Source: an uncultured Tateyamaria sp.
GTDB taxonomy: Bacteria; Pseudomonadota; Alphaproteobacteria; Rhodobacterales; Rhodobacteraceae
NCBI RefSeq assembly: GCF_947503045.1
Contig: NZ_CANNCF010000003.1
Coordinates: forward strand, 62,001-126,000
Direction of reading: 5' to 3'
Length of the DNA stretch: 64,000 bases
Shown here: positions 1 to 64,000 of the stretch, piece by piece
How the letters are laid out: each line of letters opens with the position of its first letter
Numbering within the stretch: the first letter of the stretch is position 1
Position numbers and translations under genes: made by a program
The notes under the pieces: model-generated
The model's database searches: none
The model's input: the letters and a program-made list of their open reading frames with translations, nothing else
Told to the model about the DNA's origin: nothing

Positions 1-374
1 ACACTGTCATTCAGGATGCGGGCAAGGCGGTGCATCCCTCGTATGTCGAAGGGCAGTATCAGGGCGGGGCCGCGCAAGGCATCGGCTGGGCGTTGAACGA
101 GGAATATGTCTATGGCGCGGATGGGCGTCTGCAAAACCCCGGCTTCCTCGACTACCGCATTCCCGTGTGTTCGGATTTGCCGATGATCGACACGCAGATC
201 CTCGAAATCCCCAACCCCAACCACCCTTACGGCGTGCGCGGTGTGGGCGAGACGTCGATTGTGCCGCCCTTGGCCGCCATCGCCAATGCGGTATCAAACG
301 CGGTGGGCGTGCGCATGTCTCATATCCCGATCTCGCCGCCCCGCATTCTGGCGGCACTGGACGGGAATGGTTGA
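1..374 (+). CDS. Xanthine dehydrogenase/aldehyde oxidase family, molybdopterin-binding subunit, C-terminal end (partial)
   Basis: The frame is open from base 3, so the gene begins before the window and only about 123 C-terminal residues are seen. The translation reads TVIQDAGKAVHP, then EGQYQGGAAQGIGWAL and GVRGVGETSIVPPLAAIANA. These are typical of the last part of the Moco-binding subunit of xanthine dehydrogenase/CO dehydrogenase-type hydroxylases; the glutamate of GVGE is the catalytic base in this family. The enzyme would hydroxylate a purine, aldehyde or N-heterocycle in the cytoplasm. The end overlaps the start of a MoaD-like gene by 8 nt, so the two are co-transcribed. The substrate cannot be told from this fragment. 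Confidence 0.88.
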   Translation, partial: TVIQDAGKAVHPSYVEGQYQGGAAQGIGWALNEEYVYGADGRLQNPGFLDYRIPVCSDLPMIDTQILEIPNPNHPYGVRGVGETSIVPPLAAIANAVSNAVGVRMSHIPISPPRILAALDGNG

Positions 375-612
375 TGTCACGCTTTGGGCCGGGCTACGGC
401 CCCTTGCGGACGATCAAAAGACGCTGAGGATCGAGGCCACGACCATCCGCGAGCTGCTGCGCAAGCTGGAGGCGCAGTACCCCGCGCTGGCCGGTCCGAT
501 CCGAAATCAGATCGCGGTGGTTGTGGACGGTGTGATCTATCGCGACGACTGGTCAGCAACCATTCCCGAAGGGGCCGAAGTGTTTCTGATGCGGCGATTG
601 GCGGGGGGATGA
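367..612 (+). CDS. MoaD/ThiS-family beta-grasp sulfur-carrier-like protein
   Basis: An 81 aa protein starting MVDVTLWAGLRPLADD and ending RLAGG. The length, a beta-grasp-like pattern (TTIRELLRKLEAQYPAL, then VVVDGVIYRDDW) and the C-terminal Gly-Gly fit the MoaD/ThiS/ubiquitin-like sulfur carriers, in which the terminal glycine is thiocarboxylated. The start chosen, at 367, lies inside the end of the molybdenum hydroxylase gene. The ORF-track start at 241 lies deep in that gene and is rejected. Overlap with a molybdoenzyme gene suggests a role in cofactor or enzyme maturation rather than thiamine synthesis. That role is inferred from context. Confidence 0.75.
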   Translation: MVDVTLWAGLRPLADDQKTLRIEATTIRELLRKLEAQYPALAGPIRNQIAVVVDGVIYRDDWSATIPEGAEVFLMRRLAGG

Positions 613-657
613 AGCAATGTACGGGCGTGGCGAAACCCGTTCAGAAATTACTTGAGG

Positions 658-1269
658 TCAGCACCTCAACCCATTGATCAAAAATGATTTCAGCGCTTTT
701 GATGTCGTATGATCTTCATTCTTGAGCGACAGACTGCGCAACCCATGGCCCTCCAGAGCATCAAGGAACACGCAAGCCACCGCCCGCGTGTCATTGAATG
801 AAGCAAACGCGCCTGACCGTGCACCCACCTCAAGGCAATGGGCTAGCGCGTCGATCAACCGGTCACGGTTCTCGGCAAACACATTAGCAATCGCCGGATT
901 GCGTGTGGCTTCGGTCAGGATCTCGACCCCTAGCAAGGCGTTTTCGGGCAGTGACACGTAGGCCGCATAGCCCTCGATAAACTGCTCTATGGCTGCGCGC
1001 GGGTCGGCAGGGTCTGACAGCGCCGCGATAAATCCGGCCAGCTCCGCCCCTTCGATCTGCGCGATAAAGGCGAGGACCCCCTCCTTGCCTTTGAAGTGAT
1101 TGTAGAGGTTGCCAAGGCTCACTCCGGCCTTGGCGGCGATGTCGCGTACCCCGGTCTGGTGGTATCCGTTCTCCAGAAAACAGGCCACGGCGGCCTCCAC
1201 GATTTCAAGCTTGCGCGGATGGATAGGCTGTTCGGTGTCCGACACTGGGTTGACGCTCCTGTTTTTCAT
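658..1269 (-). CDS. TetR/AcrR family transcriptional regulator
   Basis: A 203 aa protein with an N-terminal TetR HTH (around residues 30-60: TGVRDIAAKAGVSLGNLYNHFKGKEGVL) and an all-helical ligand domain. It is a likely repressor of the divergent desaturase-hydrolase pair. A 20 bp inverted repeat lies just upstream in the shared gap. The ATG at 1269 is the track start, but its only AGGA directly abuts the codon. A GTG at 1245 has AGGAG about 9 nt upstream and is a real alternative that removes eight residues. The ligand is unknown. Confidence 0.9.
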   Translation of the reverse strand: MKNRSVNPVSDTEQPIHPRKLEIVEAAVACFLENGYHQTGVRDIAAKAGVSLGNLYNHFKGKEGVLAFIAQIEGAELAGFIAALSDPADPRAAIEQFIEGYAAYVSLPENALLGVEILTEATRNPAIANVFAENRDRLIDALAHCLEVGARSGAFASFNDTRAVACVFLDALEGHGLRSLSLKNEDHTTSKALKSFLINGLRC

Positions 1270-1278
1270 TCCTAAATA

Positions 1279-1298
1279 ATGAACGATCGTTCGTTCAT
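1279..1298. promoter_or_regulatory. TetR-type operator, 8 bp inverted repeat
   Basis: ATGAACGA-TCGT-TCGTTCAT is a perfect 8 bp inverted repeat with a 4 bp centre. It lies between the divergent tetR gene and the membrane hydroxylase gene. Its size and position fit a TetR dimer site controlling both directions. Because the ORF-track start of the next gene (1279) falls inside this repeat, that start is unlikely. Confidence 0.7.
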
Positions 1299-1434
1299 AT
1301 CCGTTAACTCATCACATGGAAAGAGAAATTATGGCCACTCTCCTATCGGCACGCCATCCAAGATGCTTGCGGGATGCCCAATGCCTCGCACATACGCCCC
1401 ACCCGGCCCGCACCAGACAAACCGGAGTATGACC

Positions 1435-2358
1435 ATGTCACTCGACCACCTCGTTTCCCTTTTTGACCTGCACCAGATGATGCTGGTTGTCGCCGGTCTT
1501 TTCCTGATCAACATCAGCCTCACCGGGTTTGAGGTCATCCTCGACCTGACCACCAAAAAGGAACGGCGCTGGAAGGACACATTGGCAAATTGCGCCATTT
1601 TCATCGCCCATCAGGTGATCGAGCGGACCGCCATTGCGTCTTTGGGCTTTGTCGCGCTGCTGCCGTTATACTACCTCACGCCGCTCTCCATTCCGATGAC
1701 CGCGTGGACCTGGGTGCTCGCCATTCTCGCGGCCGATTTCACCTATTACTGGATGCATCGGCTTGAACATGAACACCGAATCCTCTGGGCCAGCCACAGC
1801 GTCCATCACAGCTCGCAAGATTATAACCTGACCGTGGGTTTCCGGCTGAGCGTGATTGAGGGGTTTTACGAATGGGCCTTTCTCATCCCGATGATTCTGC
1901 TGGGTTTCAACCCGTTTCAAGCCATTGTCGGCCTGATCCTTGTGGCGCAATACCAGCACTGGATACACACCGAACGGGTGGGCAAACTGGGCTGGCTGGA
2001 CGAAATCTTTAACACGCCCTCGGTGCACCGGGTCCATCACGGTTCAAACGCGCAATATCTCGACAAGAACTATGGCGGTATTCTGATGATCTGGGACAAG
2101 CTGTTTGGCACATTTGCGCGCGAAGAGGACAAGGTTGTCTATGGGCTGACGCGCAATATCCGCAGCAACAATCCGGTCACCATCACCTTTGTCGAGTTCG
2201 CGCATATCTGGGCGGATTTGAAAAAGTGCCGGACCTTCTCGGATCGGATGCGGATTATATTTGGCGGTCTATCTTGGCGCCCCGCCTATTTCTCCGACGG
2301 CGAAGCGACACCGGCCAAGCCCAAGCTGCAAGGGTCATCGACGAAACAGGGGCAGTAG
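1435..2358 (+). CDS. Sterol desaturase / fatty acid hydroxylase superfamily membrane protein
   Basis: A 307 aa integral membrane di-iron enzyme of the fatty acid hydroxylase superfamily (PF04116 type). The three histidine clusters are visible: HRLEHEH at about residues 108-114, HSVHH at 121-125 and HRVHH at 198-202. They are set among hydrophobic helices. It would hydroxylate or desaturate a lipid at the inner membrane. The start at 1435 is chosen because GGAG at 1424-1427 sits 7 nt upstream; the track start at 1279 lies in the TetR operator. It is followed with no gap by a hydrolase gene, so both are probably under the TetR regulator. The lipid substrate is unknown. Confidence 0.88.
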   Translation: MSLDHLVSLFDLHQMMLVVAGLFLINISLTGFEVILDLTTKKERRWKDTLANCAIFIAHQVIERTAIASLGFVALLPLYYLTPLSIPMTAWTWVLAILAADFTYYWMHRLEHEHRILWASHSVHHSSQDYNLTVGFRLSVIEGFYEWAFLIPMILLGFNPFQAIVGLILVAQYQHWIHTERVGKLGWLDEIFNTPSVHRVHHGSNAQYLDKNYGGILMIWDKLFGTFAREEDKVVYGLTRNIRSNNPVTITFVEFAHIWADLKKCRTFSDRMRIIFGGLSWRPAYFSDGEATPAKPKLQGSSTKQGQ

Positions 2359-3384
2359 ATGGCACGTCTGATCAGGCCCGCTGTGGCCATCCTCGTTGTG
2401 GTCCTGATCGTCACGGGGGCTTGGGCGTGGCGCGGCCTGTCCGATTTTGATCTATCGGGCCACGTTGTGCACGAGGTGTCCTTTGAGGTCGGCGACACCG
2501 TGCTTTCGGGCAGTCTGATTGCCCCCGCGAGCGATGCGCCCTACCCCGTTGCGATCATTGTGCACGGCGACGGTCCGCAGGATCGGTTTGCCGGTGACAG
2601 CTACTTGCCGCAGATCAACACCCTGCTGGACGCGGGCATCGGCGTGTTTTCATGGGACAAGGCGGGGGTCGGGAAAAGCACGGGCCAATGGCTGCATCAG
2701 AGCATGGATGACCGCGCAGATGTTGCCATCGCGGCCCATAATGCCGTGTCCCGGATGCGGGATGTGGATCCGCGAGGCGTCGGGTTCCTCGGCTTTTCCC
2801 AAGCCGGTTGGGTCTTGCCCCGCGTGGCCAACCGGATGACGCCTGCATTCACGGTGCTGGTTGGGGCAGCGGTCTCATGGCGTGATCAGGGCCATTATTT
2901 TGCGCGCATGCGGATGGCGGCTGAAGGGTCCAGCACGGCCCAGATCGCCGCTAAACTTGCGGCACAAACCCAGCACAACGATGCCGTCTTTGGCACGCCG
3001 GACGTGCGCCCGGTGGATGTGGGCATGGATGCGGACCGGTTTCGTTTTGTCACGGCGTCCTATTTTGAGGACTCGACTGGCCTTTTGGCAGGAATGACGG
3101 GCCCGATCCTTGCCATCTGGGGTGCGGCGGACCTGAATGTTGATGCCCTCGCCGATGCAGCCACCTATCGGGCGCAACTGGCGCCGCTCTCGGAGCAGAG
3201 GCGCGTCGCGCTGGTGCCTGATGCCAGCCATGGGCTGTTGCGCGCGGACCTCTTCAACTATCAACTGACGTCCCAGTGGCCATGGCACCGTAAGCTGCTG
3301 TTCGCAGTCCTCGGACGGCGCGCCTATGCCGACAACTCCATGGACCTGATTCGCGATTGGATCGAGGCGATGGTTCGGCCGTGA
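2359..3384 (+). CDS. Alpha/beta hydrolase with N-terminal membrane anchor
   Basis: A 341 aa protein. Residues about 5-25 form a hydrophobic signal anchor (AVAILVVVLIVTGAWAW). The hydrolase domain follows: an oxyanion-loop HGDGPQDR near residue 69, the nucleophile elbow GFSQAG (Ser147), an acidic residue in WGAADLNVD and a final His in DASHG. This is the alpha/beta-hydrolase triad. The start codon directly follows the stop of the desaturase gene, so the two are translationally coupled. The anchor suggests it acts at the periplasmic face, perhaps on an ester or lipid. The substrate is unknown. Confidence 0.85.
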   Translation: MARLIRPAVAILVVVLIVTGAWAWRGLSDFDLSGHVVHEVSFEVGDTVLSGSLIAPASDAPYPVAIIVHGDGPQDRFAGDSYLPQINTLLDAGIGVFSWDKAGVGKSTGQWLHQSMDDRADVAIAAHNAVSRMRDVDPRGVGFLGFSQAGWVLPRVANRMTPAFTVLVGAAVSWRDQGHYFARMRMAAEGSSTAQIAAKLAAQTQHNDAVFGTPDVRPVDVGMDADRFRFVTASYFEDSTGLLAGMTGPILAIWGAADLNVDALADAATYRAQLAPLSEQRRVALVPDASHGLLRADLFNYQLTSQWPWHRKLLFAVLGRRAYADNSMDLIRDWIEAMVRP

Positions 3385-3390
3385 GCCGAC

Positions 3391-3828
3391 TCACACAGAT
3401 GGTCCATGCGGCACGACACGCCTGCGCTGCAGCGCCCGGACAACCGTAAACGCGAGATACCCCGCCGGGCCAAACATGAACGTCACCGCAAGGCAGGGAA
3501 TGACACCCCAGAACCGCAGGCCCTCTGCCCGCGCCGTGCGGCACATCCACGCGCCGATCCACAGATCGAAGGCGAGAAAGTGTATCCAGCCCAAGAGCAC
3601 CCCTTCGGGACGGCTGAACAGCTGCAACACTCCGGCCAAATCGCCATAGCTTCCCTCGCCCATGCCCCAGACCAGCAATAGGGCAGAATAGCCGACAGAC
3701 AGGAAGACAGGGATGGCAAGACCGGCAATGCGGTCTGACCAAACCGGGGCGAGCGGCGACAGCAACAGCGCCACCCAGCCAACCATGGCGAGGACCGAAG
3801 CCAGCGAAAAGATCGTGTCAGGTGTCAT
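3391..3828 (-). CDS. ABA4-like (DUF4281) family membrane protein
   Basis: A 145 aa, four-helix hydrophobic protein. It resembles the ABA4-like/DUF4281 family: a WVALLLSPLAP N-terminal helix, then GWIHFLAFDLWIGAWM and a MFGPAGYLAF segment. Plant ABA4 is needed for neoxanthin synthesis; the bacterial members have no settled function. The gene is divergent from a MarR gene with a perfect 14 bp palindrome between them, so it is probably that regulator's target. It is convergent with the preceding hydrolase, with only 6 nt between the stops. Confidence 0.75.
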   Translation of the reverse strand: MTPDTIFSLASVLAMVGWVALLLSPLAPVWSDRIAGLAIPVFLSVGYSALLLVWGMGEGSYGDLAGVLQLFSRPEGVLLGWIHFLAFDLWIGAWMCRTARAEGLRFWGVIPCLAVTFMFGPAGYLAFTVVRALQRRRVVPHGPSV

Positions 3829-3882
3829 TGGGCGTATCCTTGCATGAGGGGATAAAATTGCAGCCTATATGCTTCCGATTCG

Positions 3883-3896
3883 CTTGCATATGCAAG
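3883..3896. promoter_or_regulatory. Perfect 14 bp palindrome, probable MarR operator
   Basis: CTTGCATATGCAAG is a perfect palindrome in the 90 bp gap between the ABA4-like gene and the marR gene. MarR dimers usually bind palindromes of this length in such divergent regions. The assignment rests on position and symmetry. Confidence 0.65.
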
Positions 3897-3918
3897 TATA
3901 TTGAACTATTAATCCGCC

Positions 3919-4365
3919 ATGACAGATATCTTCACCCCCCCCGTCCTCCGCCTCCTGCAATCTGGCGACGCCATCAAAGCCCGGCTAGCGGGCGAGTTTT
4001 CCGCCGTGCACGGCCTGTCGGTCAACGAGATGTTCCTGCTGATGCAGTTGGAACGCGCCTCACTCCATCGCTTGTCGCGAGTCGAATTGGCGCGCAGGCT
4101 GCACATGAGCGCATCGACCGTCACGCGCATGACCGCCCCGATGGAAAAGATCGGGCTGGTGTCACGTCAGGCGGATGAGCGGGACGCGCGGCTGTCCTTT
4201 GTGGTCCTGACGGATGCCGGGCGCACCAAGGTCGAAGAGGCGCGCGCGACCTTTGCCAAACAGGCATCATACGTCTTTCGTGACCGCTGGACGGAGGACG
4301 AGGTCGCGATGTTGTCCGATCTGCTCGGGCGGCTTGTGGCGGACATGCCCGGGAGTCTGACCTGA
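3919..4365 (+). CDS. MarR family transcriptional regulator
   Basis: A 148 aa protein with a winged helix: SRVELARRLHMSASTVTRMTAPMEKIGLV is the recognition helix and wing, followed by DERDARLSFVVLTDAGR, the typical MarR wing signature. It diverges from the ABA4-like gene with a palindrome between. It probably represses itself and that gene in response to a small, perhaps phenolic, ligand. The ligand is not deducible. Confidence 0.88.
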   Translation: MTDIFTPPVLRLLQSGDAIKARLAGEFSAVHGLSVNEMFLLMQLERASLHRLSRVELARRLHMSASTVTRMTAPMEKIGLVSRQADERDARLSFVVLTDAGRTKVEEARATFAKQASYVFRDRWTEDEVAMLSDLLGRLVADMPGSLT

Positions 4366-4492
4366 GGCCTGAGCACGAACTGCGCCCTGCCCGAACGCAT
4401 ACGGCATTCAATGCGGCTCGCCCTGCGGTTCGCATTGGCTATAGTGATCCTGTCGAGGCCTCTTTCGGAGGCGCAGATGAAAGGCCCAAAAC

Positions 4493-5542
4493 ATGAAATC
4501 GCTGGTTCTTGAAAAGGTAGGCGCACTGTCGCTGCGCGACGTCCCGATTGAAAAATGCGAAGAGGTCCTTGGCCCCCGAGATGTGCGCATCAAATTGCAC
4601 ACGGTCGGGATTTGCGGATCGGACGTACATTACTACACCCATGGCCGCATCGGGCCGTTTGTCGTGAACGCGCCCATGATCCTTGGGCACGAGGCCTCGG
4701 GGACGGTGATCGAAACAGGTGCAGACGTGTCCACGCTGGCGATTGGCGACCGGGTCTGCATGGAACCGGGCATTCCCGACCCGCACTCCAAAGCGACTCG
4801 GTTGGGGATGTACAACGTTGATCCGGCTGTCAAATTCTGGGCCACGCCGCCCGTGCACGGCATCCTGCGCGCCGCTTGCGTACACCCCGAGGCATTCACC
4901 TTTAAACTGCCCGACACGGTCAGCTTTGCCGAAGCGGCGATGGTCGAACCGCTGGCCGTGGGCGTGCATGCGGCAACCAAGGCGCGGATCAGCCCTGGCG
5001 ATATTGCCGTGGTGCTTGGAGCAGGCCCCATCGGGCTGGTCACCGCCCTTTCTGCCATCGCGGCGGGCTGCGCGCGGGTCTACGTGACCGACATCGTCGG
5101 GCGCAAACTGGAGATCGCACAGGGCCTGCACCCGTCCATCACAAGCGTGAATGTTGCTCAAGAGAGCATCGCAAAACGGATCGCCAGGGATACCGATGGC
5201 TGGGGTGCAAACGTGGTGTTTGAGGCCACGGGATCGCCGCGCGCCGCGCAGGGCATCTTTGAACCGCTGTGCCCGGGCGGGTGTGTGGTGATGATCGGCG
5301 GCCAGTCCGAGCCCATCTTGTACGATGCAGGTGCGGCCATGGTGCGCGAGGCGCGGGTCGAAAACATCTTTCGCTACGCCCATGTGTTCCCGCGCTGTGT
5401 CGCGATGCTGGCATCGGGCAGCATCGACGTGAAACCACTGATCACCCGCACCTTTGCCTTTGATCAGTCCATCGAGGCCTTTGAACTTGCCGCCACCGCG
5501 CCACCCGCAGATGTGAAAATGCAGATTGAACTGCCGCAATAG
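4493..5542 (+). CDS. NAD(P)-dependent zinc alcohol dehydrogenase, xylitol dehydrogenase type
   Basis: A 349 aa medium-chain dehydrogenase. Catalytic zinc ligands are seen in [10 protein letters not shown] (Cys) and GHEASG (His-Glu), and the Rossmann motif in [11 protein letters not shown]. The loop that carries the structural-zinc cysteines in other family members reads [20 protein letters not shown], without the four cysteines. That pattern is characteristic of xylitol/polyol dehydrogenases. It would oxidise xylitol or a related polyol to the ketose. The AAAGG before ATG 4493 supports the start. It stands alone, convergent with hpaR. Polyol specificity is inferred from family likeness. Confidence 0.82.
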
Positions 5543-5575
5543 GCGGAAAGGGTTTCTCCCCTCTATATCCAACAT

Positions 5576-6073
5576 TCAACTGTCGGTATTATCCCGATCA
5601 GACGCCGCGGAAAACGCCTCGAGCAAGTCCAGCAATTGTTCGTATTTCTCTGCACCGATACGGTCCTTGAATCCGTCGACAATCCGCAGCGCGTGCACAT
5701 GGTTGTCGGCGATGATCCGTTGGCCCACCGGGGTGATCGCCAGCACCTGGCGGCGGCGGTCCTTCGGGTCGGACTGGCGTGTGATCAACCCCTTTTGGGA
5801 CATGCTGCGGGCAATCCGCGTCAGGCTGGGCAACAACAGCCCCGCCCGGTCAGACAGTTTGGTGGCATCAATCGGCCCCGCCTCGGCCAGCACCCGCAAC
5901 ACCCGCCATTGCTGTTCGGTCAGGCCCGTCGCGGCCAGCATTTCACGGATCGGCTGCATCGCCTGTTCGCGCGCCCGGATCAGCGCGATGGGCAGCGAAC
6001 GGCGGGTCGGAGGAAGCGACGAGTTCAATGCAATATCCTTGTTGGATTGCCCGCACAGGGATTTACTTGACAT
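5576..6073 (-). CDS. hpaR: HpaR-type MarR regulator of homoprotocatechuate catabolism
   Basis: A 165 aa MarR protein with the family pattern TEQQWRVLRVLAEAGPIDATKL, a recognition helix LLLPSLTRIARSM and wing DPKDRRRQVLAITPVG. These match HpaR/HpcR, the repressor of 4-hydroxyphenylacetate/homoprotocatechuate operons. It is divergent from hpaF-E-D-G-H. The start at ATG 6073 (MSSKSLCGQ) is preferred. The track start is a TTG at 6106 inside the inverted repeats of the shared region. The effector in known systems is the pathway substrate. Confidence 0.85.
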   Translation of the reverse strand: MSSKSLCGQSNKDIALNSSLPPTRRSLPIALIRAREQAMQPIREMLAATGLTEQQWRVLRVLAEAGPIDATKLSDRAGLLLPSLTRIARSMSQKGLITRQSDPKDRRRQVLAITPVGQRIIADNHVHALRIVDGFKDRIGAEKYEQLLDLLEAFSAASDRDNTDS

Positions 6074-6117
6074 GTTAACAAATATCCTTGACCGAGCAAG
6101 GATCAACTACTTAACAT
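6067..6117. promoter_or_regulatory. hpaR-hpaF divergent operator region with nested inverted repeats
   Basis: Two inverted repeats are nested: ATCCTTG (6084-6090) with CAAGGAT (6097-6103), and outside them ATGTTAA (6072-6078) with TTAACAT (6111-6117). For the hpaF direction, TTGACC at 6088 and TTAACA at 6111 stand 17 bp apart as a possible -35/-10. HpaR binding to these repeats would block both promoters. The promoter assignment is weaker than the symmetry. Confidence 0.6.
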
Positions 6118-6146
6118 AGCAAGCAATAGCCCGCACGCGAGGTCAC

Positions 6147-6530
6147 ATGCCGCATTTTCAGATCGACTATTCCGCCAATCTTGACGGCGTCGTGGACATG
6201 GGCGACCTGTGCGAACACATCCGCAGCGTCGCAGCCCAAATCGACACCTTTCCCATGGCCGGGATCCGCGTTCGGGCGGTGCGGGTCGATCACTATGCCA
6301 TCGCAGACGGCAATTCCAAACATGGGTTCATCGACATCTCGGTCCGGCTGCGCGCTGGACGTCCGCAGGATGTAAAACGCGACGCCACTGCGCGCCTTTT
6401 CGAGGCGGCGCGCGACCACCTCGCCCCGGTGATGGAGACCCGATCCATCGCGCTCTCTCTTGAAATGCGGGAAATCGACGCGGACCTGTCGCCCAAGGCG
6501 GGCACCATTCGCGACCATCTGGAGGGGTGA
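6147..6530 (+). CDS. hpaF: 5-carboxymethyl-2-hydroxymuconate delta-isomerase
   Basis: A 127 aa member of the tautomerase superfamily beginning MPHFQIDYSANL. Pro2 is the expected catalytic proline once Met is removed. The RVRAVRVDHYAIADG and HGFIDISVRLRAGR segments match CHM isomerase (HpaF/HpcD). It converts 5-carboxymethyl-2-hydroxymuconate to 5-oxo-pent-3-ene-1,2,5-tricarboxylate in homoprotocatechuate meta-cleavage. It is the first gene of the operon, followed after 1 nt by hpaE, whose RBS lies within the hpaF 3' end. Confidence 0.9.
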   Translation: MPHFQIDYSANLDGVVDMGDLCEHIRSVAAQIDTFPMAGIRVRAVRVDHYAIADGNSKHGFIDISVRLRAGRPQDVKRDATARLFEAARDHLAPVMETRSIALSLEMREIDADLSPKAGTIRDHLEG

Positions 6531-6531
6531 C

Positions 6532-8043
6532 ATGGGCACAGTAGATCAAAACATCGAGAAACTGACCGGCTTTCTGACCCGCTTTCGCGAACAGGGCATC
6601 GCGAACCGTATTGCCGGGCAAGACGTGGCCGGATCGGGCGGCGTATTCCAGAGCGTCTCTCCGGTTGATGCCTCGGTCATCTGCGATGTGGCGCGCAGTA
6701 CGGATGCGGACGTGGACAGCGCGGCACAGGCCGCATCAGACTCCTTTCCCGCATGGCGCGACATGCCCGCCACGCAGCGCCGCCGCATCCTTTTGAACAT
6801 CGCCGACGCCATCGAGGCGCGGGCCGAGGAAATCGCCCTGTGCGAATGTTGGGACACGGGGCAGACGATCAAGTTCATGTCGAAGGCCGCCTTGCGCGGG
6901 GCCGAGAACTTTCGCTATTTCGCCGATCAGGTGGTGCAGGCGCGCGACGGGCAACACCTGAAATCGCCGACGCTGATGAATATCACGACGCGCAATCCAA
7001 TCGGCCCCGTGGGGGTGATCACGCCTTGGAACACGCCCTTTATGCTGTCGACATGGAAAATCGCACCGGCGCTGGCTGCGGGCTGTACTGTGGTGCACAA
7101 ACCGGCCGAAGATTCACCGCTGACCGCCCGCCTGCTGGTCGAAATCTGCGAAGAGGCGGGCCTGCCGCCCGCCGTGCTCAACACCGTGAACGGCTACGGC
7201 GAAGAGGCGGGCAAGCGGCTGACCGAACACCCGCTGATCCGCGCAATCGCCTTTGTCGGCGAAAGCCGCACGGGGTCGATCATCACGAAACAGGGTGCCG
7301 ACACACTGAAACGCATGCACCTGGAACTGGGCGGCAAGAACCCGGTCATCGTCTTTGACGATGCCGATCTGGACCGTGCGCTCGATGCTGTGATCTTCAT
7401 GATCTTTTCGATCAATGGCGAGCGGTGTACTTCGTCCAGTCGCCTGCTAGTACAGGACACGATCCGCGCCGAATTCGAGGAACGGCTTGTGGCACGCATC
7501 AATGCGATCAAGGTCGGCCATCCGCTTGACCCTGCGACCGAAATCGGCCCGTTGATCAGCCGCGATCACTTTGACAAGGTGACTTCCTATTTCGACATCG
7601 CAAAGGCAGACGGTGCCACCATCGCCGCCGGGGGCGAGACGGTCGGGAATAAGGGCTATTTCATCCGCCCCACCCTGTTCACCGGCGCCAACACCGCCAT
7701 GCGTATCGCGCAGGAAGAAATCTTTGGCCCCGTGCTGACCTCAATCCCCTTCGCGAGCGAGGAGGAGGCGCTGGAAATCGCCAATGACACGCCCTACGGT
7801 CTGACGGGCTATGTCTGGACCAATGACCTCACCCGCGCGCTGCGCTTTACCGACCGGCTTGAGGCGGGGATGATCTGGGTGAATTCCGAAAACGTGCGCC
7901 ACTTGCCCACCCCCTTTGGTGGGGTCAAGGCCAGCGGCATCGGGCGGGATGGCGGCGATTGGTCGTTTGAGTTCTACATGGAACAAAAGCACATCGGCTT
8001 TGCCACCGGTCAGCACAAGATCACCCAATTGGGGGCTCTCTGA
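6532..8043 (+). CDS. hpaE: 5-carboxymethyl-2-hydroxymuconate semialdehyde dehydrogenase
   Basis: A 503 aa NAD-dependent aldehyde dehydrogenase. It shows the PWNTPF substrate/cofactor motif, LELGGKNP with the catalytic Glu, and NGERCTSSSR with the nucleophilic Cys. The C-terminal PFGGVKASGIGRDGG and FYMEQKHI are typical of HpaE. It oxidises the semialdehyde ring-cleavage product. The start at 6532 has GAGGGG upstream; the track start at 6460 lies inside hpaF and is rejected. The stop shares a base with the hpaD start (TGATG). The functional call rests on both sequence type and operon position. Confidence 0.92.
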   Translation: MGTVDQNIEKLTGFLTRFREQGIANRIAGQDVAGSGGVFQSVSPVDASVICDVARSTDADVDSAAQAASDSFPAWRDMPATQRRRILLNIADAIEARAEEIALCECWDTGQTIKFMSKAALRGAENFRYFADQVVQARDGQHLKSPTLMNITTRNPIGPVGVITPWNTPFMLSTWKIAPALAAGCTVVHKPAEDSPLTARLLVEICEEAGLPPAVLNTVNGYGEEAGKRLTEHPLIRAIAFVGESRTGSIITKQGADTLKRMHLELGGKNPVIVFDDADLDRALDAVIFMIFSINGERCTSSSRLLVQDTIRAEFEERLVARINAIKVGHPLDPATEIGPLISRDHFDKVTSYFDIAKADGATIAAGGETVGNKGYFIRPTLFTGANTAMRIAQEEIFGPVLTSIPFASEEEALEIANDTPYGLTGYVWTNDLTRALRFTDRLEAGMIWVNSENVRHLPTPFGGVKASGIGRDGGDWSFEFYMEQKHIGFATGQHKITQLGAL

Positions 8044-9026
8044 TGCCCGTGCCCGCGCCAAATCTCTATCCCGATTTCAACACCCTTCGCCTGTCCCATG
8101 CTTGCCTGAACGTCGCTGATCTGGCCGCCTCGCGGGCCTTCTATGTCGATACGCTGGGTCTGCAGGTCACGGATGAGAGTGACACCCATATCTACCTGCG
8201 CGCGATGGAGGAACGCGGGCATCACTGCCTGATCCTGCAAAAATCCGACCAACCGGGCACGGTCGAGGTACTGGGCTTCAAAACCTTTGACGAGGATGAT
8301 CTGGACCGGGCCAAGAGCTGGTTTGAGGGCAAGGGCCGCCCGGCAGTTTGGGTCGAACGCCCCTATCAAGGCCGCACGTTGCTGACCTCGGACAACCTTG
8401 GGATACCGCTGGAATTTTATCACAGGATGGACCGTCTGCCGTCGGTCCATCAGAAATATGACCTCTATCGCGGGGTCAAGCCGTTACGCATCGATCACTT
8501 TAACTGTTTCTCCCATGACGTTGATGCATCAGTGGAATTCTACTCTGGCTTCGGCTTTCGCGTAACCGAATATACCGAAGATGACGATAGCAAGCGTCTG
8601 TGGGCGGCGTGGATGCACCGCAAGGGCGGCGTGCATGACATGGCCTTTACCAACGGCACCGGACCACGCCTGCATCACGTGGCATTCTGGGTGCCGACCC
8701 CTCTCAACATCATCGACCTGCTCGATCTGATGGCGACGACCGGTTATGTCAGCCATATCGAACGTGGCCCCGGTCGGCACGGAATTTCCAATGCCTTTTT
8801 CCTTTATGTGCTGGACCCCGACGGGCACCGGATCGAGATTTATTGCTCGGACTATCAAACTGTCGATCCTGATCTGGAGCCGATCAAATGGGACTTGCAG
8901 GACCCTCAGCGCCAAACGCTGTGGGGGGCACCTGCGCCGGAAAGCTGGTTCAAGAACGGATCGCATTTTGTCGGGGTGGAGACGCAAGACTCCACCATTG
9001 CCGCCAGCCCGATCATCGCGCCATGA
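8043..9026 (+). CDS. hpaD: Homoprotocatechuate (3,4-dihydroxyphenylacetate) 2,3-dioxygenase, two-domain VOC type
   Basis: A 327 aa extradiol dioxygenase made of two VOC modules: LRLSHACLNVADLAASRAFY (about residues 15-130) and LRIDHFNCFSHDVDASVEFY (about 148-275). The 2-His-1-carboxylate metal ligands are visible as His in RIDHFN, His in LHHVAF and Glu in HRIEIY. This is the Brevibacterium/Arthrobacter HPCD type, not the LigB-fold HpaD of E. coli. It opens the ring of homoprotocatechuate to 5-carboxymethyl-2-hydroxymuconate semialdehyde. It overlaps hpaE by one base and hpaG by four. Confidence 0.92.
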   Translation: MPVPAPNLYPDFNTLRLSHACLNVADLAASRAFYVDTLGLQVTDESDTHIYLRAMEERGHHCLILQKSDQPGTVEVLGFKTFDEDDLDRAKSWFEGKGRPAVWVERPYQGRTLLTSDNLGIPLEFYHRMDRLPSVHQKYDLYRGVKPLRIDHFNCFSHDVDASVEFYSGFGFRVTEYTEDDDSKRLWAAWMHRKGGVHDMAFTNGTGPRLHHVAFWVPTPLNIIDLLDLMATTGYVSHIERGPGRHGISNAFFLYVLDPDGHRIEIYCSDYQTVDPDLEPIKWDLQDPQRQTLWGAPAPESWFKNGSHFVGVETQDSTIAASPIIAP

Positions 9027-9907
9027 GTGCCCCAACGGCAAAAGGCACGACCATGCGCTTTGCAACCTACTCGCATGCGGGCGAGACGTTTTATGGCGCC
9101 GCCACCGAGGCAGGCATGATCGCGCTCAACGACGTTTTTCCGCGGTGGCCAACCCTGTTTGATGTTGTGATCAACGGTGGGCTCAGCGCCCTCGAAGCAA
9201 CGGCGCAAACCCGCAGCGTCACCCACACCGATGTTACCTATGAGATGGTCCTGCCAAATGCCCGCCGCATCCTCTGCGTCGGCGTCAATTTCCCGGACAG
9301 GAATGCGGAATACAAAGACGGCAGCGAACAGCCGAAATACATGTCTCTGTTCCCACGCTTTGCCAGCGGGTTCACAGGCCACGACCAACCCCTGATCCGG
9401 CCCCCGGAAAGCCATATGCTGGACTATGAGGGCGAAGTGGCCATCGTGATTGGCAAGGTCGGGCGGCGTATTGCCGAGGCTGACGCCTATGACCACATCG
9501 CCGCCCTCACCTTGTGCAACGAGGGGACGATCCGCGATTGGGTGCGCCATGCCAAATTCAATGTCACCCAGGGCAAGAACTGGGACAGGTCGGCGTCCAT
9601 GGGGCCGTGGCTCGTGCCTTTCTCCGACGCCCGCCAACTGGACGAGGCGCGCATTCTCACACGGGTCAATGGCGAGCTGCGCCAGGACGACACGCTGAGC
9701 CGCATGATGCACCCGATCCGGCGCGAGATCGCCTATATCTCGACCTTCATGGCCCTTCAGCCCGGCGACATCATTGTGACCGGCACGCCCACAGGGTCCG
9801 GTGCGCGGCTGGATCCGCCGCAATTCCTCAAACCCGGCGACGTGGTCGAGGTCGAGGTCAACGGCATCGGCACCCTGCGCAACACGGTCGAGGACGAGGT
9901 GACATGA
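9023..9907 (+). CDS. hpaG: Fumarylacetoacetate hydrolase family: OPET decarboxylase/HHDD isomerase-like
   Basis: A 294 aa single-domain FAH-family protein. Characteristic motifs are ILCVGVNFPDRNAEY, the metal-site DYEGEVAIVIGK, CNEGTIRDW, GKNWDRSASMGPW and GDIIVTGTPTGSGA. Given its place between hpaD and hpaH, it most likely does the decarboxylation/isomerisation (HpaG) step to 2-oxohept-4-ene-1,7-dioate. E. coli HpaG carries two such domains; here there is one. The ATG at 9023 overlaps the hpaD stop (ATGA). A downstream ATG at 9053 is a possible alternative. A fumarylacetoacetase role for the neighbouring homogentisate route is less likely but not excluded. Confidence 0.85.
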   Translation: MSAPTAKGTTMRFATYSHAGETFYGAATEAGMIALNDVFPRWPTLFDVVINGGLSALEATAQTRSVTHTDVTYEMVLPNARRILCVGVNFPDRNAEYKDGSEQPKYMSLFPRFASGFTGHDQPLIRPPESHMLDYEGEVAIVIGKVGRRIAEADAYDHIAALTLCNEGTIRDWVRHAKFNVTQGKNWDRSASMGPWLVPFSDARQLDEARILTRVNGELRQDDTLSRMMHPIRREIAYISTFMALQPGDIIVTGTPTGSGARLDPPQFLKPGDVVEVEVNGIGTLRNTVEDEVT

Positions 9908-10704
9908 CCCCCGACGAGCACGCACAGGCCGCCGCTGACCTGCTGGCCGCCGAGGCCCGTGGGCAGCAGATCGGCCTGCTGTCGCAGCGCTTTCCCGACA
10001 TGGGGATGGATGACGCCTATGCCATCCAGAACGCGATCTACGCCCAAAAGCTGGATCAGGGGCGCCACGTGATCGGTTGGAAGATCGGGCTGACCTCGAA
10101 AGCGATGCAATATGCGCTCAACATCGACATCCCCGACAGCGGCATCCTGTTTGATGACATGGCGTTTCAGACCGGCAGCACAGTGCCACAGGGGCGCTTT
10201 ATCCAGCCCCGGATCGAGGCCGAGATTGCATTCGTGATGAAAGCGCCCTTGAGCGGAGCAGACATCACCCGCGCCGACGTACTGGCGGCCACGGATTATG
10301 TCGCCCCCTCCCTCGAAATCCTCGACACCCGGATCGTGCGCAAGGACGCGCGGAGCGGCCAAACCCGCAGCGTCTTTGACACCATCGCGGACAATGCCGC
10401 CAATGCGGGGCTGGTTTTGGGCGCGCAGCGTCACGCACCCGACGCGTTTGATCTGCGCTGGGTCGGCGCAATCACAACACGCAACGGCGAGGTCGAGGAA
10501 ACCGGCCTTGGCGCCGGCGTGCTGAACGACCCGGTCGAGAGCGTCGTCTGGCTCGCCCGGCGCATGGCGCAATACGGGCAAAGCATCGCGCCGGGTCAGA
10601 TCATCCTGTCCGGCAGCTTTATCCGTCCCGTCGAATGCCCGCCCGGCAGCGTGATCCACGCGAATTTTGCTGATTTCGGATCGGTCGACATCCAATTCGC
10701 CTGA
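9904..10704 (+). CDS. hpaH: 2-oxo-hept-4-ene-1,7-dioate hydratase
   Basis: A 266 aa member of the hydratase/decarboxylase family (HpaH/MhpD/DmpE). It shows GWKIGLTSKAMQYAL near residue 57, IQPRIEAEIAFVMK with the metal-binding Glu pair, YVAPSLEILDTRI and FADFGSVDIQF at the C-terminus. The length matches HpaH. It adds water to the dienoate product before the aldolase step; the HpaI aldolase is not in the window. The start at 9904 overlaps the hpaG stop (ATGA). The track start at 9514 is a read-through of another frame. Confidence 0.9.
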   Translation: MTPDEHAQAAADLLAAEARGQQIGLLSQRFPDMGMDDAYAIQNAIYAQKLDQGRHVIGWKIGLTSKAMQYALNIDIPDSGILFDDMAFQTGSTVPQGRFIQPRIEAEIAFVMKAPLSGADITRADVLAATDYVAPSLEILDTRIVRKDARSGQTRSVFDTIADNAANAGLVLGAQRHAPDAFDLRWVGAITTRNGEVEETGLGAGVLNDPVESVVWLARRMAQYGQSIAPGQIILSGSFIRPVECPPGSVIHANFADFGSVDIQFA

Positions 10705-10708
10705 CGCA

Positions 10709-10742
10709 GCGCACAGTACCGGTGCGCAGCCCTCGTTGGGCT
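10709..10742 (+). terminator. Two tandem GC hairpins after hpaH
   Basis: GCGCAC-N7-GTGCGC (10709-10727) is followed at once by AGCCC-TCGTT-GGGCT (10728-10742). No T-tract follows. The pair begins 5 nt after the hpaH stop and may end or attenuate transcription before the reductive dehalogenase gene. Termination is a guess. Confidence 0.35.
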
Positions 10743-10838
10743 TGAACTCTGCGCCCGTCGGCGTGACTGTGAGCCACATCGAGGAACCGCATCCCGTGCG
10801 GAGCCCTTGCCCGACCGATGGATCACTTTGAGGCCCCC

Positions 10839-13800
10839 ATGAACGTGCGCTTATTTTCTGACAAGGACCGGCCTGTGCACATGGGGCCTTACCCGACCGA
10901 GCGGCTGGCGCGGCTGACCACCCTGCCCGATCTTGGCGATGTGCCACCCATGACGCAGTTGGCATTTGACCGCCCCGATGATCCCCGCTCCATCGTGAAT
11001 GCGATGCGCGAGCATCAGGCGATGCTGGATGCGATCCGCGGCGGGTTGATCAACAAGGCTATGGCCGAGGCCCCCACCGACCCGCAAGAGCGCGCCAACC
11101 ATCTGAAAGCGTTTGGGTATTTCGCCGATGCAGCCATCGTCGGAGTGTGCGCGCTGCCCAAAGCCGCCCTTTTGGACCAGCCGTTCGAGAACCCGGACAT
11201 CGCCCGCCTCGCAGAGGACCTCAAGACACGCCAGACCAAGACACTTGCCTCGGGCATCGACACGATCATGGCCGATCTCAAGGAGTCGATGGAGGCCCCG
11301 CCCACCAGCATCGACCCCCACACCCATGCGCTGGTCTTTCTTTATGAAAACCCCCGAGAGGTGCGGCCCGGGGAGCCGGGAAGCGGCTGGATTCGCGACG
11401 CCCAAGATCACCGCGCCGGGCTGCTGGCCGCAGAAACGGCCGTTGTTCTTTCCAATTACCTGCGCCTTCTGGGCTATGACGCGCGCGCGCACACGGTGTC
11501 GAGTTCGGATGTCGATCTGGGCCGTCTGGCGGTCGCCGCGGGGCTCGCCCGGGTCGAAAACGGCGTGCTGTCCCATCCTTATGTCGGCACGCGCTTTGGG
11601 CTCGCCGCCGTCACGACCAGTTTTGAGCTCGCGCCCGACCAGCCTCTTGCTGCCATGGCCGAGCAGCCGAAATCCGCCTTTGGGGTGGCGTGGAAATTCG
11701 GCACCGGAACGCGCAAGAATGCCATGAACGCAGTGCCTTACGCCAAGCGACGCTTTGTCGATGGCGCGCATCCGTTTGAGCGGCTCAAACGTGTGGACAC
11801 CCCCACAACCTATATCGACGAGCCCCACGTCGCCCGCGTGCCCAAACGCGCCGACATGTTCGCGCGCGCGCAGTTCGGCGACATGGGCAAAAAGATGCAA
11901 GAGGCCTCCAAGGGCGGACACTACGTGCGCAAGGCGGCCCCTTCGATGGCGCAGCGGCGCGCACTGGCTGCCTTTGTGCTGCTGCAGGACGGTGAACCGG
12001 ACGCCGAAAAGACACAGCTTGACCCGCAGGAGGCTGCTGACCTCGTCAAGGCGACCAGCTATTGGCTGGGCGTTGATGCGGTGGGCATTTCGCGTTGCCC
12101 GGACTGGACGTGGTACAGCCACGATGCACGCGGCGAGGTGATCGATCCGCCCCACGATCAGGCGATCAGCATGATCATCGATCAGGGGTATGAGACTATG
12201 GAGGGCTCCTCTGGCGATGACTGGATCGCGGTGGCCCAATCCATGCGCGCCTATCTGCGCTTTTCCCTGCTGGGCGGGGTCATCGCGCGGCAAATCCGCA
12301 ACTTGGGCTATTCGGCCAAGGCCCATACGGTGATGGACGGCGAGGTCTTGCAACCACCCCTGCTGCTGCTCTCGGGACTGGGCGAGGTCAGCCGCATCGG
12401 TGAGGTGATCCTGAACCCCTATCTTGGCCCGCGCCTCAAATCCGGGGCGGTCACCACCGACCTGCCCATGGCCCATGACAAGCCCATCGATTTCGGCCTG
12501 CAAACGTTTTGCGAGTCCTGCAACAAATGCGCGCGCGAATGCCCGTCAGGGGCCATCACCGCAGGGCCGAAGCTGATGTTCAACGGCTATGAAATCTGGA
12601 AATCCGACAGCCAGAAATGCGTTACTTACCGGGTCACGACCCCCGGCGGGGCCATGTGCGGGCGCTGCATGAAGACGTGCCCGTGGAACCTCGAAGGGAT
12701 TTTTAAGGAAAAACCGTTCCGCTGGGCGGCGATGAACGTGCCCAAACTGGCACCTGCCCTCGCGCGGCTCGATGACGTGGTCGACAATGGCACGCTGAAC
12801 CCGGTCAAAAAGTGGTGGTGGGATCTGGAGATCGACGAGGACGGCGGGTACCGCCCGACGCCGGCGCCGGTGAACGCCCGTGCGCTGCAAAAGGACCTTG
12901 ATCTGAAATACGAGGATCAGACGCTCGCCGTCTATCCCGCCCCTCTGGCCCCGCATCCCGCCCCCTATCCTTTCGCGATGGACCGCGAGGCGGGGATCGA
13001 GGCCTATCAGGCGATGATTACGGCCGATGAGTACAAGGCCCGCCTTGCCCGGGACGACGACAGCGCGTTGCACCTATACACTGCTGACGGCGAAAGCCCG
13101 GTCATGCAGGTCGAGATCACCTGCGCCGAAGAAACTGCGCAAGGCGTGATGAAATACGAGTTTCGCCCCGTTTCGGTCGGCGATCTGCCCCCATGGACGG
13201 CTGGTGCGCATCTCGACATCGTCGTGGCACCGGAATTCCTGCGCCAGTATTCCATGTCTGGCGATCCGGCGGACCGCTCCAAATACCAGATCGCCGTGTT
13301 GCGCGAGGATGCGGGGCGCGGCGGGTCGGCGCTGATGCATCGCATTTTTACCAAAGGGCGGCGCATCTTTATCTCGCGCCCGATCAATCATTTTCCGCTG
13401 GCACCTGACGCAGCCCGCACGATCCTGATGGGCGGCGGTATCGGCATCACGCCGCTCATTGCCATGGCGCATACGTTGTATGCTGAAGGGCGCGATTTCG
13501 TGATGCACTATTCGGGCCGATCCGAGGACAGCATGGGGCTGCTCAAGGACATTCAGGGCTTTGACTGGGCCGACCGTATGCATCTGCATGTGAGCGACAA
13601 AGGCACGCGCGCCGATCTGGATGCGATCCTTGCGGGCTACCAACCGGGCTGGCATGTCTATACGTGCGGGGCAGAGCGCTACATGCAAAGCGTTCTGGAA
13701 GCCGCTGAAAAGGCGGGCTTTCCCGAAGAGGCGCGGCACCTCGAATACTTCTCTGTGCCCGAGCAACCCGACTATGTGAACCACGCCTTCACGCTGAAAC

Positions 13801-14048
13801 TGGCGCGTTCGGGCAAGGAATTGCATGTGCCTGCCGACCGTTCGGCGACGGATGTGCTGCAAGAGAACGGGATCAGCATTGATGTGAAATGCAGCGACGG
13901 GTTGTGTGGCGTGTGCCAATGCGGGCTGGTCTCAGGCGACGTCGAACACCGGGATTTCGTCCTGTCCAAGGCGCAGCGGGACACAACCGTGATCCTGTGC
14001 CAATCGCGCGCCGCCGAGGCGGACGGGGTGATTGAGGTTGATCTTTAA
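10839..14048 (+). CDS. Self-sufficient reductive dehalogenase: cobalamin/2x[4Fe-4S] domain fused to flavin/[2Fe-2S] reductase
   Basis: A protein of 1069 aa (1076 from the ATG at 10818); numbering follows the longer form. Residues about 1-640 resemble the aerobic, respiration-independent reductive dehalogenases (NpRdhA/BhbA type). A degenerate half (about 195-300, NYLRLLGYDARAHTV) and a functional half (about 470-560, QIRNLGYSAKAHTV) look like an internal duplication of the B12 fold. Two ferredoxin motifs follow: CESCNKCARECPSGAI (565-580) and CGRCMKTCPW (614-623). Residues about 760-980 form a ferredoxin-reductase domain (RQYSMSG for flavin, GGGIGITPL for nucleotide). The end carries a plant-type [2Fe-2S] motif CSDGLCGVCQC...C. 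There is no Tat signal, so it is cytoplasmic. GAGG 5 nt before ATG 10839 favours that start. Tyr433 (WYSH) may be the proton donor. It probably removes halogen from an ortho-halogenated phenol, using NAD(P)H. Confidence 0.88.
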   Translation: MNVRLFSDKDRPVHMGPYPTERLARLTTLPDLGDVPPMTQLAFDRPDDPRSIVNAMREHQAMLDAIRGGLINKAMAEAPTDPQERANHLKAFGYFADAAIVGVCALPKAALLDQPFENPDIARLAEDLKTRQTKTLASGIDTIMADLKESMEAPPTSIDPHTHALVFLYENPREVRPGEPGSGWIRDAQDHRAGLLAAETAVVLSNYLRLLGYDARAHTVSSSDVDLGRLAVAAGLARVENGVLSHPYVGTRFGLAAVTTSFELAPDQPLAAMAEQPKSAFGVAWKFGTGTRKNAMNAVPYAKRRFVDGAHPFERLKRVDTPTTYIDEPHVARVPKRADMFARAQFGDMGKKMQEASKGGHYVRKAAPSMAQRRALAAFVLLQDGEPDAEKTQLDPQEAADLVKATSYWLGVDAVGISRCPDWTWYSHDARGEVIDPPHDQAISMIIDQGYETMEGSSGDDWIAVAQSMRAYLRFSLLGGVIARQIRNLGYSAKAHTVMDGEVLQPPLLLLSGLGEVSRIGEVILNPYLGPRLKSGAVTTDLPMAHDKPIDFGLQTFCESCNKCARECPSGAITAGPKLMFNGYEIWKSDSQKCVTYRVTTPGGAMCGRCMKTCPWNLEGIFKEKPFRWAAMNVPKLAPALARLDDVVDNGTLNPVKKWWWDLEIDEDGGYRPTPAPVNARALQKDLDLKYEDQTLAVYPAPLAPHPAPYPFAMDREAGIEAYQAMITADEYKARLARDDDSALHLYTADGESPVMQVEITCAEETAQGVMKYEFRPVSVGDLPPWTAGAHLDIVVAPEFLRQYSMSGDPADRSKYQIAVLREDAGRGGSALMHRIFTKGRRIFISRPINHFPLAPDAARTILMGGGIGITPLIAMAHTLYAEGRDFVMHYSGRSEDSMGLLKDIQGFDWADRMHLHVSDKGTRADLDAILAGYQPGWHVYTCGAERYMQSVLEAAEKAGFPEEARHLEYFSVPEQPDYVNHAFTLKLARSGKELHVPADRSATDVLQENGISIDVKCSDGLCGVCQCGLVSGDVEHRDFVLSKAQRDTTVILCQSRAAEADGVIEVDL

Positions 14049-14103
14049 GGCAGCGCGATGACGTCTCTAAAACTAGCTAAGCCAATGAGTTACACGGCAT
14101 ACC

Positions 14104-14286
14104 TCACTTAGATACCGCAAGCGCCGCACGTAACACCTCGCGGTCTCCGATCTGGTTGGCCAATGTCAGGATCAGTCGGGCATTGAGCGCTGCACTTTCT
14201 TCATCACTCAACCCTTCATGGGCGCGCAACAACTCGTCATAGAATCCGTCCGGGTCTGGGATATTTGGGGTCAGGATCAGGTTCAT
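14104..14286 (-). CDS. DUF2783 family small protein
   Basis: A 60 aa protein with the DUF2783 pattern (NIPDPDGFYDELLRAHEGLSDEESAALNARLILTLANQIGDREVL), mostly helical. It overlaps the stop of the FAD monooxygenase gene by ATGA, so it is coupled to it. DUF2783 proteins recur next to this type of monooxygenase, which suggests a small partner or subunit. The function is not known. Confidence 0.85.
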   Translation of the reverse strand: MNLILTPNIPDPDGFYDELLRAHEGLSDEESAALNARLILTLANQIGDREVLRAALAVSK

Positions 14287-15914
14287 GACATCTTCTTTCC
14301 TATCGCGTTCTCAAGGGCTTGCGAGACAGCCTTCGCGTCATGCTCCGCCCAGCGCGCGACCACGTGTTGATCAGGGCGGATCAGGTACAGCGCCGATGGC
14401 GAACTGCCCAGGTAACGCTCCGCCAGCAAGGGCGAAGGGGCCTCGATATGCAGCACGTTCGCCGTCACATCCCCCTCCTGCACGGGCTCTGGCGCGTCGC
14501 ACCCGATGGCCATCAAGACAAACCCATCCCCCAGCGCATCCAGCAAGAAGCCTGAGCCCAAAGGCGCGTCGGGACAGGTCGCGCCGGGTCGGCTGACCTG
14601 CGGCCCACCGTCCAGGGCATCCGGCCCGAACAGCGCAAAGCCGTCGTAGGAACAGGGAACCGACAAGCGCCCTGAATTGACGAAAGGCCGCGCAAAGGCA
14701 TGACGCCCCGCCAGCTCCAGCACCGCATTGCGAAACAGCATGCTGTTGGCGCTTTTCGGCGTCATGAAATCCGTCGCTCGGGATGAGTTGAGGATGTTTT
14801 CATCTGCTGCGTGTTCCCGCTCGGTCGCGTAGGTGTCGAGCAACGCCGCACCCGCCGCGCCCTTCAAGACAAGGTCCAGCTTCCAGGCGAGATTTTCAGC
14901 ATCCTGCACCCCCGAATTGGCCCCGCGCGCACCAAATGGCGACACCTGATGCGCGCTGTCCCCGGCAAAGAATACGCGACCATGGCGGAACTTTTCCATC
15001 CGACGGCACTGGAACGTATAAATTGACGTCCACTCCAGCTCATAATCGGGCACGTCGCCCGTTTGGCTTGATAGCATCGCGTCCACCCGCGTGCGGATGC
15101 GGTCGGGGTCCAGTTCCAGATCACGGTCGATGTCCCAGCCCAGTTGGAAATCGATACGCCAGATGTCGTCGGGCTGTTTGTGCAGCAAAGCCGACTGCCC
15201 GGCCCCCTCAAAAGGCGGATCAAACCAGAACCAGCGTTCGGTCGGAAAATCGGCCTTCATCCGCACATCGGCAATCAGGAAATTGTCCTCAAACACCCGC
15301 CCGTCAAAGCTGAGGCCCATCATGTCACGGGTGGGCGAACGCGCACCGTCACAGGCGATGAGCCAGTCGGCCTCAAGCGTGTAGCGACCATCCGGCGTGT
15401 CGATATCGACACTCACAAACTCCATGCCCAGACGGACCGAGGCCACCCGATTGCGTCCGCGTATTTCGATCGGGGCGCCCTCCTGTTGGGCGGCCTGAAT
15501 GGCCTCGAACAGGAACTTTTCGAAATAGGGCTGCTGGAGGTTGATGAAGGCCGGGTTGCGATGCCCGTCTTCCGGCAACAGGTTGAAATCAAACAGCATC
15601 CCGTCCCGATGAAAGACCTTGCCGACGTTCCAGACCACGCCCTTGTCCAGCATCTGCGTACCCGCACCAAGGCGATGCGCGATGTCGAGCGTGCGTTTGG
15701 CAAAACAGATCGCCTTGGAGCCTAGCCCCGCCCCCTCGTGATCATCCAGCACCAGTGCAGGCGTGCCCCGTCGCCCCAGATCAAGTGCCAAGGCAAGGCC
15801 CACGGGCCCACCGCCCACGATCACCACCGGATGGCGCACGGGGGCGGCATCCTGCGCGGGCACGCGGACGTAGGGGTAAAGCTCAAATGCCGTCTGATAG
15901 CGCGTGGCAACCAT
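14283..15914 (-). CDS. FAD-dependent aromatic monooxygenase (MhpA/PheA-TfdB type)
   Basis: A 543 aa class A flavoprotein monooxygenase. The dinucleotide fold is VIVGGGPVGLALALDLGRRG near residue 31. The DG motif is CDGARSPTRDMMG and the GD motif is VFFAGDSAHQVSPFGARGANSGVQDAENLAWKL. A thioredoxin-like C-terminal region follows. Related proteins hydroxylate phenols such as 3-hydroxyphenylpropionate. It sits fourth in the hmgA-maiA-MBL operon and overlaps DUF2783. A step that feeds a hydroxylated phenylacetate into homogentisate is therefore likely, for example 3- or 4-hydroxyphenylacetate to homogentisate. The substrate is inferred from neighbours only. Confidence 0.85.
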   Translation of the reverse strand: MVATRYQTAFELYPYVRVPAQDAAPVRHPVVIVGGGPVGLALALDLGRRGTPALVLDDHEGAGLGSKAICFAKRTLDIAHRLGAGTQMLDKGVVWNVGKVFHRDGMLFDFNLLPEDGHRNPAFINLQQPYFEKFLFEAIQAAQQEGAPIEIRGRNRVASVRLGMEFVSVDIDTPDGRYTLEADWLIACDGARSPTRDMMGLSFDGRVFEDNFLIADVRMKADFPTERWFWFDPPFEGAGQSALLHKQPDDIWRIDFQLGWDIDRDLELDPDRIRTRVDAMLSSQTGDVPDYELEWTSIYTFQCRRMEKFRHGRVFFAGDSAHQVSPFGARGANSGVQDAENLAWKLDLVLKGAAGAALLDTYATEREHAADENILNSSRATDFMTPKSANSMLFRNAVLELAGRHAFARPFVNSGRLSVPCSYDGFALFGPDALDGGPQVSRPGATCPDAPLGSGFLLDALGDGFVLMAIGCDAPEPVQEGDVTANVLHIEAPSPLLAERYLGSSPSALYLIRPDQHVVARWAEHDAKAVSQALENAIGKKMS

Positions 15915-15938
15915 GATCTGTCCTCCCCATTCGGCCTG

Positions 15939-16889
15939 CTAGCCTTGCAGCGCCTCCCACATTTCCAGATCGCGGGCGGCGGTCCAGATGCGGGGATGGG
16001 CGATGCCGCGCGCCTCATCATAGGCGCGCGCAACGTTGAAGGGCAGGCAGTGTTCGTAGATGGCGTAGTCCTTGAATTTCGGATCGCAGCTGTCGCGTAC
16101 GGCGTCCCATGCCTCTTTCAGCGAACCACCGCGCGCGGCGACCCGCGCCGCAGGGCGATAGGTGCTGTCGACGAAATCGCGGGTGCTTTCAATCGCACGC
16201 TCGACCGCGTCCTTGCCGATCAACGCACCCCCCCGGCCCGGCGCGATAGCGTCCACGTCATAGGCATTGATCGCATCAAGCGTGCCACCCCAATCGCCGA
16301 AATAGCCATCTCCGCAATAGCAGGCCGAGTGATCTTCGACGATGTCGCCCGTGAACATGACGTTTTCATCCCGCACATGCACCACCGCATCCCCTGCCGT
16401 GTGGGCACGCCCGATATGTTTGATGTCGACGCGGCGCTGGCCAAGATAGACGGTCATGCTGTCACTGAAGGTGGTGGTGGGCCATGTCAGGCCCGGAATG
16501 CTCTCGTGCCCCTCGAAGAGGCGGGGAAAGCGTTGGACTTCGCTGTCCCAATCCTCTTGCCCGCGCTCGGCGACCATGCCACGCGCTGCCTCGGACATGA
16601 TGATCTGATCAACGCCGTAGGCGCTGGCCCCCAGCACGCGCACGGCGTGGTAGTGGGTCAGCACCAGATGGCTGATCGGTTTGTCGGTGACGCTGCGCAC
16701 CCGCTCAATCACCTTTTCGGCCAGACGCGGGGTGGCTTGCGCCTCGACCACCATGACGCTGTCGTCGCCGATAATGATGCCCGAATTCGGATCCCCCTCG
16801 GCGGTAAAGGCCCAGAGATCGCGGCCGACCTCGTCAAAGGTGATCGTCTTTTCGGTCAGGTCACCCTGTGAGGCGAATGCTTTTGCCAT
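15939..16889 (-). CDS. MBL-fold metallo-hydrolase-like protein with altered metal motif
   Basis: A 316 aa beta-lactamase-fold protein. The place of the usual HxHxDH motif reads HYHAVR (THYHAVRVLGASAYG), keeping two histidines but losing Asp and the third His. GRAHTAGDAVVH and FTGDIVED correspond to the later metal-ligand motifs. It lies between maiA and the FAD monooxygenase gene in the homogentisate operon. AAGGA about 8 nt before ATG 16889 supports the start. It may be a one-metal hydrolase or a non-hydrolytic member. Its role in the pathway is unknown. Confidence 0.8.
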   Translation of the reverse strand: MAKAFASQGDLTEKTITFDEVGRDLWAFTAEGDPNSGIIIGDDSVMVVEAQATPRLAEKVIERVRSVTDKPISHLVLTHYHAVRVLGASAYGVDQIIMSEAARGMVAERGQEDWDSEVQRFPRLFEGHESIPGLTWPTTTFSDSMTVYLGQRRVDIKHIGRAHTAGDAVVHVRDENVMFTGDIVEDHSACYCGDGYFGDWGGTLDAINAYDVDAIAPGRGGALIGKDAVERAIESTRDFVDSTYRPAARVAARGGSLKEAWDAVRDSCDPKFKDYAIYEHCLPFNVARAYDEARGIAHPRIWTAARDLEMWEALQG

Positions 16890-16952
16890 CGGTCTGGTCC
16901 TTGTCTTGCGGGAGTTGCGGGGGTCGCTTGGAGGTTCAAAACGCCGCCGTCG

Positions 16953-17579
16953 TCATGCGCCTTTCTGGTTTTCAGGCCGCGCCGCGTCAAAGGCCGGAAG
17001 GGCCAGACAGCGCGCCTCAATCTCGCTCAGACGGGCGAACGGGGCAAGGTCCATCTGCCAGCGGCGCGCGTTGAACAATTGCGGCACGAGGCAGATATCC
17101 GCAAGCGAGGGTGCGTCGCCAAATGCAAAGGGCGTATCGGGCCGGATCATCGTCTGAAAGGCCGCGAACCCGTCCTGCATCCAGTGGATCATCCAGTCCA
17201 CCACCGCCTCTTGTTCATGGCCCATCGCCGCCAGCCGCTTGCGGATGCGCAGGTTGTTGACCGGGTGCACGTCGCAAGCCATCACCTGCGCTGCGGCCTC
17301 TACCCGCGCGCGCTCCAGCGGGTCGGCAGGCAGGATCGGCGGGTTGGGATAGGTGGCCTCAATCCATGCTAGGATCGCCATGGACTGGGTCAGTGTATCG
17401 CCTGCATCCGTGACCAGCGCTGGCACCGCGCGCGCCGGGTTTACGGCGGCAAAGGCCGGATCAAGCTGCGCACCCTGCGTGAGGTCCACAGGGATGATCC
17501 GGTGCGCCACCCGCTTGATGTTCAGCGCGATGCGCACCCGATACGCGGTGCTCGACTGGGAAAAGCTGTAAAGGTCCAT
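16953..17579 (-). CDS. maiA: Maleylacetoacetate isomerase (zeta-class GST)
   Basis: A 208 aa glutathione transferase fold protein. The zeta-class active-site signature SQSSTAYRVRIALN is at the N-terminus (about residues 7-20). LTQSMAILAWIEATYP is the glutathione-binding segment, and DVHPVNNLRIRK is typical of MaiA. It isomerises maleylacetoacetate to fumarylacetoacetate in the homogentisate pathway. It starts 3 nt after the hmgA stop. The next enzyme, fumarylacetoacetase, is not found beside it. Confidence 0.9.
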   Translation of the reverse strand: MDLYSFSQSSTAYRVRIALNIKRVAHRIIPVDLTQGAQLDPAFAAVNPARAVPALVTDAGDTLTQSMAILAWIEATYPNPPILPADPLERARVEAAAQVMACDVHPVNNLRIRKRLAAMGHEQEAVVDWMIHWMQDGFAAFQTMIRPDTPFAFGDAPSLADICLVPQLFNARRWQMDLAPFARLSEIEARCLALPAFDAARPENQKGA

Positions 17580-17582
17580 GGG

Positions 17583-18944
17583 CTATTTCTTGCCCGGGGT
17601 GCCGTCGAACTTCTTCTCCAGATCGGCCCAGCAGTCGATGTAGTCGTCCTGCAGCGGTGCCTCATTGGCGGCAAAGCCGGTCAGGTGCTGGGGAAAGCGG
17701 GTTTCGAACATGAAGGACATCGTGTTGGCGAGGAACTCGGGTTCCAGATCGACATTGCTGGCCCCCTCGAACGCCGTCTTGTCCGGCCCGTGGGGCAGCA
17801 TCATGTTGTGCAGAGACATGCCCCCGGGAATGAACCCTTCGGGCTTGGCGTCATAGATGCCGTGGATGTTGCCCATCAGTTCGGACATGACGTTCTTGTG
17901 GTACCAGGGCGGGCGGAACGTGTCCTCGGCCACCATCCAGCGGTCGCGGAACAGGACAAAGTCGATATTGGCCGTCCCTTCGACCCCGCTTGGGGCCGTG
18001 AGCACCGTAAAGATCGACGGATCGGGGTGGTCAAACAGGATCGCGCCCACCGGGCAATAGGTGCGCAGATCGTATTTGCAGGGCGCGTAGTTGCCATGCC
18101 ATGCTACCACATCCAGCGGCGAATGCCCGATCCTGGTCTCGTGAAACTGCCCGGCCCATTTGACCGTCACGGTCGAGGGCGCATCGCGGTCCTCGAAGGC
18201 CGCAACAGGTGTTTTGAAATCGCGCCGGTTCGCCATGCAGTTGGCGCCAATGGGCCCCCTGCCCGGCAGTTCGAACTTCTGGCCATAATTCTCGCAGACA
18301 AAGCCGCGGCATGGGCCCTCAAGCACCTCGACGCGGTAGACCAGACCACGGGGGATCACCGCGATCTCCTGCGGCTCGATGTCGATCACCCCAAGCTCGG
18401 TGGCAAAGCGCAGGCGGCCCTCTTGGGGCACCACCAGCAACTCGGAATCAGCCGAAAAGAAGTAGGAATCCACCATGCTCTCGGTCACCAGATAGATATG
18501 GCTGGCCATGCCCACTTGCGTATTCACGTCGCCAGCCGTGGTCATGGTGCGCATGCCGGTCAGCCATGTCAGGTTTGCTTCACCATGGGGCACCGGATCC
18601 CAGCGGTATTGGCCAAGGCTGATCACGTCCGGATCGACATGGGGCGCGGATTTCCAATAGGGCAGATCGATTTTCTCAAAGCGGTGCGTGTGCTTGACCG
18701 AGGGGCGGATGCGGTAACACCACGTGCGCTCGTTCTGGTGGGACGGCGCGGTAAAGGCGGTGCCGCTCAGCTGTTCGCCATAAAGGCCATAGTTCACCTT
18801 TTGGGGCGAGTTCATGCCCTGCGGCAGCGCACCGGGCAGTGCTTCGGTTTCGAAATCATTGCCAAACCCGGGCATGTAACCGGGATGCGTCCCGGCCGGT
18901 GTGGGCGCGCTGCGCAATGTGGTGCTGGCGGTCACTTTGTTCAT
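17583..18944 (-). CDS. hmgA: Homogentisate 1,2-dioxygenase
   Basis: A 453 aa cupin-fold ring-cleaving dioxygenase. [20 protein letters not shown] near the N-terminus and the metal ligands in [11 protein letters not shown] (His, Glu) and [12 protein letters not shown] (His) are diagnostic. It opens homogentisate to maleylacetoacetate using Fe(II). The start is set at 18944, with GAGGGGAG upstream; the track start at 19049 runs into the marR gene. It heads the operon hmgA-maiA-MBL-FAD monooxygenase-DUF2783. It diverges from a MarR gene, with an inverted repeat between them. Confidence 0.95.
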
Positions 18945-18981
18945 TTGATGGCTCCCCTCGAAAATCATTCTTGGTGGGTAG

Positions 18982-18999
18982 TAGTTGCTTTTGTAACTA
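18982..18999. promoter_or_regulatory. Imperfect palindrome between hmgA and marR, probable operator
   Basis: TAGTTGC-TTTT-GTAACTA pairs at six of seven positions. It lies in the 76 bp gap between the divergent hmgA and marR genes. GATAAT at 19006-19011 is a possible -10 for marR. HmgR-type MarR repressors bind such sites. Confidence 0.6.
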
Positions 19000-19020
19000 A
19001 CAAGGGATAATTCGGAGCCC

Positions 19021-19455
19021 ATGACAAAAAAGAACGACTTCGATCTCAAGGACTTTATGCCCTACCTGCTCAACCAGGCGGCAGAGGTGATGAGCCGCGA
19101 CTTTGAGGTGATCTATCGCAGCCGCTACGGCATGCTGCGCACCGAATGGCGGGTGGTGTTTCACCTTGGGCGATACGGCGCGATGACGGCCAAGGATATT
19201 TGCGACCGGGCCCGCATTCACAAGACCAAGGTCAGCCGCGCGGTACGTGCGCTGGAAACCAAGCGGTTCCTCAGGCGTGAGCAGCAGGTCAATGACCGCC
19301 GCCATGAAAGCCTGTCCCTGACCCCAACCGGGCAGCGTGTGTTCGAGGATCTGCTCAAAGAAGCGCGTACCTATGACAAAGAGGTCATGTCGCAATTCAG
19401 CGACGGTGACGCCGCGCAAATCCGCAAGGTCCTCATTCAGATTGCGCAACTCTGA
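19021..19455 (+). CDS. MarR family regulator of the homogentisate operon
   Basis: A 144 aa MarR protein: [43 protein letters not shown] is the winged-helix core, and [14 protein letters not shown] the wing. It is divergent from hmgA with a shared palindrome. The likely role is repression of hmgA-maiA and self, relieved by homogentisate or a related acid. That effector is inferred from the known HmgR systems. Confidence 0.87.
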
Positions 19456-19503
19456 TCAACGGTCTGGAACAACGCCCATGGGCAGCAATCCGTTCGCATG
19501 GAA

Positions 19504-19857
19504 CTATCCGCGCCGCGCGTCCTCGGCGTGAACACCCATCATAAGCTTGCGCACATCTCCGGACGTTTGTGCGATGAGGTAGATCAGATAGGGCGCGAAA
19601 AACAGCATGCCCAGCGGGGGCGCCAGAACCCCTAGTGCAATGCCACCCCGCGAGAACCCAGCGCGCCATGCCATCCAGATGCCAGAGAGAACAAGATAAA
19701 ATGCGAAATCCGTGTTGAACTGCCCCTGCCAGGTCAGCGCGAAAATGGCGCTGAAATAGGGGGTCAGCAAATCCAGCCCCTCTTTGGCAATCGCCGCCAC
19801 GGTGATCAGGGCAAGGATCGCGGTCATGGCGATCAGAACGGTGCGAAACAGGGTCAT
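19504..19857 (-). CDS. Small hydrophobic membrane protein, unknown
   Basis: A 117 aa protein starting MTLFRTVLIAMTAILALITV, with about three predicted membrane helices (residues 5-25, 50-65 and 73-95). No family is recognised. Its ATG overlaps the stop of the upstream membrane protein gene (TGATG on the minus strand), so the two are coupled. The 332 aa track ORF is this protein with a long out-of-frame extension and is not used. Confidence 0.7.
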   Translation of the reverse strand: MTLFRTVLIAMTAILALITVAAIAKEGLDLLTPYFSAIFALTWQGQFNTDFAFYLVLSGIWMAWRAGFSRGGIALGVLAPPLGMLFFAPYLIYLIAQTSGDVRKLMMGVHAEDARRG

Positions 19858-20303
19858 CAGGCGTCTCCTTGTGCAAGGGTTTCTGGGTCCGTAGGCCACC
19901 ACATCGGGCCGATGACCAGCAGCAGAACAACGATATTGCACACCGCATTGGGCCAGTTCCCCGAGGTGATCGACCCAAAGCTGTCCAAGACAAACCAGCA
20001 CAGCGCACTGACCACCAGTGCCTTGCGCACCTGCTCGGGCGCGTGGTCGTGAACCCAGATTGACAGGCACCAGACCATCACGCCCCACCCCACCAGAAAC
20101 CCACCGGTCAGCGCCGACAGAAACCAGATTTCCGGGGCCGCGTAGGATGGAAACCCGTCCAGCGGCCACGTCAGCAGATCCAGCGTCCAGCGCGCCGGTT
20201 CGTTCAAGGCGGGCATCGTGGCCAGCGTCAACAACGGACCAAAGCCCGCAATCAAAACGGCAGAGACCTTGAGCCACATCTTGTGGGTCGCTTGTGTCGC
20301 CAT
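19857..20303 (-). CDS. Membrane protein with about four helices, unknown
   Basis: A 148 aa protein with four hydrophobic segments (about residues 12-32, 58-85, 93-110 and 115-135). A Trp/Pro-rich loop follows the first helix (TLDLLTWPLDGFPSYAAPEIWF). No family was recognised. It is the first gene of a two-gene unit divergent from an MmyB-type regulator, which may control it. Confidence 0.72.
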   Translation of the reverse strand: MATQATHKMWLKVSAVLIAGFGPLLTLATMPALNEPARWTLDLLTWPLDGFPSYAAPEIWFLSALTGGFLVGWGVMVWCLSIWVHDHAPEQVRKALVVSALCWFVLDSFGSITSGNWPNAVCNIVVLLLVIGPMWWPTDPETLAQGDA

Positions 20304-20406
20304 TGTCCTCTCCTTGCTTTTGCGCAGGGCTTAGCGCGCGACAAAGCGGGCTGACAATTACGTCGCAGGTAAGTGAAAAGGGCAAAAAACGTGATAGACC
20401 GGGGGC

Positions 20407-21159
20407 ATGAGTGATTTTGCACAGACCCTCAAAACATGGCGCGCGGTGCGCCGCTACAGCCAGTTGGACCTCGCCCTTGAGGCCGACATATCCGGTCGCC
20501 ACCTGTCATTTCTGGAAACCGGGCGATCCCGGCCCAGCCGCGAGATGGTGACGCGGCTTGGTGATGCGCTGCAATTGCCGCTGGATGCCCGCAACCAGTT
20601 GCTGACCCATGCGGGCTTTGCCGCGCGCTACGCGGGGCGGAACTGGACCGATGCGGATATGGCCCCCATCCGCAGCGCAGTCGAGCGGATGCTGAGCAGT
20701 CACATGCCCTATCCCGGCATCGCCGTAGACCGGCTGTGGTGCATCCGCGAGGCAAATGCGGCGGCACTTGCGTTGTTTGGCATGCTGGGGGTCGGTGTGG
20801 GCGACAGCCTGATCGATCTGACGATGTCAGGCACACTCGAAGCGGTTGTCGAAAACTGGCCGGAGGTCGCACATCACACCGCCAAACGGCTGCGCGTCGA
20901 AAGCCTCGCACAAGGCGGCGTGCCCGAGCTGGATCGCGCCATCGCTTATCTCTCTAAGGTCGATGGCTATACCGAGCGAGGATCGAACCCGGTCATCCCG
21001 ACCATTTTCCGCCAAGGCGATTTGCGCCTGTCGATGTTTTCCACCCTTGCCCAATTCGGCACGCCCGAGGATGTGACGCTGGATGACCTCAGGATCGAGC
21101 TCTTTTTCCCGATGGACGAGGTGACAGCGATCGCACTTGAGACCATGGCGGGCGCGTGA
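20407..21159 (+). CDS. XRE/MmyB-type transcriptional regulator
   Basis: A 250 aa protein. Residues about 5-65 are a Cro/C1 helix-turn-helix (RRYSQLDLALEADISGRHLSFLETGRSRPS). The rest matches the MmyB-like ligand-binding domain (WCIREANAAALALFGMLG; later VIPTIFRQGDLRLSMFSTLAQFGTPEDVTLDDLRIELFFPMDEVT). In Streptomyces such proteins bind fatty acids. It diverges from the two small membrane protein genes and probably regulates them. Confidence 0.88.
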   Translation: MSDFAQTLKTWRAVRRYSQLDLALEADISGRHLSFLETGRSRPSREMVTRLGDALQLPLDARNQLLTHAGFAARYAGRNWTDADMAPIRSAVERMLSSHMPYPGIAVDRLWCIREANAAALALFGMLGVGVGDSLIDLTMSGTLEAVVENWPEVAHHTAKRLRVESLAQGGVPELDRAIAYLSKVDGYTERGSNPVIPTIFRQGDLRLSMFSTLAQFGTPEDVTLDDLRIELFFPMDEVTAIALETMAGA

Positions 21160-21240
21160 GGGGTGCGGACTGGCTTGAGTGGCTCCAGAAAGCGGACAAT
21201 ACATATCCCACCAAAGCGATGATGTGCGAAGAGGCCAGAC

Positions 21241-21690
21241 ATGCTGACAGACACCGACCGCAAATTCCTGCGCATCGCCTATGACGAGGCGCTAGCAGGG
21301 TTCAACGAAGGGGGCTGCCCCATCGGCTCGGTGCTTGCGCGCGGTGACGTGCTGGTCAGTCAGGGCCGCAATCAACGGGTGCAGCGCGGTGATCCCATCG
21401 CCCATGGCGAGATGGACGCCTTGCGCAAGGCGGGGCGGCAAAAGACCTATCGCGACACGACCCTCTACACGTCGCTCAGCCCCTGCATGATGTGCGCGGG
21501 CACCATCGTGCAATTCGCCATACCGCGTGTCGTCATCGCGGAAAATACCACATTTGGCGGCAACGAAGCCTTCCTGACAGAGCGCGGTGTCGAGGTGATC
21601 GTGGCCGATGATGCGGATTGCATCGCGCTGATGACCCGTTTCATCCAGGAAAAACCGGAGCTGTGGGCTGAGGATATTGCCGAGGACTGA
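21241..21690 (+). CDS. Nucleobase deaminase of the yeast cytosine deaminase (Fcy1) type
   Basis: A 149 aa zinc deaminase. HGEMDAL carries the first zinc ligand and the catalytic Glu, and SPCMMCAGTI the two cysteines. The C-terminal third (RFIQEKPELWAEDIAED) resembles the C-terminal helix of yeast Fcy1 more than CodA or tRNA deaminases. It would deaminate cytosine, or a related pyrimidine, to uracil. The AGAGG upstream supports the start. It stands between MmyB and MBL genes with no clear pathway neighbours. Confidence 0.8.
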   Translation: MLTDTDRKFLRIAYDEALAGFNEGGCPIGSVLARGDVLVSQGRNQRVQRGDPIAHGEMDALRKAGRQKTYRDTTLYTSLSPCMMCAGTIVQFAIPRVVIAENTTFGGNEAFLTERGVEVIVADDADCIALMTRFIQEKPELWAEDIAED

Positions 21691-21710
21691 CGCAACCTGA
21701 CTCGCGCAGG

Positions 21711-22496
21711 CTAAACGCCCCAGGCCCGCAAATACCCTTCGATGATCTCGTCCATACGGGCCTTGTCAAAGCTGGGGTCATGCCCGCCATGCACGCGGCG
21801 TATTGGCAAATCACGCAGGCGGCGCAGCGTGGCGGCATATTCCGCAATGCTGTCCGCTTCGCCGTCATGCAGCAGCGGTCCGTCATAAATCGCATCCGCC
21901 CCGAACAGCGTCCCCGTCTCGGCGTGGAACAGCCCCACCTGACCGGGCGAATGGCCCGGCAGATGCAGCACTTCGCCCTGCCAGTCGCCCAGATCGATCA
22001 CATCGCCCTCTTGCACCATCCCGGTCGCGGGTGCCGGGCGCAGTTGATAAGCGTCCACATCGTAACCCGCGCTTGGCAGCGCATCGATCAGCAACGGCCA
22101 AAGCGGGGGATAGCCTGCGTCCAGAAACAGCGTACGGAAGGCCTCTGATATCCCGTCAGTGCGTAGAGAATATGGGGTGGGTGCGGCCAATTCATCCGCC
22201 TCGACCGGATGGACGAGGCGCGTCTCGAACTCGTGGGCCGACCCGATATGATCCACATGGGTGTGGGTCGAAAGACAGATCAACGGGCGTGCCGGGTCCG
22301 GTCGCAGCCCATCCACAACGGGGCGCAGAGGGGCCACGCCCATGCCTGAATCAATCAGCAAATCCGCATCGCGCCCCAGCACCAGATGCATGTTGGCGCA
22401 AAAGATTGGATGCACCCTTGGTTCGGTGATCAGCCAAAGACGCGGGTCAAGCTGCTGCGTGCGAAACCAGTGTGGATCAACGTCCATAAACGGCAT
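21711..22496 (-). CDS. MBL-fold metallo-hydrolase
   Basis: A 261 aa protein with the intact metal motif STHTHVDHIG (HxHxDH). LPGHSPGQVGLF and GADAIYDGP supply the further His and Asp ligands, and RVHGGHDP the last His. It is a soluble two-zinc hydrolase of the glyoxalase II/lactonase superfamily. The substrate is not known. It is convergent with the deaminase gene, with about 20 nt between them. Confidence 0.87.
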   Translation of the reverse strand: MPFMDVDPHWFRTQQLDPRLWLITEPRVHPIFCANMHLVLGRDADLLIDSGMGVAPLRPVVDGLRPDPARPLICLSTHTHVDHIGSAHEFETRLVHPVEADELAAPTPYSLRTDGISEAFRTLFLDAGYPPLWPLLIDALPSAGYDVDAYQLRPAPATGMVQEGDVIDLGDWQGEVLHLPGHSPGQVGLFHAETGTLFGADAIYDGPLLHDGEADSIAEYAATLRRLRDLPIRRVHGGHDPSFDKARMDEIIEGYLRAWGV

Positions 22497-22589
22497 GTCC
22501 TTGGGATGTGTGGCGTTGTTCGAACCTATGGCCCACAGCCACGCGGTGGCAACGCCTTTCTAGGCGGCCGACCAAAGGAGGCTCAGCCC

Positions 22590-23888
22590 TCAGGCGCTTT
22601 CCTGACAGGTCCCGAGATCGACCAGCGGCAGATAGATGCGCGCGCTCAGCCCCCCACGGCCCCGGTTTGACAACTCGAACCTGCCGCCGCATTGCTCGAC
22701 CACACCTGTCACCATCGACAGCCCCAGACCTGAGCCTTCGCCCACCGCTTTGGTGGTGAAGAACGGCTCGGTCGCACGGGCCAGCGTTTCGTCATCCATG
22801 CCCGGCCCGGTATCGCGCACGGCGATTTCCACATCCCCCGCCCCGAACGGATCGATGGAAATGACAATCTCGCCGGGCGTCTCACCCATAGCGTCGCGGG
22901 CATTGATCACAAGGTTGATCAGGGCACTTTCCAGCATCGCCGGATCCGCCCGTACAAAAATATCGTTGCCGCAGGCATCAAGGGTCAGCTTGATATGGGC
23001 CGGAAGAACCCGCTGCAACAGACCCAAAAGACGGCTGAACATGTCGGTCAGATTGACGTCGCTCACCACGATCTTGGACTTGCGGGCAAAGGCCAAGAGT
23101 TGCTGGATCAGCACTGCACCCTTCAATCCAGCGGCATGCGCCTCTTCGAGATACTTGTGCGCCTCGATCCCTTCAGGATCGATCTTGGCCAGCTCGATAT
23201 TGCCATTAACAACGGTCAACAAGTTATTGAAATCGTGTGCGACTCCGCTGGTGAACTGCCCAAGGGCGCGCATCTTTTCGTCCTGGGATTCCGCCAGCAT
23301 GCTGCGTTTCATCTTTTGGCGTTCGGTGACGATATCGCGAAAACTGATGCCGAAATAGATCAGCACACAGATGCCCCCAACCAATGTGGCCAACGAAGTC
23401 CACATCGGCTCGATCCGCTGGGCCGCGGCGACCAGCACACCAAGGGCCGTGGCAAGCGTGGTGCAAAAATCGATCAGCGCGGCATAGCTCAACTCGTCAT
23501 ATCGCGACAGGCAATGCAGCCCCAGGCCCATAGCACCGCAACAGGACAAAAGGATGTACTCTCCCTCCCCCAGCGTCGCGATATAGATCACCATCGCCCC
23601 ATACCACGCCCCCAGAAAGACGCTCGCCGCACTGGCGAGGACAATGTGCACGGGCCGGACCGGAAAGCTCTGCCGCCGCAGGTAGGTCACATAGGCCGCC
23701 CGTGCGATCACATAACCGATCCCCCAAACCAACGTGATCAGCAAATCGGTGGCGAGCCACAGCGCGACGCTGACGCACATAACGATGATCGGACGCCCCC
23801 ACAGCTGGAGGCCATGGCCCGCATCGCCAATTTGAAACTGCTTGAACTCGTGGTCGCAATCCGCTGCAGATAGATTGGGAAGCCGCAT
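22590..23888 (-). CDS. Membrane sensor histidine kinase
   Basis: A 432 aa protein. The N-terminal ~190 residues hold five to six hydrophobic helices with short loops and no large periplasmic domain. The kinase core follows: H-box GQFTSGVAHDFNNLL with the phospho-His, N-box LINLVINARDAM, G1 DTGPGMD, F-box EPFFTT and G2 GSGLGLSMV. The HDFNNLL H-box is typical of hybrid-like kinases in alphaproteobacteria. No receiver gene lies beside it, so it is an orphan. The sensed signal is unknown. Confidence 0.88.
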   Translation of the reverse strand: MRLPNLSAADCDHEFKQFQIGDAGHGLQLWGRPIIVMCVSVALWLATDLLITLVWGIGYVIARAAYVTYLRRQSFPVRPVHIVLASAASVFLGAWYGAMVIYIATLGEGEYILLSCCGAMGLGLHCLSRYDELSYAALIDFCTTLATALGVLVAAAQRIEPMWTSLATLVGGICVLIYFGISFRDIVTERQKMKRSMLAESQDEKMRALGQFTSGVAHDFNNLLTVVNGNIELAKIDPEGIEAHKYLEEAHAAGLKGAVLIQQLLAFARKSKIVVSDVNLTDMFSRLLGLLQRVLPAHIKLTLDACGNDIFVRADPAMLESALINLVINARDAMGETPGEIVISIDPFGAGDVEIAVRDTGPGMDDETLARATEPFFTTKAVGEGSGLGLSMVTGVVEQCGGRFELSNRGRGGLSARIYLPLVDLGTCQESA

Positions 23889-24106
23889 ATTGTCTCCAGC
23901 GATCAGACACGCATAGGTAGAAACTAAACCTCTATAAATACAGAATAATTCACTTACCGCCCCACTTCTAGTTGTACATGCGGAGATGTTCCAGATGGCA
24001 ATGCACCTGAATGTCGCGCTCCGGGTCTTCGTGGCAACACACGCATGCGCATGTGCGTTGGCGGTCGGATTGCGGCCTCGGCAGCGAAGATGGCAGCCTG
24101 CAAAAG
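23889..24106. other. Intergenic, no gene recognised
   Basis: These 218 bp separate the histidine kinase start from the end of the LysR gene. The plus-strand track ORF crossing it (23986-24483) overlaps the LysR gene and has no domain. An A/T-rich piece just upstream of the kinase (about 23925-23955) could hold its promoter. Confidence 0.5.
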
Positions 24107-24985
24107 TTAGGGGGCGGTACCGCTTAAGCGGGGGAAATCGCTCACGTGTCCCAGATGATCAAACAGCCAGTCGCGAAACTGTTCTGCTGCCGGAACATGG
24201 GGGTTGGTGCGCAGATAGTACCCTTCGGTGGCAGGCAGGCTGGCCGGGTGGGCGGGCACCAACTGGCCCGATTGCAGCGCCGTCTGTGCCAGCAACGCCG
24301 ACACCAGGGCGACCCCATTGCCATGCACGGCCATGTGCAGCGCGGCCCCGTAAGAGTCCACAAACAGATCGGGCTGGCCCACCTTGCTCACCTGTTTTTG
24401 CCACTTGGCCCAACCGTCCGAGGTGCCCACGGCCTCGATCAGCGGCAAGTTGTCCAACGGCCCTTCCAGCGTCGGGGCCCTGAGCGGAATCAATGCGCTC
24501 GGTTCCAGCAACACGCCCTCCTGCCCCACCTGCTTTTCCGAGCCAAAGGGGATTTCCACATCCGCGCGCAGGGCGTGAAACTCATCCGGCCAGATGGTGC
24601 CGACAAAGCGCAGGCGCACATCCGGTGCGCGGTCGCGAAAGCTGGCCAGATGCGGGGCGATGACCCATTGGGCGACGCTGACCGAACAGGCGATGGTCAG
24701 CAGGTTGTCGCCCTGCCCTGTCTCGTAGCGGCGCGTGGCCTGTGCCAATGTCTCAAGTGCTGTGCCCACCTGCGGTAGCAGTTTGCGCCCCTCATCCGTC
24801 AGCGACAGCCCCCGCGCGCGACGCACAAACAGGCTTACCCCCAACCGCAATTCCAGCGCCTTGACGTGCTGGCTGACGGCCGATTGCGTCATCCCGATCT
24901 CCTGCGCGGCGGCAGTGAAACTGAGACAGCGCGCCGCCGCCTCAAAGGCGCGGAACCATGTCAGGGGAGGGAGGGATTTTGCCAT
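24107..24985 (-). CDS. LysR family regulator (GcvA-like)
   Basis: A 292 aa protein from ATG 24985. The N-terminal HTH reads SFTAAAQEIGMTQSAVSQHVKALELRLG, preceded by PPLTWFRAFEAAARCLSF, a GcvA-subfamily trait. An effector domain follows. The track ATG at 25000 lies in a short inverted repeat, so the next ATG is preferred. It is divergent from the AA_synth-hydrolase-flavin reductase-LLM-ALDH operon and is its likely regulator. Confidence 0.87.
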   Translation of the reverse strand: MAKSLPPLTWFRAFEAAARCLSFTAAAQEIGMTQSAVSQHVKALELRLGVSLFVRRARGLSLTDEGRKLLPQVGTALETLAQATRRYETGQGDNLLTIACSVSVAQWVIAPHLASFRDRAPDVRLRFVGTIWPDEFHALRADVEIPFGSEKQVGQEGVLLEPSALIPLRAPTLEGPLDNLPLIEAVGTSDGWAKWQKQVSKVGQPDLFVDSYGAALHMAVHGNGVALVSALLAQTALQSGQLVPAHPASLPATEGYYLRTNPHVPAAEQFRDWLFDHLGHVSDFPRLSGTAP

Positions 24986-24998
24986 GCACAACGTAGCC

Positions 24999-25013
24999 AT
25001 TAGTTCAGCTAAT
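24999..25013. promoter_or_regulatory. LysR-type box upstream of the flavin monooxygenase operon
   Basis: ATTAG-TTCAG-CTAAT is a 15 bp inverted repeat containing a T-N11-A pattern. It lies in the gap between the divergent LysR gene and the operon starting at 25095. It is the expected place for the regulator's binding site. Confidence 0.55.
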
Positions 25014-25094
25014 ACCTTGACCTGCGAATCCTTCGTTTGTCAAACGGGGCCGTCCGCGCGGATAGTCAGCAGACACGTGCAGACGAGGACAGCC

Positions 25095-25694
25095 ATGCAG
25101 CCCGAAATCCGAAAACTGGTCACCTATGACGAAGAGGTGCTGATCGAAGGGTTTCGCCCTGCCGACCGCCCCTGGCGGATGTTCGCTCTGGCGGCTGTGG
25201 TGCGCAACCCATGGGCCGGGCGCTACGTTGTTGATCTCAAACCCGAAATTCAGGCCTATGGGCCGATCCTGGGCGAGATGATGACCGCACGCATGATCGC
25301 CCTTGCCGGGTCGGGCGAGGCCATCGAGGCCTATGGCAAGGCCGCCGTGGTCGGCCTGGACGGAGAGATCGAGCATGCCTCGGGTCTTATTCACACGCTG
25401 CGCTTTGGCAATCATTACCGCGAGGCCGTGGGTGCGAAATCCTACCTCGCTTTCACCAACACGCGCGGCGGGGCCAATGCACCGATCATGGTGCCGCTGA
25501 TGGACAAGAACGATGCGGGGCGGCGTTCGCATTACCTGACCATCCAATTCTCCATTCCCGACGCGCCACGCGATGACGAGATTGTCGTGGTGCTCGGGGC
25601 CGCCACTGGCGGGCGACCCCATCACCGCATCGGCGATCGCTATCAGGACCTCAAGGATCTGGGCCATGATGTGGACAACCCGGCCGCGGTCTGA
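25095..25694 (+). CDS. Amino acid synthesis (AA_synth, DUF1185) family protein
   Basis: A 199 aa protein matching the AA_synth family: RKLVTYDEEVLIEGFRPADRPWRMFALAAVVRNPWAGRY at the start, YGKAAVVGLDGEIEHASGLIH in the middle, and VVVLGAATGGRPHHRIGDRYQDL near the end. Despite the family name, the function is not settled. The start at 25095 follows GAGGAC. It is the first gene of the operon and overlaps the next by 29 nt. Its pairing with hydrolase and monooxygenase genes suggests a catabolic role here. Confidence 0.85.
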   Translation: MQPEIRKLVTYDEEVLIEGFRPADRPWRMFALAAVVRNPWAGRYVVDLKPEIQAYGPILGEMMTARMIALAGSGEAIEAYGKAAVVGLDGEIEHASGLIHTLRFGNHYREAVGAKSYLAFTNTRGGANAPIMVPLMDKNDAGRRSHYLTIQFSIPDAPRDDEIVVVLGAATGGRPHHRIGDRYQDLKDLGHDVDNPAAV

Positions 25695-26445
25695 CGTCGG
25701 CCCCCTCGCCGCGATCACCGCGGGCGACGGGCCGACGATCCTTCTGATCCACGGGGTCGGGCTGCGGGCCGAGGCGTGGGGCGCGCAGATCGATGCGCTC
25801 GGATCGTCCGATCATGTCGTTGCGGTGGACGTGCCCGGCCACGGGTCAAGCGCAGGCCTGCGCGTCGCGCCCGACCTCTCCGCTTATACCGAGACCATCG
25901 CCAAGTGCCTGACCGGACCGACTGTCGTGATCGGCCATTCCTTTGGCGCGATGATCGCCCTCGATCTGGCCATGTCGCACACCGATCACGTCGCAGGGGT
26001 CGCAGCCCTCAACGCCATCTACCGGCGCCCCCCGGACGCACGCACCGCCGTGATGGCACGGGCGCGCAGCCTCGATGGTGTCACCATCGCGGACCCGACC
26101 GCGCCGCTGGATCGCTGGTTCGGGCCTGATCCCAGCCCCGAACGTGCCGCCTGCGAGAACTGGCTGCTGAATGTCGATCCGGCAGGCTACAAGGCCGCCT
26201 ATTCCGTCTTTGCGCAAGAGGACGGGCCAGCGGATACGGCCCTGCGGTCCCTGCCCTGCCCGGCGCTCTTCATGACCGGGGCGGCGGAGCCGAACTCGAC
26301 CCCCGAGATGTCCCGTGCCATGGCTGCGCTGGCGCCGAATGGTCGGGCTGTCGTCATCCCCGGCGCCGCCCACATGATGCCCATGACCCATGCCGAACAG
26401 GTCAATGCACAACTTGCCAGCTTCATACGGGAGTGTTTGCCATGA
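25666..26445 (+). CDS. Alpha/beta fold hydrolase
   Basis: A 259 aa hydrolase. It shows the oxyanion-region LLIHGVGLRAEAWG, VDVPGHGSS, nucleophile elbow GHSFGAM, an acid region near MTGAAEPNS and the last His in PGAAHMMPM. This pattern is that of esterases and amide or ring-opening hydrolases such as PcaD and RutD. The start overlaps the preceding gene. Adjacent ATGs at 25666 and 25669 cannot be separated. In this operon it may cleave an amide or lactone produced by the monooxygenase. Confidence 0.85.
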   Translation: MMWTTRPRSDVGPLAAITAGDGPTILLIHGVGLRAEAWGAQIDALGSSDHVVAVDVPGHGSSAGLRVAPDLSAYTETIAKCLTGPTVVIGHSFGAMIALDLAMSHTDHVAGVAALNAIYRRPPDARTAVMARARSLDGVTIADPTAPLDRWFGPDPSPERAACENWLLNVDPAGYKAAYSVFAQEDGPADTALRSLPCPALFMTGAAEPNSTPEMSRAMAALAPNGRAVVIPGAAHMMPMTHAEQVNAQLASFIRECLP

Positions 26446-27365
26446 CCATCCCCGACCCCAGCATTTTGCGCAGCGCTTTCGGCGCGTTCATGACGGGCGT
26501 GACGGTGGTGACTGCGCGGCAGGTTGACGGCACGCCCGTTGGCTTTACCGCCAATTCCTTTTCCTCCGTCTCGCTTGACCCGCCGCTGCTCTTGGTCTGT
26601 CCGGGTAAATTCCTGTCGAGTTATCAGACCTTTGCCACCTGCACCCATTTCGCGGTCAGCGTTCTGGCCGAAGGGCAAGAGGACATCGCATCCGTCTTTG
26701 CCCGCTCCAAATCCGACCGCTTCGCCGAAACCGCACACCACGACGACCTGCATGGCGTGCCGGTGATTGACGGGGCCATCGCCCAGTTTTCCTGCACGAC
26801 CCATCAGGTTGTCGAGGCAGGCGATCATTGCGTGTTGCTGGGCCGGATCGTCGCGCTCGAACAAAGCGGTGCGCCGGGGCTCGGCTACGTCTCGGGGCGG
26901 TTCTTCAGCCTCGGGACCGAGCGGGCGGCGCTGGATCACGGCGCAGGTACCACCATCGCCGGGGCCATCGTGCAGGATGGCGACCACGTGTTGTTGCAAC
27001 AAACCCCCGCCGGGCTTGCGCCGCTGCATTGTGCCCATGCCGATCGCGGCGCGCTGTTGGATCATTTGCGCGACGGGCTGCGCGCGATGGGCGTGCAGGC
27101 CACGCTCGGGCAGGCCTATTCGGTGTTTGACGACACGGGCGCACGCACCCATCACAGCTATTTTCTGGCCACAGGCGTGCAGAGCCATCCGCACCCGGAT
27201 GTTGTAGCGCTGCCAATCATTGACTTGCCCACGCACAGCTATGCCAGCCCCGCGATCCGCACCATGATGCACCGCTTTGCCCGCGAGGCCAGCGCGCGCA
27301 GTTTTGGTCTTTACTTCGGCGATACCGAACACGGCGCCGTGCACGCCCCGATACAGAGGATGTAA
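26442..27365 (+). CDS. Flavin reductase with C-terminal Nudix-like extension
   Basis: A 307 aa protein. Residues about 1-165 form a flavin reductase domain (LRSAFGAFMTGVTVVTAR; GFTANSFSSVSLDPPLLLVC; FAVSVLAEGQ; HCVLLGRIVALE). The remaining ~140 residues (AGAIVQDGDHVLLQQTP; YSVFDDTGARTHHSYFLATG) resemble a Nudix fold without the catalytic Nudix box. Ordinary flavin reductases are about 170 aa. It would supply reduced FMN to the LLM monooxygenase encoded 3 nt downstream. The ATG overlaps the hydrolase stop. Confidence 0.85.
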   Translation: MTIPDPSILRSAFGAFMTGVTVVTARQVDGTPVGFTANSFSSVSLDPPLLLVCPGKFLSSYQTFATCTHFAVSVLAEGQEDIASVFARSKSDRFAETAHHDDLHGVPVIDGAIAQFSCTTHQVVEAGDHCVLLGRIVALEQSGAPGLGYVSGRFFSLGTERAALDHGAGTTIAGAIVQDGDHVLLQQTPAGLAPLHCAHADRGALLDHLRDGLRAMGVQATLGQAYSVFDDTGARTHHSYFLATGVQSHPHPDVVALPIIDLPTHSYASPAIRTMMHRFAREASARSFGLYFGDTEHGAVHAPIQRM

Positions 27366-27368
27366 GCC

Positions 27369-28403
27369 ATGGAATTCTCGCTTTTTGCTCATATGGAACG
27401 GCTGACCCCCGGTCAGGACCACAAGGATCTGCGGCGCGAGCTGATCGATCTGGCCAAGATGGCCGATGACGGTGGCATGCGTGCGGTCTGGACAGGCGAG
27501 CATCACGGGATGGAATTCACCATTACCCCCAACCCTTTCCTGAGCCTTGTGGATCTGGCCCATCACACCAAGAACGTGCGCCTTGGCACCGGCACCATCG
27601 TCGCTCCTTTCTGGCATCCGATCAAGCTGGCGGGCGAAGCGGCGGCGGCCGATCTGATCACCGATGGACGGATCGAACTGGGCATCGCGCGCGGTGCGTA
27701 CTCATACGAATACGAGCGCCTCATGCCCGGCATGGACGCGTGGGAGGCCGGGCAGCGCATGCGTGAAACCACTCCGCTGCTGCGCCAGCTCTGGACCGGG
27801 GATTGCGCCCATGAAGGGGAATTCTATGCGTTTCCGGCCACGACCACGGCCCCCAAGCCCGCACAAGCTGATGGCCCGCCCATCTGGATCGCTGCGCGCG
27901 ATCCCAACAGCCATTCCTTTGGGGTCGAGAACGGGTTCAACATTCAGGTGACCCCGCTTTGGCAGGGCATTGAAGAGATCGAAAACCTCATGGCCAAGTT
28001 CAATGACGCCTGTGCGGCCTATGCAGGTCCGCGCCCCAAGATCATGCTGCTGCATCACACCTATGTCGGGTCGGACAGCGATGATGTGAGCCTTGCCGCA
28101 CAACAATTGTCGCGGTTTTACTGCTATTTCGGCGCGTGGTTTCAGAACAAGCGGCCCGTGTCCCAAGGGCTGATCGAAACGTTAAGCGAGGAGGAACTGG
28201 CCGCAAACAAAATGATGTCCCCCGCCAATATGCATCGCGATCTGACCATCGGCACCGCGCAAGAGGTCATTGACCAGATCAAGCGCTACGAGGACCTTGG
28301 CTATGACGAATATTCGTTCTGGATCGACTCAGGTATGGACTTTGAGCGCAAACGCGCCTCCCTTGCCCGGTTCATCGACGACGTGATGCCCGCCTTTGCC
28401 TGA
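27369..28403 (+). CDS. LLM-class (luciferase-like) flavin-dependent monooxygenase
   Basis: A 344 aa TIM-barrel protein: AVWTGEHHGMEFTITPNPFL is the luciferase-like signature, with VRLGTGTIVAPFWHPIKLAGEAA, GRIELGIARGAYSYEY and QLWTGDCAHEGEFYAFP following. It is the oxygenase half of a two-component system whose reductase is the preceding gene. Such pairs open N-heterocyclic rings (PyrA/PyrE of pyridine breakdown, RutA/RutF of uracil breakdown) or do Baeyer-Villiger steps. The substrate here is not known. Confidence 0.9.
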   Translation: MEFSLFAHMERLTPGQDHKDLRRELIDLAKMADDGGMRAVWTGEHHGMEFTITPNPFLSLVDLAHHTKNVRLGTGTIVAPFWHPIKLAGEAAAADLITDGRIELGIARGAYSYEYERLMPGMDAWEAGQRMRETTPLLRQLWTGDCAHEGEFYAFPATTTAPKPAQADGPPIWIAARDPNSHSFGVENGFNIQVTPLWQGIEEIENLMAKFNDACAAYAGPRPKIMLLHHTYVGSDSDDVSLAAQQLSRFYCYFGAWFQNKRPVSQGLIETLSEEELAANKMMSPANMHRDLTIGTAQEVIDQIKRYEDLGYDEYSFWIDSGMDFERKRASLARFIDDVMPAFA

Positions 28404-28413
28404 GGAGGCCCAA

Positions 28414-29892
28414 ATGAACGATCTGCCCCATTTCCAACTGTTCATCGACGGCGCGTGGTGCGCGGGCGCGAGTGGGCAGGTCATGGCCTCGCAAAACCCC
28501 GCCACGGGCGCGGATTGGGCGACATTTGCCTGCGCGGATGCTTCGGATGTCGACCGGGCGGTGCGCGCCGCCCGCCGTGCACTGAACGATCCGGCCTGGC
28601 GCGACATGACGCAAACGGCGCGGGGGAAGTTGCTCTACCGTCTGGCCGATCTGATCGAGGAAAATGCAAAAAAACTGGGGGAGTTGGAGACTACGGACAG
28701 CGGCAAGTTGCTGGCCGAAACCTCCGCCCAGACGGCCTATGTGGGAGACTACTATCGCTACTATGCGGGGTTGGCCGACAAGATCGAAGGGGCCGTGCTG
28801 CCCATCGACAAACCCGACATGCACGTGTTCACCCGCCGCGAACCCATCGGCGTGGTGGTGGCCATCGTGCCGTGGAATGCGCAGATGTTCCTGACCGCAA
28901 CCAAGCTGGGGCCCGCGTTGGCCGCCGGGTGCAGCGTGGTTCTCAAAGCCTCTGAAATCGCACCGGCCCCGATGCTGGAATTCGCACGGCTGATCGAAGC
29001 GGCAGGCTTTCCGCCCGGCGTCGTGTCGGTGATCACCGGGGATGCGGAAAACTGCGCCATCCCCCTCACGCGGCACGCAGATGTCGACCGCATCGCCTTT
29101 ACCGGTGGGCCGGAGACGGCGCGGCACGTGGTGCGCAATTCGGCCGAAAACTTTGCAGTGATCTCGCTGGAACTCGGTGGCAAATCCCCGATCCTCGTCT
29201 TTGACGATGCCGACCTTGACGGGGCCGCCAACGGGCTGATCGCGGGCAATTTCGGCGCTTCGGGGCAAAGCTGTGTGGCCGGCTCGCGCGGGTTGGTGCA
29301 TCGCCCGATTATGGACGACCTGATTGCCCGCATCCGCGACAAGGCCAAGGGCATCGTGGTCGGTGACCCGCTGGAGGCGGCCACCCATGTCGGCCCGCTC
29401 TGCACGCCTGCGCAAATCGCGCGGATCGAGGACACGCTTGCGAGGGCGCAAGAGCAAGACGCGACCCTCCACATGGGTGGCGCGCCCGTTGATCGGCCCG
29501 GCAACTACATGGCCCCCACCCTCGTCGAATGCGCTTCGCCCGACACCGCGACCCTGCATGTCGAGATGTTTGGCCCCGTCATGTCCCTGATCCCTTTCGA
29601 CACCGAAGAAGAAGCCATCGCGCTCGCCAATGACACGCCCTTTGGGCTCGGCTCGGGCGTCTTCACCCAGAACCTTGCACGCGCCCATCGCGTTTCGGCC
29701 CGGTTGAAGGCGGGGATTTGCTGGGTGAACACCTACCGTGCTATTTCACCCATCGCGCCGTTCGGGGGCTATGGGCAGTCGGGCTATGGGCGCGAGGCGG
29801 GGCTCGATGCGATCCACGACTACACACGCACGAAAACCACGTGGATCAACACCTCTGACAGCCCGATGGCGAACCCGTTTGTGATGCGCTGA
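28414..29892 (+). CDS. Aldehyde dehydrogenase
   Basis: A 492 aa NAD(P)-dependent aldehyde dehydrogenase with VPWNAQMF, LELGGKSP (Glu) and GQSCVAGSR (Cys), ending PFGGYGQSGYGREAG. It is the last gene of the first operon and follows LLM by 10 nt with a strong GAGGAGG. It probably oxidises a semialdehyde released after ring opening and hydrolysis. The track start at 28396 is rejected for lack of an RBS. Confidence 0.9.
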   Translation: MNDLPHFQLFIDGAWCAGASGQVMASQNPATGADWATFACADASDVDRAVRAARRALNDPAWRDMTQTARGKLLYRLADLIEENAKKLGELETTDSGKLLAETSAQTAYVGDYYRYYAGLADKIEGAVLPIDKPDMHVFTRREPIGVVVAIVPWNAQMFLTATKLGPALAAGCSVVLKASEIAPAPMLEFARLIEAAGFPPGVVSVITGDAENCAIPLTRHADVDRIAFTGGPETARHVVRNSAENFAVISLELGGKSPILVFDDADLDGAANGLIAGNFGASGQSCVAGSRGLVHRPIMDDLIARIRDKAKGIVVGDPLEAATHVGPLCTPAQIARIEDTLARAQEQDATLHMGGAPVDRPGNYMAPTLVECASPDTATLHVEMFGPVMSLIPFDTEEEAIALANDTPFGLGSGVFTQNLARAHRVSARLKAGICWVNTYRAISPIAPFGGYGQSGYGREAGLDAIHDYTRTKTTWINTSDSPMANPFVMR

Positions 29893-29930
29893 GCGCGGCC
29901 ACAGCACTATTTTCTTGCGCCTTCGTGATT

Positions 29931-29951
29931 TTGTATACTTTATGTATGCAA
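29931..29951. promoter_or_regulatory. GntR/FadR-type operator upstream of the MttB operon
   Basis: TTGTATAC-TTTAT-GTATGCAA is an inverted repeat with seven of eight pairs matching. It ends 14 nt before the GntR start codon. The ~TATAC/GTAT~ form is typical of FCD-type GntR sites, so autoregulation of the operon is likely. Confidence 0.68.
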
Positions 29952-29965
29952 TCCATGAGGGCATG

Positions 29966-30670
29966 ATGACACGATTCTCCAAAGACGATTGCCTGGCCGA
30001 TCTGCGTCGCCGCATCCTGTCGACGGACCTGTCCCCGGGTCAGGATCTGGACGAGGTGGGCCTTGCGCAACACTACGGCATGTCGCGCACGCCGCTGCGC
30101 GAAGTGTTGCAACGGCTGCAGGGCGAAGGCTACGTGATGATGTCGCAAAACCGCGGCGCCAAAGTGGCGGCAATGGATATCGCGGTGTTGCGGACCTTCT
30201 TTCAGACCGCGCCCATGGTCTATGCCCACATCGCGCGGCTGGCCTGCGAGAACCGGACAGCAGGGCAACTTGAGACCCTCAAGGATGCCCAACGCACCTT
30301 CAAAACAGCGACCAGCGCGGACCGACCGGACGAGGCCGCCCTCGCCAATCACCGCTTTCACGCCACCATCGGTCACATGGCGCACAATGCCTATCTGGTG
30401 GCCTCGCTGGACCGTCTCTTGATCGATCACACGCGGCTCAGCCAGACCTTCTATCGCCCCGCATCACCGGCTGAATCCGCGCTGGTGGTCAAGGCCGCCG
30501 AGCAGCACGATGCGATGATCGCCGCTATCGAAGGGGGCGAAGGCGCGCTGGCCATCGACCTCACAATTCAGCACTGGGACCTCAGTCGCGACCGGATGGA
30601 GCGGTTTGTGCGCCCCACCCCGCTGCCCGTCGATCTGATCCCGCGCGAGGACCGCGAACATGCAGTTTGA
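29966..30670 (+). CDS. GntR family regulator (FCD domain)
   Basis: A 234 aa protein from ATG 29966, which has GAGG 5 nt upstream. The winged-helix core is LDEVGLAQHYGMSRTPLREVLQRLQGEGYV, followed by an FCD ligand domain (NHRFHATIGHMAHNAYLVASLDRLL). The metal-binding histidines of FCD proteins are plausible in NHRFH and EQHDAMI. The end overlaps the DHDPS-family gene by 11 nt, so it is transcribed with its targets. It likely senses an acid intermediate of the pathway. Confidence 0.88.
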   Translation: MTRFSKDDCLADLRRRILSTDLSPGQDLDEVGLAQHYGMSRTPLREVLQRLQGEGYVMMSQNRGAKVAAMDIAVLRTFFQTAPMVYAHIARLACENRTAGQLETLKDAQRTFKTATSADRPDEAALANHRFHATIGHMAHNAYLVASLDRLLIDHTRLSQTFYRPASPAESALVVKAAEQHDAMIAAIEGGEGALAIDLTIQHWDLSRDRMERFVRPTPLPVDLIPREDREHAV

Positions 30671-31568
30671 AGGCATCTACACTCCGATCGTGACCCCCTA
30701 TCACGACGATTTTTCGCTTAATGAGGCGGCGCTGGCCGAAACGGTGGAGTTGCTGATTGCGGCAGGCGTGAACGGCATCGTCGTGGCAGGCTCCACCGGC
30801 GAATATTATGCCCAGACGCCCGAAGAACGGCTTGAGATGATGACCCGCGCCGCGGGCCTGATTGCAGGTCGTGTGCCAATGATCGTCGGCACCGGCGCGA
30901 TCCGCACCGAGGATTCGGTGATGTTTGCCAAAGCCGCCAAGGCCGCAGGCGCGGATGCCTTGCTGGTCGCCACGCCGCCTTACGCCTACCCGACGGGGCG
31001 CGAGATTGCCCTGCATGCGCTCGCCATCGACCGCGCCGCCAACCTGCCCGTGATGCTCTACAACTATCCGGGGCGCATGTCGGTCGACATGGATGAAGAG
31101 ACGCTGGACCGCGTCGGCCGTTCGCCCAACTTCTGCGCCATCAAGGAAAGTTCGGGCGATATCAACCGCCTGCACATGCTGGCGCGGGATTATCCGCATA
31201 TCGCGCTCAGTTGCGGGATGGACGACCAGGCCCTCGAATTCTTTGCATGGGGCGCGCGCAGTTGGGTCTGTGCGGGATCGAATTTTGCCCCCGAATCCCA
31301 CATCGCCCTCTATCAGGCCTGCGCGGTCGAAGGCGACTTTACCAAGGGGCGCGCCATCATGTCCGCGATGCTGCCGTTGATGCGGGTGCTCGAACAGGGC
31401 GGCAAGTTCGTGCAATGCATCAAATACGGGCTGACCCTGCGCGGTATTGATGCAGGACCGCCCCGTAGGCCCCTGCAACCGCTCAACAAAGACGACAAGC
31501 GCGCGCTTGCTGAGGTGATTGCCACCATGAACACAACAATCCGCAGCATCACGGGGGCACACCCATGA
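30660..31568 (+). CDS. Dihydrodipicolinate synthase/N-acetylneuraminate lyase family protein
   Basis: A 302 aa (beta/alpha)8-barrel class I aldolase. It shows GSTGEYYAQTPEE, the Tyr of LYNYPGRM and the Schiff-base Lys of FCAIKESSGD. The family includes deaminating dehydratases such as Pyr4H2C deaminase of hydroxyproline breakdown. The neighbours (DAO-type oxidase, ALDH, GntR) favour that kind of catabolic step over lysine synthesis. The start overlaps the GntR gene and the stop overlaps the ALDH gene. Confidence 0.88.
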   Translation: MQFEGIYTPIVTPYHDDFSLNEAALAETVELLIAAGVNGIVVAGSTGEYYAQTPEERLEMMTRAAGLIAGRVPMIVGTGAIRTEDSVMFAKAAKAAGADALLVATPPYAYPTGREIALHALAIDRAANLPVMLYNYPGRMSVDMDEETLDRVGRSPNFCAIKESSGDINRLHMLARDYPHIALSCGMDDQALEFFAWGARSWVCAGSNFAPESHIALYQACAVEGDFTKGRAIMSAMLPLMRVLEQGGKFVQCIKYGLTLRGIDAGPPRRPLQPLNKDDKRALAEVIATMNTTIRSITGAHP

Positions 31569-33037
31569 CCGACCTTTTGACCCATGGCGAATATCAAGCT
31601 TTGGCCGACGCGCTGGACCCACCCCGCAGCCCATTCATCGACGGCAAATACCAGCGTGGCAACGGACCGATGATGCCCACAACCAACCCGGCAACTGGGG
31701 CCGAAATCACGCAGATTTCGACGGCGGATGCGGCGGATGTCGATCTGGCCGTCACAAAGGCACGCGAGGCATTTGATCAGGGCCGCTGGTCAAAACTGGA
31801 CCCCGAGGCACGCAAGGACGTGCTGATCCGGTTGTGCAAGCTGATGACGCGCAACATCCGCGAACTGGCGGTGATGGAGAGCGTGGAATCCGGCAAACCA
31901 ATCCGTGATTGCGTGCAGATCGACCTGCCCGAAACGATCCATTGTCTCAAATGGCACGCCGAGGCGGTGGACAAGATCTATGACCAGACCGCCCCCACAG
32001 GCGACCGGGCTCTGGCGATGATCCTGCGCGAACCGGTCGGCGTTGTGGCCGCCGTGTTGCCCTGGAACTTTCCCTTGATGATGCTGGCCTGGAAGATCGG
32101 CCCGGCCCTTGCGGCGGGCTGTTCGGTCATCGTCAAGCCTGCCGAACAAACAAGCCTCACCGCCCTGCGCGTCGCTGAGCTGGCCCATGAGGCTGGCGTC
32201 CCGCGCGGCGTGTTGCAGGTGCTGCCCGGCGACGGGCCAAGCGTGGGCGAGCCACTTGGGCGGCATATGGATGTGGACATGGTCAGCTTTACCGGCTCGA
32301 CCGAGACGGGGCGGCGGTTTTTGCATTATGCCGCCGACAGCAACCTCAAAAAGGTGGTGCTGGAATGCGGCGGCAAGAACCCGGCGGTCGTCTTTGACGA
32401 AGCCGAAAACCTCGATTCAGTGGCTGAACATGTGGTGAATGCGGCCTTCTGGAATGCGGGGCAGAACTGCTCAGCCGCCTCGCGCCTGATCGTGCACCGC
32501 GCGGTGAAACCGGCCCTGATGGAGCGGATAGAGGCCCGCCTGCGCGACTGGAAGGTGGGCGACCCGCTTGATCCGGCCACCCATATCGGCACACTGATCG
32601 ATGCGGGCCATTGTGCCAAGGTCCGCGGATATCTCGATGACAAAGGCGACGGGCCATACATCGCACCCGCCATCCTTGAGGTATCTCGCAATGACCCAAA
32701 GGCGCGTGAAGAGATCTTTGGCCCCGTCCTGTCGGTGATCGAGGTCGCCAGCAACGCCGAAGCGGTCGAGGTGGCCAACGACAGCGCCTATGGGCTTGCG
32801 GCATCCGTCTTTTCCGCCAATGGCCGCGCCGCCATCCGCGCCGCACGCGACATCCGGGCAGGCACCGTGACGGTCAACTGCTATGGCGAGGGCAACATCG
32901 CCACCCCCTTTGGCGGCTACAAACAATCCGGCTTTGGCGGGCGCGACAACGGGCTGCACGCCCATGACCAATACACCGAGGTCAAGACCATCTGGGTCGA
33001 CCTCACCGACCTTGCCGACGGGAACAACGTCACATGA
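31565..33037 (+). CDS. Aldehyde dehydrogenase
   Basis: A 490 aa aldehyde dehydrogenase with LPWNFPLMM, LECGGKNP (the Glu one place earlier, in LECGG) and GQNCSAASR (Cys), ending PFGGYKQSGFGGRDNG. It overlaps both neighbours by 4 nt (ATGA), so it is tightly coupled to the DHDPS-family and MttB-like genes. If the operon follows the hydroxyproline plan, it would be an alpha-ketoglutarate semialdehyde dehydrogenase. Gamma-aminobutyraldehyde-type substrates are also possible. Confidence 0.9.
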   Translation: MTDLLTHGEYQALADALDPPRSPFIDGKYQRGNGPMMPTTNPATGAEITQISTADAADVDLAVTKAREAFDQGRWSKLDPEARKDVLIRLCKLMTRNIRELAVMESVESGKPIRDCVQIDLPETIHCLKWHAEAVDKIYDQTAPTGDRALAMILREPVGVVAAVLPWNFPLMMLAWKIGPALAAGCSVIVKPAEQTSLTALRVAELAHEAGVPRGVLQVLPGDGPSVGEPLGRHMDVDMVSFTGSTETGRRFLHYAADSNLKKVVLECGGKNPAVVFDEAENLDSVAEHVVNAAFWNAGQNCSAASRLIVHRAVKPALMERIEARLRDWKVGDPLDPATHIGTLIDAGHCAKVRGYLDDKGDGPYIAPAILEVSRNDPKAREEIFGPVLSVIEVASNAEAVEVANDSAYGLAASVFSANGRAAIRAARDIRAGTVTVNCYGEGNIATPFGGYKQSGFGGRDNGLHAHDQYTEVKTIWVDLTDLADGNNVT

Positions 33038-34584
33038 GCGTGGACGCCGTCGGCACCGTCCGGCGCGGGCGTGGCGCGCGCAAGGCGATCCGCCAGACGC
33101 GCGACATCGCAATGCTGCCCGCCCTCAAGCGTCGCCTGCCCCTGACCGAGCCGATGAGCGGCGAACAGGTGGAAAAGATCGACGCCGCCTCAATGGATAT
33201 CCTAGAAAATGTGGGAGTGGTCTTTCGTGACCCCATTGCACTGGCTGACTGGTCGCGCGCCGGGGCCAAGGTCGCTGGCGAACGGGTCTATCTGGACCGT
33301 GGCCTTGTGCGCGCGTTGATCGCAACCATTCCCGAAACCTTCACCTATCACGCGCGCAACCCGGCCAATAACCTGCCCTTTGGGTCCGATCACGCGATTT
33401 TCGTTCCCATGACCGGTGCGCCCTATCTGCGCGACCTCGATGACGTGCGGCGCAATCCGACGCTCGACGATCTGGCGAATTTCCACAAGCTCAGCCACAT
33501 GCTGCCCGCGATGCACTCCTCCGCGCATCACATCGTGGAACCCTATGATCACCCGATCAGCCAACGGCATCTGCGCATCACATACAGTTCCATGAAACAC
33601 TCCGACAAGACGTTCATGGGCATGACGACTTCGCCGAAAAACGCCGAGGATGTGCTCGACATGGCCGCGATCCTGTTCGGCGCAGAATTCATGGACAGCC
33701 ATCCGGTGGTGACCGGCAATTGCAACGGAAACTCGCCGCTGGTCTGGGACGAAACGATGCTGGGGGCCATGCGCGCATTTTGTCGGCGCAACCAGCCGGT
33801 GCTGTGCTCGCCCTTCGTTTTGGGCGGGGCGAACACGCCCGCCTCGACCGCCGCCACCGTGGCGCAGCTCAACGCTGAAGCGCTGAGCGCACTGGCCTAT
33901 ACCCAAGTGATCCGCAAGGGCTGTCCTGCGATCTATGGCCACTACCTGTCGACCGTGTCGATGAAGTCCGGCGCGCCGATTGCAGGCACGCCCGAGATCA
34001 GTCTCATGAACTTCATGATCGGCCAGATGGCGCGGTTCTACGGCGTGCCATGGCGCACCTCGAACACGCTGGGCGGGGCCAAGACGTTTGATGCACAGGC
34101 GGGTTATGAATCGGCGATGACCCTCAACGCGGTGCTGATGGCCGGGGCGAACTATATCTGGCATTCGGCGGGCTGGAACGAGGCAGGCATGCATTGTTCC
34201 ATGGCCAAATTCATCGTCGATGCCGAAATGTGTGCCATGGGCTATCGCATGGCCGAAGGGATCAACTGGGACGACTTTGACGCCGCCATCGCAACTGTGC
34301 CCGATGTCGGCCCCGGCGGGCACTATCTGGGCCATCCGCACACGCTCGAGCACTTTCAAAACGCCTTCTTCATGCCTGAAATGTTTGACAATAACTCAAT
34401 CGAGCAGTGGCAGGCCGAAGGATCAGTCGAGATCACCGAACGCGCCCTGATCCGCGCACGCGATATGTTGAACGAGTACGAAGAACCGAAACTGGACGCG
34501 GGCGTGAACGAGGAACTGCTCGACTATATCGCGCGGCGCGAACGCGAAATCCCGCCCGCCGACGCGCTCAATCAGGACCTCTGA
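33034..34584 (+). CDS. Trimethylamine methyltransferase (MttB) family protein, non-pyrrolysine
   Basis: A 516 aa protein of the MttB superfamily: EKIDAASMDILENVGVVFRDP near residue 48, HILSH-like and TPxASTAATVAQLNAEALSAL segments, and YESAMTLNAVLMAGANYIWHSAGW near residue 355. The frame has no amber codon, so it lacks pyrrolysine and belongs to the MtgB/MtpB/MtcB-like group that demethylates quaternary amines. In known systems the methyl group goes to a corrinoid protein. No such protein is encoded in this operon. Substrates could be a betaine of proline or hydroxyproline. Confidence 0.87.
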   Translation: MSVDAVGTVRRGRGARKAIRQTRDIAMLPALKRRLPLTEPMSGEQVEKIDAASMDILENVGVVFRDPIALADWSRAGAKVAGERVYLDRGLVRALIATIPETFTYHARNPANNLPFGSDHAIFVPMTGAPYLRDLDDVRRNPTLDDLANFHKLSHMLPAMHSSAHHIVEPYDHPISQRHLRITYSSMKHSDKTFMGMTTSPKNAEDVLDMAAILFGAEFMDSHPVVTGNCNGNSPLVWDETMLGAMRAFCRRNQPVLCSPFVLGGANTPASTAATVAQLNAEALSALAYTQVIRKGCPAIYGHYLSTVSMKSGAPIAGTPEISLMNFMIGQMARFYGVPWRTSNTLGGAKTFDAQAGYESAMTLNAVLMAGANYIWHSAGWNEAGMHCSMAKFIVDAEMCAMGYRMAEGINWDDFDAAIATVPDVGPGGHYLGHPHTLEHFQNAFFMPEMFDNNSIEQWQAEGSVEITERALIRARDMLNEYEEPKLDAGVNEELLDYIARREREIPPADALNQDL

Positions 34585-34585
34585 A

Positions 34586-35917
34586 ATGCGCGTCACCCGC
34601 CTGCCCCGTGATCCCGGCCCTGCGGGCTGGAACCGGCTGTTGCCGGACCCGGACCCCGCTCTGCGGCTTGAGGACAAGATCACCGCCGATTGGCTGGTGA
34701 TCGGCGCAGGCTTTGCCGGGTTGGCCGCCGCGCATCGTCTGTCGCAAAAGGTGGAGGGCGCGCGCATCGTGGTGCTGGATGCCCTGCGCGTCGGGGACGG
34801 GCCTGCGGGGCGGAATTCCGGTTTCATGATCGACCTGCCCCACGATTTGACATCGCATGATTATGGCGGCGCGCTCGATGCCGACATCGCACAAACGCAA
34901 GACAACCGGACCGGGATCGTCCACGCCGCCGCCATGGCCGAGGAATACGGACTGAGCCCCGAGGCGTTTTCGATGTCTGGCAAGATCAACGGGGCGGCAA
35001 GCGCGAAAGGCACCGCCCACAATCACACCTTTGCCCGCCACCTTGAGGCGATGAGCGAACCGCACGAGATGCTGGATGCGACGCAGATGCGCGACCTGAC
35101 GGGGACCGAGTATTACGAAAGCGGTCTGTTCACCCCCGGCTCGGCAATGATCCAGCCTGCCCTGTTTGTACGCGGCGTGGCGCGGGGGTTGCGCTCAAAC
35201 CGCGTGCATCTCTATGAAAACAGCCCCGTGATTGCGCTGGAGCGGCAGGGCGACTGGATCGCGCGCACGCCCAAGGGACAGGTCACCGCGCCCCGCGTGA
35301 TCCTTGCCGTGAACGGGCATCTCAACAGCTTTGGCCACATGCAGGGGCGGCTGATGCATGTGTTCACCTATGCCTCGATGACGCGCGCGCTGAGCCCTGA
35401 AGAAGTCGCGTCTCAGGGTGGAAGGCCTATTTGGGGCCTGACCCCGGCTGACCCGATGGGCACGACCGTGCGCCGGATTTCGGGCATGGGCGGGGACCGG
35501 ATCGTGATCCGCAACCGCTTTACTTTTGACCCCAAAATGGAGGTGAACGCCGCCCGTATTGCCCGCGTAGGGCGCGACCATGACCGTGCCTTTGCGCGCC
35601 GCTTTCCACAGCTTGCAGGGATCGAGATGGAGTACCGCTGGGGTGGACGGCTGTGCCTGTCGCGCAACAACGTGCAGGTGGTCGGCGAGCTTGATCAGGG
35701 CCTTTATTCGGCCTGTTGCCAGAACGGGCTGGGCACGGCCAAGGGCACGCTGGCCGGCGGGCTTGCGGCGGATATGTCCATGGGGCTGTCATCGCCCGCG
35801 CTGGAGCGCGCCCTTGCTGCCGAAGCCCCGACCCGCCTGCCCCCCGACCCCATCACGCGCCTCGGTGCCAATCTGCACATCCGCCTTGCGGAATTACGGG
35901 CTGGGAGAGAGCTGTGA
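34586..35917 (+). CDS. FAD-dependent oxidoreductase, DAO family
   Basis: A 443 aa protein with an FAD-binding motif WLVIGAGFAGLAAAHRLSQK near residue 35 and a second glycine-rich stretch GPAGRNSGFMID. The C-terminal part (GIEMEYRWGGRLCLSRNN and ACCQNGLGTAKGTLAGGLAAD) is typical of PuuB/DadA-like amine or D-amino-acid oxidases. It probably oxidises a secondary or primary amine produced by demethylation. It starts 1 nt after the MttB-like gene. Confidence 0.88.
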   Translation: MRVTRLPRDPGPAGWNRLLPDPDPALRLEDKITADWLVIGAGFAGLAAAHRLSQKVEGARIVVLDALRVGDGPAGRNSGFMIDLPHDLTSHDYGGALDADIAQTQDNRTGIVHAAAMAEEYGLSPEAFSMSGKINGAASAKGTAHNHTFARHLEAMSEPHEMLDATQMRDLTGTEYYESGLFTPGSAMIQPALFVRGVARGLRSNRVHLYENSPVIALERQGDWIARTPKGQVTAPRVILAVNGHLNSFGHMQGRLMHVFTYASMTRALSPEEVASQGGRPIWGLTPADPMGTTVRRISGMGGDRIVIRNRFTFDPKMEVNAARIARVGRDHDRAFARRFPQLAGIEMEYRWGGRLCLSRNNVQVVGELDQGLYSACCQNGLGTAKGTLAGGLAADMSMGLSSPALERALAAEAPTRLPPDPITRLGANLHIRLAELRAGREL

Positions 35918-35954
35918 TCTGCGCCATCCTTGCGTAACACAGCGGGAAGACAGT

Positions 35955-36995
35955 ATGCCCATCGACACCTCTAAGGAAGAAGACCAGCGCGACGCCGCCA
36001 GGCGCCGTGACGCGGGTGAATTTGTGCGGGGCGTCAGCGGGTTTCGCGATGTGATCGGGCAATCTGCAGCCTATCCGGCTGAACCCGGGCGCTATCATCT
36101 GCATGTGGCGCTGAACTGTCCGTGGTGTCATCGGGTGACGCTGGCGCGCAACGTGCTGGGCCTGCAAGACGCGATCACAATGGACATCGCCTTTCCCAAC
36201 CGCACCGGCCCTGACGACCCCGAAGGACCGAACCCATGGGAATTCGCACCCAACCGCATTGCAACAGCCACAGGTGCGCCGCTGCCCGAGTGCACGACTG
36301 AGACGGCGACCGCGCAAGGTGTGCGCTTGGTACGCGATCTATACGCCGCCGAAGGGTCCGCCGAACGCTCGGTCCCTGTGCTGTTTGACAAGCAAAGCCA
36401 GACCATCGTGTCCAATGAAAGCGCCGAGATTGTGCGGATGCTGGGGCGCGAGGCGCGTGCCCTTGGAAGCACCCTAAGCGATGCGGACCTGCCCGCGCTC
36501 TACCCGGATGGGCTAGAGCACGCCGCCTTGCGTGCCGAGATCGACACGTTGAACGACGCGATCTATGTCGCCATCAACAACGGCTCTTACAAGGCCGGAT
36601 TCTCCATCGATCAGGCGGTCTATGACAGCGCGTTCACGGCTTATTTCGACATGCTCGAACAGTTGGAAACCCGGCTGAGCGACGGGCGGAAATTCCTGAC
36701 CGGTGCGATCTTCACCGAGGTGGATTTACGCTTGTTTCCAACGCTTTATCGCCATGATCCGATCTACTACGTCAGGATGAAGTTGAACGGCGCGCGCATC
36801 CTCGACTATCCCAACCTGTGGCGCTGGCTGTGCCGGGTGCATGCCTTGCCGGGAGTTGCCGAGAGCGGGTCGTTGCTGCACTGCCGCCAGGGCTATTTCG
36901 GGCGCTCATGGAACAACGTGGTGCCCAAGGGGCCGATCCGCCCAATGCCATATCCGAAGGCGTATGATCACCCTGAACTGGCCGAGGGCGACTAG
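35955..36995 (+). CDS. Glutathionyl-hydroquinone reductase-like GST
   Basis: A 346 aa protein of the Xi-class GST/ECM4 family. The active-site motif is NCPWCHRVTLARN where most members have CPWAHR. VSNESAEIVRML is the glutathione segment. INNGSYKAGF and GRKFLTGAIFTEVDLRLFPTLYRHD are characteristic of the family. Such enzymes reduce glutathionyl-hydroquinones with glutathione. The 346 aa length fits. The start at 35955 is 37 nt beyond the oxidase gene; the track start at 35580 lies inside it. Its place in an amine operon is unexplained. Confidence 0.85.
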   Translation: MPIDTSKEEDQRDAARRRDAGEFVRGVSGFRDVIGQSAAYPAEPGRYHLHVALNCPWCHRVTLARNVLGLQDAITMDIAFPNRTGPDDPEGPNPWEFAPNRIATATGAPLPECTTETATAQGVRLVRDLYAAEGSAERSVPVLFDKQSQTIVSNESAEIVRMLGREARALGSTLSDADLPALYPDGLEHAALRAEIDTLNDAIYVAINNGSYKAGFSIDQAVYDSAFTAYFDMLEQLETRLSDGRKFLTGAIFTEVDLRLFPTLYRHDPIYYVRMKLNGARILDYPNLWRWLCRVHALPGVAESGSLLHCRQGYFGRSWNNVVPKGPIRPMPYPKAYDHPELAEGD

Positions 36996-37912
36996 GCAAC
37001 GCCGCCAAAGTCCAGTCCCGCAACCTCGCGCATGTAGGCCTCGAAAAAGTCCGAGAATGTCGCGACCAGCGGCGGCAACGCCTCGTAGGGCGGATAAAAC
37101 AGGGTCAGCCAGATTTGCGGCGGGGCCCAGCCCGGCAGGACCTCTTCGACCTCGCGGCGCGCAAGGCCGTCCTTGACGATGAAGTCGGGCAACAGCGCAA
37201 TCCCGTCGCCCGCCTTGGCCAACGCATAAAGGAAATCGCCGTTGTTCGAGATCACCTGCGCACCGGCCCGCACTGTGCGTTTGGCTCCGCTGTCGTGCTG
37301 CAGCACCCAGGTCTCGGGCGTGCCGTCAGACGCGTAGGACAGGCACATCGCGGGTTCCAGATCGCTCGGGTCCGCCGGCCGTGGCGTGCGTGCAAAAAGG
37401 GCCGGTGCGGCGACCAGACGGCGCGGCACCTTGCAGATCTTGCGCCAGATCGTGGATTTGTCACTGGGCGGACCAGAAATGCGGATCGCGATATCACAAG
37501 GCGCATCCACGATGTCGACAAACGCATCCGTCAGGCTGATATCAAGCGCAATGTTGGGATAAGCCAGACGAAAACCACTGACGAGGTCCGGCAACAGCCG
37601 CACCCCCAGCGACAGCGGCGCGTTGAGCCTGAGCCGTCCGTGATCGGGGCGCACTGCCTGCCCGACCTCTTCTGCCACCCGATCAAAGTCCTGCACCACC
37701 GGCATAAAGCGTGCCGCCACCAGCGCCCCGGCACTGGTCAGCGCCACCTGCCGCGTGGTGCGCACAAAAAGTTGCTGGCCCAGATCTTGTTCCAGCCGCG
37801 CCACGATCCGCGTCACCGACGCGGGCGTGAGGGCAAGCGCACGCGCCGCTTCGGCAAAGCTGCGCAGCTCAGCCACCTTGAGAAAGACGCGGATGGATTT
37901 GATGTCCTGCAT
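36992..37912 (-). CDS. LysR family transcriptional regulator
   Basis: A 306 aa protein with the HTH SFAEAARALALTPASVTRIVARLEQDLG and a substrate-binding-type effector domain. It is of the CrgA-like group (RTTRQVALTSAG; PVVQDFDRVAEEV). Its end overlaps the GST gene by 4 nt, convergently. A perfect 9 bp inverted repeat is found just upstream of it. Confidence 0.88.
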   Translation of the reverse strand: MQDIKSIRVFLKVAELRSFAEAARALALTPASVTRIVARLEQDLGQQLFVRTTRQVALTSAGALVAARFMPVVQDFDRVAEEVGQAVRPDHGRLRLNAPLSLGVRLLPDLVSGFRLAYPNIALDISLTDAFVDIVDAPCDIAIRISGPPSDKSTIWRKICKVPRRLVAAPALFARTPRPADPSDLEPAMCLSYASDGTPETWVLQHDSGAKRTVRAGAQVISNNGDFLYALAKAGDGIALLPDFIVKDGLARREVEEVLPGWAPPQIWLTLFYPPYEALPPLVATFSDFFEAYMREVAGLDFGGVA

Positions 37913-37931
37913 GGGTCCTCATTGCCGCGTG

Positions 37932-37961
37932 TGCAACAATGAAGGCAAGACTATTGTTGCA
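37932..37961. promoter_or_regulatory. Perfect 9 bp inverted repeat upstream of LysR
   Basis: TGCAACAAT-N12-ATTGTTGCA lies 20 nt upstream of the LysR start. It could be the regulator's own site. It could also be a hairpin ending the upstream DUF1194 transcript, though no T-tract follows. Confidence 0.6.
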
Positions 37962-37973
37962 AGCGCAATGATC

Positions 37974-38690
37974 CTAGCGGGACGCGAGGGCCGTGTCGTA
38001 GGCCTCGGGCGTGATCCCCGAAATCTCCAGCACCAGCTTGCGCCGCACCGTCTCGGCAAAGCTGTCGCGCCCTTCGGCCGTCACCATGAACGCACCGGGG
38101 CCGCCGATGATGCGCTGTTCGTATTCCGCCTCAAGGTTGGCCCCGGCCCGCCGCCCGTCTTCGGGGCGCAGGATCGGCAGCGCGTTGATCGTGATGCCTG
38201 CCGCCAGCACTTCGGCGCGCGCGTCGGCGATCGCGGGGCCGGAGGAGTTGCGGATGCTGTCGCCGGAAAAGTCGATCACGGCGCGGGGTGCAAAGATGTC
38301 ATTGCCCTCGATCAGCCGCTTGGCGTCGAGCAAGGCGGCACCAATCGCGTTGCTGCCAAAGGCCTGCCGGGGCGGGCCGGACAGGGCGTTCGCAAAACCC
38401 TCGGCCGTGTCCGGCCCATCGACGATCATCCACGGCACCACGACGCCTGTGTTGGTGGCCCATTCCACGTAAGTGACCGCCACATTGCCATAAATCGAAT
38501 TCTGGATGGCCGAGATCACCGCCGGGTCGGTCATCGCCTGCGCATAACCCGCACGCTGAAATGCCAGCTCGTCCGCATCGATGGAGCCGGAGGCATCGGC
38601 CAGCAGCACCAGCTCCAACCCGGCCTCGCGCTGATTTTGCGCGGCAAGGGGCGTGGCGAGGGCAAGGCAGAGAAGAAGGCGCAGGATCAT
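37974..38690 (-). CDS. DUF1194 family exported VWA-like protein
   Basis: A 238 aa protein from ATG 38690. It begins with a signal peptide (MILRLLLCLALATPLAAQ), then a von Willebrand A-like domain with the metal motif LLADASGSIDADE (DxSxS). The pattern ISAIQNSIYGNVAVTYVEW and APRAVIDFSGDSIRN matches DUF1194. It probably acts in the periplasm as a metal-dependent binding protein. The track start at 38762 adds 24 residues before the signal peptide and is rejected. The partner is not known. Confidence 0.85.
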   Translation of the reverse strand: MILRLLLCLALATPLAAQNQREAGLELVLLADASGSIDADELAFQRAGYAQAMTDPAVISAIQNSIYGNVAVTYVEWATNTGVVVPWMIVDGPDTAEGFANALSGPPRQAFGSNAIGAALLDAKRLIEGNDIFAPRAVIDFSGDSIRNSSGPAIADARAEVLAAGITINALPILRPEDGRRAGANLEAEYEQRIIGGPGAFMVTAEGRDSFAETVRRKLVLEISGITPEAYDTALASR

Positions 38691-38782
38691 CGCATCAGTT
38701 TGTGAGGGATGGACCTGTCGCGCAAGAGTTTGGACGGCATAGCGCCACATCAAGGGACGCATCGTCTAATCCTCAAGCACGC

Positions 38783-39787
38783 TCAGCTCCGCTCTTGCCG
38801 CGCGACGGGCAGAATCGCATCCTCGATCAACCCCATCAGATCGCCGAAATACCCGCCACTGCGCGCAGGTCGTGTGGGATCAGACGTTATGGCGACCGTC
38901 AGCCCAAGGTCAGGCGCGATGCAGATCACCTGCCCGCCATAGCCCCGCGCCAGTGCGTAATCCGTCCCGCCCGCGCGGCCCAGAAACCATCCATAGCCAT
39001 AGGCCAGCCCCGAAAAGGGCGAGCGTGTCACCGCGCGCTGTGACGCAGCGACCCAGGCCGCACTCAGCACCCGCTGCCCGTTCCACATCCCACCCTGCCG
39101 GTACATCTCGCCAAAGCGGACCATGGCAGGCAGGCTCAGCGCCATTTCATTGCCCCCCAGATAGCGCCCTTGCGGATCGCGGGTCCATGCGGGCACCTCG
39201 ATGCCAAGGGGGCGGCCCAGACGGGTGCGGGCAAGGCTCAGCAAGCTGTCACCAGAAACCTCGGCCAACACTGCACCCAGCACGTGAAACGAGCCGGTGG
39301 AATAGAGCATGCGGGCGCCCGGTTCCGCCACAAAGGGGCGCGAAAGCGCATTTGCCACCCAGTTGCTGCTGCTGACCCACCCACCATAGTTGGGCCCCGA
39401 AGTCCGCTCCAAGCCCGCCTGCATGGTGATCAGATTCTCAACCGTGATTGCCGCAACGCGCGGATCGGCACCGCGCGGGATGAGGCGCGGGGCGATCTCG
39501 CCCAAAGTGGCCTGCAGCGACGGAATTTCACCGCGGTCCAGCGCCGCGCCGGTCAGGGCGGCAACGATGGTCTTGGACACGGATTTGATCGGAACAAATG
39601 CCCCAAGTGCTGGCCCGCGAAAGCGCTGTGAGACGACCGCCACACCGTTATGATGCACCCCGATGGCATGACACTGCTCCATGGCATTTGCGCGGGCCAC
39701 GACCCCATCCCAAGACTGCACCTGCCCGCGCGCACGGGTGGCGACAATGGCGGCAGCACTTGCGGCAAACTGGCGGCGGGTGAACAT
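38783..39787 (-). CDS. Serine hydrolase of the beta-lactamase class C family, Tat-exported
   Basis: A 334 aa protein from ATG 39787. MFTRRQFAASAAAIVATRARG is a twin-arginine signal. The serine motif is SVSK, the tyrosine motif is LYSTGSFHVLG and a GYGGQ segment lies near the third motif. It resembles EstB/penicillin-binding-like esterases rather than true AmpC. It probably hydrolyses an ester or D-amino acid peptide in the periplasm. The track start at 39895 adds 36 residues of unlikely sequence before the signal. Confidence 0.83.
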   Translation of the reverse strand: MFTRRQFAASAAAIVATRARGQVQSWDGVVARANAMEQCHAIGVHHNGVAVVSQRFRGPALGAFVPIKSVSKTIVAALTGAALDRGEIPSLQATLGEIAPRLIPRGADPRVAAITVENLITMQAGLERTSGPNYGGWVSSSNWVANALSRPFVAEPGARMLYSTGSFHVLGAVLAEVSGDSLLSLARTRLGRPLGIEVPAWTRDPQGRYLGGNEMALSLPAMVRFGEMYRQGGMWNGQRVLSAAWVAASQRAVTRSPFSGLAYGYGWFLGRAGGTDYALARGYGGQVICIAPDLGLTVAITSDPTRPARSGGYFGDLMGLIEDAILPVARQERS

Positions 39788-39952
39788 CACGCGTCTCGAA
39801 CTCCTTGCGATGCACCATAGGCGACCTCTCCCGCGCGGCCAGTCAGGTTCTCGTGACCACCGCCACGCCGATGTGCATCTTGTGCGCCGCCCCACTCCCT
39901 GTCACCTTCGCCGCAACCGCTCAAAGCGGACGCACGACCAAACGGGGGACAC

Positions 39953-41359
39953 ATGGCATTGTTGAACGAAGACCGGCTGTTTCCGCCTGATCCAGCCACA
40001 CGCAGCATCGCCCGCGACCTTTATGCACAGATCAGACACCTGCCGATTATCAGCCCGCATGGTCACACCGACCCGCGCTGGTTTGCCGAAAACCAACCCT
40101 TTGCCAACCCGGCCGAACTGTTCGTGACGCCGGATCACTACGTGTTCCGCATGCTGCATTCGCAAGGCATCGCGCTTGAGGACCTTGGCGTGCCCCGGGC
40201 CGATGGCGGCGCTGTCGAGAGTGATCCGCGCAAAGTCTGGCGGCTCTTTGCCAAGCACTACCACCTGTTTCGCGCGACCCCGTCGCGGATGTGGATCGAT
40301 CACGCCTTTCAGGAGGTGTTTGGCGTGACAGAACGGCTGGCCGAGCACAATGCCGATGCGATCTATGACCAGATCAACGCGCAACTGAGCGAGGCCGCGT
40401 TTCGCCCCCGCGCCCTGTTCAAGCAGTTCTATATCGAGGCGCTGTCGACCACCGAAAGTGCACTGGACGACCTGCGCTGGCACAAGATGATCCGCGACAG
40501 CGACTGGACGGGCCGCGTGATCACCACCTATCGCCCGGATGCGGTGGTGGACCCGGAATTTGACGGCTTTGCCGACAATGTCGCGCGGTTGGGGGAGTTG
40601 ACGGGCGAGGATGCGACCACGTGGACCGGCTACCTCACCGCCCATCGCACCCGGCGCGCGTTCTTCAAGGACCACGGCGCAACGGCCAGCGATCATGGCC
40701 ATGCCACCGCCCGGACCGAGGATTTGCCTGAGGCCGAGGCGGCGGCGCTTTTTGACAAGGCCTTGCAAGGCAGATGCAGCGCAGACGAGGCCGACCGCTT
40801 TCGCGGCCATATGCTGACCGAGATGGCGCGAATGAGCCTTGAGGACGGGCTGGTTTTGCAAATTCACCCCGGTTCGGCGCGCAATCATTCGGGCGACATC
40901 CTTGCCCGCTTCGGGCGGGACAAGGGATATGATATTCCGACGCGCACGGACTACGTTTCCGCCCTGCAACCGCTCTTGAATGCGGTGGGGGGGCGGCGCG
41001 ATCTGACGATCATCGTCTTTACGCTCGATGAAAGCGCCTATGCCCGCGAACTCGCGCCCTTGGCCGGGGTCTATCCCGCGCTGAAACTGGGCCCGCCCTG
41101 GTGGTTCCACGACAGCTATGAGGGGATGCTGCGGTTTCGCGAGATGGCGACGGAGACGGCCGGGTTCTACAACACTGTCGGCTTTAACGACGACACCCGT
41201 GCCTTTTGCTCGATCCCCGCGCGCCATGACGTGGCACGCCGCGTGGACTGTTCCTTTTTGGCCGGCCTGGTGCAGACCGGGCGGCTGGAACAGGACGAGG
41301 CCGTCGAGGTCGCCCATGATCTGACCTATCGACTGGCCAAGACGGCGTACAAGCTGTGA
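39953..41359 (+). CDS. uxaC: Glucuronate (uronate) isomerase
   Basis: A 468 aa amidohydrolase-fold protein. LPIISPHGHTDPRWFAEN (metal-ligand HxH), WHKMIRDSDW, QIHPGSARNHS and YPALKLGPPWWFHDS are diagnostic of UxaC. It converts D-glucuronate to D-fructuronate, or D-galacturonate to D-tagaturonate. It is the first gene of uxaC-uxuB-uxuA. There is no regulator next to it in the window. Confidence 0.95.
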   Translation: MALLNEDRLFPPDPATRSIARDLYAQIRHLPIISPHGHTDPRWFAENQPFANPAELFVTPDHYVFRMLHSQGIALEDLGVPRADGGAVESDPRKVWRLFAKHYHLFRATPSRMWIDHAFQEVFGVTERLAEHNADAIYDQINAQLSEAAFRPRALFKQFYIEALSTTESALDDLRWHKMIRDSDWTGRVITTYRPDAVVDPEFDGFADNVARLGELTGEDATTWTGYLTAHRTRRAFFKDHGATASDHGHATARTEDLPEAEAAALFDKALQGRCSADEADRFRGHMLTEMARMSLEDGLVLQIHPGSARNHSGDILARFGRDKGYDIPTRTDYVSALQPLLNAVGGRRDLTIIVFTLDESAYARELAPLAGVYPALKLGPPWWFHDSYEGMLRFREMATETAGFYNTVGFNDDTRAFCSIPARHDVARRVDCSFLAGLVQTGRLEQDEAVEVAHDLTYRLAKTAYKL

Positions 41360-41399
41360 GGAAGAGAATTGTTTCAGTTCAATGAAATACACGTCTTTC

Positions 41400-41414
41400 C
41401 TGATGTCCCATCAG
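41400..41414. promoter_or_regulatory. Inverted repeat between uxaC and uxuB
   Basis: CTGATG-TCC-CATCAG is a perfect 6 bp inverted repeat in the 95 bp gap before uxuB. It may be an operator for a second uronate promoter. The binding protein is not identified. Confidence 0.45.
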
Positions 41415-41454
41415 ATGATTAAGTCAAGACCAAATGACATCAAAGGTTCCCCAC

Positions 41455-42864
41455 ATGCCCACTGATCCCAAGCGCCCGGCCACGGGTATCGTCCATCTCG
41501 GCCTCGGCGCATTTTTCCGCGCATTTGGCTGCGTTTATGTCGCCGATGCCATGGCAGCCTCCGGCGGTGACTGGGGCATTGTCGGCGTGTCGCTGCGCAG
41601 CCCGTCCACGCGCGACGCACTGCGCCCGCACGGGTGGTCTTACGCTTCGGTGTCGCTTGCGCCTGAAGGTGAGAACATTCGGGATATCAGCGTGTTGAAT
41701 GACGTTCTTGTCGCGCCTGAAGATCCCGCAGCCGTATTGAACGCCATGGCCGATCCGGGCGTGCGTATCGTCACCCTGACCGTCACGGAAAAGGGCTATT
41801 GCCACAATCCGGCCACGGGCGCGCTGAACCCCGATCACCCCGATATCCAGGCCGATCTGGCAAATCCGCTGCCCGCCTCCGCCGCCGGCTATCTGGTGCG
41901 CGCCCTGCAAATGCGGCGCGCGGCGGGGCACGCGCCGTTCACCGTCCTCAGCTGTGACAACCTGCCCGACAACGGCAAGCTGGTGCGCGGCGTGGTGCTG
42001 GATCTGGCGCACCGGATCGACCCGGAACTGGCCGGCTGGATCGCGGCGAAGGGCGCGTTTCCCTCCTGCATGGTGGACCGAATCACGCCTGCCACCACGC
42101 CCGAGGATGTTGCGCGCATCGCGGCCCTGACTGGGCGCGCGGGCGGCGCACCGGTGATGCACGAACCCTTTTCGCAGTGGGCCATCGATGACGTGTTTGT
42201 CGATGGCGCCCGCCCAGATTTCGCCGCCGCCGGGGCCGAAATGGTGAGCGATGTCAGCGCCCATGAACAGATGAAGCTGTGCATGCTCAACGGCACCCAT
42301 TCCGCGCTGGCCTACACGGGCTATCTGGCCGGACATCAGACCATCGCCGCCACGGTGGCGGATCCGGTTTTTGCCGCCTATGTCCGCCGACTCTGGGGCG
42401 AGATCATGCCTGCCGTCACGCCGCCCGATGGCGTTGATCTTCGCGCCTACGCCGAAGCCCTGTTTGACCGTTATGCCAATCCCGCGATCCAGCACCGCAC
42501 CTGGCAGATTGCCATGGATGGCAGTCAGAAACTGCCGCAACGCCTCTTGGGCACAATCGATGCCAATCTCGATGCGGGGCGGTCGGTGGAGGCGCTCTGC
42601 CTAGCCGTGGCGGCGTGGATGCGCTATGTCGGCGGAGTGGACGAGGCCGGGGCGTCGATTGATGTGCGCGACCCGCTGGCCGAGGGTTTGGCCGAGATTT
42701 CAGCGGCTTGCGACGGCCCCGAAGACACGGTGGCGGCTTTACTGGGTGTCCGCGAGGTCTTTCCCGCTGACTTGGCCGAGCGGCTGCGCCCCCCGCTCAC
42801 CAAAGCAGCGCTCCGCCTGTGGAGCAAAGGCGCGCGCGCCGCAGTCACGGAGGATCACCAATGA
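41455..42864 (+). CDS. uxuB: Mannitol dehydrogenase family protein, D-fructuronate reductase
   Basis: A 469 aa polyol-specific long-chain dehydrogenase. IVHLGLGAFFRAF is the N-terminal nucleotide motif, and VTLTVTEKGYC, SCDNLPDNG and KLCMLNGTHSALAY with the catalytic Lys follow. With uxaC before and uxuA after, the role is NADH-dependent reduction of fructuronate to mannonate. AAAGG 8 nt before ATG 41455 favours that start over 41434. The stop overlaps uxuA (ATGA). Confidence 0.9.
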   Translation: MPTDPKRPATGIVHLGLGAFFRAFGCVYVADAMAASGGDWGIVGVSLRSPSTRDALRPHGWSYASVSLAPEGENIRDISVLNDVLVAPEDPAAVLNAMADPGVRIVTLTVTEKGYCHNPATGALNPDHPDIQADLANPLPASAAGYLVRALQMRRAAGHAPFTVLSCDNLPDNGKLVRGVVLDLAHRIDPELAGWIAAKGAFPSCMVDRITPATTPEDVARIAALTGRAGGAPVMHEPFSQWAIDDVFVDGARPDFAAAGAEMVSDVSAHEQMKLCMLNGTHSALAYTGYLAGHQTIAATVADPVFAAYVRRLWGEIMPAVTPPDGVDLRAYAEALFDRYANPAIQHRTWQIAMDGSQKLPQRLLGTIDANLDAGRSVEALCLAVAAWMRYVGGVDEAGASIDVRDPLAEGLAEISAACDGPEDTVAALLGVREVFPADLAERLRPPLTKAALRLWSKGARAAVTEDHQ

Positions 42865-44033
42865 TCGAAAGCTGGCGCTGGTACGGCGATCTTGACCCCA
42901 TCACCCTGTCCGAAATCGCCCAAACCGGCGCGCGCGGCATCGTCACCGCCTTGCACGAAATCCCCTACGGAGAGGTCTGGCCCAGCGACACAATTGCGGC
43001 GCGCAAGGCGCGTATTAACGAGGCCGGGTTCGACTGGGTCGTGGTCGAAAGTCTGCCCGTGCACGAACATATCAAACGCGGTACCGGCGATCTGACGGGC
43101 CTGTTTGCCAACTACCGCCAGTCGATGGCCAATCTGGCCGCGAATGGGGTACACACGATCTGCTACAACTTCATGCCGCTGCTCGACTGGACCCGCACGG
43201 ACCTGACCGCTCCTGTACCGGGCGGGGCGACCTGTCTGCGGTTCGAGGCGGTGCGCATGGCCGCTTTCGAGGTGCACATGCTGGGGCGGCAGGCGGCCGA
43301 GGATGACTATCCACCCGAGGTGCTGGCCAAGGCCGCCGCATGGTTCCAGCAGGCGAGCGAGGCAGACCGTGAAGCACTGTTGGCCTCGATCATGGCCGGT
43401 ATGCCGGGGGCTTTTGATCGATATGATATCAAAGGGTTGCGTAGCGCCCTTGAAGCGTATTCAGGCATTGACCGGGACGTATTGCGCGGCAACTACCAAC
43501 GCTTTCTGGACGAGGTGGTACCCACCGCAGAAGAGCTGGGCATGCGCCTGTGCGTCCATCCCGATGACCCGCCGCGCGACATTCTCGGCCTACCGCGGAT
43601 CGTGTCCAACGGCGATGACCTCGACTGGGTTCTCGGCGCATATGACAGCGAGGCCAACGGTATCACGCTGTGCTCCGGCTCGCTTGGGGCCAACCCGATC
43701 AACGATGTGCCTGCCATCGCCGCGCGCGTGGCGGAGCGCATCCATTTCGCCCATCTGCGCAACGTGGCCAAGGACCCGGACGGCTCGTTCGAGGAAGCGG
43801 CCCATCTGGAAGGTGACACCGATATGGTCGCCCTCACCCGCGTGTTGCTGAAGGAGGAAGCAAGGCGGCGCGACGCGGGGCGCAGTGACCACGCGATCCC
43901 GTTCCGACCCGATCACGGCCACCACATGCTGTCCGACCTCGACCGCGATCTGATCCCCGGTTACCCGTTGATCGGGCGCTTGCGCGGACTGGCAGAGTTG
44001 CGCGGTGTGATCAGCGCGCTGTCGCACGGATAG
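42861..44033 (+). CDS. uxuA: Mannonate dehydratase
   Basis: A 390 aa TIM-barrel protein: SWRWYGDLDPITLSEIAQTGARGIVTALHEIPYGEVW at the start, NGVHTICYNFMPLLDWTRTDL, LCVHPDDPP and FRPDHGHHMLSDL with metal-ligand His and Asp. It dehydrates D-mannonate to 2-keto-3-deoxygluconate. The start at 42861 has CGGAGG upstream and overlaps uxuB by 4 nt. It ends the uronate operon; KDG kinase and aldolase are elsewhere. Confidence 0.95.
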   Translation: MIESWRWYGDLDPITLSEIAQTGARGIVTALHEIPYGEVWPSDTIAARKARINEAGFDWVVVESLPVHEHIKRGTGDLTGLFANYRQSMANLAANGVHTICYNFMPLLDWTRTDLTAPVPGGATCLRFEAVRMAAFEVHMLGRQAAEDDYPPEVLAKAAAWFQQASEADREALLASIMAGMPGAFDRYDIKGLRSALEAYSGIDRDVLRGNYQRFLDEVVPTAEELGMRLCVHPDDPPRDILGLPRIVSNGDDLDWVLGAYDSEANGITLCSGSLGANPINDVPAIAARVAERIHFAHLRNVAKDPDGSFEEAAHLEGDTDMVALTRVLLKEEARRRDAGRSDHAIPFRPDHGHHMLSDLDRDLIPGYPLIGRLRGLAELRGVISALSHG

Positions 44034-44058
44034 TGGCGCAAGCCCTCTTCAGGTGGCC

Positions 44059-44075
44059 GCGCGCCATCAGCGCGC
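44059..44075. terminator. GC hairpin between convergent uxuA and mnhG
   Basis: GCGCGC-CATCA-GCGCGC forms a 6 bp stem in the 42 bp gap between convergent genes. The placement fits a bidirectional stop, but no T-tract is present on either side. Confidence 0.3.
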
Positions 44076-44486
44076 TCAGACGTTGGTCTGTGGCTCTTTG
44101 ACCGGGTCGAGGGGGGCGGGCGTGATCTCTGCCTCGGGCGAGTTCAGCGTCGACCACGTGTCATCGCGGGGCGGCGCGGGTGGCGTCTCGCAGGTGCGGC
44201 GGTGGATGTTCACCTTGGCGATGAAATTTGCGGATACGGGCGCTGTCACGAACAGGAACGACATGATCAGTAGCTCGTGCATCGAGGATGAGCCGATCGC
44301 AAAGGAGTGCAGCATCGAGGCCAAGAGCAACATGCCGATGCCGATGGTGCCAACCTTGGTCGGCGCATGCAGGCGCGTCATCGGATCGTTGAACTTGAGC
44401 AGGCCAATGACGCCCACGGTGATAAAGCCAGACCCGATCAGCAGGCTGAGGGCCGAGGCATAGGTGGCGAGGATCTGACCGCTCAT
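44076..44486 (-). CDS. mnhG: Mrp/Mnh cation-proton antiporter subunit G
   Basis: A 136 aa protein with three membrane helices: YASALSLLIGSGFITVGVIGLLKF, TKVGTIGIGMLLLASML and LLIMSFLFVTAPVSANFIA. DPMTRLHAPTK is the MnhG/PhaG signature. A cytoplasmic Pro-rich tail follows. It is a small structural subunit of the Mrp Na+(K+)/H+ antiporter. The true ATG is at 44486, overlapping mnhF by 4 nt; the 258 aa track ORF is a read-through. Confidence 0.9.
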   Translation of the reverse strand: MSGQILATYASALSLLIGSGFITVGVIGLLKFNDPMTRLHAPTKVGTIGIGMLLLASMLHSFAIGSSSMHELLIMSFLFVTAPVSANFIAKVNIHRRTCETPPAPPRDDTWSTLNSPEAEITPAPLDPVKEPQTNV

Positions 44487-44770
44487 TCGATGATGTCCCC
44501 CCGCAGCAGGAACCGCGCCAGCGCGACGGTCGACACGAAACCCAGCATGGCGATCAGCAGGGTCACTTCGAAGTAAATCTGCACGCCCTGATGGATACCC
44601 AGCACCACCACCAGACCCAACGCGTTGATCACCATGGTATCGAGCGCCAGAATGCGGTCGCCATAGCTGGGACCCAGCACAAGGCGGACCATCGACAGGA
44701 TCTGGCCAATGGCAAGGGCTGCAAATGTGATCAGCAGCGCGATATCCAGAAGGCTCGTCGCAGAACTCAT
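44483..44770 (-). CDS. mnhF: Mrp/Mnh cation-proton antiporter subunit F
   Basis: A 95 aa, three-helix protein. RLVLGPSYGDRILALDTMVINALGLVVVLG is the typical MnhF/PhaF core and ARFLLRGDIIE the end. It overlaps mnhE and mnhG by 4 nt each. Confidence 0.9.
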   Translation of the reverse strand: MSSATSLLDIALLITFAALAIGQILSMVRLVLGPSYGDRILALDTMVINALGLVVVLGIHQGVQIYFEVTLLIAMLGFVSTVALARFLLRGDIIE

Positions 44771-45270
44771 ATGAAAATCTCCTTGAGGCGGGCCTCGTAG
44801 CGGGTCTTGATCTCGTCGCGCACGCCGTCCGGGTCGTCCGTGTGCAGCACATGCACCAGCAGGCTGTGCCCCTCGTTCGAGAGGTCCGCCGACACGGTGC
44901 CCGGCGTCAGCGTGATAGTGCCTGCCAGAACCGTGATCGCCTCGGGCTGCACCAGATCAAGCGGGATGACGATCCAGGCCGGTTTCAGCTTGGCATTGGG
45001 CACCGAAATCACGATCCATGCGACCTCGATATTGGCCTTGATGATGTCGTAGATCACCATCAGCGCATAGGTGAACATGCGGCCCAGATGAAAGCCCTTG
45101 GGCTGATCCGGCCACCAGATTGAGGTCCCCCACGGAATGATGATGCCGAGGATCAGGCCAAAGACAGCCATCCCGGCGGAAAACTCGTTTTGCAGCAGGA
45201 CCCAGACCACCGCCAGCAGCAGGGTCAGGAACGGGTGCGGCAGCAGCCAGTAAAAGGCGCGGCGAACCAT
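44767..45270 (-). CDS. mnhE: Mrp/Mnh cation-proton antiporter subunit E
   Basis: A 167 aa protein: two N-terminal helices (PFLTLLLAVVWVLLQNEFSAGMAVFGLILGIIIP), then a soluble domain with WIVIPLDL, LAGTITLTPGTVSADLSNEGHSLLVHVLH. These are the MnhE hallmarks. ATG 45270 is used; the 219 aa track start lies in mnhD. Confidence 0.9.
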   Translation of the reverse strand: MVRRAFYWLLPHPFLTLLLAVVWVLLQNEFSAGMAVFGLILGIIIPWGTSIWWPDQPKGFHLGRMFTYALMVIYDIIKANIEVAWIVISVPNAKLKPAWIVIPLDLVQPEAITVLAGTITLTPGTVSADLSNEGHSLLVHVLHTDDPDGVRDEIKTRYEARLKEIFI

Positions 45271-45271
45271 G

Positions 45272-46819
45272 TCAGTGGGCCTCCTCTGTCTTGGGTTTGC
45301 TGAGCTTGCCGGGCGTGTCCAGCACGGCCTCCATATACGCGGTCGGCGCAAACAGGTTCGCGGCGATCCGCGTCGTGTAGCCATGCACCTGCCCGGCAAA
45401 GATGGTGTGCAGCGCCAAGAGGCCAATCAGCCCGCCGACCGCAACATAGGACAGGTTGGCCGGGCGCGGCATCACCAACTCGTCCTCGCCATGTTCGACG
45501 CTATGCGATTTCCAGAACAGGATGCTGCCCGCGCGGGCAAAGCCAAGGATGCTGATCAGGCTGGAGGACAACACGATCACCCAGACCCACACCATCTTGT
45601 CCGTCCCGTAGGCGGCATCGAGCACCAGGAGCTTGCCAAGAAAACCCGAGAGCGGTGGCAGGCCCGCCATCGCTATGGCCCCGGAAAAGAACAGCGCCGC
45701 AGTGAGTGCGGCCCCGGCAGCGGGCGCCTGCGTGGTCAGATCCACATTGCCCCGGCCTGTGCGCACGAGGTCTGAGATCAGGAACAACGCCGCCCCTGCC
45801 AGCGTCGAATGCACGACATAGTAAAGTGCGGCCGCAATGCTGGTCGGCGTAAAGAGCGAGATCGACACCATGATCATTGCCATCGACCCGATCACCGAAA
45901 AGGCGACCAGACGGTCGAGTTTCTTGGCTGCAAGCACGCCGATCATCCCGATGGCCAGCGACACCAGTGCAGCAGGCAGCAGCCACAGATCGTGCAGGCC
46001 TGCCGTCACCTCGACCTCTGGCGGGAAGACAAGCGTGTAGACACGGATGATCGCATAGGCGCCGACCTTGGTCATGATCGCAAAGAGGGCCGCGACAGGT
46101 GCGGGCGCTTCGGCATAGCTGGAGGGCAGCCAGAAGTGCAGCGGCACAACGGCGGCCTTAATCGCAAAGACGAGAAGCAAAAGGACCGATGCGACGCGAA
46201 TGCCCACCGTCTCTGCCGGATCGATCAGGGCCACGCGCGCCGCCAAATCGGCCATGTTCAGCGTCCCCGTCTCGGCATAGATCGAACCGAGCGCAAACAG
46301 GAACAGGGTCGAGCCGATCAGGTTGAACAGCACATATTGCACGCCCGCCTGCAGCCGCGCGGTGCCCCCTGCATGGATCATGAGGCCATAAGAGGCGATC
46401 AGCAGCACTTCGAAAAACACAAAGAGGTTAAAGAGGTCGCCGGTCAGGAAGGCCCCCATGATCCCCATCAACTGGAACTGGAACAGCGCGTGGAAATGCC
46501 GCCCCCGGTCGTCCCAGCCGGACCCGATGGCGTAAAGCAAAACACAGAGCGCCAGCACAGCCGTCAGCAGCACCATCAACGTCGACAGGCTGTCACCCAC
46601 AAGGATGATCCCGAAGGGCGCGGCCCAGTCCCCAAGCTGATAGATCGCAACCGACCCGTCCGAGGCCTGCCAGGCGAGGCCAGCAGCGATTACGATCAGC
46701 GCCAGCACCCCGGCCACGGAAAACGCGCGCTGGATGCCGATGTGATAGCGCGCGGCCAGCACGATGAACGGGGCCAGCAGCGCCGGCAGTACAACGGGGG
46801 CAATCAACCAGTGGGTCAT
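45272..46819 (-). CDS. mnhD: Mrp/Mnh cation-proton antiporter subunit D
   Basis: A 515 aa multi-helix protein of the NuoL/M/N-like proton-translocating family. The FAIKAAVVPLHFWLPSSYAEAPAPVAALFAIMTKVGAYAIIR stretch carries the conserved Lys and His residues of the channel. MAGLPPLSGFLGKLLVLDAAY is the later signature. It overlaps mnhC by 4 nt. It is one of the two large ion-translocating subunits. Confidence 0.93.
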   Translation of the reverse strand: MTHWLIAPVVLPALLAPFIVLAARYHIGIQRAFSVAGVLALIVIAAGLAWQASDGSVAIYQLGDWAAPFGIILVGDSLSTLMVLLTAVLALCVLLYAIGSGWDDRGRHFHALFQFQLMGIMGAFLTGDLFNLFVFFEVLLIASYGLMIHAGGTARLQAGVQYVLFNLIGSTLFLFALGSIYAETGTLNMADLAARVALIDPAETVGIRVASVLLLLVFAIKAAVVPLHFWLPSSYAEAPAPVAALFAIMTKVGAYAIIRVYTLVFPPEVEVTAGLHDLWLLPAALVSLAIGMIGVLAAKKLDRLVAFSVIGSMAMIMVSISLFTPTSIAAALYYVVHSTLAGAALFLISDLVRTGRGNVDLTTQAPAAGAALTAALFFSGAIAMAGLPPLSGFLGKLLVLDAAYGTDKMVWVWVIVLSSSLISILGFARAGSILFWKSHSVEHGEDELVMPRPANLSYVAVGGLIGLLALHTIFAGQVHGYTTRIAANLFAPTAYMEAVLDTPGKLSKPKTEEAH

Positions 46820-47154
46820 GGCTTGCCCTCTTCGGGTTGATCATCGACGTGATCATCGTTGCTGCCCAGAAAGGCGCCAAGGCCGATCATCACCACAACA
46901 GCTGTCATCCCGAACGAGATCACGATGGCCGTCAGCACCAGCGCCTGCGGCAGCGGGTCGGTATAGACGGTCACGTCATCGCGCAGCACCGGCGAAGCCC
47001 CGACAGTCAGGCGGCCCGAGGCAAACAGGAACACGTTCACCGCGTAAGTCAGCAGCGATATGCCAAGGATCACCGGAAAGGTGCGCAGACGCAGCACGAG
47101 ATAGAGGCCCGCAGCAGTCATGATGCCAATGGCGGAGGCGACGAGAAGTTCCAT
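46816..47154 (-). CDS. mnhC: Mrp/Mnh cation-proton antiporter subunit C
   Basis: A 112 aa NuoK-like protein with three helices (LLVASAIGIMTAAGLYLVL, PVILGISLLTYAVNVFLFA, ALVLTAIVISFGMTAVVVMIGL) and the DPLPQALVLTAIVI signature. It starts 1 nt after the mnhA(B) stop. The ORF-track start at 47211 lies in mnhA. Confidence 0.92.
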   Translation of the reverse strand: MELLVASAIGIMTAAGLYLVLRLRTFPVILGISLLTYAVNVFLFASGRLTVGASPVLRDDVTVYTDPLPQALVLTAIVISFGMTAVVVMIGLGAFLGSNDDHVDDQPEEGKP

Positions 47155-47155
47155 G

Positions 47156-50017
47156 TTACACGGCCCCCTTTGCATTGTCGGGATCCCGTGAGGGGTCGAT
47201 ATCCATCGCATGTTCCGTCTCGGGCTCGTGCGCGCGACGTGCGAGGCGCGAGAAGCTTTCCAGCGACAGCATCACCGCCCCCACAACGGCGAGGAACACG
47301 CCCACATCGAACAGCGCCGCCGTGGCCAGCTCGAACTTTTCAAACGGCGGGATGCGCACATAGGTGAAATCCGACGTCAGGAAGGGTTTGCCCACAAACC
47401 ACGACCCGATGCCGGTCAGACCCGCCACCAGCACCCCTGCCCCGATCACCCCATGATAAGGGTACTTGAGGCGTGCTGACGCCCAGGAGAAACCGGATGC
47501 CATGTACTGCATCACCACGCCAATCGACACGACAAGACCTGCGATGAAGCCACCGCCCGGCTCGTTGTGGCCGCGCAGGAAGATGTAGAACCCGACCATC
47601 ATCACGACAGGCATGATCACCCTCGTCAGCACCACCATCATCATCGGATGCATGTCCCCCGCGCGCGCCTGATCGGGTTTGCGGTTCAGCAGCCGTGCGC
47701 GCACCGGCCCGCCCAGCAGGGTCTGGGTCAGCGCATAGATCAGCAGGGCCGCGATCCCCAGCACGATGATCTCGCCATAGGTGTCAAAGCCCCGGAAATC
47801 CACGAGGATCACGTTGACCACGTTCGTGCCCCCGCCGCCCTTATAGGAATTGGCCAGATGGAATTCAGAAATCGGCGTGGCCACCGCATCGCGCAGCAGG
47901 AAATGGTAGGACAGCGCAAAGGTTGCGATGCCGCCTGCCAGGGCCACTGCCCCGTCACGCACGCGCCGCAGGACCGAGCTTTCGACCGGCGTGTGCTTGG
48001 GCAGGAAGTTGAGGGCCAGCAGCAGCAGGATGATCGTCACCACCTCGACCGTGAACTGCGTCATCGCCAGATCCGGCGCGCTGAAAAAGACGAAGCCGAT
48101 CGAGACCATTAGGCCCGCAATCCCGATCAGGATCAGCGACAACAGGCGGTTGCGGTGCAGGAAGACGAGGCCGCAGGTGGCGGCCACCAGCATGCCCCAG
48201 CCTGCGATGGCGACGGGGTCTGCGGCTTGCATCTCGCGCGTGGCTGGGCCGACGCTGCCCGTACTCCAGGCGTGGAACCCTGCACCGATGATCGCAACGG
48301 ACCCGATGGCGGCATAGCGCGAGAACGCGCCATTGTGCAGCGGCTGGATCAGCTTTTGCGCAAGGCCTGCGGCGGTCTCGACGATGCCTTCGAATATCTC
48401 CTTGGCCTCTGGGCGTGGGGCCGCGTCCCAGGCGCGCAGGGCGGGGTTGAACAGCGCCAGCATGATCAGGCCACCCACAACGGCGGCCATGGACATGAAC
48501 AGCGCAGGCACCAGACCGTGCCAGATCTTGAAATAGGCCTTGGGCACGTCGGCCGCCTCGCCCAGCACCGAGGCGGTGACCAGCTTGACGAAGGGCTCGG
48601 CAAGGAACGGGGCCACACCGATCACCACAACCAGCACCACGAGGAAGGCCGGCGGCAACCACAGGCCCGCAGGTGGATCATGCGGCTTGGCCGGGTAGTC
48701 GTCGCGCACCGGGCCAAAGAAGGTGTGCCCGATCAGGCGGAAACAATAGGCCGCCGAAAAGAGCGACCCGAACGTGGCAAGCGCAGGCACCAGCCAGGGG
48801 ATGTTGAAGAGGACCGTGTGGTTGGCCTCTTCCAGCATCATCTCTTTGGACAGGAACCCGTTCAGCAGCGGAATCCCGGCCATAGACAGGGCCGCAAGTG
48901 TTGCGATCACAAAGGTCACCGGCATCAGCGTGCGCAATCCGCCAAGGCGGCGGATGTCGCGGGTGTGGGCCTCGTGATCGATGATCCCGGCGGACATGAA
49001 GAGAGCCGCCTTGAACGTCGCGTGGTTGAGGATGTGGAACATCGCGGCCATCGCGCCAAAGGCGGTGCCGGTCCCCAAAAGCATGGTGATCAGGCCCAGA
49101 TGGCTGACCGTGGAAAAGGCGAGCAGCGCTTTGAGGTCATGTTTGAACAGCGCAATCACCGCGCCCAGACACATGGTCACAAGGCCTGCGGTGGTGACGA
49201 TCACAAACCACTCCGGCGTGCCCGACAGGACCGGCCACATGCGCGCCATCAGGAAAATCCCTGCCTTCACCATGGTGGCCGAGTGCAGGTAGGCCGAGAC
49301 CGGCGTGGGCGCGGCCATCGCGTGCGGCAGCCAGAAGTGGAACGGGAACTGCGCGGATTTGGTAAAACAGCCCAAGAGGATCAGGATGAGCGCCGGGACA
49401 TACATCGGGTCGGCCTGGATGAGGTCGCGGTTCTGCAGGATGACGGACAGATCATAGCTGCCCACGATCTGGCCTAGGATCAGCATCCCCCCGATCATCG
49501 CAAGCCCCCCCATGCCGGTCACGGTCAGCGCCATGCGCGCGCCTTGCCGTCCTTCGGGCAGGTGTTTCCAATAGCCGATCAGCAAGAAAGAAGAGAGTGA
49601 GGTGAGTTCCCAGAAAATGAGCAAAAGCAGGATGTTATCGGACAGAACAATCCCAACCATCGCGCCCTGAAACAGCAGCAGATAGGTGAAAAACTGCCCC
49701 ATATTGTCATCGCGGCTGAGGTAGTGGCGCGCATAGGCGATGATCAAAAGGCCAATGCCGAGGATCAACAGCGCAAAGAAGAACCCAAGCCCGTCCAGCA
49801 TCAGGGTAAAGTTCAGCCCCAGCACCGGCATCCAGTCAACGCGGGCCATCACAACCTCGCCCGCCAGAACCGAAGGCAGATTGGTCAGCAAGCCGACAAA
49901 TGCCGCAAGCGAGACGGTAAAGGTCACCCCGGCGGTGGCCGCACGGCCCGCCGCGTTCATCAGTCCGGGGAGCAGGGCACCAAGGAAGGGGAGTGCGACG
50001 ATAAAGAAAAGTGACAC
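47156..50017 (-). CDS. mnhA: Mrp/Mnh antiporter subunit A fused to subunit B
   Basis: A 953 aa protein. Residues about 1-640 are the NuoL-like MnhA core (GSYDLSVILQN; SAQFPFHFWLPHAMAAPTPVSAYLHSATMVKAGIFLMARMWP; HAHT-like EAHTRDIRRLGGLR). A central piece (LDLAMTQFTVEVVTIILLLLALNFLP) is the MnhA C-terminal/MbhD-like part. The last ~150 residues (MMVVLTRVIMPVVMMVGFYIFLRGHNEPGGGFIAGLV) are a full MnhB domain. This A-B fusion is the PhaAB form of alphaproteobacteria. It is the first gene of the operon and the main ion-translocating subunit. Confidence 0.93.
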   Translation of the reverse strand: MSLFFIVALPFLGALLPGLMNAAGRAATAGVTFTVSLAAFVGLLTNLPSVLAGEVVMARVDWMPVLGLNFTLMLDGLGFFFALLILGIGLLIIAYARHYLSRDDNMGQFFTYLLLFQGAMVGIVLSDNILLLLIFWELTSLSSFLLIGYWKHLPEGRQGARMALTVTGMGGLAMIGGMLILGQIVGSYDLSVILQNRDLIQADPMYVPALILILLGCFTKSAQFPFHFWLPHAMAAPTPVSAYLHSATMVKAGIFLMARMWPVLSGTPEWFVIVTTAGLVTMCLGAVIALFKHDLKALLAFSTVSHLGLITMLLGTGTAFGAMAAMFHILNHATFKAALFMSAGIIDHEAHTRDIRRLGGLRTLMPVTFVIATLAALSMAGIPLLNGFLSKEMMLEEANHTVLFNIPWLVPALATFGSLFSAAYCFRLIGHTFFGPVRDDYPAKPHDPPAGLWLPPAFLVVLVVVIGVAPFLAEPFVKLVTASVLGEAADVPKAYFKIWHGLVPALFMSMAAVVGGLIMLALFNPALRAWDAAPRPEAKEIFEGIVETAAGLAQKLIQPLHNGAFSRYAAIGSVAIIGAGFHAWSTGSVGPATREMQAADPVAIAGWGMLVAATCGLVFLHRNRLLSLILIGIAGLMVSIGFVFFSAPDLAMTQFTVEVVTIILLLLALNFLPKHTPVESSVLRRVRDGAVALAGGIATFALSYHFLLRDAVATPISEFHLANSYKGGGGTNVVNVILVDFRGFDTYGEIIVLGIAALLIYALTQTLLGGPVRARLLNRKPDQARAGDMHPMMMVVLTRVIMPVVMMVGFYIFLRGHNEPGGGFIAGLVVSIGVVMQYMASGFSWASARLKYPYHGVIGAGVLVAGLTGIGSWFVGKPFLTSDFTYVRIPPFEKFELATAALFDVGVFLAVVGAVMLSLESFSRLARRAHEPETEHAMDIDPSRDPDNAKGAV

Positions 50018-50083
50018 GAGACCCCCTGCCCGACAGTTTCAACAGCCCTTAGATGGGCCGCATTTCGCGCAGATCAAACATAA

Positions 50084-50100
50084 TCGACAGATTTTGTCGA
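50084..50100. promoter_or_regulatory. Inverted repeat upstream of mnhA
   Basis: TCGACA-GATTT-TGTCGA is a perfect 6 bp inverted repeat 67 nt upstream of the mnhA start, in the only A/T-rich part of the gap. It may be an operator of the antiporter operon. Confidence 0.4.
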
Positions 50101-50260
50101 GTAATGTTGATACCCTCTTCGGCCGCTGATGAATTTCAGACACCGATGCCCTGTGACGTGCTGTCCCCGCGCTTTGTTCCAAACAGTTGCCGATTGGCGC
50201 GGCAGCGTCAAGGCGATGTGCCTGCAAGACAATCCTGAATCCGGCAGGCTCGGCAGGCCG

Positions 50261-51016
50261 TCACAACCAACCCGTCGAAACCGCGCGCGCCCAGTTCGGG
50301 CGGTCGCCTTTTTGCGCCATCGCCGTCATGCGGGCCGTGTCATAGGGAACGGCGTGAAAACGCGCCCGCCAGTGCCTCGCATGTCTTTGCACAACCGCGA
50401 AGCGCGCGAATGGCGAACCGGAGGCCACCACATGCGGGACAGGTTGGTCGTCATCATAGGCAGGCAGACCGACGCTGCCCGGATTGACGATCATGCGCCC
50501 GTCCTCCAGATGCACCACACGCGCCAGATGGGTGTGCCCGCACAGGATCAGCGGGCAGTCGATCCCGTCCGCCGCAGCGGCGATGGCCGCATATGTGTTG
50601 GGCGCCACCGTGCCGTCAGGCAGCACCCGCTCAAGCCAGTAGGTGGTGTCGCTGTACGGGGTGCCATGGCACATGAACACCTGATCGCCGAGCCGGCGTG
50701 TTGCAGGCAAGCCGCGCAGCCAGTCAAGATCGGCCTCGCCCAACTGGTCATGGGCCGCCCTGTCCGAGATGCCCATATCCTCATAGGTCTGCGTGATCAG
50801 CCAGCGGTCATGGTTGCCGCTGATGCTGATCATGTCGCGATCGGCCAGCAATTGTGCCGTCTCAGCCGCGACAAGCGGGCCGCTGAAATGGTCCCCGAGG
50901 TTGAGGATCGTGGTGATCCCAAGCTGGTCGATATCCGCCAGCACGGCCCTCAACGCATCCGCGTTTCCGTGGACATCCGCAATCACCGCGATGGGGTCAT
51001 CAAAGGACACTGTCAT
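50261..51016 (-). CDS. Metallophosphoesterase
   Basis: A 251 aa calcineurin-like phosphoesterase with all metal motifs: VIADVHGNADAL (DxH), LNLGDHFSG (GDxx), ISGNHDRW (GNHD) and LCGHTHLARV (GHTH). It lies 33 nt after glpD on the same strand, so the two may be co-transcribed. A glycerol-phosphodiester or nucleotide substrate is possible. The substrate is not known. Confidence 0.87.
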   Translation of the reverse strand: MTVSFDDPIAVIADVHGNADALRAVLADIDQLGITTILNLGDHFSGPLVAAETAQLLADRDMISISGNHDRWLITQTYEDMGISDRAAHDQLGEADLDWLRGLPATRRLGDQVFMCHGTPYSDTTYWLERVLPDGTVAPNTYAAIAAAADGIDCPLILCGHTHLARVVHLEDGRMIVNPGSVGLPAYDDDQPVPHVVASGSPFARFAVVQRHARHWRARFHAVPYDTARMTAMAQKGDRPNWARAVSTGWL

Positions 51017-51049
51017 GGGTCTATGCTCCGAACGTGGCGACCAGTGGCT

Positions 51050-52636
51050 TCAGACCGCGGCGGCGTGCCGATCTTGCATCCACGCATCAAGGGTCGCGAT
51101 CTCGTCCGCGCTCAGACGCAAGCCCAGCTTGTTGCGCCGCCAGACCACGTCCTGGGCGGTGCGGGCATATTCATGGGTCATCAGGTGGTCGATCTCGCGC
51201 GCGGTCAGGGTCGCGCCAAAGGCTTCGCCGAGATCGTCAGCACTGACCGCCTCGCCCAGAACGTCCCAGGCATCGGTGCCATAGGCCTTGACCAGACGCC
51301 GCGCCCAGAAATCATCGAGGAACGGGTAGTCGACATGCAGCTTGCGGATCAGGCTGGCCACCCCATTGACCGGAAAATCACCCCCGGGCAGCGGCACGCC
51401 CGCGCTCCAATGGCCCGAGGTGCCGGGAAAGAACGGCACGATCTTGTCCATCGCATCCTCGGCCAGCTTTCGGTAGGTGGTGATTTTGCCGCCAAAGATG
51501 TTCAGGATCGGCGCGCCGCCATTTGTATCCACCTTGAGCGTATAATCCCGCGTTGCTGCCGTGGCACTGCTGGCCCCGTCATCATAAAGCGGGCGCACCC
51601 CGGAATAGGTCCAGACGATGTCGTCCGCACTGATGGTCTGCTTGAAGTATTTGTTTGCGAAATCAATCAGGTAGTCCTGCTCGACATCGGTGCATTCGGG
51701 CCGCACATCGGGGTCGTGATGTTCGGCGTCCGTGGTGCCGATCAGAGTGAAATCCGTCTCGTAAGGAATGGCAAAAATGATGCGCCCATCTGTGCCCTGA
51801 AAGAAGTAGCACTTGTCGTGATCAAACAGCCGCTTGGTGATAATGTGGCTGCCACGTACCAGCCGCACACCCTCGTTTGACTTGAGCCCCAGCTTGCCGT
51901 GGATGATGTCACCGACCCACGGACCACCGGCATTGACCAGCATCCGCGCCTTGATCACTTCGGTGGTGTCCGTGGCCAGATCGCGCACGGTGATATCCCA
52001 ATGATCGCCTGTCCGTTTGGCCCCTTCGACCTTGGTGCGCACCATGATCCGGGCGCCGCGCTGTTCGGCATCACGGGCGTTCAGGACCACAAGGCGCGAG
52101 TCCTCGATCCAGCAATCGGAATACTCATAAGCCTTTTCAAACTTGTCGATCAGAGGCGCGCCTTCGGGGGCGGTGCGCAGGTTCAGCGTAGAGGTGGCGG
52201 GCAGGATTTTGCGCCCCCCCAGATTGTCATACATAAACAGGCCCAGACGTATCATCCACGCAGGCCGCCGCCCCTTCATCCAGGGCATGACGCGGGCGAG
52301 TATTTTCGAGACCGGCGTTTCCCCCTCGAACCTCATATCGGCGCTGTAGGGCAGCACAAAGCGCATGGGCCAGCTGATATGGGGCATGGCACGCAGCAGG
52401 ATTTCGCGTTCCTCCAGCGCGTGGCGTACGAGGTTGATCTCGAAATATTCAAGGTAGCGCAGCCCGCCGTGAAACAGCTTGGTCGAGGCCGAGGACGTGG
52501 CCGAGGCCAGATCATTCATCTCGGCCAGAGCCACGCTCATGTTGCGCCCCGCCGCATCCCGCGCGATGCCGCAGCCGTTGATCCCGCCGCCGATCACGAA
52601 CAGGTCGTAGGTTTTTGTCTCTGTGTCAGCGGCCAT
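51050..52636 (-). CDS. glpD: Aerobic glycerol-3-phosphate dehydrogenase
   Basis: A 528 aa FAD enzyme from ATG 52636, which follows GGAGAG by about 7 nt. FAD motif DLFVIGGGINGCGIARDAAGRN is near the N-terminus. SSASTKLFHGGLRYLEY, NAGGPWVGDI, FAIPYETDFTLIGTTDAEH and TYSGVRPLYDDG are GlpD signatures. It oxidises sn-glycerol 3-phosphate to dihydroxyacetone phosphate at the inner membrane, feeding quinone. The track start at 52672 is a possible 12-residue extension. No glpK or glpF is beside it. Confidence 0.95.
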   Translation of the reverse strand: MAADTETKTYDLFVIGGGINGCGIARDAAGRNMSVALAEMNDLASATSSASTKLFHGGLRYLEYFEINLVRHALEEREILLRAMPHISWPMRFVLPYSADMRFEGETPVSKILARVMPWMKGRRPAWMIRLGLFMYDNLGGRKILPATSTLNLRTAPEGAPLIDKFEKAYEYSDCWIEDSRLVVLNARDAEQRGARIMVRTKVEGAKRTGDHWDITVRDLATDTTEVIKARMLVNAGGPWVGDIIHGKLGLKSNEGVRLVRGSHIITKRLFDHDKCYFFQGTDGRIIFAIPYETDFTLIGTTDAEHHDPDVRPECTDVEQDYLIDFANKYFKQTISADDIVWTYSGVRPLYDDGASSATAATRDYTLKVDTNGGAPILNIFGGKITTYRKLAEDAMDKIVPFFPGTSGHWSAGVPLPGGDFPVNGVASLIRKLHVDYPFLDDFWARRLVKAYGTDAWDVLGEAVSADDLGEAFGATLTAREIDHLMTHEYARTAQDVVWRRNKLGLRLSADEIATLDAWMQDRHAAAV

Positions 52637-52867
52637 GGGGCGGCTCTCCTCTGGGATGCGGGGCGAGGACATGAGTAGGCACCGACCCGGTCAAGTGCAA
52701 GTTTCGATTCGGTTTTTCGGATTTTGCGCGGGGTCTTGGCCGCGCCCTGCCAGATGCCAGTGCGGATTGCGCAAGCTGGTTTTCGAAAACGGGTGGTTCC
52801 CCGAACCAAACGGCTGTGCCACAGATGGGCGCACTTGATCTGCCCCTGCCTCGAAAGGTCACATGCG

Positions 52868-53794
52868 ATGATCCCGTCCGCTTTCTCTGCCCCTGGTTCG
52901 TTCTGGCGCGGCAACCTGCACACCCATTCGGATCTGTCGGACGGGGCAATTCCCCCGGCCGAGGTTTGCCGTCGTTACAAGGCGGAAGGCTATGATTTCA
53001 TTGCACTTACCGATCACTTCGTTGGCGAGTTTGACTATCCCATCGCCGATACGGTGCCGTTTCGGGATGACGCATTCACCACCATCCTCGGGGCCGAGTT
53101 GCATTCCGGCGCGATGGAGAATGGCGAGTTGTGGCACATCCTCGCGGTGGGACTTCCCGCAGATTTTGCACCCTCGAATTCGCCCCAATTCAACCCGATT
53201 CCCGATCAGGAGACCGGCCCCGAAATCGCGGCCCGCGCCCGTGCTGCCGGGGCCTTTGTTGCAATCGCCCATCCGCAATGGTCGGGCATGACGATGGACG
53301 ATGCCCGCTCGATCACATCGGCCCATGCGGTCGAGATCTATAACCACGGCTGCGCGGTGGAGTGTGATCGCGCGGATGGGATGTTCTATGCCGATCTGCT
53401 GTTGTCCGAGGGGCGGGACGTCACGCTGATTGCCACGGATGATGCACATTTTGAGGCCCCCGACGCCTTTGGCGGCTGGGTCATGGTCAAGGCCGAGGCC
53501 AATGATCCGGACCTGCTGCTGGCCGCCCTGAAGCGCGGGGAATTCTATGCCTCGACTGGCCCGGATCTGCGCGGGATCGAGGTCACCGAGGACGAGGTGA
53601 TTGTCACCTGTTCGACGGCATCCGTGGTCGTGGTGCAGGGGCACGGGTCGGTCGCCCCGGCAGTGTATGGCGCGTCGATGACCCGCGCCGTGATGCCAAT
53701 AAAGCGGCTGCGCAACTCGCCCTGGATACGGGTCACGGTGATCGATGCGGCGGGCAAACGGGCGTGGTCGAACCCGATCCGGCTGGTTGGGTAA
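52868..53794 (+). CDS. PHP domain phosphoesterase
   Basis: A 308 aa protein with polymerase-and-histidinol-phosphatase domain motifs: GNLHTHSDLSDG (HxHxxxSDG), FIALTDHF, LGAELHSG, FVAIAHPQW and IATDDAHF. These supply the His/Asp metal ligands. A smaller C-terminal beta domain (about residues 215-308) ends in ITDAAGKRAW-like VIDAAGKRAWSNPI. It is divergent from glpD. AAAGG 8 nt before ATG 52868 supports the start; the track start at 52724 is rejected. The phosphoester substrate is not known. Confidence 0.87.
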   Translation: MIPSAFSAPGSFWRGNLHTHSDLSDGAIPPAEVCRRYKAEGYDFIALTDHFVGEFDYPIADTVPFRDDAFTTILGAELHSGAMENGELWHILAVGLPADFAPSNSPQFNPIPDQETGPEIAARARAAGAFVAIAHPQWSGMTMDDARSITSAHAVEIYNHGCAVECDRADGMFYADLLLSEGRDVTLIATDDAHFEAPDAFGGWVMVKAEANDPDLLLAALKRGEFYASTGPDLRGIEVTEDEVIVTCSTASVVVVQGHGSVAPAVYGASMTRAVMPIKRLRNSPWIRVTVIDAAGKRAWSNPIRLVG

Positions 53795-53879
53795 GCCACC
53801 GCGCGCAACGCACGGTGGGTGTTGTGCAGCTTAGGGTGACGAATCAGGGTTAACGGCTGTGAAACAAGGGATTTGGGGA

Positions 53880-53934
53880 ATGCACCATGCGTGCACAACC
53901 TGTGCACAACCTGTACACCGCTTATGCACGCTTG
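53880..53934. repeat. Five direct repeats with exact 11 bp period (RTRCAC array)
   Basis: Consecutive 11 bp units read ATGCACCATGC, GTGCACAACCT, GTGCACAACCT, GTACACCGCTT and ATGCACGCTTG. The shared RTRCAC core starts at 53880, 53891, 53902, 53913 and 53924, so all five lie on one face of the helix. The last unit contains TTATGCACG, one base from the DnaA-box form TTATNCACA. The function is unknown. A cooperative protein-binding array is the simplest reading. Confidence 0.8.
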
Positions 53935-53965
53935 GTCGGGTTAACAGAGCGTGCGGTGGGGTTTG

Positions 53966-53980
53966 TTAAGAGAGGGTTAA
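53966..53980. promoter_or_regulatory. CtrA-type site TTAA-N7-TTAA
   Basis: TTAA-GAGAGGG-TTAA has the exact half-site spacing of alphaproteobacterial CtrA boxes. Single TTAAC half-sites lie nearby at about 53850 and 53941. It is a motif match only. Confidence 0.5.
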
Positions 53981-54381
53981 GGGGCGCCTTTGTGGGACCG
54001 GGCTGGCCCTGAAATACCGCGCCGTCCAACCCGGGCCCACGTCGTCAGGAACGCCAATGTAGAGGTTCGCGTGGCGCGCGGCGAAAACGCGTCCGCCAAA
54101 TGGCAAACGATCGAGAGACGGAAAAGAGCAGCTTTTCAGGCATTCCGCCCTTTAACACCTGCGCGTTTTAGAGAACAATTGACCTGCGCCCTGCCTCCTG
54201 AAGTTACAATTACCCAGCTCGAGTCGAACCATTGCAAGACATCTCCCGCGACAAACGTCCTCTCAATTCGACACACCGTCATCTGGTGGAGCCGCGCGGC
54301 GCTGATTTCTGAAAACACTGCGGCGTCGCAGGCTGCACTCCCACCCCATCAAAATCCTCGCATCCGGATGAAAACGCTCAC

Positions 54382-56085
54382 ATGATTGTTGGAATAGACC
54401 TCGGCACGACCAATTCCCTGGTATCGGTTTTCACGCCAGATGGGCCCATTTTGATCCCGAATGCGCTAGGGTCCACGTTGACCCCTTCGGCTGTCTATAT
54501 GGACGGCGAAGAGCGCATTCTTGTCGGCGCATCCGCCAAGGATCACCTGATCAACAATCCTCACACGGCGACTGCGCGTTTCAAGCGCCTGATGGGGACG
54601 GACAAGACCTCAACACTTCAGGGCAAGACCTATACACCCGAAGACCTGTCCAGTTTCGTGTTGCGCGCCTTGAAAGCCGACGCCGAGGCGTATCTTGGCG
54701 AAACCGTCACCGAAGCGGTCGTTTCGGTCCCTGCCTATTTCAACGAAATTCAGCGCAATGCGACCATCAATGCGGCCAAACTGGCGGGGTTGACCGTGCG
54801 CCGCCTGATCAATGAACCCACGGCGGCGGCCCTGGCCTATGGATTACAGGACAAGGAGGCCGAGAACACGTTTCTTGTCGTCGATCTGGGCGGTGGCACC
54901 TTTGATGTGTCGATCCTTGAGATGTTTTCAGGGGTGATGGAAGTGCGCTCTTCTGCGGGGGATGCGTTTCTGGGGGGTGAGGATTTCACCAACCGCATTC
55001 TGGATCATTTCCAAGAACAACTGGGGCGTAAGGCCACCGATCTGTCAGCCGCTGATCTGTCACGTCTGCGCAAGCTGGCAGATCAGGCCAAATGCCGTAT
55101 CTCTGACGAACCGCGGGTGAGCGTGGACTATCGCGACGGAGAGCAGGCGCACACGCTGACCCTGAGCCGCGATACCTTTGCGACGCTCAGCGAGGACCTG
55201 ATCAACCGAATGAAGGTTCCGTTGCAACGGGCCATTTCGGACGCCAACCTCAAGGCCTCAGAAATTGATCGGATCGTTCTTGTCGGGGGTGCCACCCGGA
55301 TGCCGTCGGTGCGCAATCTGATTGCCAAACTGTTCAAACGGTTTCCCGAGCATTCGATTGATCCAGACACGGTTGTCGCGTTGGGCGCGGCTGTGCAGGC
55401 CGGGCTGGTTGCGCGTGACGCGGCACTTGATGATGTCGTGATGACAGATGTCTGTCCGTTCACTTTGGGCTTTGAGACGTCACACAGAACAGGCCCGGAT
55501 GGTCAGGACGAACACGGCATTTTTTCACCCCTGATCGAGCGCAACACGACGATCCCGGCAAGTCGCAACACAATTGTGGAGGCCTCTCAGAAGGGTCAGA
55601 CGCGGATCGATCTCAAGGTCTTTCAGGGCGAGGCGCCTTATGTGAAGGACAACATTCCGATCGGGTCTTATCAGTTTGCCCTGCCCTACAACCGGCACGA
55701 CTACGAAAAAGTCGATGTCCGTTTCACCTATGACAGCTCCGGTGTGCTTGAAGTCATCTCGACCGTCGTGTCCACCGGGCAATCCAAAACGCTGATCATC
55801 GAAAACGCGCCCGGTGCGATGAGCGCGCAGATGATTGCAAAGCGGTTCAAGGAGTTGGAGAAGATCAAGGTGCATCCTCGCGATCTGGCCGTGAACGAGG
55901 CGTTGATTTCGCAAGCGTCGGCCGCCTATGCAAATGCGCTTGGCGTGCAGCGTCAGGAAATCGGTTTCCTGCTGAGCGAATTTGAGACGGTGCTGCGCAC
56001 CTATGACAATCGCGCCATTGAACAGGGGCGGCGCAAGCTGGGCGAATACCTGAGCGCAATTGACGGGGCCGGTGTGTTTGACTGA
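54382..56085 (+). CDS. HscC-type Hsp70 chaperone
   Basis: A 567 aa Hsp70. [10 protein letters not shown]-like [51 protein letters not shown] and [13 protein letters not shown] are the ATPase motifs. The substrate-binding part is short and the helical lid reduced, as in HscC (about 556 aa) rather than DnaK (about 640 aa). In E. coli, HscC works with the J proteins DjlB/DjlC. It is the first gene of a three-gene operon and overlaps the J-like gene. Confidence 0.9.
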
Positions 56086-57373
56086 TCCGTTCAAATTGCT
56101 TGGTTTGAACCGGGCCACCGCGACAGAGGCAGAGGTCAAAACCGCCTATGCCGCTTTGCTCAAAACCACCCGCCCCGAAGACGATCGCGCGGCGTTTATG
56201 GCGCTGCGCGAAGCTTTTACCAATGCGCGCGCCATCGCGCGGGGCAATGACACCCGTCGCGCAGCGCAGCCCGCACCCGAGATCAGCGAAGATCGCCCAG
56301 AGCCCGCCCCAACGCCCGTCACGCCGGTCAAGTGGACGTTTCACAAGCACATCGGCTGGCGCACCGCTGATAACGCCTATGGGCTTCTGGTAAAGGACAC
56401 GCTGGAATGGATGCTTGGCGGCGGCAAGGATGAAGACGTCTTTGTCGCGCAGGTTTCTGAACGCATGATTGCCAATGAAGACATCGAAGAGGCCCATTTC
56501 CGCGCAGAACTGATCAACTATATTCTGGCCAAGGGCGATACCGAGCATAAGGGCGATCATTTGCCGCAATGGGAACTGTTCGAGATCACCCGCCCGACGT
56601 GGCTGAACGACACCTTGATGGTTGTGTTGGCCAATGACCTGCGTCTCTTTGAAAGCAAACCCACCGACAGCTACAGCGCGCGCGCCTACAACGTCGTGCT
56701 GAACCTTTTCCAACCGGTGCTGGATCGCGCAAATCTTGCGGGTGATGTGCCCGATCCGGTCGATGCGGCAGGTCTGTTTGCAGAAGAACAGAACGCATAC
56801 GGCAAGGACGACCACGGCTCCCACTTTGATCGCGCCGAGATGAAGTGGAAAGACATGTCCCCGGTGGGTACCGCCATGCAGGACATAGACGCGGCTATCC
56901 AGCGTGGGCTGTGGGACCTGCCCGATCAGATCAAGGCCATTCTGGCGCGCGACGAGTTGCAGGTCATTGACGAGTATCAGGACCTCGACAACCGGCTGCG
57001 CGCCAAAATCTGTGAGGCGACCGGTCAGCACAGCAGCGATGGTGAACTGGTCTATCCCAGTTGGCTGACCCGCAAATTGCTTGTGTTGCTGGACGACACC
57101 TTCGGCTGGAGCAGACATCACGGGCGCCACACTTGGGAGCGCCATCAGTTCAGTTGGCTGCACAGGGTCATCGCGCGTAACCGCAAAATTCAAGGCGATG
57201 CGCCCGCCTTTCGCGCCGCACCCGATGCTCGGTTTGCTTCACATGGCGCGCGGCACAGGCAACCATCGGAGTCCCGCGGGCTCTGGTCGATCATCTACAA
57301 CAAACCGATGGTCCTTCTGGCCGGGTATCTGGGGTACCGCGTGCTTCAGATCGTTCTCAGGCTGGCCACGTGA
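56072..57373 (+). CDS. J-domain-like membrane protein lacking HPD
   Basis: A 433 aa protein. Residues about 3-55 align with a J domain ([45 protein letters not shown]). RPE stands where HPD, required to activate Hsp70, is expected. A soluble helical middle follows, and the C-terminus ends in one membrane helix (MVLLAGYLGYRVLQIVL). The plan, N-terminal J-like domain and C-terminal anchor, is that of DjlB/DjlC. The start codon is uncertain: GTG 56072 is used, TTG 56060 or 56078 are possible. The end overlaps the next gene (GTGA). Confidence 0.78.
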   Translation: MCLTDPFKLLGLNRATATEAEVKTAYAALLKTTRPEDDRAAFMALREAFTNARAIARGNDTRRAAQPAPEISEDRPEPAPTPVTPVKWTFHKHIGWRTADNAYGLLVKDTLEWMLGGGKDEDVFVAQVSERMIANEDIEEAHFRAELINYILAKGDTEHKGDHLPQWELFEITRPTWLNDTLMVVLANDLRLFESKPTDSYSARAYNVVLNLFQPVLDRANLAGDVPDPVDAAGLFAEEQNAYGKDDHGSHFDRAEMKWKDMSPVGTAMQDIDAAIQRGLWDLPDQIKAILARDELQVIDEYQDLDNRLRAKICEATGQHSSDGELVYPSWLTRKLLVLLDDTFGWSRHHGRHTWERHQFSWLHRVIARNRKIQGDAPAFRAAPDARFASHGARHRQPSESRGLWSIIYNKPMVLLAGYLGYRVLQIVLRLAT

Positions 57374-59256
57374 GAGTGCCGTTCGCCAACTCGGCCCCAT
57401 TGCGGAAATGGCGTGATGCGATCATTGCGCATGTCGCGCGGCACTCTGCTCAGCGGCCCCGATTGGCGCGGTTCGCCAAGTTTTCCGCTGTTATGGGCAT
57501 TGTTGTGGGCATTGAAGCGGTGCTGCCGTCTTCTGTTTTGACGGGTCTGGATCACCCCGATCCTCCTGCGGTCGCGTGGTTTATGGATGACATTGCGATG
57601 CCTGCCGCGCCTTTGACCTATGGGGATGTTGCGGGCAGCGCGGACTGGTTGTGGGCGCTGGGGTCGATCACGCAAAGCGATATGCGGGAACGGTTGGACG
57701 CCGATATAGCCATAATGAGCAAGAAGATGACAGATGCCGAACGCGCGCGGCCGGTCTTGAATTCATGGCTCCGCAATTCAGACAACGCGACAAATCAGGT
57801 CATGCTTGAGGGGTTGAAGGCCGCGCATGACTCCCTTGGTGCGTTTTTCGATGTAAATGTCAAACCTGCGGATGCGGCCATCGACCATGTACTTTTGCAT
57901 GTGCAAGCGACCGCTGACGCAGTGACAGCGGAGCGCAGGGAATTACTGGTAGCCGCAGAAAAAGCGTTTTTGGACTACCGCGCCACGATGGACGAAGGTG
58001 CCAATGTCTCTGAAGATCCTGTCGCCTCCGAGCTGAGGCTTGCATCCAGCAAAGCGAACACTGCATGGTTAAATGCAACCGGCATTGCACTTATCTATCG
58101 TGCAAAACACCGCAGGTATGCGTGGGTACCGGACGCATTGAACACAGATTACGCGTTTCCCCAATTCGAGCGCCCCATCGTAATATATGAAGACCGCCTC
58201 AGGTTCGTTACAGAGAGTGCGTCCGTTGAAACCGGACCTGGCGATAGCAACGGCGCCATCGGAGCTCTTCGGGCTGTGAAACGCGCCGTAACCGGTGCCC
58301 GGCGCGCGCCAGTCCGACACTTCGTACATTTTCGGTGTGGCCTGTCCTTTGTCTCGGACCAAAGCGGCACAACTGCAACACCGGTTTGCGAAATGGCGGC
58401 CCCGTTGGCGATCAACTATGACCTGACCGGGCAAGGTTGCGAGGCTGGCGACTTTGCCCGGGGTGAGATCACCGATCTGATCAAGGCCGGGACCCACATT
58501 GCGGGCGATTTATGCAAGGAAAGCTGGATTTTTCCCCATCTGAACGTCGTGTTCACACCGGACAGTTTTACGGTGCACCCCCCTGTGCCAACCGGGATCG
58601 CCCCAAATACCGGCGTCCGTGCCCCCCTCAGCCTTTGGTCGCTGACATGGAACGGGCAAGCGCATGTGCTGGACCAACCGCGCCGGTTTCCATGGGATGG
58701 GGGGCTGAAAGCGTTGCCAGAATTGACGCTGACCCACGGGGTCCGACCGGGTGTCGCCACGCCACGGATTTGGCGGGATTTTGATGCGGCGCGCCCCGGC
58801 ACGGACATCCCGGCAGCGATCAGCGCCGACGCGGGTCCGGCGCACAGATTTATCGGTACCAGCTACGAAAGACAGGTGTCGCTCGCACGGTTCACCGAGC
58901 CCATGCGACTGATGAAACTGGGCACCGAACCCACGCCACTGCGCGATGCCGATGCATCTTTTGTCAAAAGACTGCGTCAACTGCAGGCTATGGTCAAACG
59001 CGTGGCTTTGGAAACGCGGCAAAGCGCAGCGGAAAATGGTGAAACCTATGCCGGTGGTGAATTCTGTGAATTGGGCCGCTCACAGTCAATCTTGGACACA
59101 AACACCCGGGACCCGTTCTACGAAGAACTCCAGGCGCTCGCGCGTTCGATGTCATCCCCGACCTGCGAAACATATTACGCCTACAACAGGATTTTGGAGC
59201 ACGTGCTGCATACGCGCTCTGATGGATCATGGCTTTGGCTGCTGGAGAGGAACTGA
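57370..59256 (+). CDS. 628 aa membrane-anchored protein of unknown function
   Basis: No family was recognised. The protein starts at a GTG that overlaps the J-like gene stop. Residues about 36-58 (FAKFSAVMGIVVGIEAVLPSSVL) are a single membrane helix. The remaining ~570 residues look soluble: a helical part to about 225, then a beta-rich part with several cysteines (FRCGLSF, PVCEMAA, GQGCEAGD, GDLCKESW) and a helical end (FVKRLRQLQAMVKRVALETRQ; FYEELQALARSM). The cysteines suggest a periplasmic location. It is the third gene of the Hsp70 operon and may be a client or partner. Confidence 0.75.
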   Translation: MRVPFANSAPLRKWRDAIIAHVARHSAQRPRLARFAKFSAVMGIVVGIEAVLPSSVLTGLDHPDPPAVAWFMDDIAMPAAPLTYGDVAGSADWLWALGSITQSDMRERLDADIAIMSKKMTDAERARPVLNSWLRNSDNATNQVMLEGLKAAHDSLGAFFDVNVKPADAAIDHVLLHVQATADAVTAERRELLVAAEKAFLDYRATMDEGANVSEDPVASELRLASSKANTAWLNATGIALIYRAKHRRYAWVPDALNTDYAFPQFERPIVIYEDRLRFVTESASVETGPGDSNGAIGALRAVKRAVTGARRAPVRHFVHFRCGLSFVSDQSGTTATPVCEMAAPLAINYDLTGQGCEAGDFARGEITDLIKAGTHIAGDLCKESWIFPHLNVVFTPDSFTVHPPVPTGIAPNTGVRAPLSLWSLTWNGQAHVLDQPRRFPWDGGLKALPELTLTHGVRPGVATPRIWRDFDAARPGTDIPAAISADAGPAHRFIGTSYERQVSLARFTEPMRLMKLGTEPTPLRDADASFVKRLRQLQAMVKRVALETRQSAAENGETYAGGEFCELGRSQSILDTNTRDPFYEELQALARSMSSPTCETYYAYNRILEHVLHTRSDGSWLWLLERN

Positions 59257-59327
59257 GGACCCTGAAATTCAGGTAGTGGTTTGATGCGGGCTCAGGCCGT
59301 TTTGAGTAGCGAAGGCGCCTGATGAAC

Positions 59328-59722
59328 ATGCCCAAATCTGCGCACTTAGATGCCAATCGACAAGGGCGTGGCACAACATTGGCGATTTCTGCGACATCGA
59401 CGACTGGCACCCCGACGTGAGCGGTTGCACATTGAAGGTTATGGACGGATCGCTTGTCCACGTTCTGACCACCCAAGACGGGGTCGCCGTCACGCAAAAG
59501 CGGATCGCCCACGAGGCCAGCCTGTCCTACACATACAAGACCGTCGGGGCATCAGTGCCAATCGAGAATTATACCGCGACCCTGTCGGTCGAGCCTTTGG
59601 GCACGTCTATGGTCGAGTGGTATGCACATTTCTCGTCTGATGATCCCGCAATGGAACAACGCGTTGTGGACGAGATCGAAGCGGGCCTTGCCGCGATAGA
59701 AGTGTTGCTGGCGTTGCGCTGA
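59328..59722 (+). pseudogene. SRPBCC (polyketide cyclase/START) family gene with a frameshift
   Basis: In one frame an N-terminus reads MPKSAHLDANRQG. In another frame the continuation is AWHNIGDFCDIDDWHPDVSGCTL, then LSYTYKTVGASVPIENYTATLSV and VEWYAHFSSDD. Joined, they give an SRPBCC protein of about 130 aa. The frames switch near 59366, consistent with loss of one base. A GTG at 59417 could start a truncated 101 aa product, as in the ORF track. A sequencing error is the main alternative. Confidence 0.65.
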
Positions 59723-60091
59723 GGCGTTGCGGGGCCAGATGGACGGGCGCTTTTTTTTGTTCGTCTGGCTTGCGCACCGACTGGGCCGCTCAGGTTGTCG
59801 ATGCGTTTTTCAGCGCCGAACACGCCGTCCGATGATGCTTTGGCGAAACATGCAAACGGCCCTGAGAGATGCACCACCACGCAGCGCTCGCATACGCATC
59901 GCGGATATGCGCGGCCTGTGCCAGGGACATACCTACCCGATTTTTCGCAGCACATGATCAAACAGGCACACGGCGCATAGTCCGTTTGCGACCACAGGTC
60001 GAAAACGGAACAGACGGTCATGTATGATTCTGGCCAACTGACCCTCGGGCCGCATTCTGGCCTATCACAAATTACGGACAGGAGATGACGG
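59723..60091. other. Intergenic, no gene recognised
   Basis: These 369 bp hold only short ORFs without recognisable domains, and the tail of a minus-strand shadow of the DMT gene. A run of eight T at 59751-59758 follows a weak GC stem and might end the preceding transcript. GGAG 7 nt before ATG 60092 is the RBS of the next gene. Confidence 0.5.
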
Positions 60092-61018
60092 ATGGCTTCG
60101 GTGCCACCCGAACAGACGATGGTGCCTCGCACCGTTGCGCGCAGCCATATTGTCTCTGGCAACGGGTTCGCCGTCGGTTCGATGCTGCTGTGGGCGGCGG
60201 GGTTTCCGGCCGCCGAGATCCTGCTTGACGCCTGGCATCCCATCACCCTGATGCTGCTGCGCCTGGCCATGGCGCTGGCTGTGTTGTTGCCCCTCTGGGC
60301 CCTTGTGGATGGTCCAATGGCCTTGGCCAAGGCGAATTGGGGACGTGCGCTTTGGATTGGTGCCATAGGGTTTGGTACGGGCACGAACCTTCTGCTTTTC
60401 GCCCAGTGGTATACCGATCCGATCACTGTGGCGCTCATTGCGACGACGACGCCTATTGCTGCAACCATCGTCGAGGTGGTGGGGCGCAAACGGCTTTTGA
60501 ATATGCGATTCATCCTTGGACTGGCGGCGTCTGTCGCGGGCGGGGCCGTGGCGGTTGGCGGCAGCTATAGTGTGGATCTCGGCCTGGGATTGATGATGGC
60601 CATTGTGTCGGGGTTCTGCTTTGCCTGGGCGTCGAATGCGGCGGTGCGGGATTTCCCGGACCTGACGCCCATCGGTCGAAGCGCCATCACCTTTGTGGGT
60701 GCTGCCCTGTTTACAGCTCTCATCTTTGGCGTCGCCGCGATCACCGGAGATGTTGCCCTCCCGTCCAGTATCGATACCCGGCAACTGGGTCTGCTTGCGG
60801 TCTATTCAGTTGCTGCCATGGCTCTGTCGCAAATTCTATTCATCGCCTCCGTGGAACGACTGGGTGTGGCTCTGACCTCGTTTCACGTAAACATCGCACC
60901 GTTCTACGTGATGATGATGCTTATTGCTCTTGGCGGTGTCTGGGATTGGCGGGCCGCCTCAGGTGCCATGATCGTCGGGCTTGGCGTGTTGGTTGCGCAG
61001 AGTAAGCGCACAGGCTAG
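60092..61018 (+). CDS. DMT superfamily (EamA) transporter
   Basis: A 308 aa protein with ten hydrophobic helices in two EamA repeats. GFAVGSMLLWAAGFPAAEILL opens the first; FCFAWASNAAVRDFPDLTPI opens the second. FHVNIAPFYVMMMLIALGG is the typical C-terminal repeat motif. It is a drug/metabolite exporter of the inner membrane. The substrate is unknown. The gene stands alone, convergent with the TRAP operon. Confidence 0.88.
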   Translation: MASVPPEQTMVPRTVARSHIVSGNGFAVGSMLLWAAGFPAAEILLDAWHPITLMLLRLAMALAVLLPLWALVDGPMALAKANWGRALWIGAIGFGTGTNLLLFAQWYTDPITVALIATTTPIAATIVEVVGRKRLLNMRFILGLAASVAGGAVAVGGSYSVDLGLGLMMAIVSGFCFAWASNAAVRDFPDLTPIGRSAITFVGAALFTALIFGVAAITGDVALPSSIDTRQLGLLAVYSVAAMALSQILFIASVERLGVALTSFHVNIAPFYVMMMLIALGGVWDWRAASGAMIVGLGVLVAQSKRTG

Positions 61019-61121
61019 CGGCAGATGGACGACCGCGAAGTCCGGCACACCGCGTTCAAAACCGCCTTTCGCTATACCACCACCAAGCACCCGGATCAGA
61101 CAAAAGCGTAAAGCGCGGCCC

Positions 61122-62525
61122 CTACCCCGCAAGTGACGGCAGCCACAGCACGATGCCCGGGAAGGCGACGAGCATGGCGATGGTGGCGGCATCGGCGATG
61201 AAGAAGGGGGTGACGCCCTTGAACACGTCCTGCACGGTCAGATCATCGCGCACGCCTGCCACCACGAAACAGTTGAGGCCGATGGGGGGCGTAATCAGGC
61301 AGAACTCGGCCATTTTCACCACCAATATCCCGAACCAGATCGCGCACATCGGGCCGGACATGCCAAAGGCGCTGTCAGCGGCGGCGACGGTTTCGCCTCC
61401 GTTCAGGGCCATGACGGCCGGATAGACAACCGGAAGGGTCAAAAGCAGCATGCCGATGGCGTCCATGAACATGCCCAGCACCGCATAGCCCAGCAGGATG
61501 CAGATCAGGATCAGCATCGGCGACATTTCAAGCGAGGTGATCCAGTCGGAAAAGGCCGCGGGCAGTTCGGCAAAGCCGAGGAACCGCACATAGATCAGCA
61601 CGCCCCAGATGATCGAAAAGATCATCACGGTCAGCTTGGCGGTGTCCAGAAGCGCGCGTTTCAGCTCGCCCCAGCGCATGCCGCGATAGAGCGCCATCAA
61701 AAAGATGATGAAGGCCCCGATGGCGCCGCCTTCGGTGGGGGTGCCCCACGCATCTCCGAACGGGTTGTAGACAAAGAAGATGATGATGATCACGACCGCA
61801 AAGATCGGCATCGCAGGGGGCAGGGATTCAAACCGTTCGCGCCATGTAAAACCACCCACCGGCGGGCCGACCGTCTTGAACACCATGGCGATGCCAATGA
61901 TCAGGCCCGCATAGACGAGGGCCGAAAACGCGCCGGGCACAAAGCCAGCAAGCAGCAGCTTGCCCACGTCCTGTTCGACGATGATGGCGTAGATCACGAG
62001 GATGGCCGAGGGCGGGATCAGCGAGGCCAGCGTGCCGCCCGCGGCGACGACCCCTGCGGCGAACTGCTTGTTATAGCCGATTTTAAGCATCTCAGGGATG
62101 GCGATGCGGGCAAACACCGCCGCCGTGGCCACGGACGCGCCGGACACGGCGGCGAACCCTGCGGTGGCAAAGACGGTGGACACCGCAAGGCCCCCCGGCA
62201 CCCATGCAATCCAGCGCTTGGCCGCGGTGAACAGGGCCGTGGTGAGCTTGGCGTGATAGGCGAGATAGCCGATCAGGATGAAGACCGGGATGAGGCTCAG
62301 CACCTGTGCGGAGACCTTGGAATGCGGGGTGAGCCCTGCGACCTTGACGCTGATCTCGAGCGCTTTCCAGAACCGTTCGGGGTCGTAGTCAAACCCGTTC
62401 CAGCGCAGCCAGACCAGCCCGACAAAGCCCGCAAGCCCGGCGGCAAAGGCCACGCGCATGCCCAGAAGGACAAAGACCAGAAGCCCGGCGCTGACCCAGA
62501 GGCCGATATCAATGGGCTCCATCAA
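61122..62525 (-). CDS. dctM: TRAP transporter large permease (DctM)
   Basis: A 467 aa protein with about 12 membrane helices. FATAGFAAVSGASVATAAVFARIAIPEM and GTLASLIPPSAILVIYAIIVEQDVGKLLLAGFVPG are DctM hallmarks, as is PPIGLNCFVVAGV near the end. It forms the Na+-coupled translocation channel for the solute brought by DctP. It overlaps dctQ by 4 nt. Confidence 0.94.
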   Translation of the reverse strand: MMEPIDIGLWVSAGLLVFVLLGMRVAFAAGLAGFVGLVWLRWNGFDYDPERFWKALEISVKVAGLTPHSKVSAQVLSLIPVFILIGYLAYHAKLTTALFTAAKRWIAWVPGGLAVSTVFATAGFAAVSGASVATAAVFARIAIPEMLKIGYNKQFAAGVVAAGGTLASLIPPSAILVIYAIIVEQDVGKLLLAGFVPGAFSALVYAGLIIGIAMVFKTVGPPVGGFTWRERFESLPPAMPIFAVVIIIIFFVYNPFGDAWGTPTEGGAIGAFIIFLMALYRGMRWGELKRALLDTAKLTVMIFSIIWGVLIYVRFLGFAELPAAFSDWITSLEMSPMLILICILLGYAVLGMFMDAIGMLLLTLPVVYPAVMALNGGETVAAADSAFGMSGPMCAIWFGILVVKMAEFCLITPPIGLNCFVVAGVRDDLTVQDVFKGVTPFFIADAATIAMLVAFPGIVLWLPSLAG

Positions 62526-63151
62526 TCTTGTCCTTCCAGCGCTTCGGCCTCGAGCCGGGCCTGTTCGGCCACGGTCAGGGTCAGCGGCACGGCCACCGGG
62601 TTTTCAAGGCCAAGCACCAGTGCCCGCCCATAGCCCCAGGCCTGCAAGAGCAGGCGCAGGGTGAGGATGCCAAAAGCGATAGGCACCACCAGTTTGGAGG
62701 GCCAGATCGGCAACCCGATGTCGATGGAGCTGTCGCGGCTGCACAGCGGGCGCGCGCAGTCAAAGGAGCGGTCGAAATGTTCCCACGCCCCCCATGTCAG
62801 CGCCACGATCAGCACGAGGATCAGCAGCACCGAGACAAGTTCGAAAAACCACAGGATCCGGCCCTTGAGCGCGCTGACCAGCATATCCATGCGCACATGG
62901 GTGCCGTCGCGCTGCACGTAAGAGACGCCCATGATGGCGATGATCGGCATCGCCGCCTCGATATAATCGACATAGCCCATCAGTGGCGAGGCAAAGAACT
63001 TGCGCCCCGTCACCGAATAGGCGGCCAGAAACATCAGGGAAAAGATCGCAAGGCCGGAGAGCAGCGCGCCGAACCTTTCGAGCGGTAACAATGCGCGGTC
63101 CAGCCGACTGAGCAGACTGGAATCCTCAAGCACCGCAGCAGAGCCTGCCAT
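62522..63151 (-). CDS. dctQ: TRAP transporter small permease (DctQ)
   Basis: A 209 aa protein with four membrane helices. GLAIFSLMFLAAYSVTGRKFFASPLMGYVDYIEAAMPIIAIMGVSYVQRDGTHVRMDMLV is the DctQ core. It links the large permease to the binding protein. It overlaps dctM by 4 nt. It lies 67 nt after dctP, with a hairpin between. Confidence 0.9.
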   Translation of the reverse strand: MAGSAAVLEDSSLLSRLDRALLPLERFGALLSGLAIFSLMFLAAYSVTGRKFFASPLMGYVDYIEAAMPIIAIMGVSYVQRDGTHVRMDMLVSALKGRILWFFELVSVLLILVLIVALTWGAWEHFDRSFDCARPLCSRDSSIDIGLPIWPSKLVVPIAFGILTLRLLLQAWGYGRALVLGLENPVAVPLTLTVAEQARLEAEALEGQD

Positions 63152-63183
63152 GACTTACCTCCCCCCATGTTTTGTTATTGGCT

Positions 63184-63211
63184 GGGGCCGCCCGATGTCC
63201 CGGACGGCCCC
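63184..63211 (-). terminator. Strong intercistronic hairpin between dctP and dctQ
   Basis: GGGGCCG (63184-63190) pairs with CGGCCCC (63205-63211), and CCG/CGG pairs inside. In the transcribed strand it follows the dctP stop by 7 nt without a T-tract. It probably stabilises dctP mRNA or partly stops transcription, giving more binding protein than permease. Confidence 0.6.
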
Positions 63212-63218
63212 GCGTTGA

Positions 63219-64000
63219 TCAGCTGCCGCCTTTGGCTTCAGCCAGTGTTTTGACGACCAGATCGTAAAGCTCCTGACCTGGCAGGCCCTGCGCTTCCATG
63301 TCGGCAATCCATGCGTCGTGGATCGGCTTGCCTGCGACCGACTGGAATTCGGCGATCACTTCGGGCGAGACTTCGACCTTTTTCACGCCCTTCTCTTCCA
63401 GCACGGAATCCCAGCGTTCGAGCAGTTCGGCGTAGTTGGCGAGATAGTGGTCGATCGCCTCGGGGATCGAGCTGTCGAGCGCCGCGCGATGTTCGTCGCT
63501 CAGCGAGTCATAGGCGTCGATGTTCACAACCACGGGGCAGTTCACGGTGCCGGGGTTCAGGTTGGCCGTCCACCAGTCGGCCTGATTGATTGTGCCAAAG
63601 GACAAATGCGCGTGCTGGGCAAAGGCCACTGTGTCCACAACGCCGCCTTCCATGGCCTGATAGGCTTCGGTTGCGGTCACGGATGTGGGCACACCGCCGA
63701 CCGCCTCGAACGCCTTGCCAAGACCGCCCGTCGCGCGCACGCGCATGCCTTCGAACTCGGACAGCTCGTCACGCGGCTCGCCGGTGCCGACGAGGTTGTA
63801 TTGCGGCATGGGGCTGGTCATCAGCAGCTTGGCGTTCCACTGCGCCATCTCTTCGGTGGCGGCGGGGTGGGCATAGACGGCGCGGGCCACGGCAACTTCC
63901 TGATCGAGGTTTTCAACCCCGAGGAAGGGCAGTTCCAGCACAGTCACAACCCGGTTCTTGTCAGCGTGGTAGCCGGCACAGAACTGCGCCATCTCGAAGG
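63219..64000 (-). CDS. dctP: TRAP transporter substrate-binding protein (DctP), partial
   Basis: The gene runs off the right edge of the window; at least 257 C-terminal residues are present. FEGMRVRATGGLGKAFEAVGGVPTSVTATEAYQAMEGGVVDTVAF is the DctP binding-site stretch, with the conserved Arg (VRATG) that grips the carboxylate of the solute. It is a periplasmic binding protein and the first gene of dctP-dctQ-dctM. The ligand is probably an organic acid; it cannot be named. Confidence 0.9.
   Translation of the reverse strand, partial: FEMAQFCAGYHADKNRVVTVLELPFLGVENLDQEVAVARAVYAHPAATEEMAQWNAKLLMTSPMPQYNLVGTGEPRDELSEFEGMRVRATGGLGKAFEAVGGVPTSVTATEAYQAMEGGVVDTVAFAQHAHLSFGTINQADWWTANLNPGTVNCPVVVNIDAYDSLSDEHRAALDSSIPEAIDHYLANYAELLERWDSVLEEKGVKKVEVSPEVIAEFQSVAGKPIHDAWIADMEAQGLPGQELYDLVVKTLAEAKGGS

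Follow-up and report, generated by a model that had tools for sequence, protein, structure and literature searches.

What is a phased set of short direct repeats doing between two genes of a marine bacterium? The window analysed here, a stretch of 64,000 nucleotides from an uncultured Tateyamaria species, carries such a set between a gene for a PHP-domain protein of the CehA/McbA type (52868-53794) and a gene of the Hsp70 family (54382-56085), both named by profile search. The repeats start 86 bp past the stop of the former. The initial annotation described five RTRCAC cores, at 53880, 53891, 53902, 53913 and 53924, in an exact 11-bp step and with two units identical over 11 bp, and read them as a possible binding site for a cooperative regulator or for DnaA in front of an Hsp70 operon. 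The sequence agrees with the description (units 2 and 3 are both GTGCACAACCT), and the geometry supports a helically phased, cooperative-looking array on one face of the DNA. The reading as a binding site stands to that extent; the two identities offered for it, DnaA site and Hsp70 operator, are not supported, for reasons given below. What the view from a single window missed is that the array has sister copies throughout the genome and the family, that their flanking frame is conserved and that their orientation is linked to replication.

The window array and its sister copies

The window's own genome (G000, 4.74 Mb) was compared with those of congeners (genus of Tateyamaria omphalii), among them G001, G003, G009 and G015. 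Counting the pattern genome-wide, as the initial annotation had suggested, RTRCAC-N5-RTRCAC-N5-RTRCAC gave 73 three-unit matches in the whole of G000, which collapse to 28 arrays; the reversed pattern, run as a control, gave 0. When the distances between RTRCAC pairs were tallied over 400 kb in each of two genomes, the first of them G000, 11 bp was found 27 and 23 times and 22 bp 21 and 13 times, with 0-2 occurrences at nearly every distance that is not a multiple of 11. This accumulation at 11 and 22 bp means that the step is not due to chance. Congener G003 has 32 arrays, all on a contig of 3.86 Mb. Scored with a PWM of the core, true sites reach 34-64 bits, with few weaker ones, whereas the maximum is 1.8 in shuffled and 4.2 in reversed DNA; the window array scores 56.0 on the + strand versus 28.2 on the - strand. 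The arrays are spaced at roughly one, between genes, per 100-150 kb of chromosome.

A typical array consists of RTRCAC-N5 units, usually four clear ones, the last of which reads RTRCACCG. Aligned on this anchor, the arrays give the consensus RTRCACA-nn-CC / GTRCACA-nn-CT / GTGCACA-nn-CT / GTGCACCG, with GAAAAnGGCG or something similar upstream. Many other genera have the same CG in the last unit, so the element is a module of four units in fixed order, frequently flanked on one side or the other by a decayed unit, and not a free-running tandem repeat. Over 507 units from Rhodobacteraceae the unit reads Y-R-T-R-C-A-C-M-N-N-N, in which the search pattern itself dictated the RTRCAC letters; the first position of the RTRCAC core is G in 83% and A in 17% of the units, the third G in 64% and A in 36%. 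When the third position was relaxed to N, it was still only A or G among the matches listed.

About ten elements of G000, that of the window included, share a longer frame of about 190 bp, GCGCAACG ... GAATCnnGGGTTAACGCC ... array ... GGGTTAACGnAGCGTGCGGTGGGGTTTGTTAA-N7-TTAA, whose parts in the window are given in Table 1. The Tateyamaria-type frame is also found in elements of other genera. In 864 kb searched, 8 of the 11 matches to the right-frame motif adjoin an array, and one array-less match resembles the frame. Sites of CtrA form (TTAA-N7-TTAA) and left GANTC (CcrM) sites recur together in the long frames. In Paracoccus (L130, L159, L166, L186, L192 and L201) a CCAGCAATTGCTGG-like palindrome, unlike the Tateyamaria frame, lies to the left of unit 1, and a GCGTTGC-like motif often follows the array.

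Table 1. Features of the window array (53880-53929) and its flanking frame
Feature	Position	Strand	Remark
Array unit 1, ATGCACCATGC	53880..53890	+	In register with the genome-wide consensus
Array unit 2, GTGCACAACCT	53891..53901	+	Read from sequence
Array unit 3, GTGCACAACCT, same 11 bp as unit 2	53902..53912	+	Read from sequence
Array unit 4, GTACACCGCTT, the "last" unit (RTRCAC then CG), sets + orientation	53913..53923	+	
Trailing in-register core ATGCAC	53924..53929	+	Trailing or decayed unit common in the array family
Left GTTAAC of conserved frame (GAATCnnGGGTTAACGCC)	53849..53854	+	Common to about ten elements of G000 and elements of other genera
GANTC left of the array	53841-53845		Accompanies left GTTAAC
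Outer left frame GCGCGCAACGCACGGTGGG	53801..53819	+	Seen again in long-frame elements, some 105-110 bp to the left of the anchor
Right frame GTTAACAGAGCGTGCGGTGGGGTTTGTTAA	53940..53969	+	Motif mostly array-adjacent
TTAA-N7-TTAA, CtrA-site form, at right frame end	53966..53980	+	Repeated in several long-frame elements

Intergenic placement, conservation and loss

None of the 28 arrays of G000 overlaps a called gene, the calls being those of a simple codon-model gene caller written for this analysis, with orientations likewise derived by script. Nine of them have convergent genes on their two sides, a setting in which one expects no promoter; the remainder are mixed. Some arrays follow a terminator-like hairpin, one separates an ABC substrate-binding protein gene from its same-strand successor, and some frame-less arrays (L084 and L091) lie about 100 bp before a start codon. 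The neighbouring genes are unrelated (lepA, prfC, serS, gltD, ftsK and lolA, named by profile search; others were read from the sequence), and no recurrent neighbor that could encode an autoregulated binder was found beside the arrays. Such placement is unlike that of the operators of one regulon. Nor is the array supported as an operator of the Hsp70 operon: some 450 bp separate the end of the window array from the Hsp70 start downstream of it, and its sister arrays adjoin unrelated genes, often without a gene start. The region 54382-57373 of the window encodes a divergent Hsp70 (567 aa) and a downstream protein without a Pfam match. Relatives of this Hsp70 at 49-53% identity occur in only 3 of the 100 other genomes searched, the rest giving ordinary DnaK-level matches; since close relatives are so rare, the gene is unusable as an anchor for orthologous regions.

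Within the genus, the pattern is matched once or more in 14 of 19 congeners sampled, and 13 or more times in 9 of these. The distribution outside the genus is patchy, with 20 positives to the strict four-unit pattern in 397 family genomes, a sample of about one genome per genus; genera with array matches include Paracoccus, Planktomarina, Yoonia, Palleronia, Pontivivens and Sulfitobacter. A relaxed pattern of four TNCAC units retrieved nothing in the array-less congeners, and only TRCAC units among the matches listed. Matches in Bacteroidota and other phyla (ATACACTATCC and the like) are near-identical minisatellites without linkage to skew, and we take them as unrelated. Those of Flavobacteria and Chitinophaga (L137, L145, L158, L181, L229, L133, L170, L203 and L206) are 11-bp minisatellites with ATACAC or ATGCAC cores (ATACACTATCC, ATACACTCCCC); they ignore skew and look unrelated, and their recurrence in different genomes is odd.

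The initial annotation had named conservation of the 11-bp spacing in relatives as one half of a test of its reading, and the spacing is conserved. For 10 of the 19 G003 arrays examined, an array occupies the same gene junction in G000, with matching cores and differing 5-bp spacers, a comparison biased toward kept cores by the use of the same pattern to pick sites in both species. Downstream of gltD, the array lies at 14 bp in G000, 10 bp in Planktomarina and 14 bp in Paracoccus, in the same relative orientation; in three genera another separates lpdA from a MAPEG gene, again with the same orientation relative to the genes. Old copies are kept mainly at their cores, which argues for selection rather than recent spread. 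At lepA and at a second locus, some congeners lack the element as a block, and G009 shows a decayed remnant. This species, the closest relative of G000, has only 8 pattern matches; the remnant lies downstream of the substrate-binding gene (L278). The decay in G009 would represent a recent loss and could reveal the binder. In a genus tree built from two proteins, species without arrays or with few of them occupy no fewer than five separate positions, which makes the set an old one in the genus that has been lost repeatedly. With five or more losses in the genus and a presence in few genera, the function of the arrays is dispensable, a point against the reading that we favor below.

Array orientation and the direction of replication

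In G000, G003 and G015 together, the orientation of the arrays agrees with the sign of the local GC skew at 57 of 58 loci (p = 4e-16, binomial), a count that leaves out locus L107 of G000 and the window array. At the loci of these genomes, orientation bears no relation to the majority coding strand (20 versus 25), and where skew and coding strand conflict the array follows the skew in 24 of 24 cases. The rule extends to other genera, where independent loci agree with the skew in 42 of 45 cases (31 of 31 where absolute skew exceeds 0.03), and to further 3-kb loci (36 of 40). At the window array itself the local skew is weak (+0.014), so the link to replication rests on the sister sites.

Replication direction is taken here from GC skew together with parB, in genomes that are mostly drafts. 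For G003 the origin can be placed near 3.30 Mb, where the sign of the skew switches close to the canonical parB (3.3076 Mb). The 12 arrays nearest to it, on both sides, all point away. Along the whole arms 24 of 32 do so (p = 0.007), with the best concordance near the origin. Of the eight exceptions, seven coincide with a reversed local skew and the eighth with a skew of 0.000; inversions have to be invoked to explain the exceptions, and reversed skew is what inversions would give. In G015, 15 of the 18 arrays to the left of parB point away from it, as does the single array to its right. Counted by quarter arm from origin to terminus, the G003 arrays number 9, 10, 7 and 6, a distribution compatible with uniformity (KS p = 0.74), and the closest lies 25 kb from the origin. 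On G000 C2 and G003 C1 (L307-L346) the skew changes sign over tens of kilobases and array orientation flips along with it, as if many small inversions or islands had broken up the arms.

Skew is somewhat higher near the arrays than 4 kb away (0.079 versus 0.051, p = 0.003), which we tentatively attribute to the location of the arrays in old core DNA between younger islands. That the element itself might cause the skew was considered and rejected, as congeners with the element show no stronger skew at four-fold sites than those without it (weaker at lepA, equal in the gene at the second locus). A role of the arrays as points of skew reversal, origin-like or breakpoints, was likewise discarded, since in nearly all loci the skew has the same sign on both sides.

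Candidate functions of a polar chromosomal site

Placement that ignores promoters, combined with orientation that obeys replication, makes a role in chromosome maintenance the likeliest. The arrays are probably polar, one-unit-per-turn sites of a putative chromosome-maintenance protein and not a switch for a nearby gene. We hold with moderate confidence that the window array is one copy of a dispersed polar element of Rhodobacteraceae, bound head to tail and marking the direction from origin to terminus. Its core consists of direct 11-bp units, Y-RTRCAC-M-NNN, four in number and at times five or more, on which a sequence-specific protein would bind one protomer per helical turn, head to tail, along one face of the DNA; we infer this mode of binding, and its cooperativity, from the invariant T.CAC core that occurs once per turn, by analogy with OmpR/PhoB-type proteins and with ParR on their 11-bp repeats. 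In these intergenic sites the RTRCAC strand runs 5' to 3' along the skew-inferred movement of the fork, so that the bound complex may mark the origin-to-terminus direction on each chromosome arm. A moving machine, be it the replication fork, an SMC complex or an FtsK-type translocase, might read the complex or be resisted by it, and polarity would then be the function of the site.

These properties inspire comparison with other oriented sequences. KOPS are 8-bp motifs that guide FtsK and whose orientation runs from origin to terminus (PMC2680272). They belong to the AIMS, leading-strand-oriented octamers of selected polarity that by definition rise toward the terminus (PMC5993296). The arrays share the leading-strand bias, in the proportions of loci matching the skew sign given above (57/58, 42/45 and 36/40). 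However, they are some 30 complex four-unit sites of about 50 bp rather than hundreds to thousands of octamers, are intergenic, and show in G003 no rise in abundance or strand bias toward the terminus; the unit itself is 11 bp long and repeated, in contrast to an octamer for the gamma domain of FtsK. The uniform density, without the terminus rise seen for KOPS and other AIMS, is a point against the reading as direction marks that we favor. Another parallel is found in parC of plasmid R1, where ParR needs at least two 11-bp repeats (PMC9426499). Both consist of direct 11-bp repeats, those of parC being bound cooperatively by a segregation protein; but parC is a single plasmid locus beside parMR, whereas the arrays are dispersed, chromosomal and without adjacent par genes. 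An additional ParB-like protein was discarded as the binder, the array-bearing genome G037 having only one ParB_N match.

The polarity might serve to arrest replication forks. The arrays would then be barriers formed with a protein unrelated to Tus, open to forks on their way from origin to terminus and closed to those travelling in reverse; this would be one particular form of the direction-marking site. As in Tus-Ter, a limited number of polar sites are oriented to fork direction on each arm; the polarity relative to skew-inferred fork movement is strict on both arms, and several protomers bound head to tail could plausibly block from one side. We nonetheless find this variant quite unlikely. 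The sites, direct 11-bp repeats unlike Ter, are spread evenly along the arms up to 25 kb from the origin and do not cluster at the terminus, and a search for a Tus homologue (PF05472) gave no match over the cut-off in six array-bearing genomes, while the E. coli control was found. A different view holds that polarity has no role at all, orientation tracking skew only indirectly because old sites lie beside genes whose own replication orientation is conserved. Consistent with this, array orientation relative to neighbors is conserved at orthologous sites, and skew falls with distance from the arrays, as in old core DNA. Yet orientation is unrelated to the majority coding strand and follows the skew in every conflict, and the rule also holds in many genera for sites that are not orthologous, so that a cause is needed when the sites arose; the indirect view is distinctly improbable. 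Some transposons (IS200/IS605, and Tn7 with TnsE) insert with replication-linked orientation. A short mobile or intergenic repeat of MITE or REP type, inserted in a replication-dependent orientation, would account for the presence or absence of the element as a block at lepA and the second locus and for the long frame shared by about ten copies. Such an origin appears improbable, however, given that the copies within a genome are not near-identical, sharing cores but not spacers nor, in many, the frame; that position and orientation are kept across genera while spacers change; that Paracoccus copies have a different flank; and that searches of plasmids and phages with the arrays gave no match.

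Among protein families known to bind such repeats, response regulators of the OmpR/PhoB type come to mind, for which the arrays could be the operators and together form a regulon. Direct 11-bp repeats are exactly the geometry of this family, with one protomer per turn, as is predicted for the arrays; ArcA sites consist of two to five direct repeats, 11 bp from center to center (PMC3798270). Multi-copy, cooperative and clade-specific sites would fit, and so would the position of L084 and L091 ahead of a start codon. Even so, we judge it unlikely that the arrays are operators of this kind: they are not linked to promoters (beyond the nine convergent cases, others lie between a substrate-binding gene and its same-strand successor or follow a terminator-like hairpin), their neighbors form no regulon, and the site of a regulator need not follow the direction of replication, yet 57 of 58 do. 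CenR of Rhodobacter sphaeroides, a regulator of this family, moreover binds another motif, TGA-N8-TGA (PMC9275681). The DnaA boxes proposed initially, as clusters that titrate or regulate DnaA, owe their appeal to a TNCACA-like core, TRCAC(A) resembling the 3' half of the box, and to helical phasing, 9-mers with 2-bp gaps giving an 11-bp step. Indeed, TTATGCACG (53922-53930) departs from TTWTNCACA at a single position (from TTATCCACA at two), and CTGTGCACA has two mismatches; the initial annotation had noted one and two. The arrays nonetheless fail positions 1-3 of the box consensus: 0 of the 507 units match TTWTNCACA, and 83% have G at the W position. Nor did the PWM find any array in the 140 kb around the G003 origin (3.28-3.42 Mb, about the skew switch), and DnaA is universal, yet arrays are absent from close congeners. 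Binding by DnaA is highly improbable.

Among the readings weighed, the polar, direction-marking site thus remains the one that we favor. An Rfam search gave 0 matches up to E = 1, hence no known structured RNA, and such arrays were not described in the literature searched. The arrays would be a kind of polar chromosomal site with a putative binder, and a fully new system is possible. The sequence systems known to give a bacterial chromosome a direction are very few (KOPS, Chi and Ter). It is tempting to speculate, more tentatively than for the site itself, that Rhodobacteraceae possess another: a chromosome-orientation system of some 30 intergenic four-unit arrays, each carrying a bound head-to-tail filament of protein, that give each chromosome arm a direction which the fork, SMC complexes or a translocase would obey, in the manner of polar boundary elements, and which has been kept across genera and lost repeatedly. 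The arrays are discrete, easily recognised, limited to about 30 sites, nearly perfectly oriented and absent from close sister species, so that both the binder and the need for polarity are directly testable. They would, in addition, serve as markers of replication direction and of past inversions in draft genomes of a major marine family.
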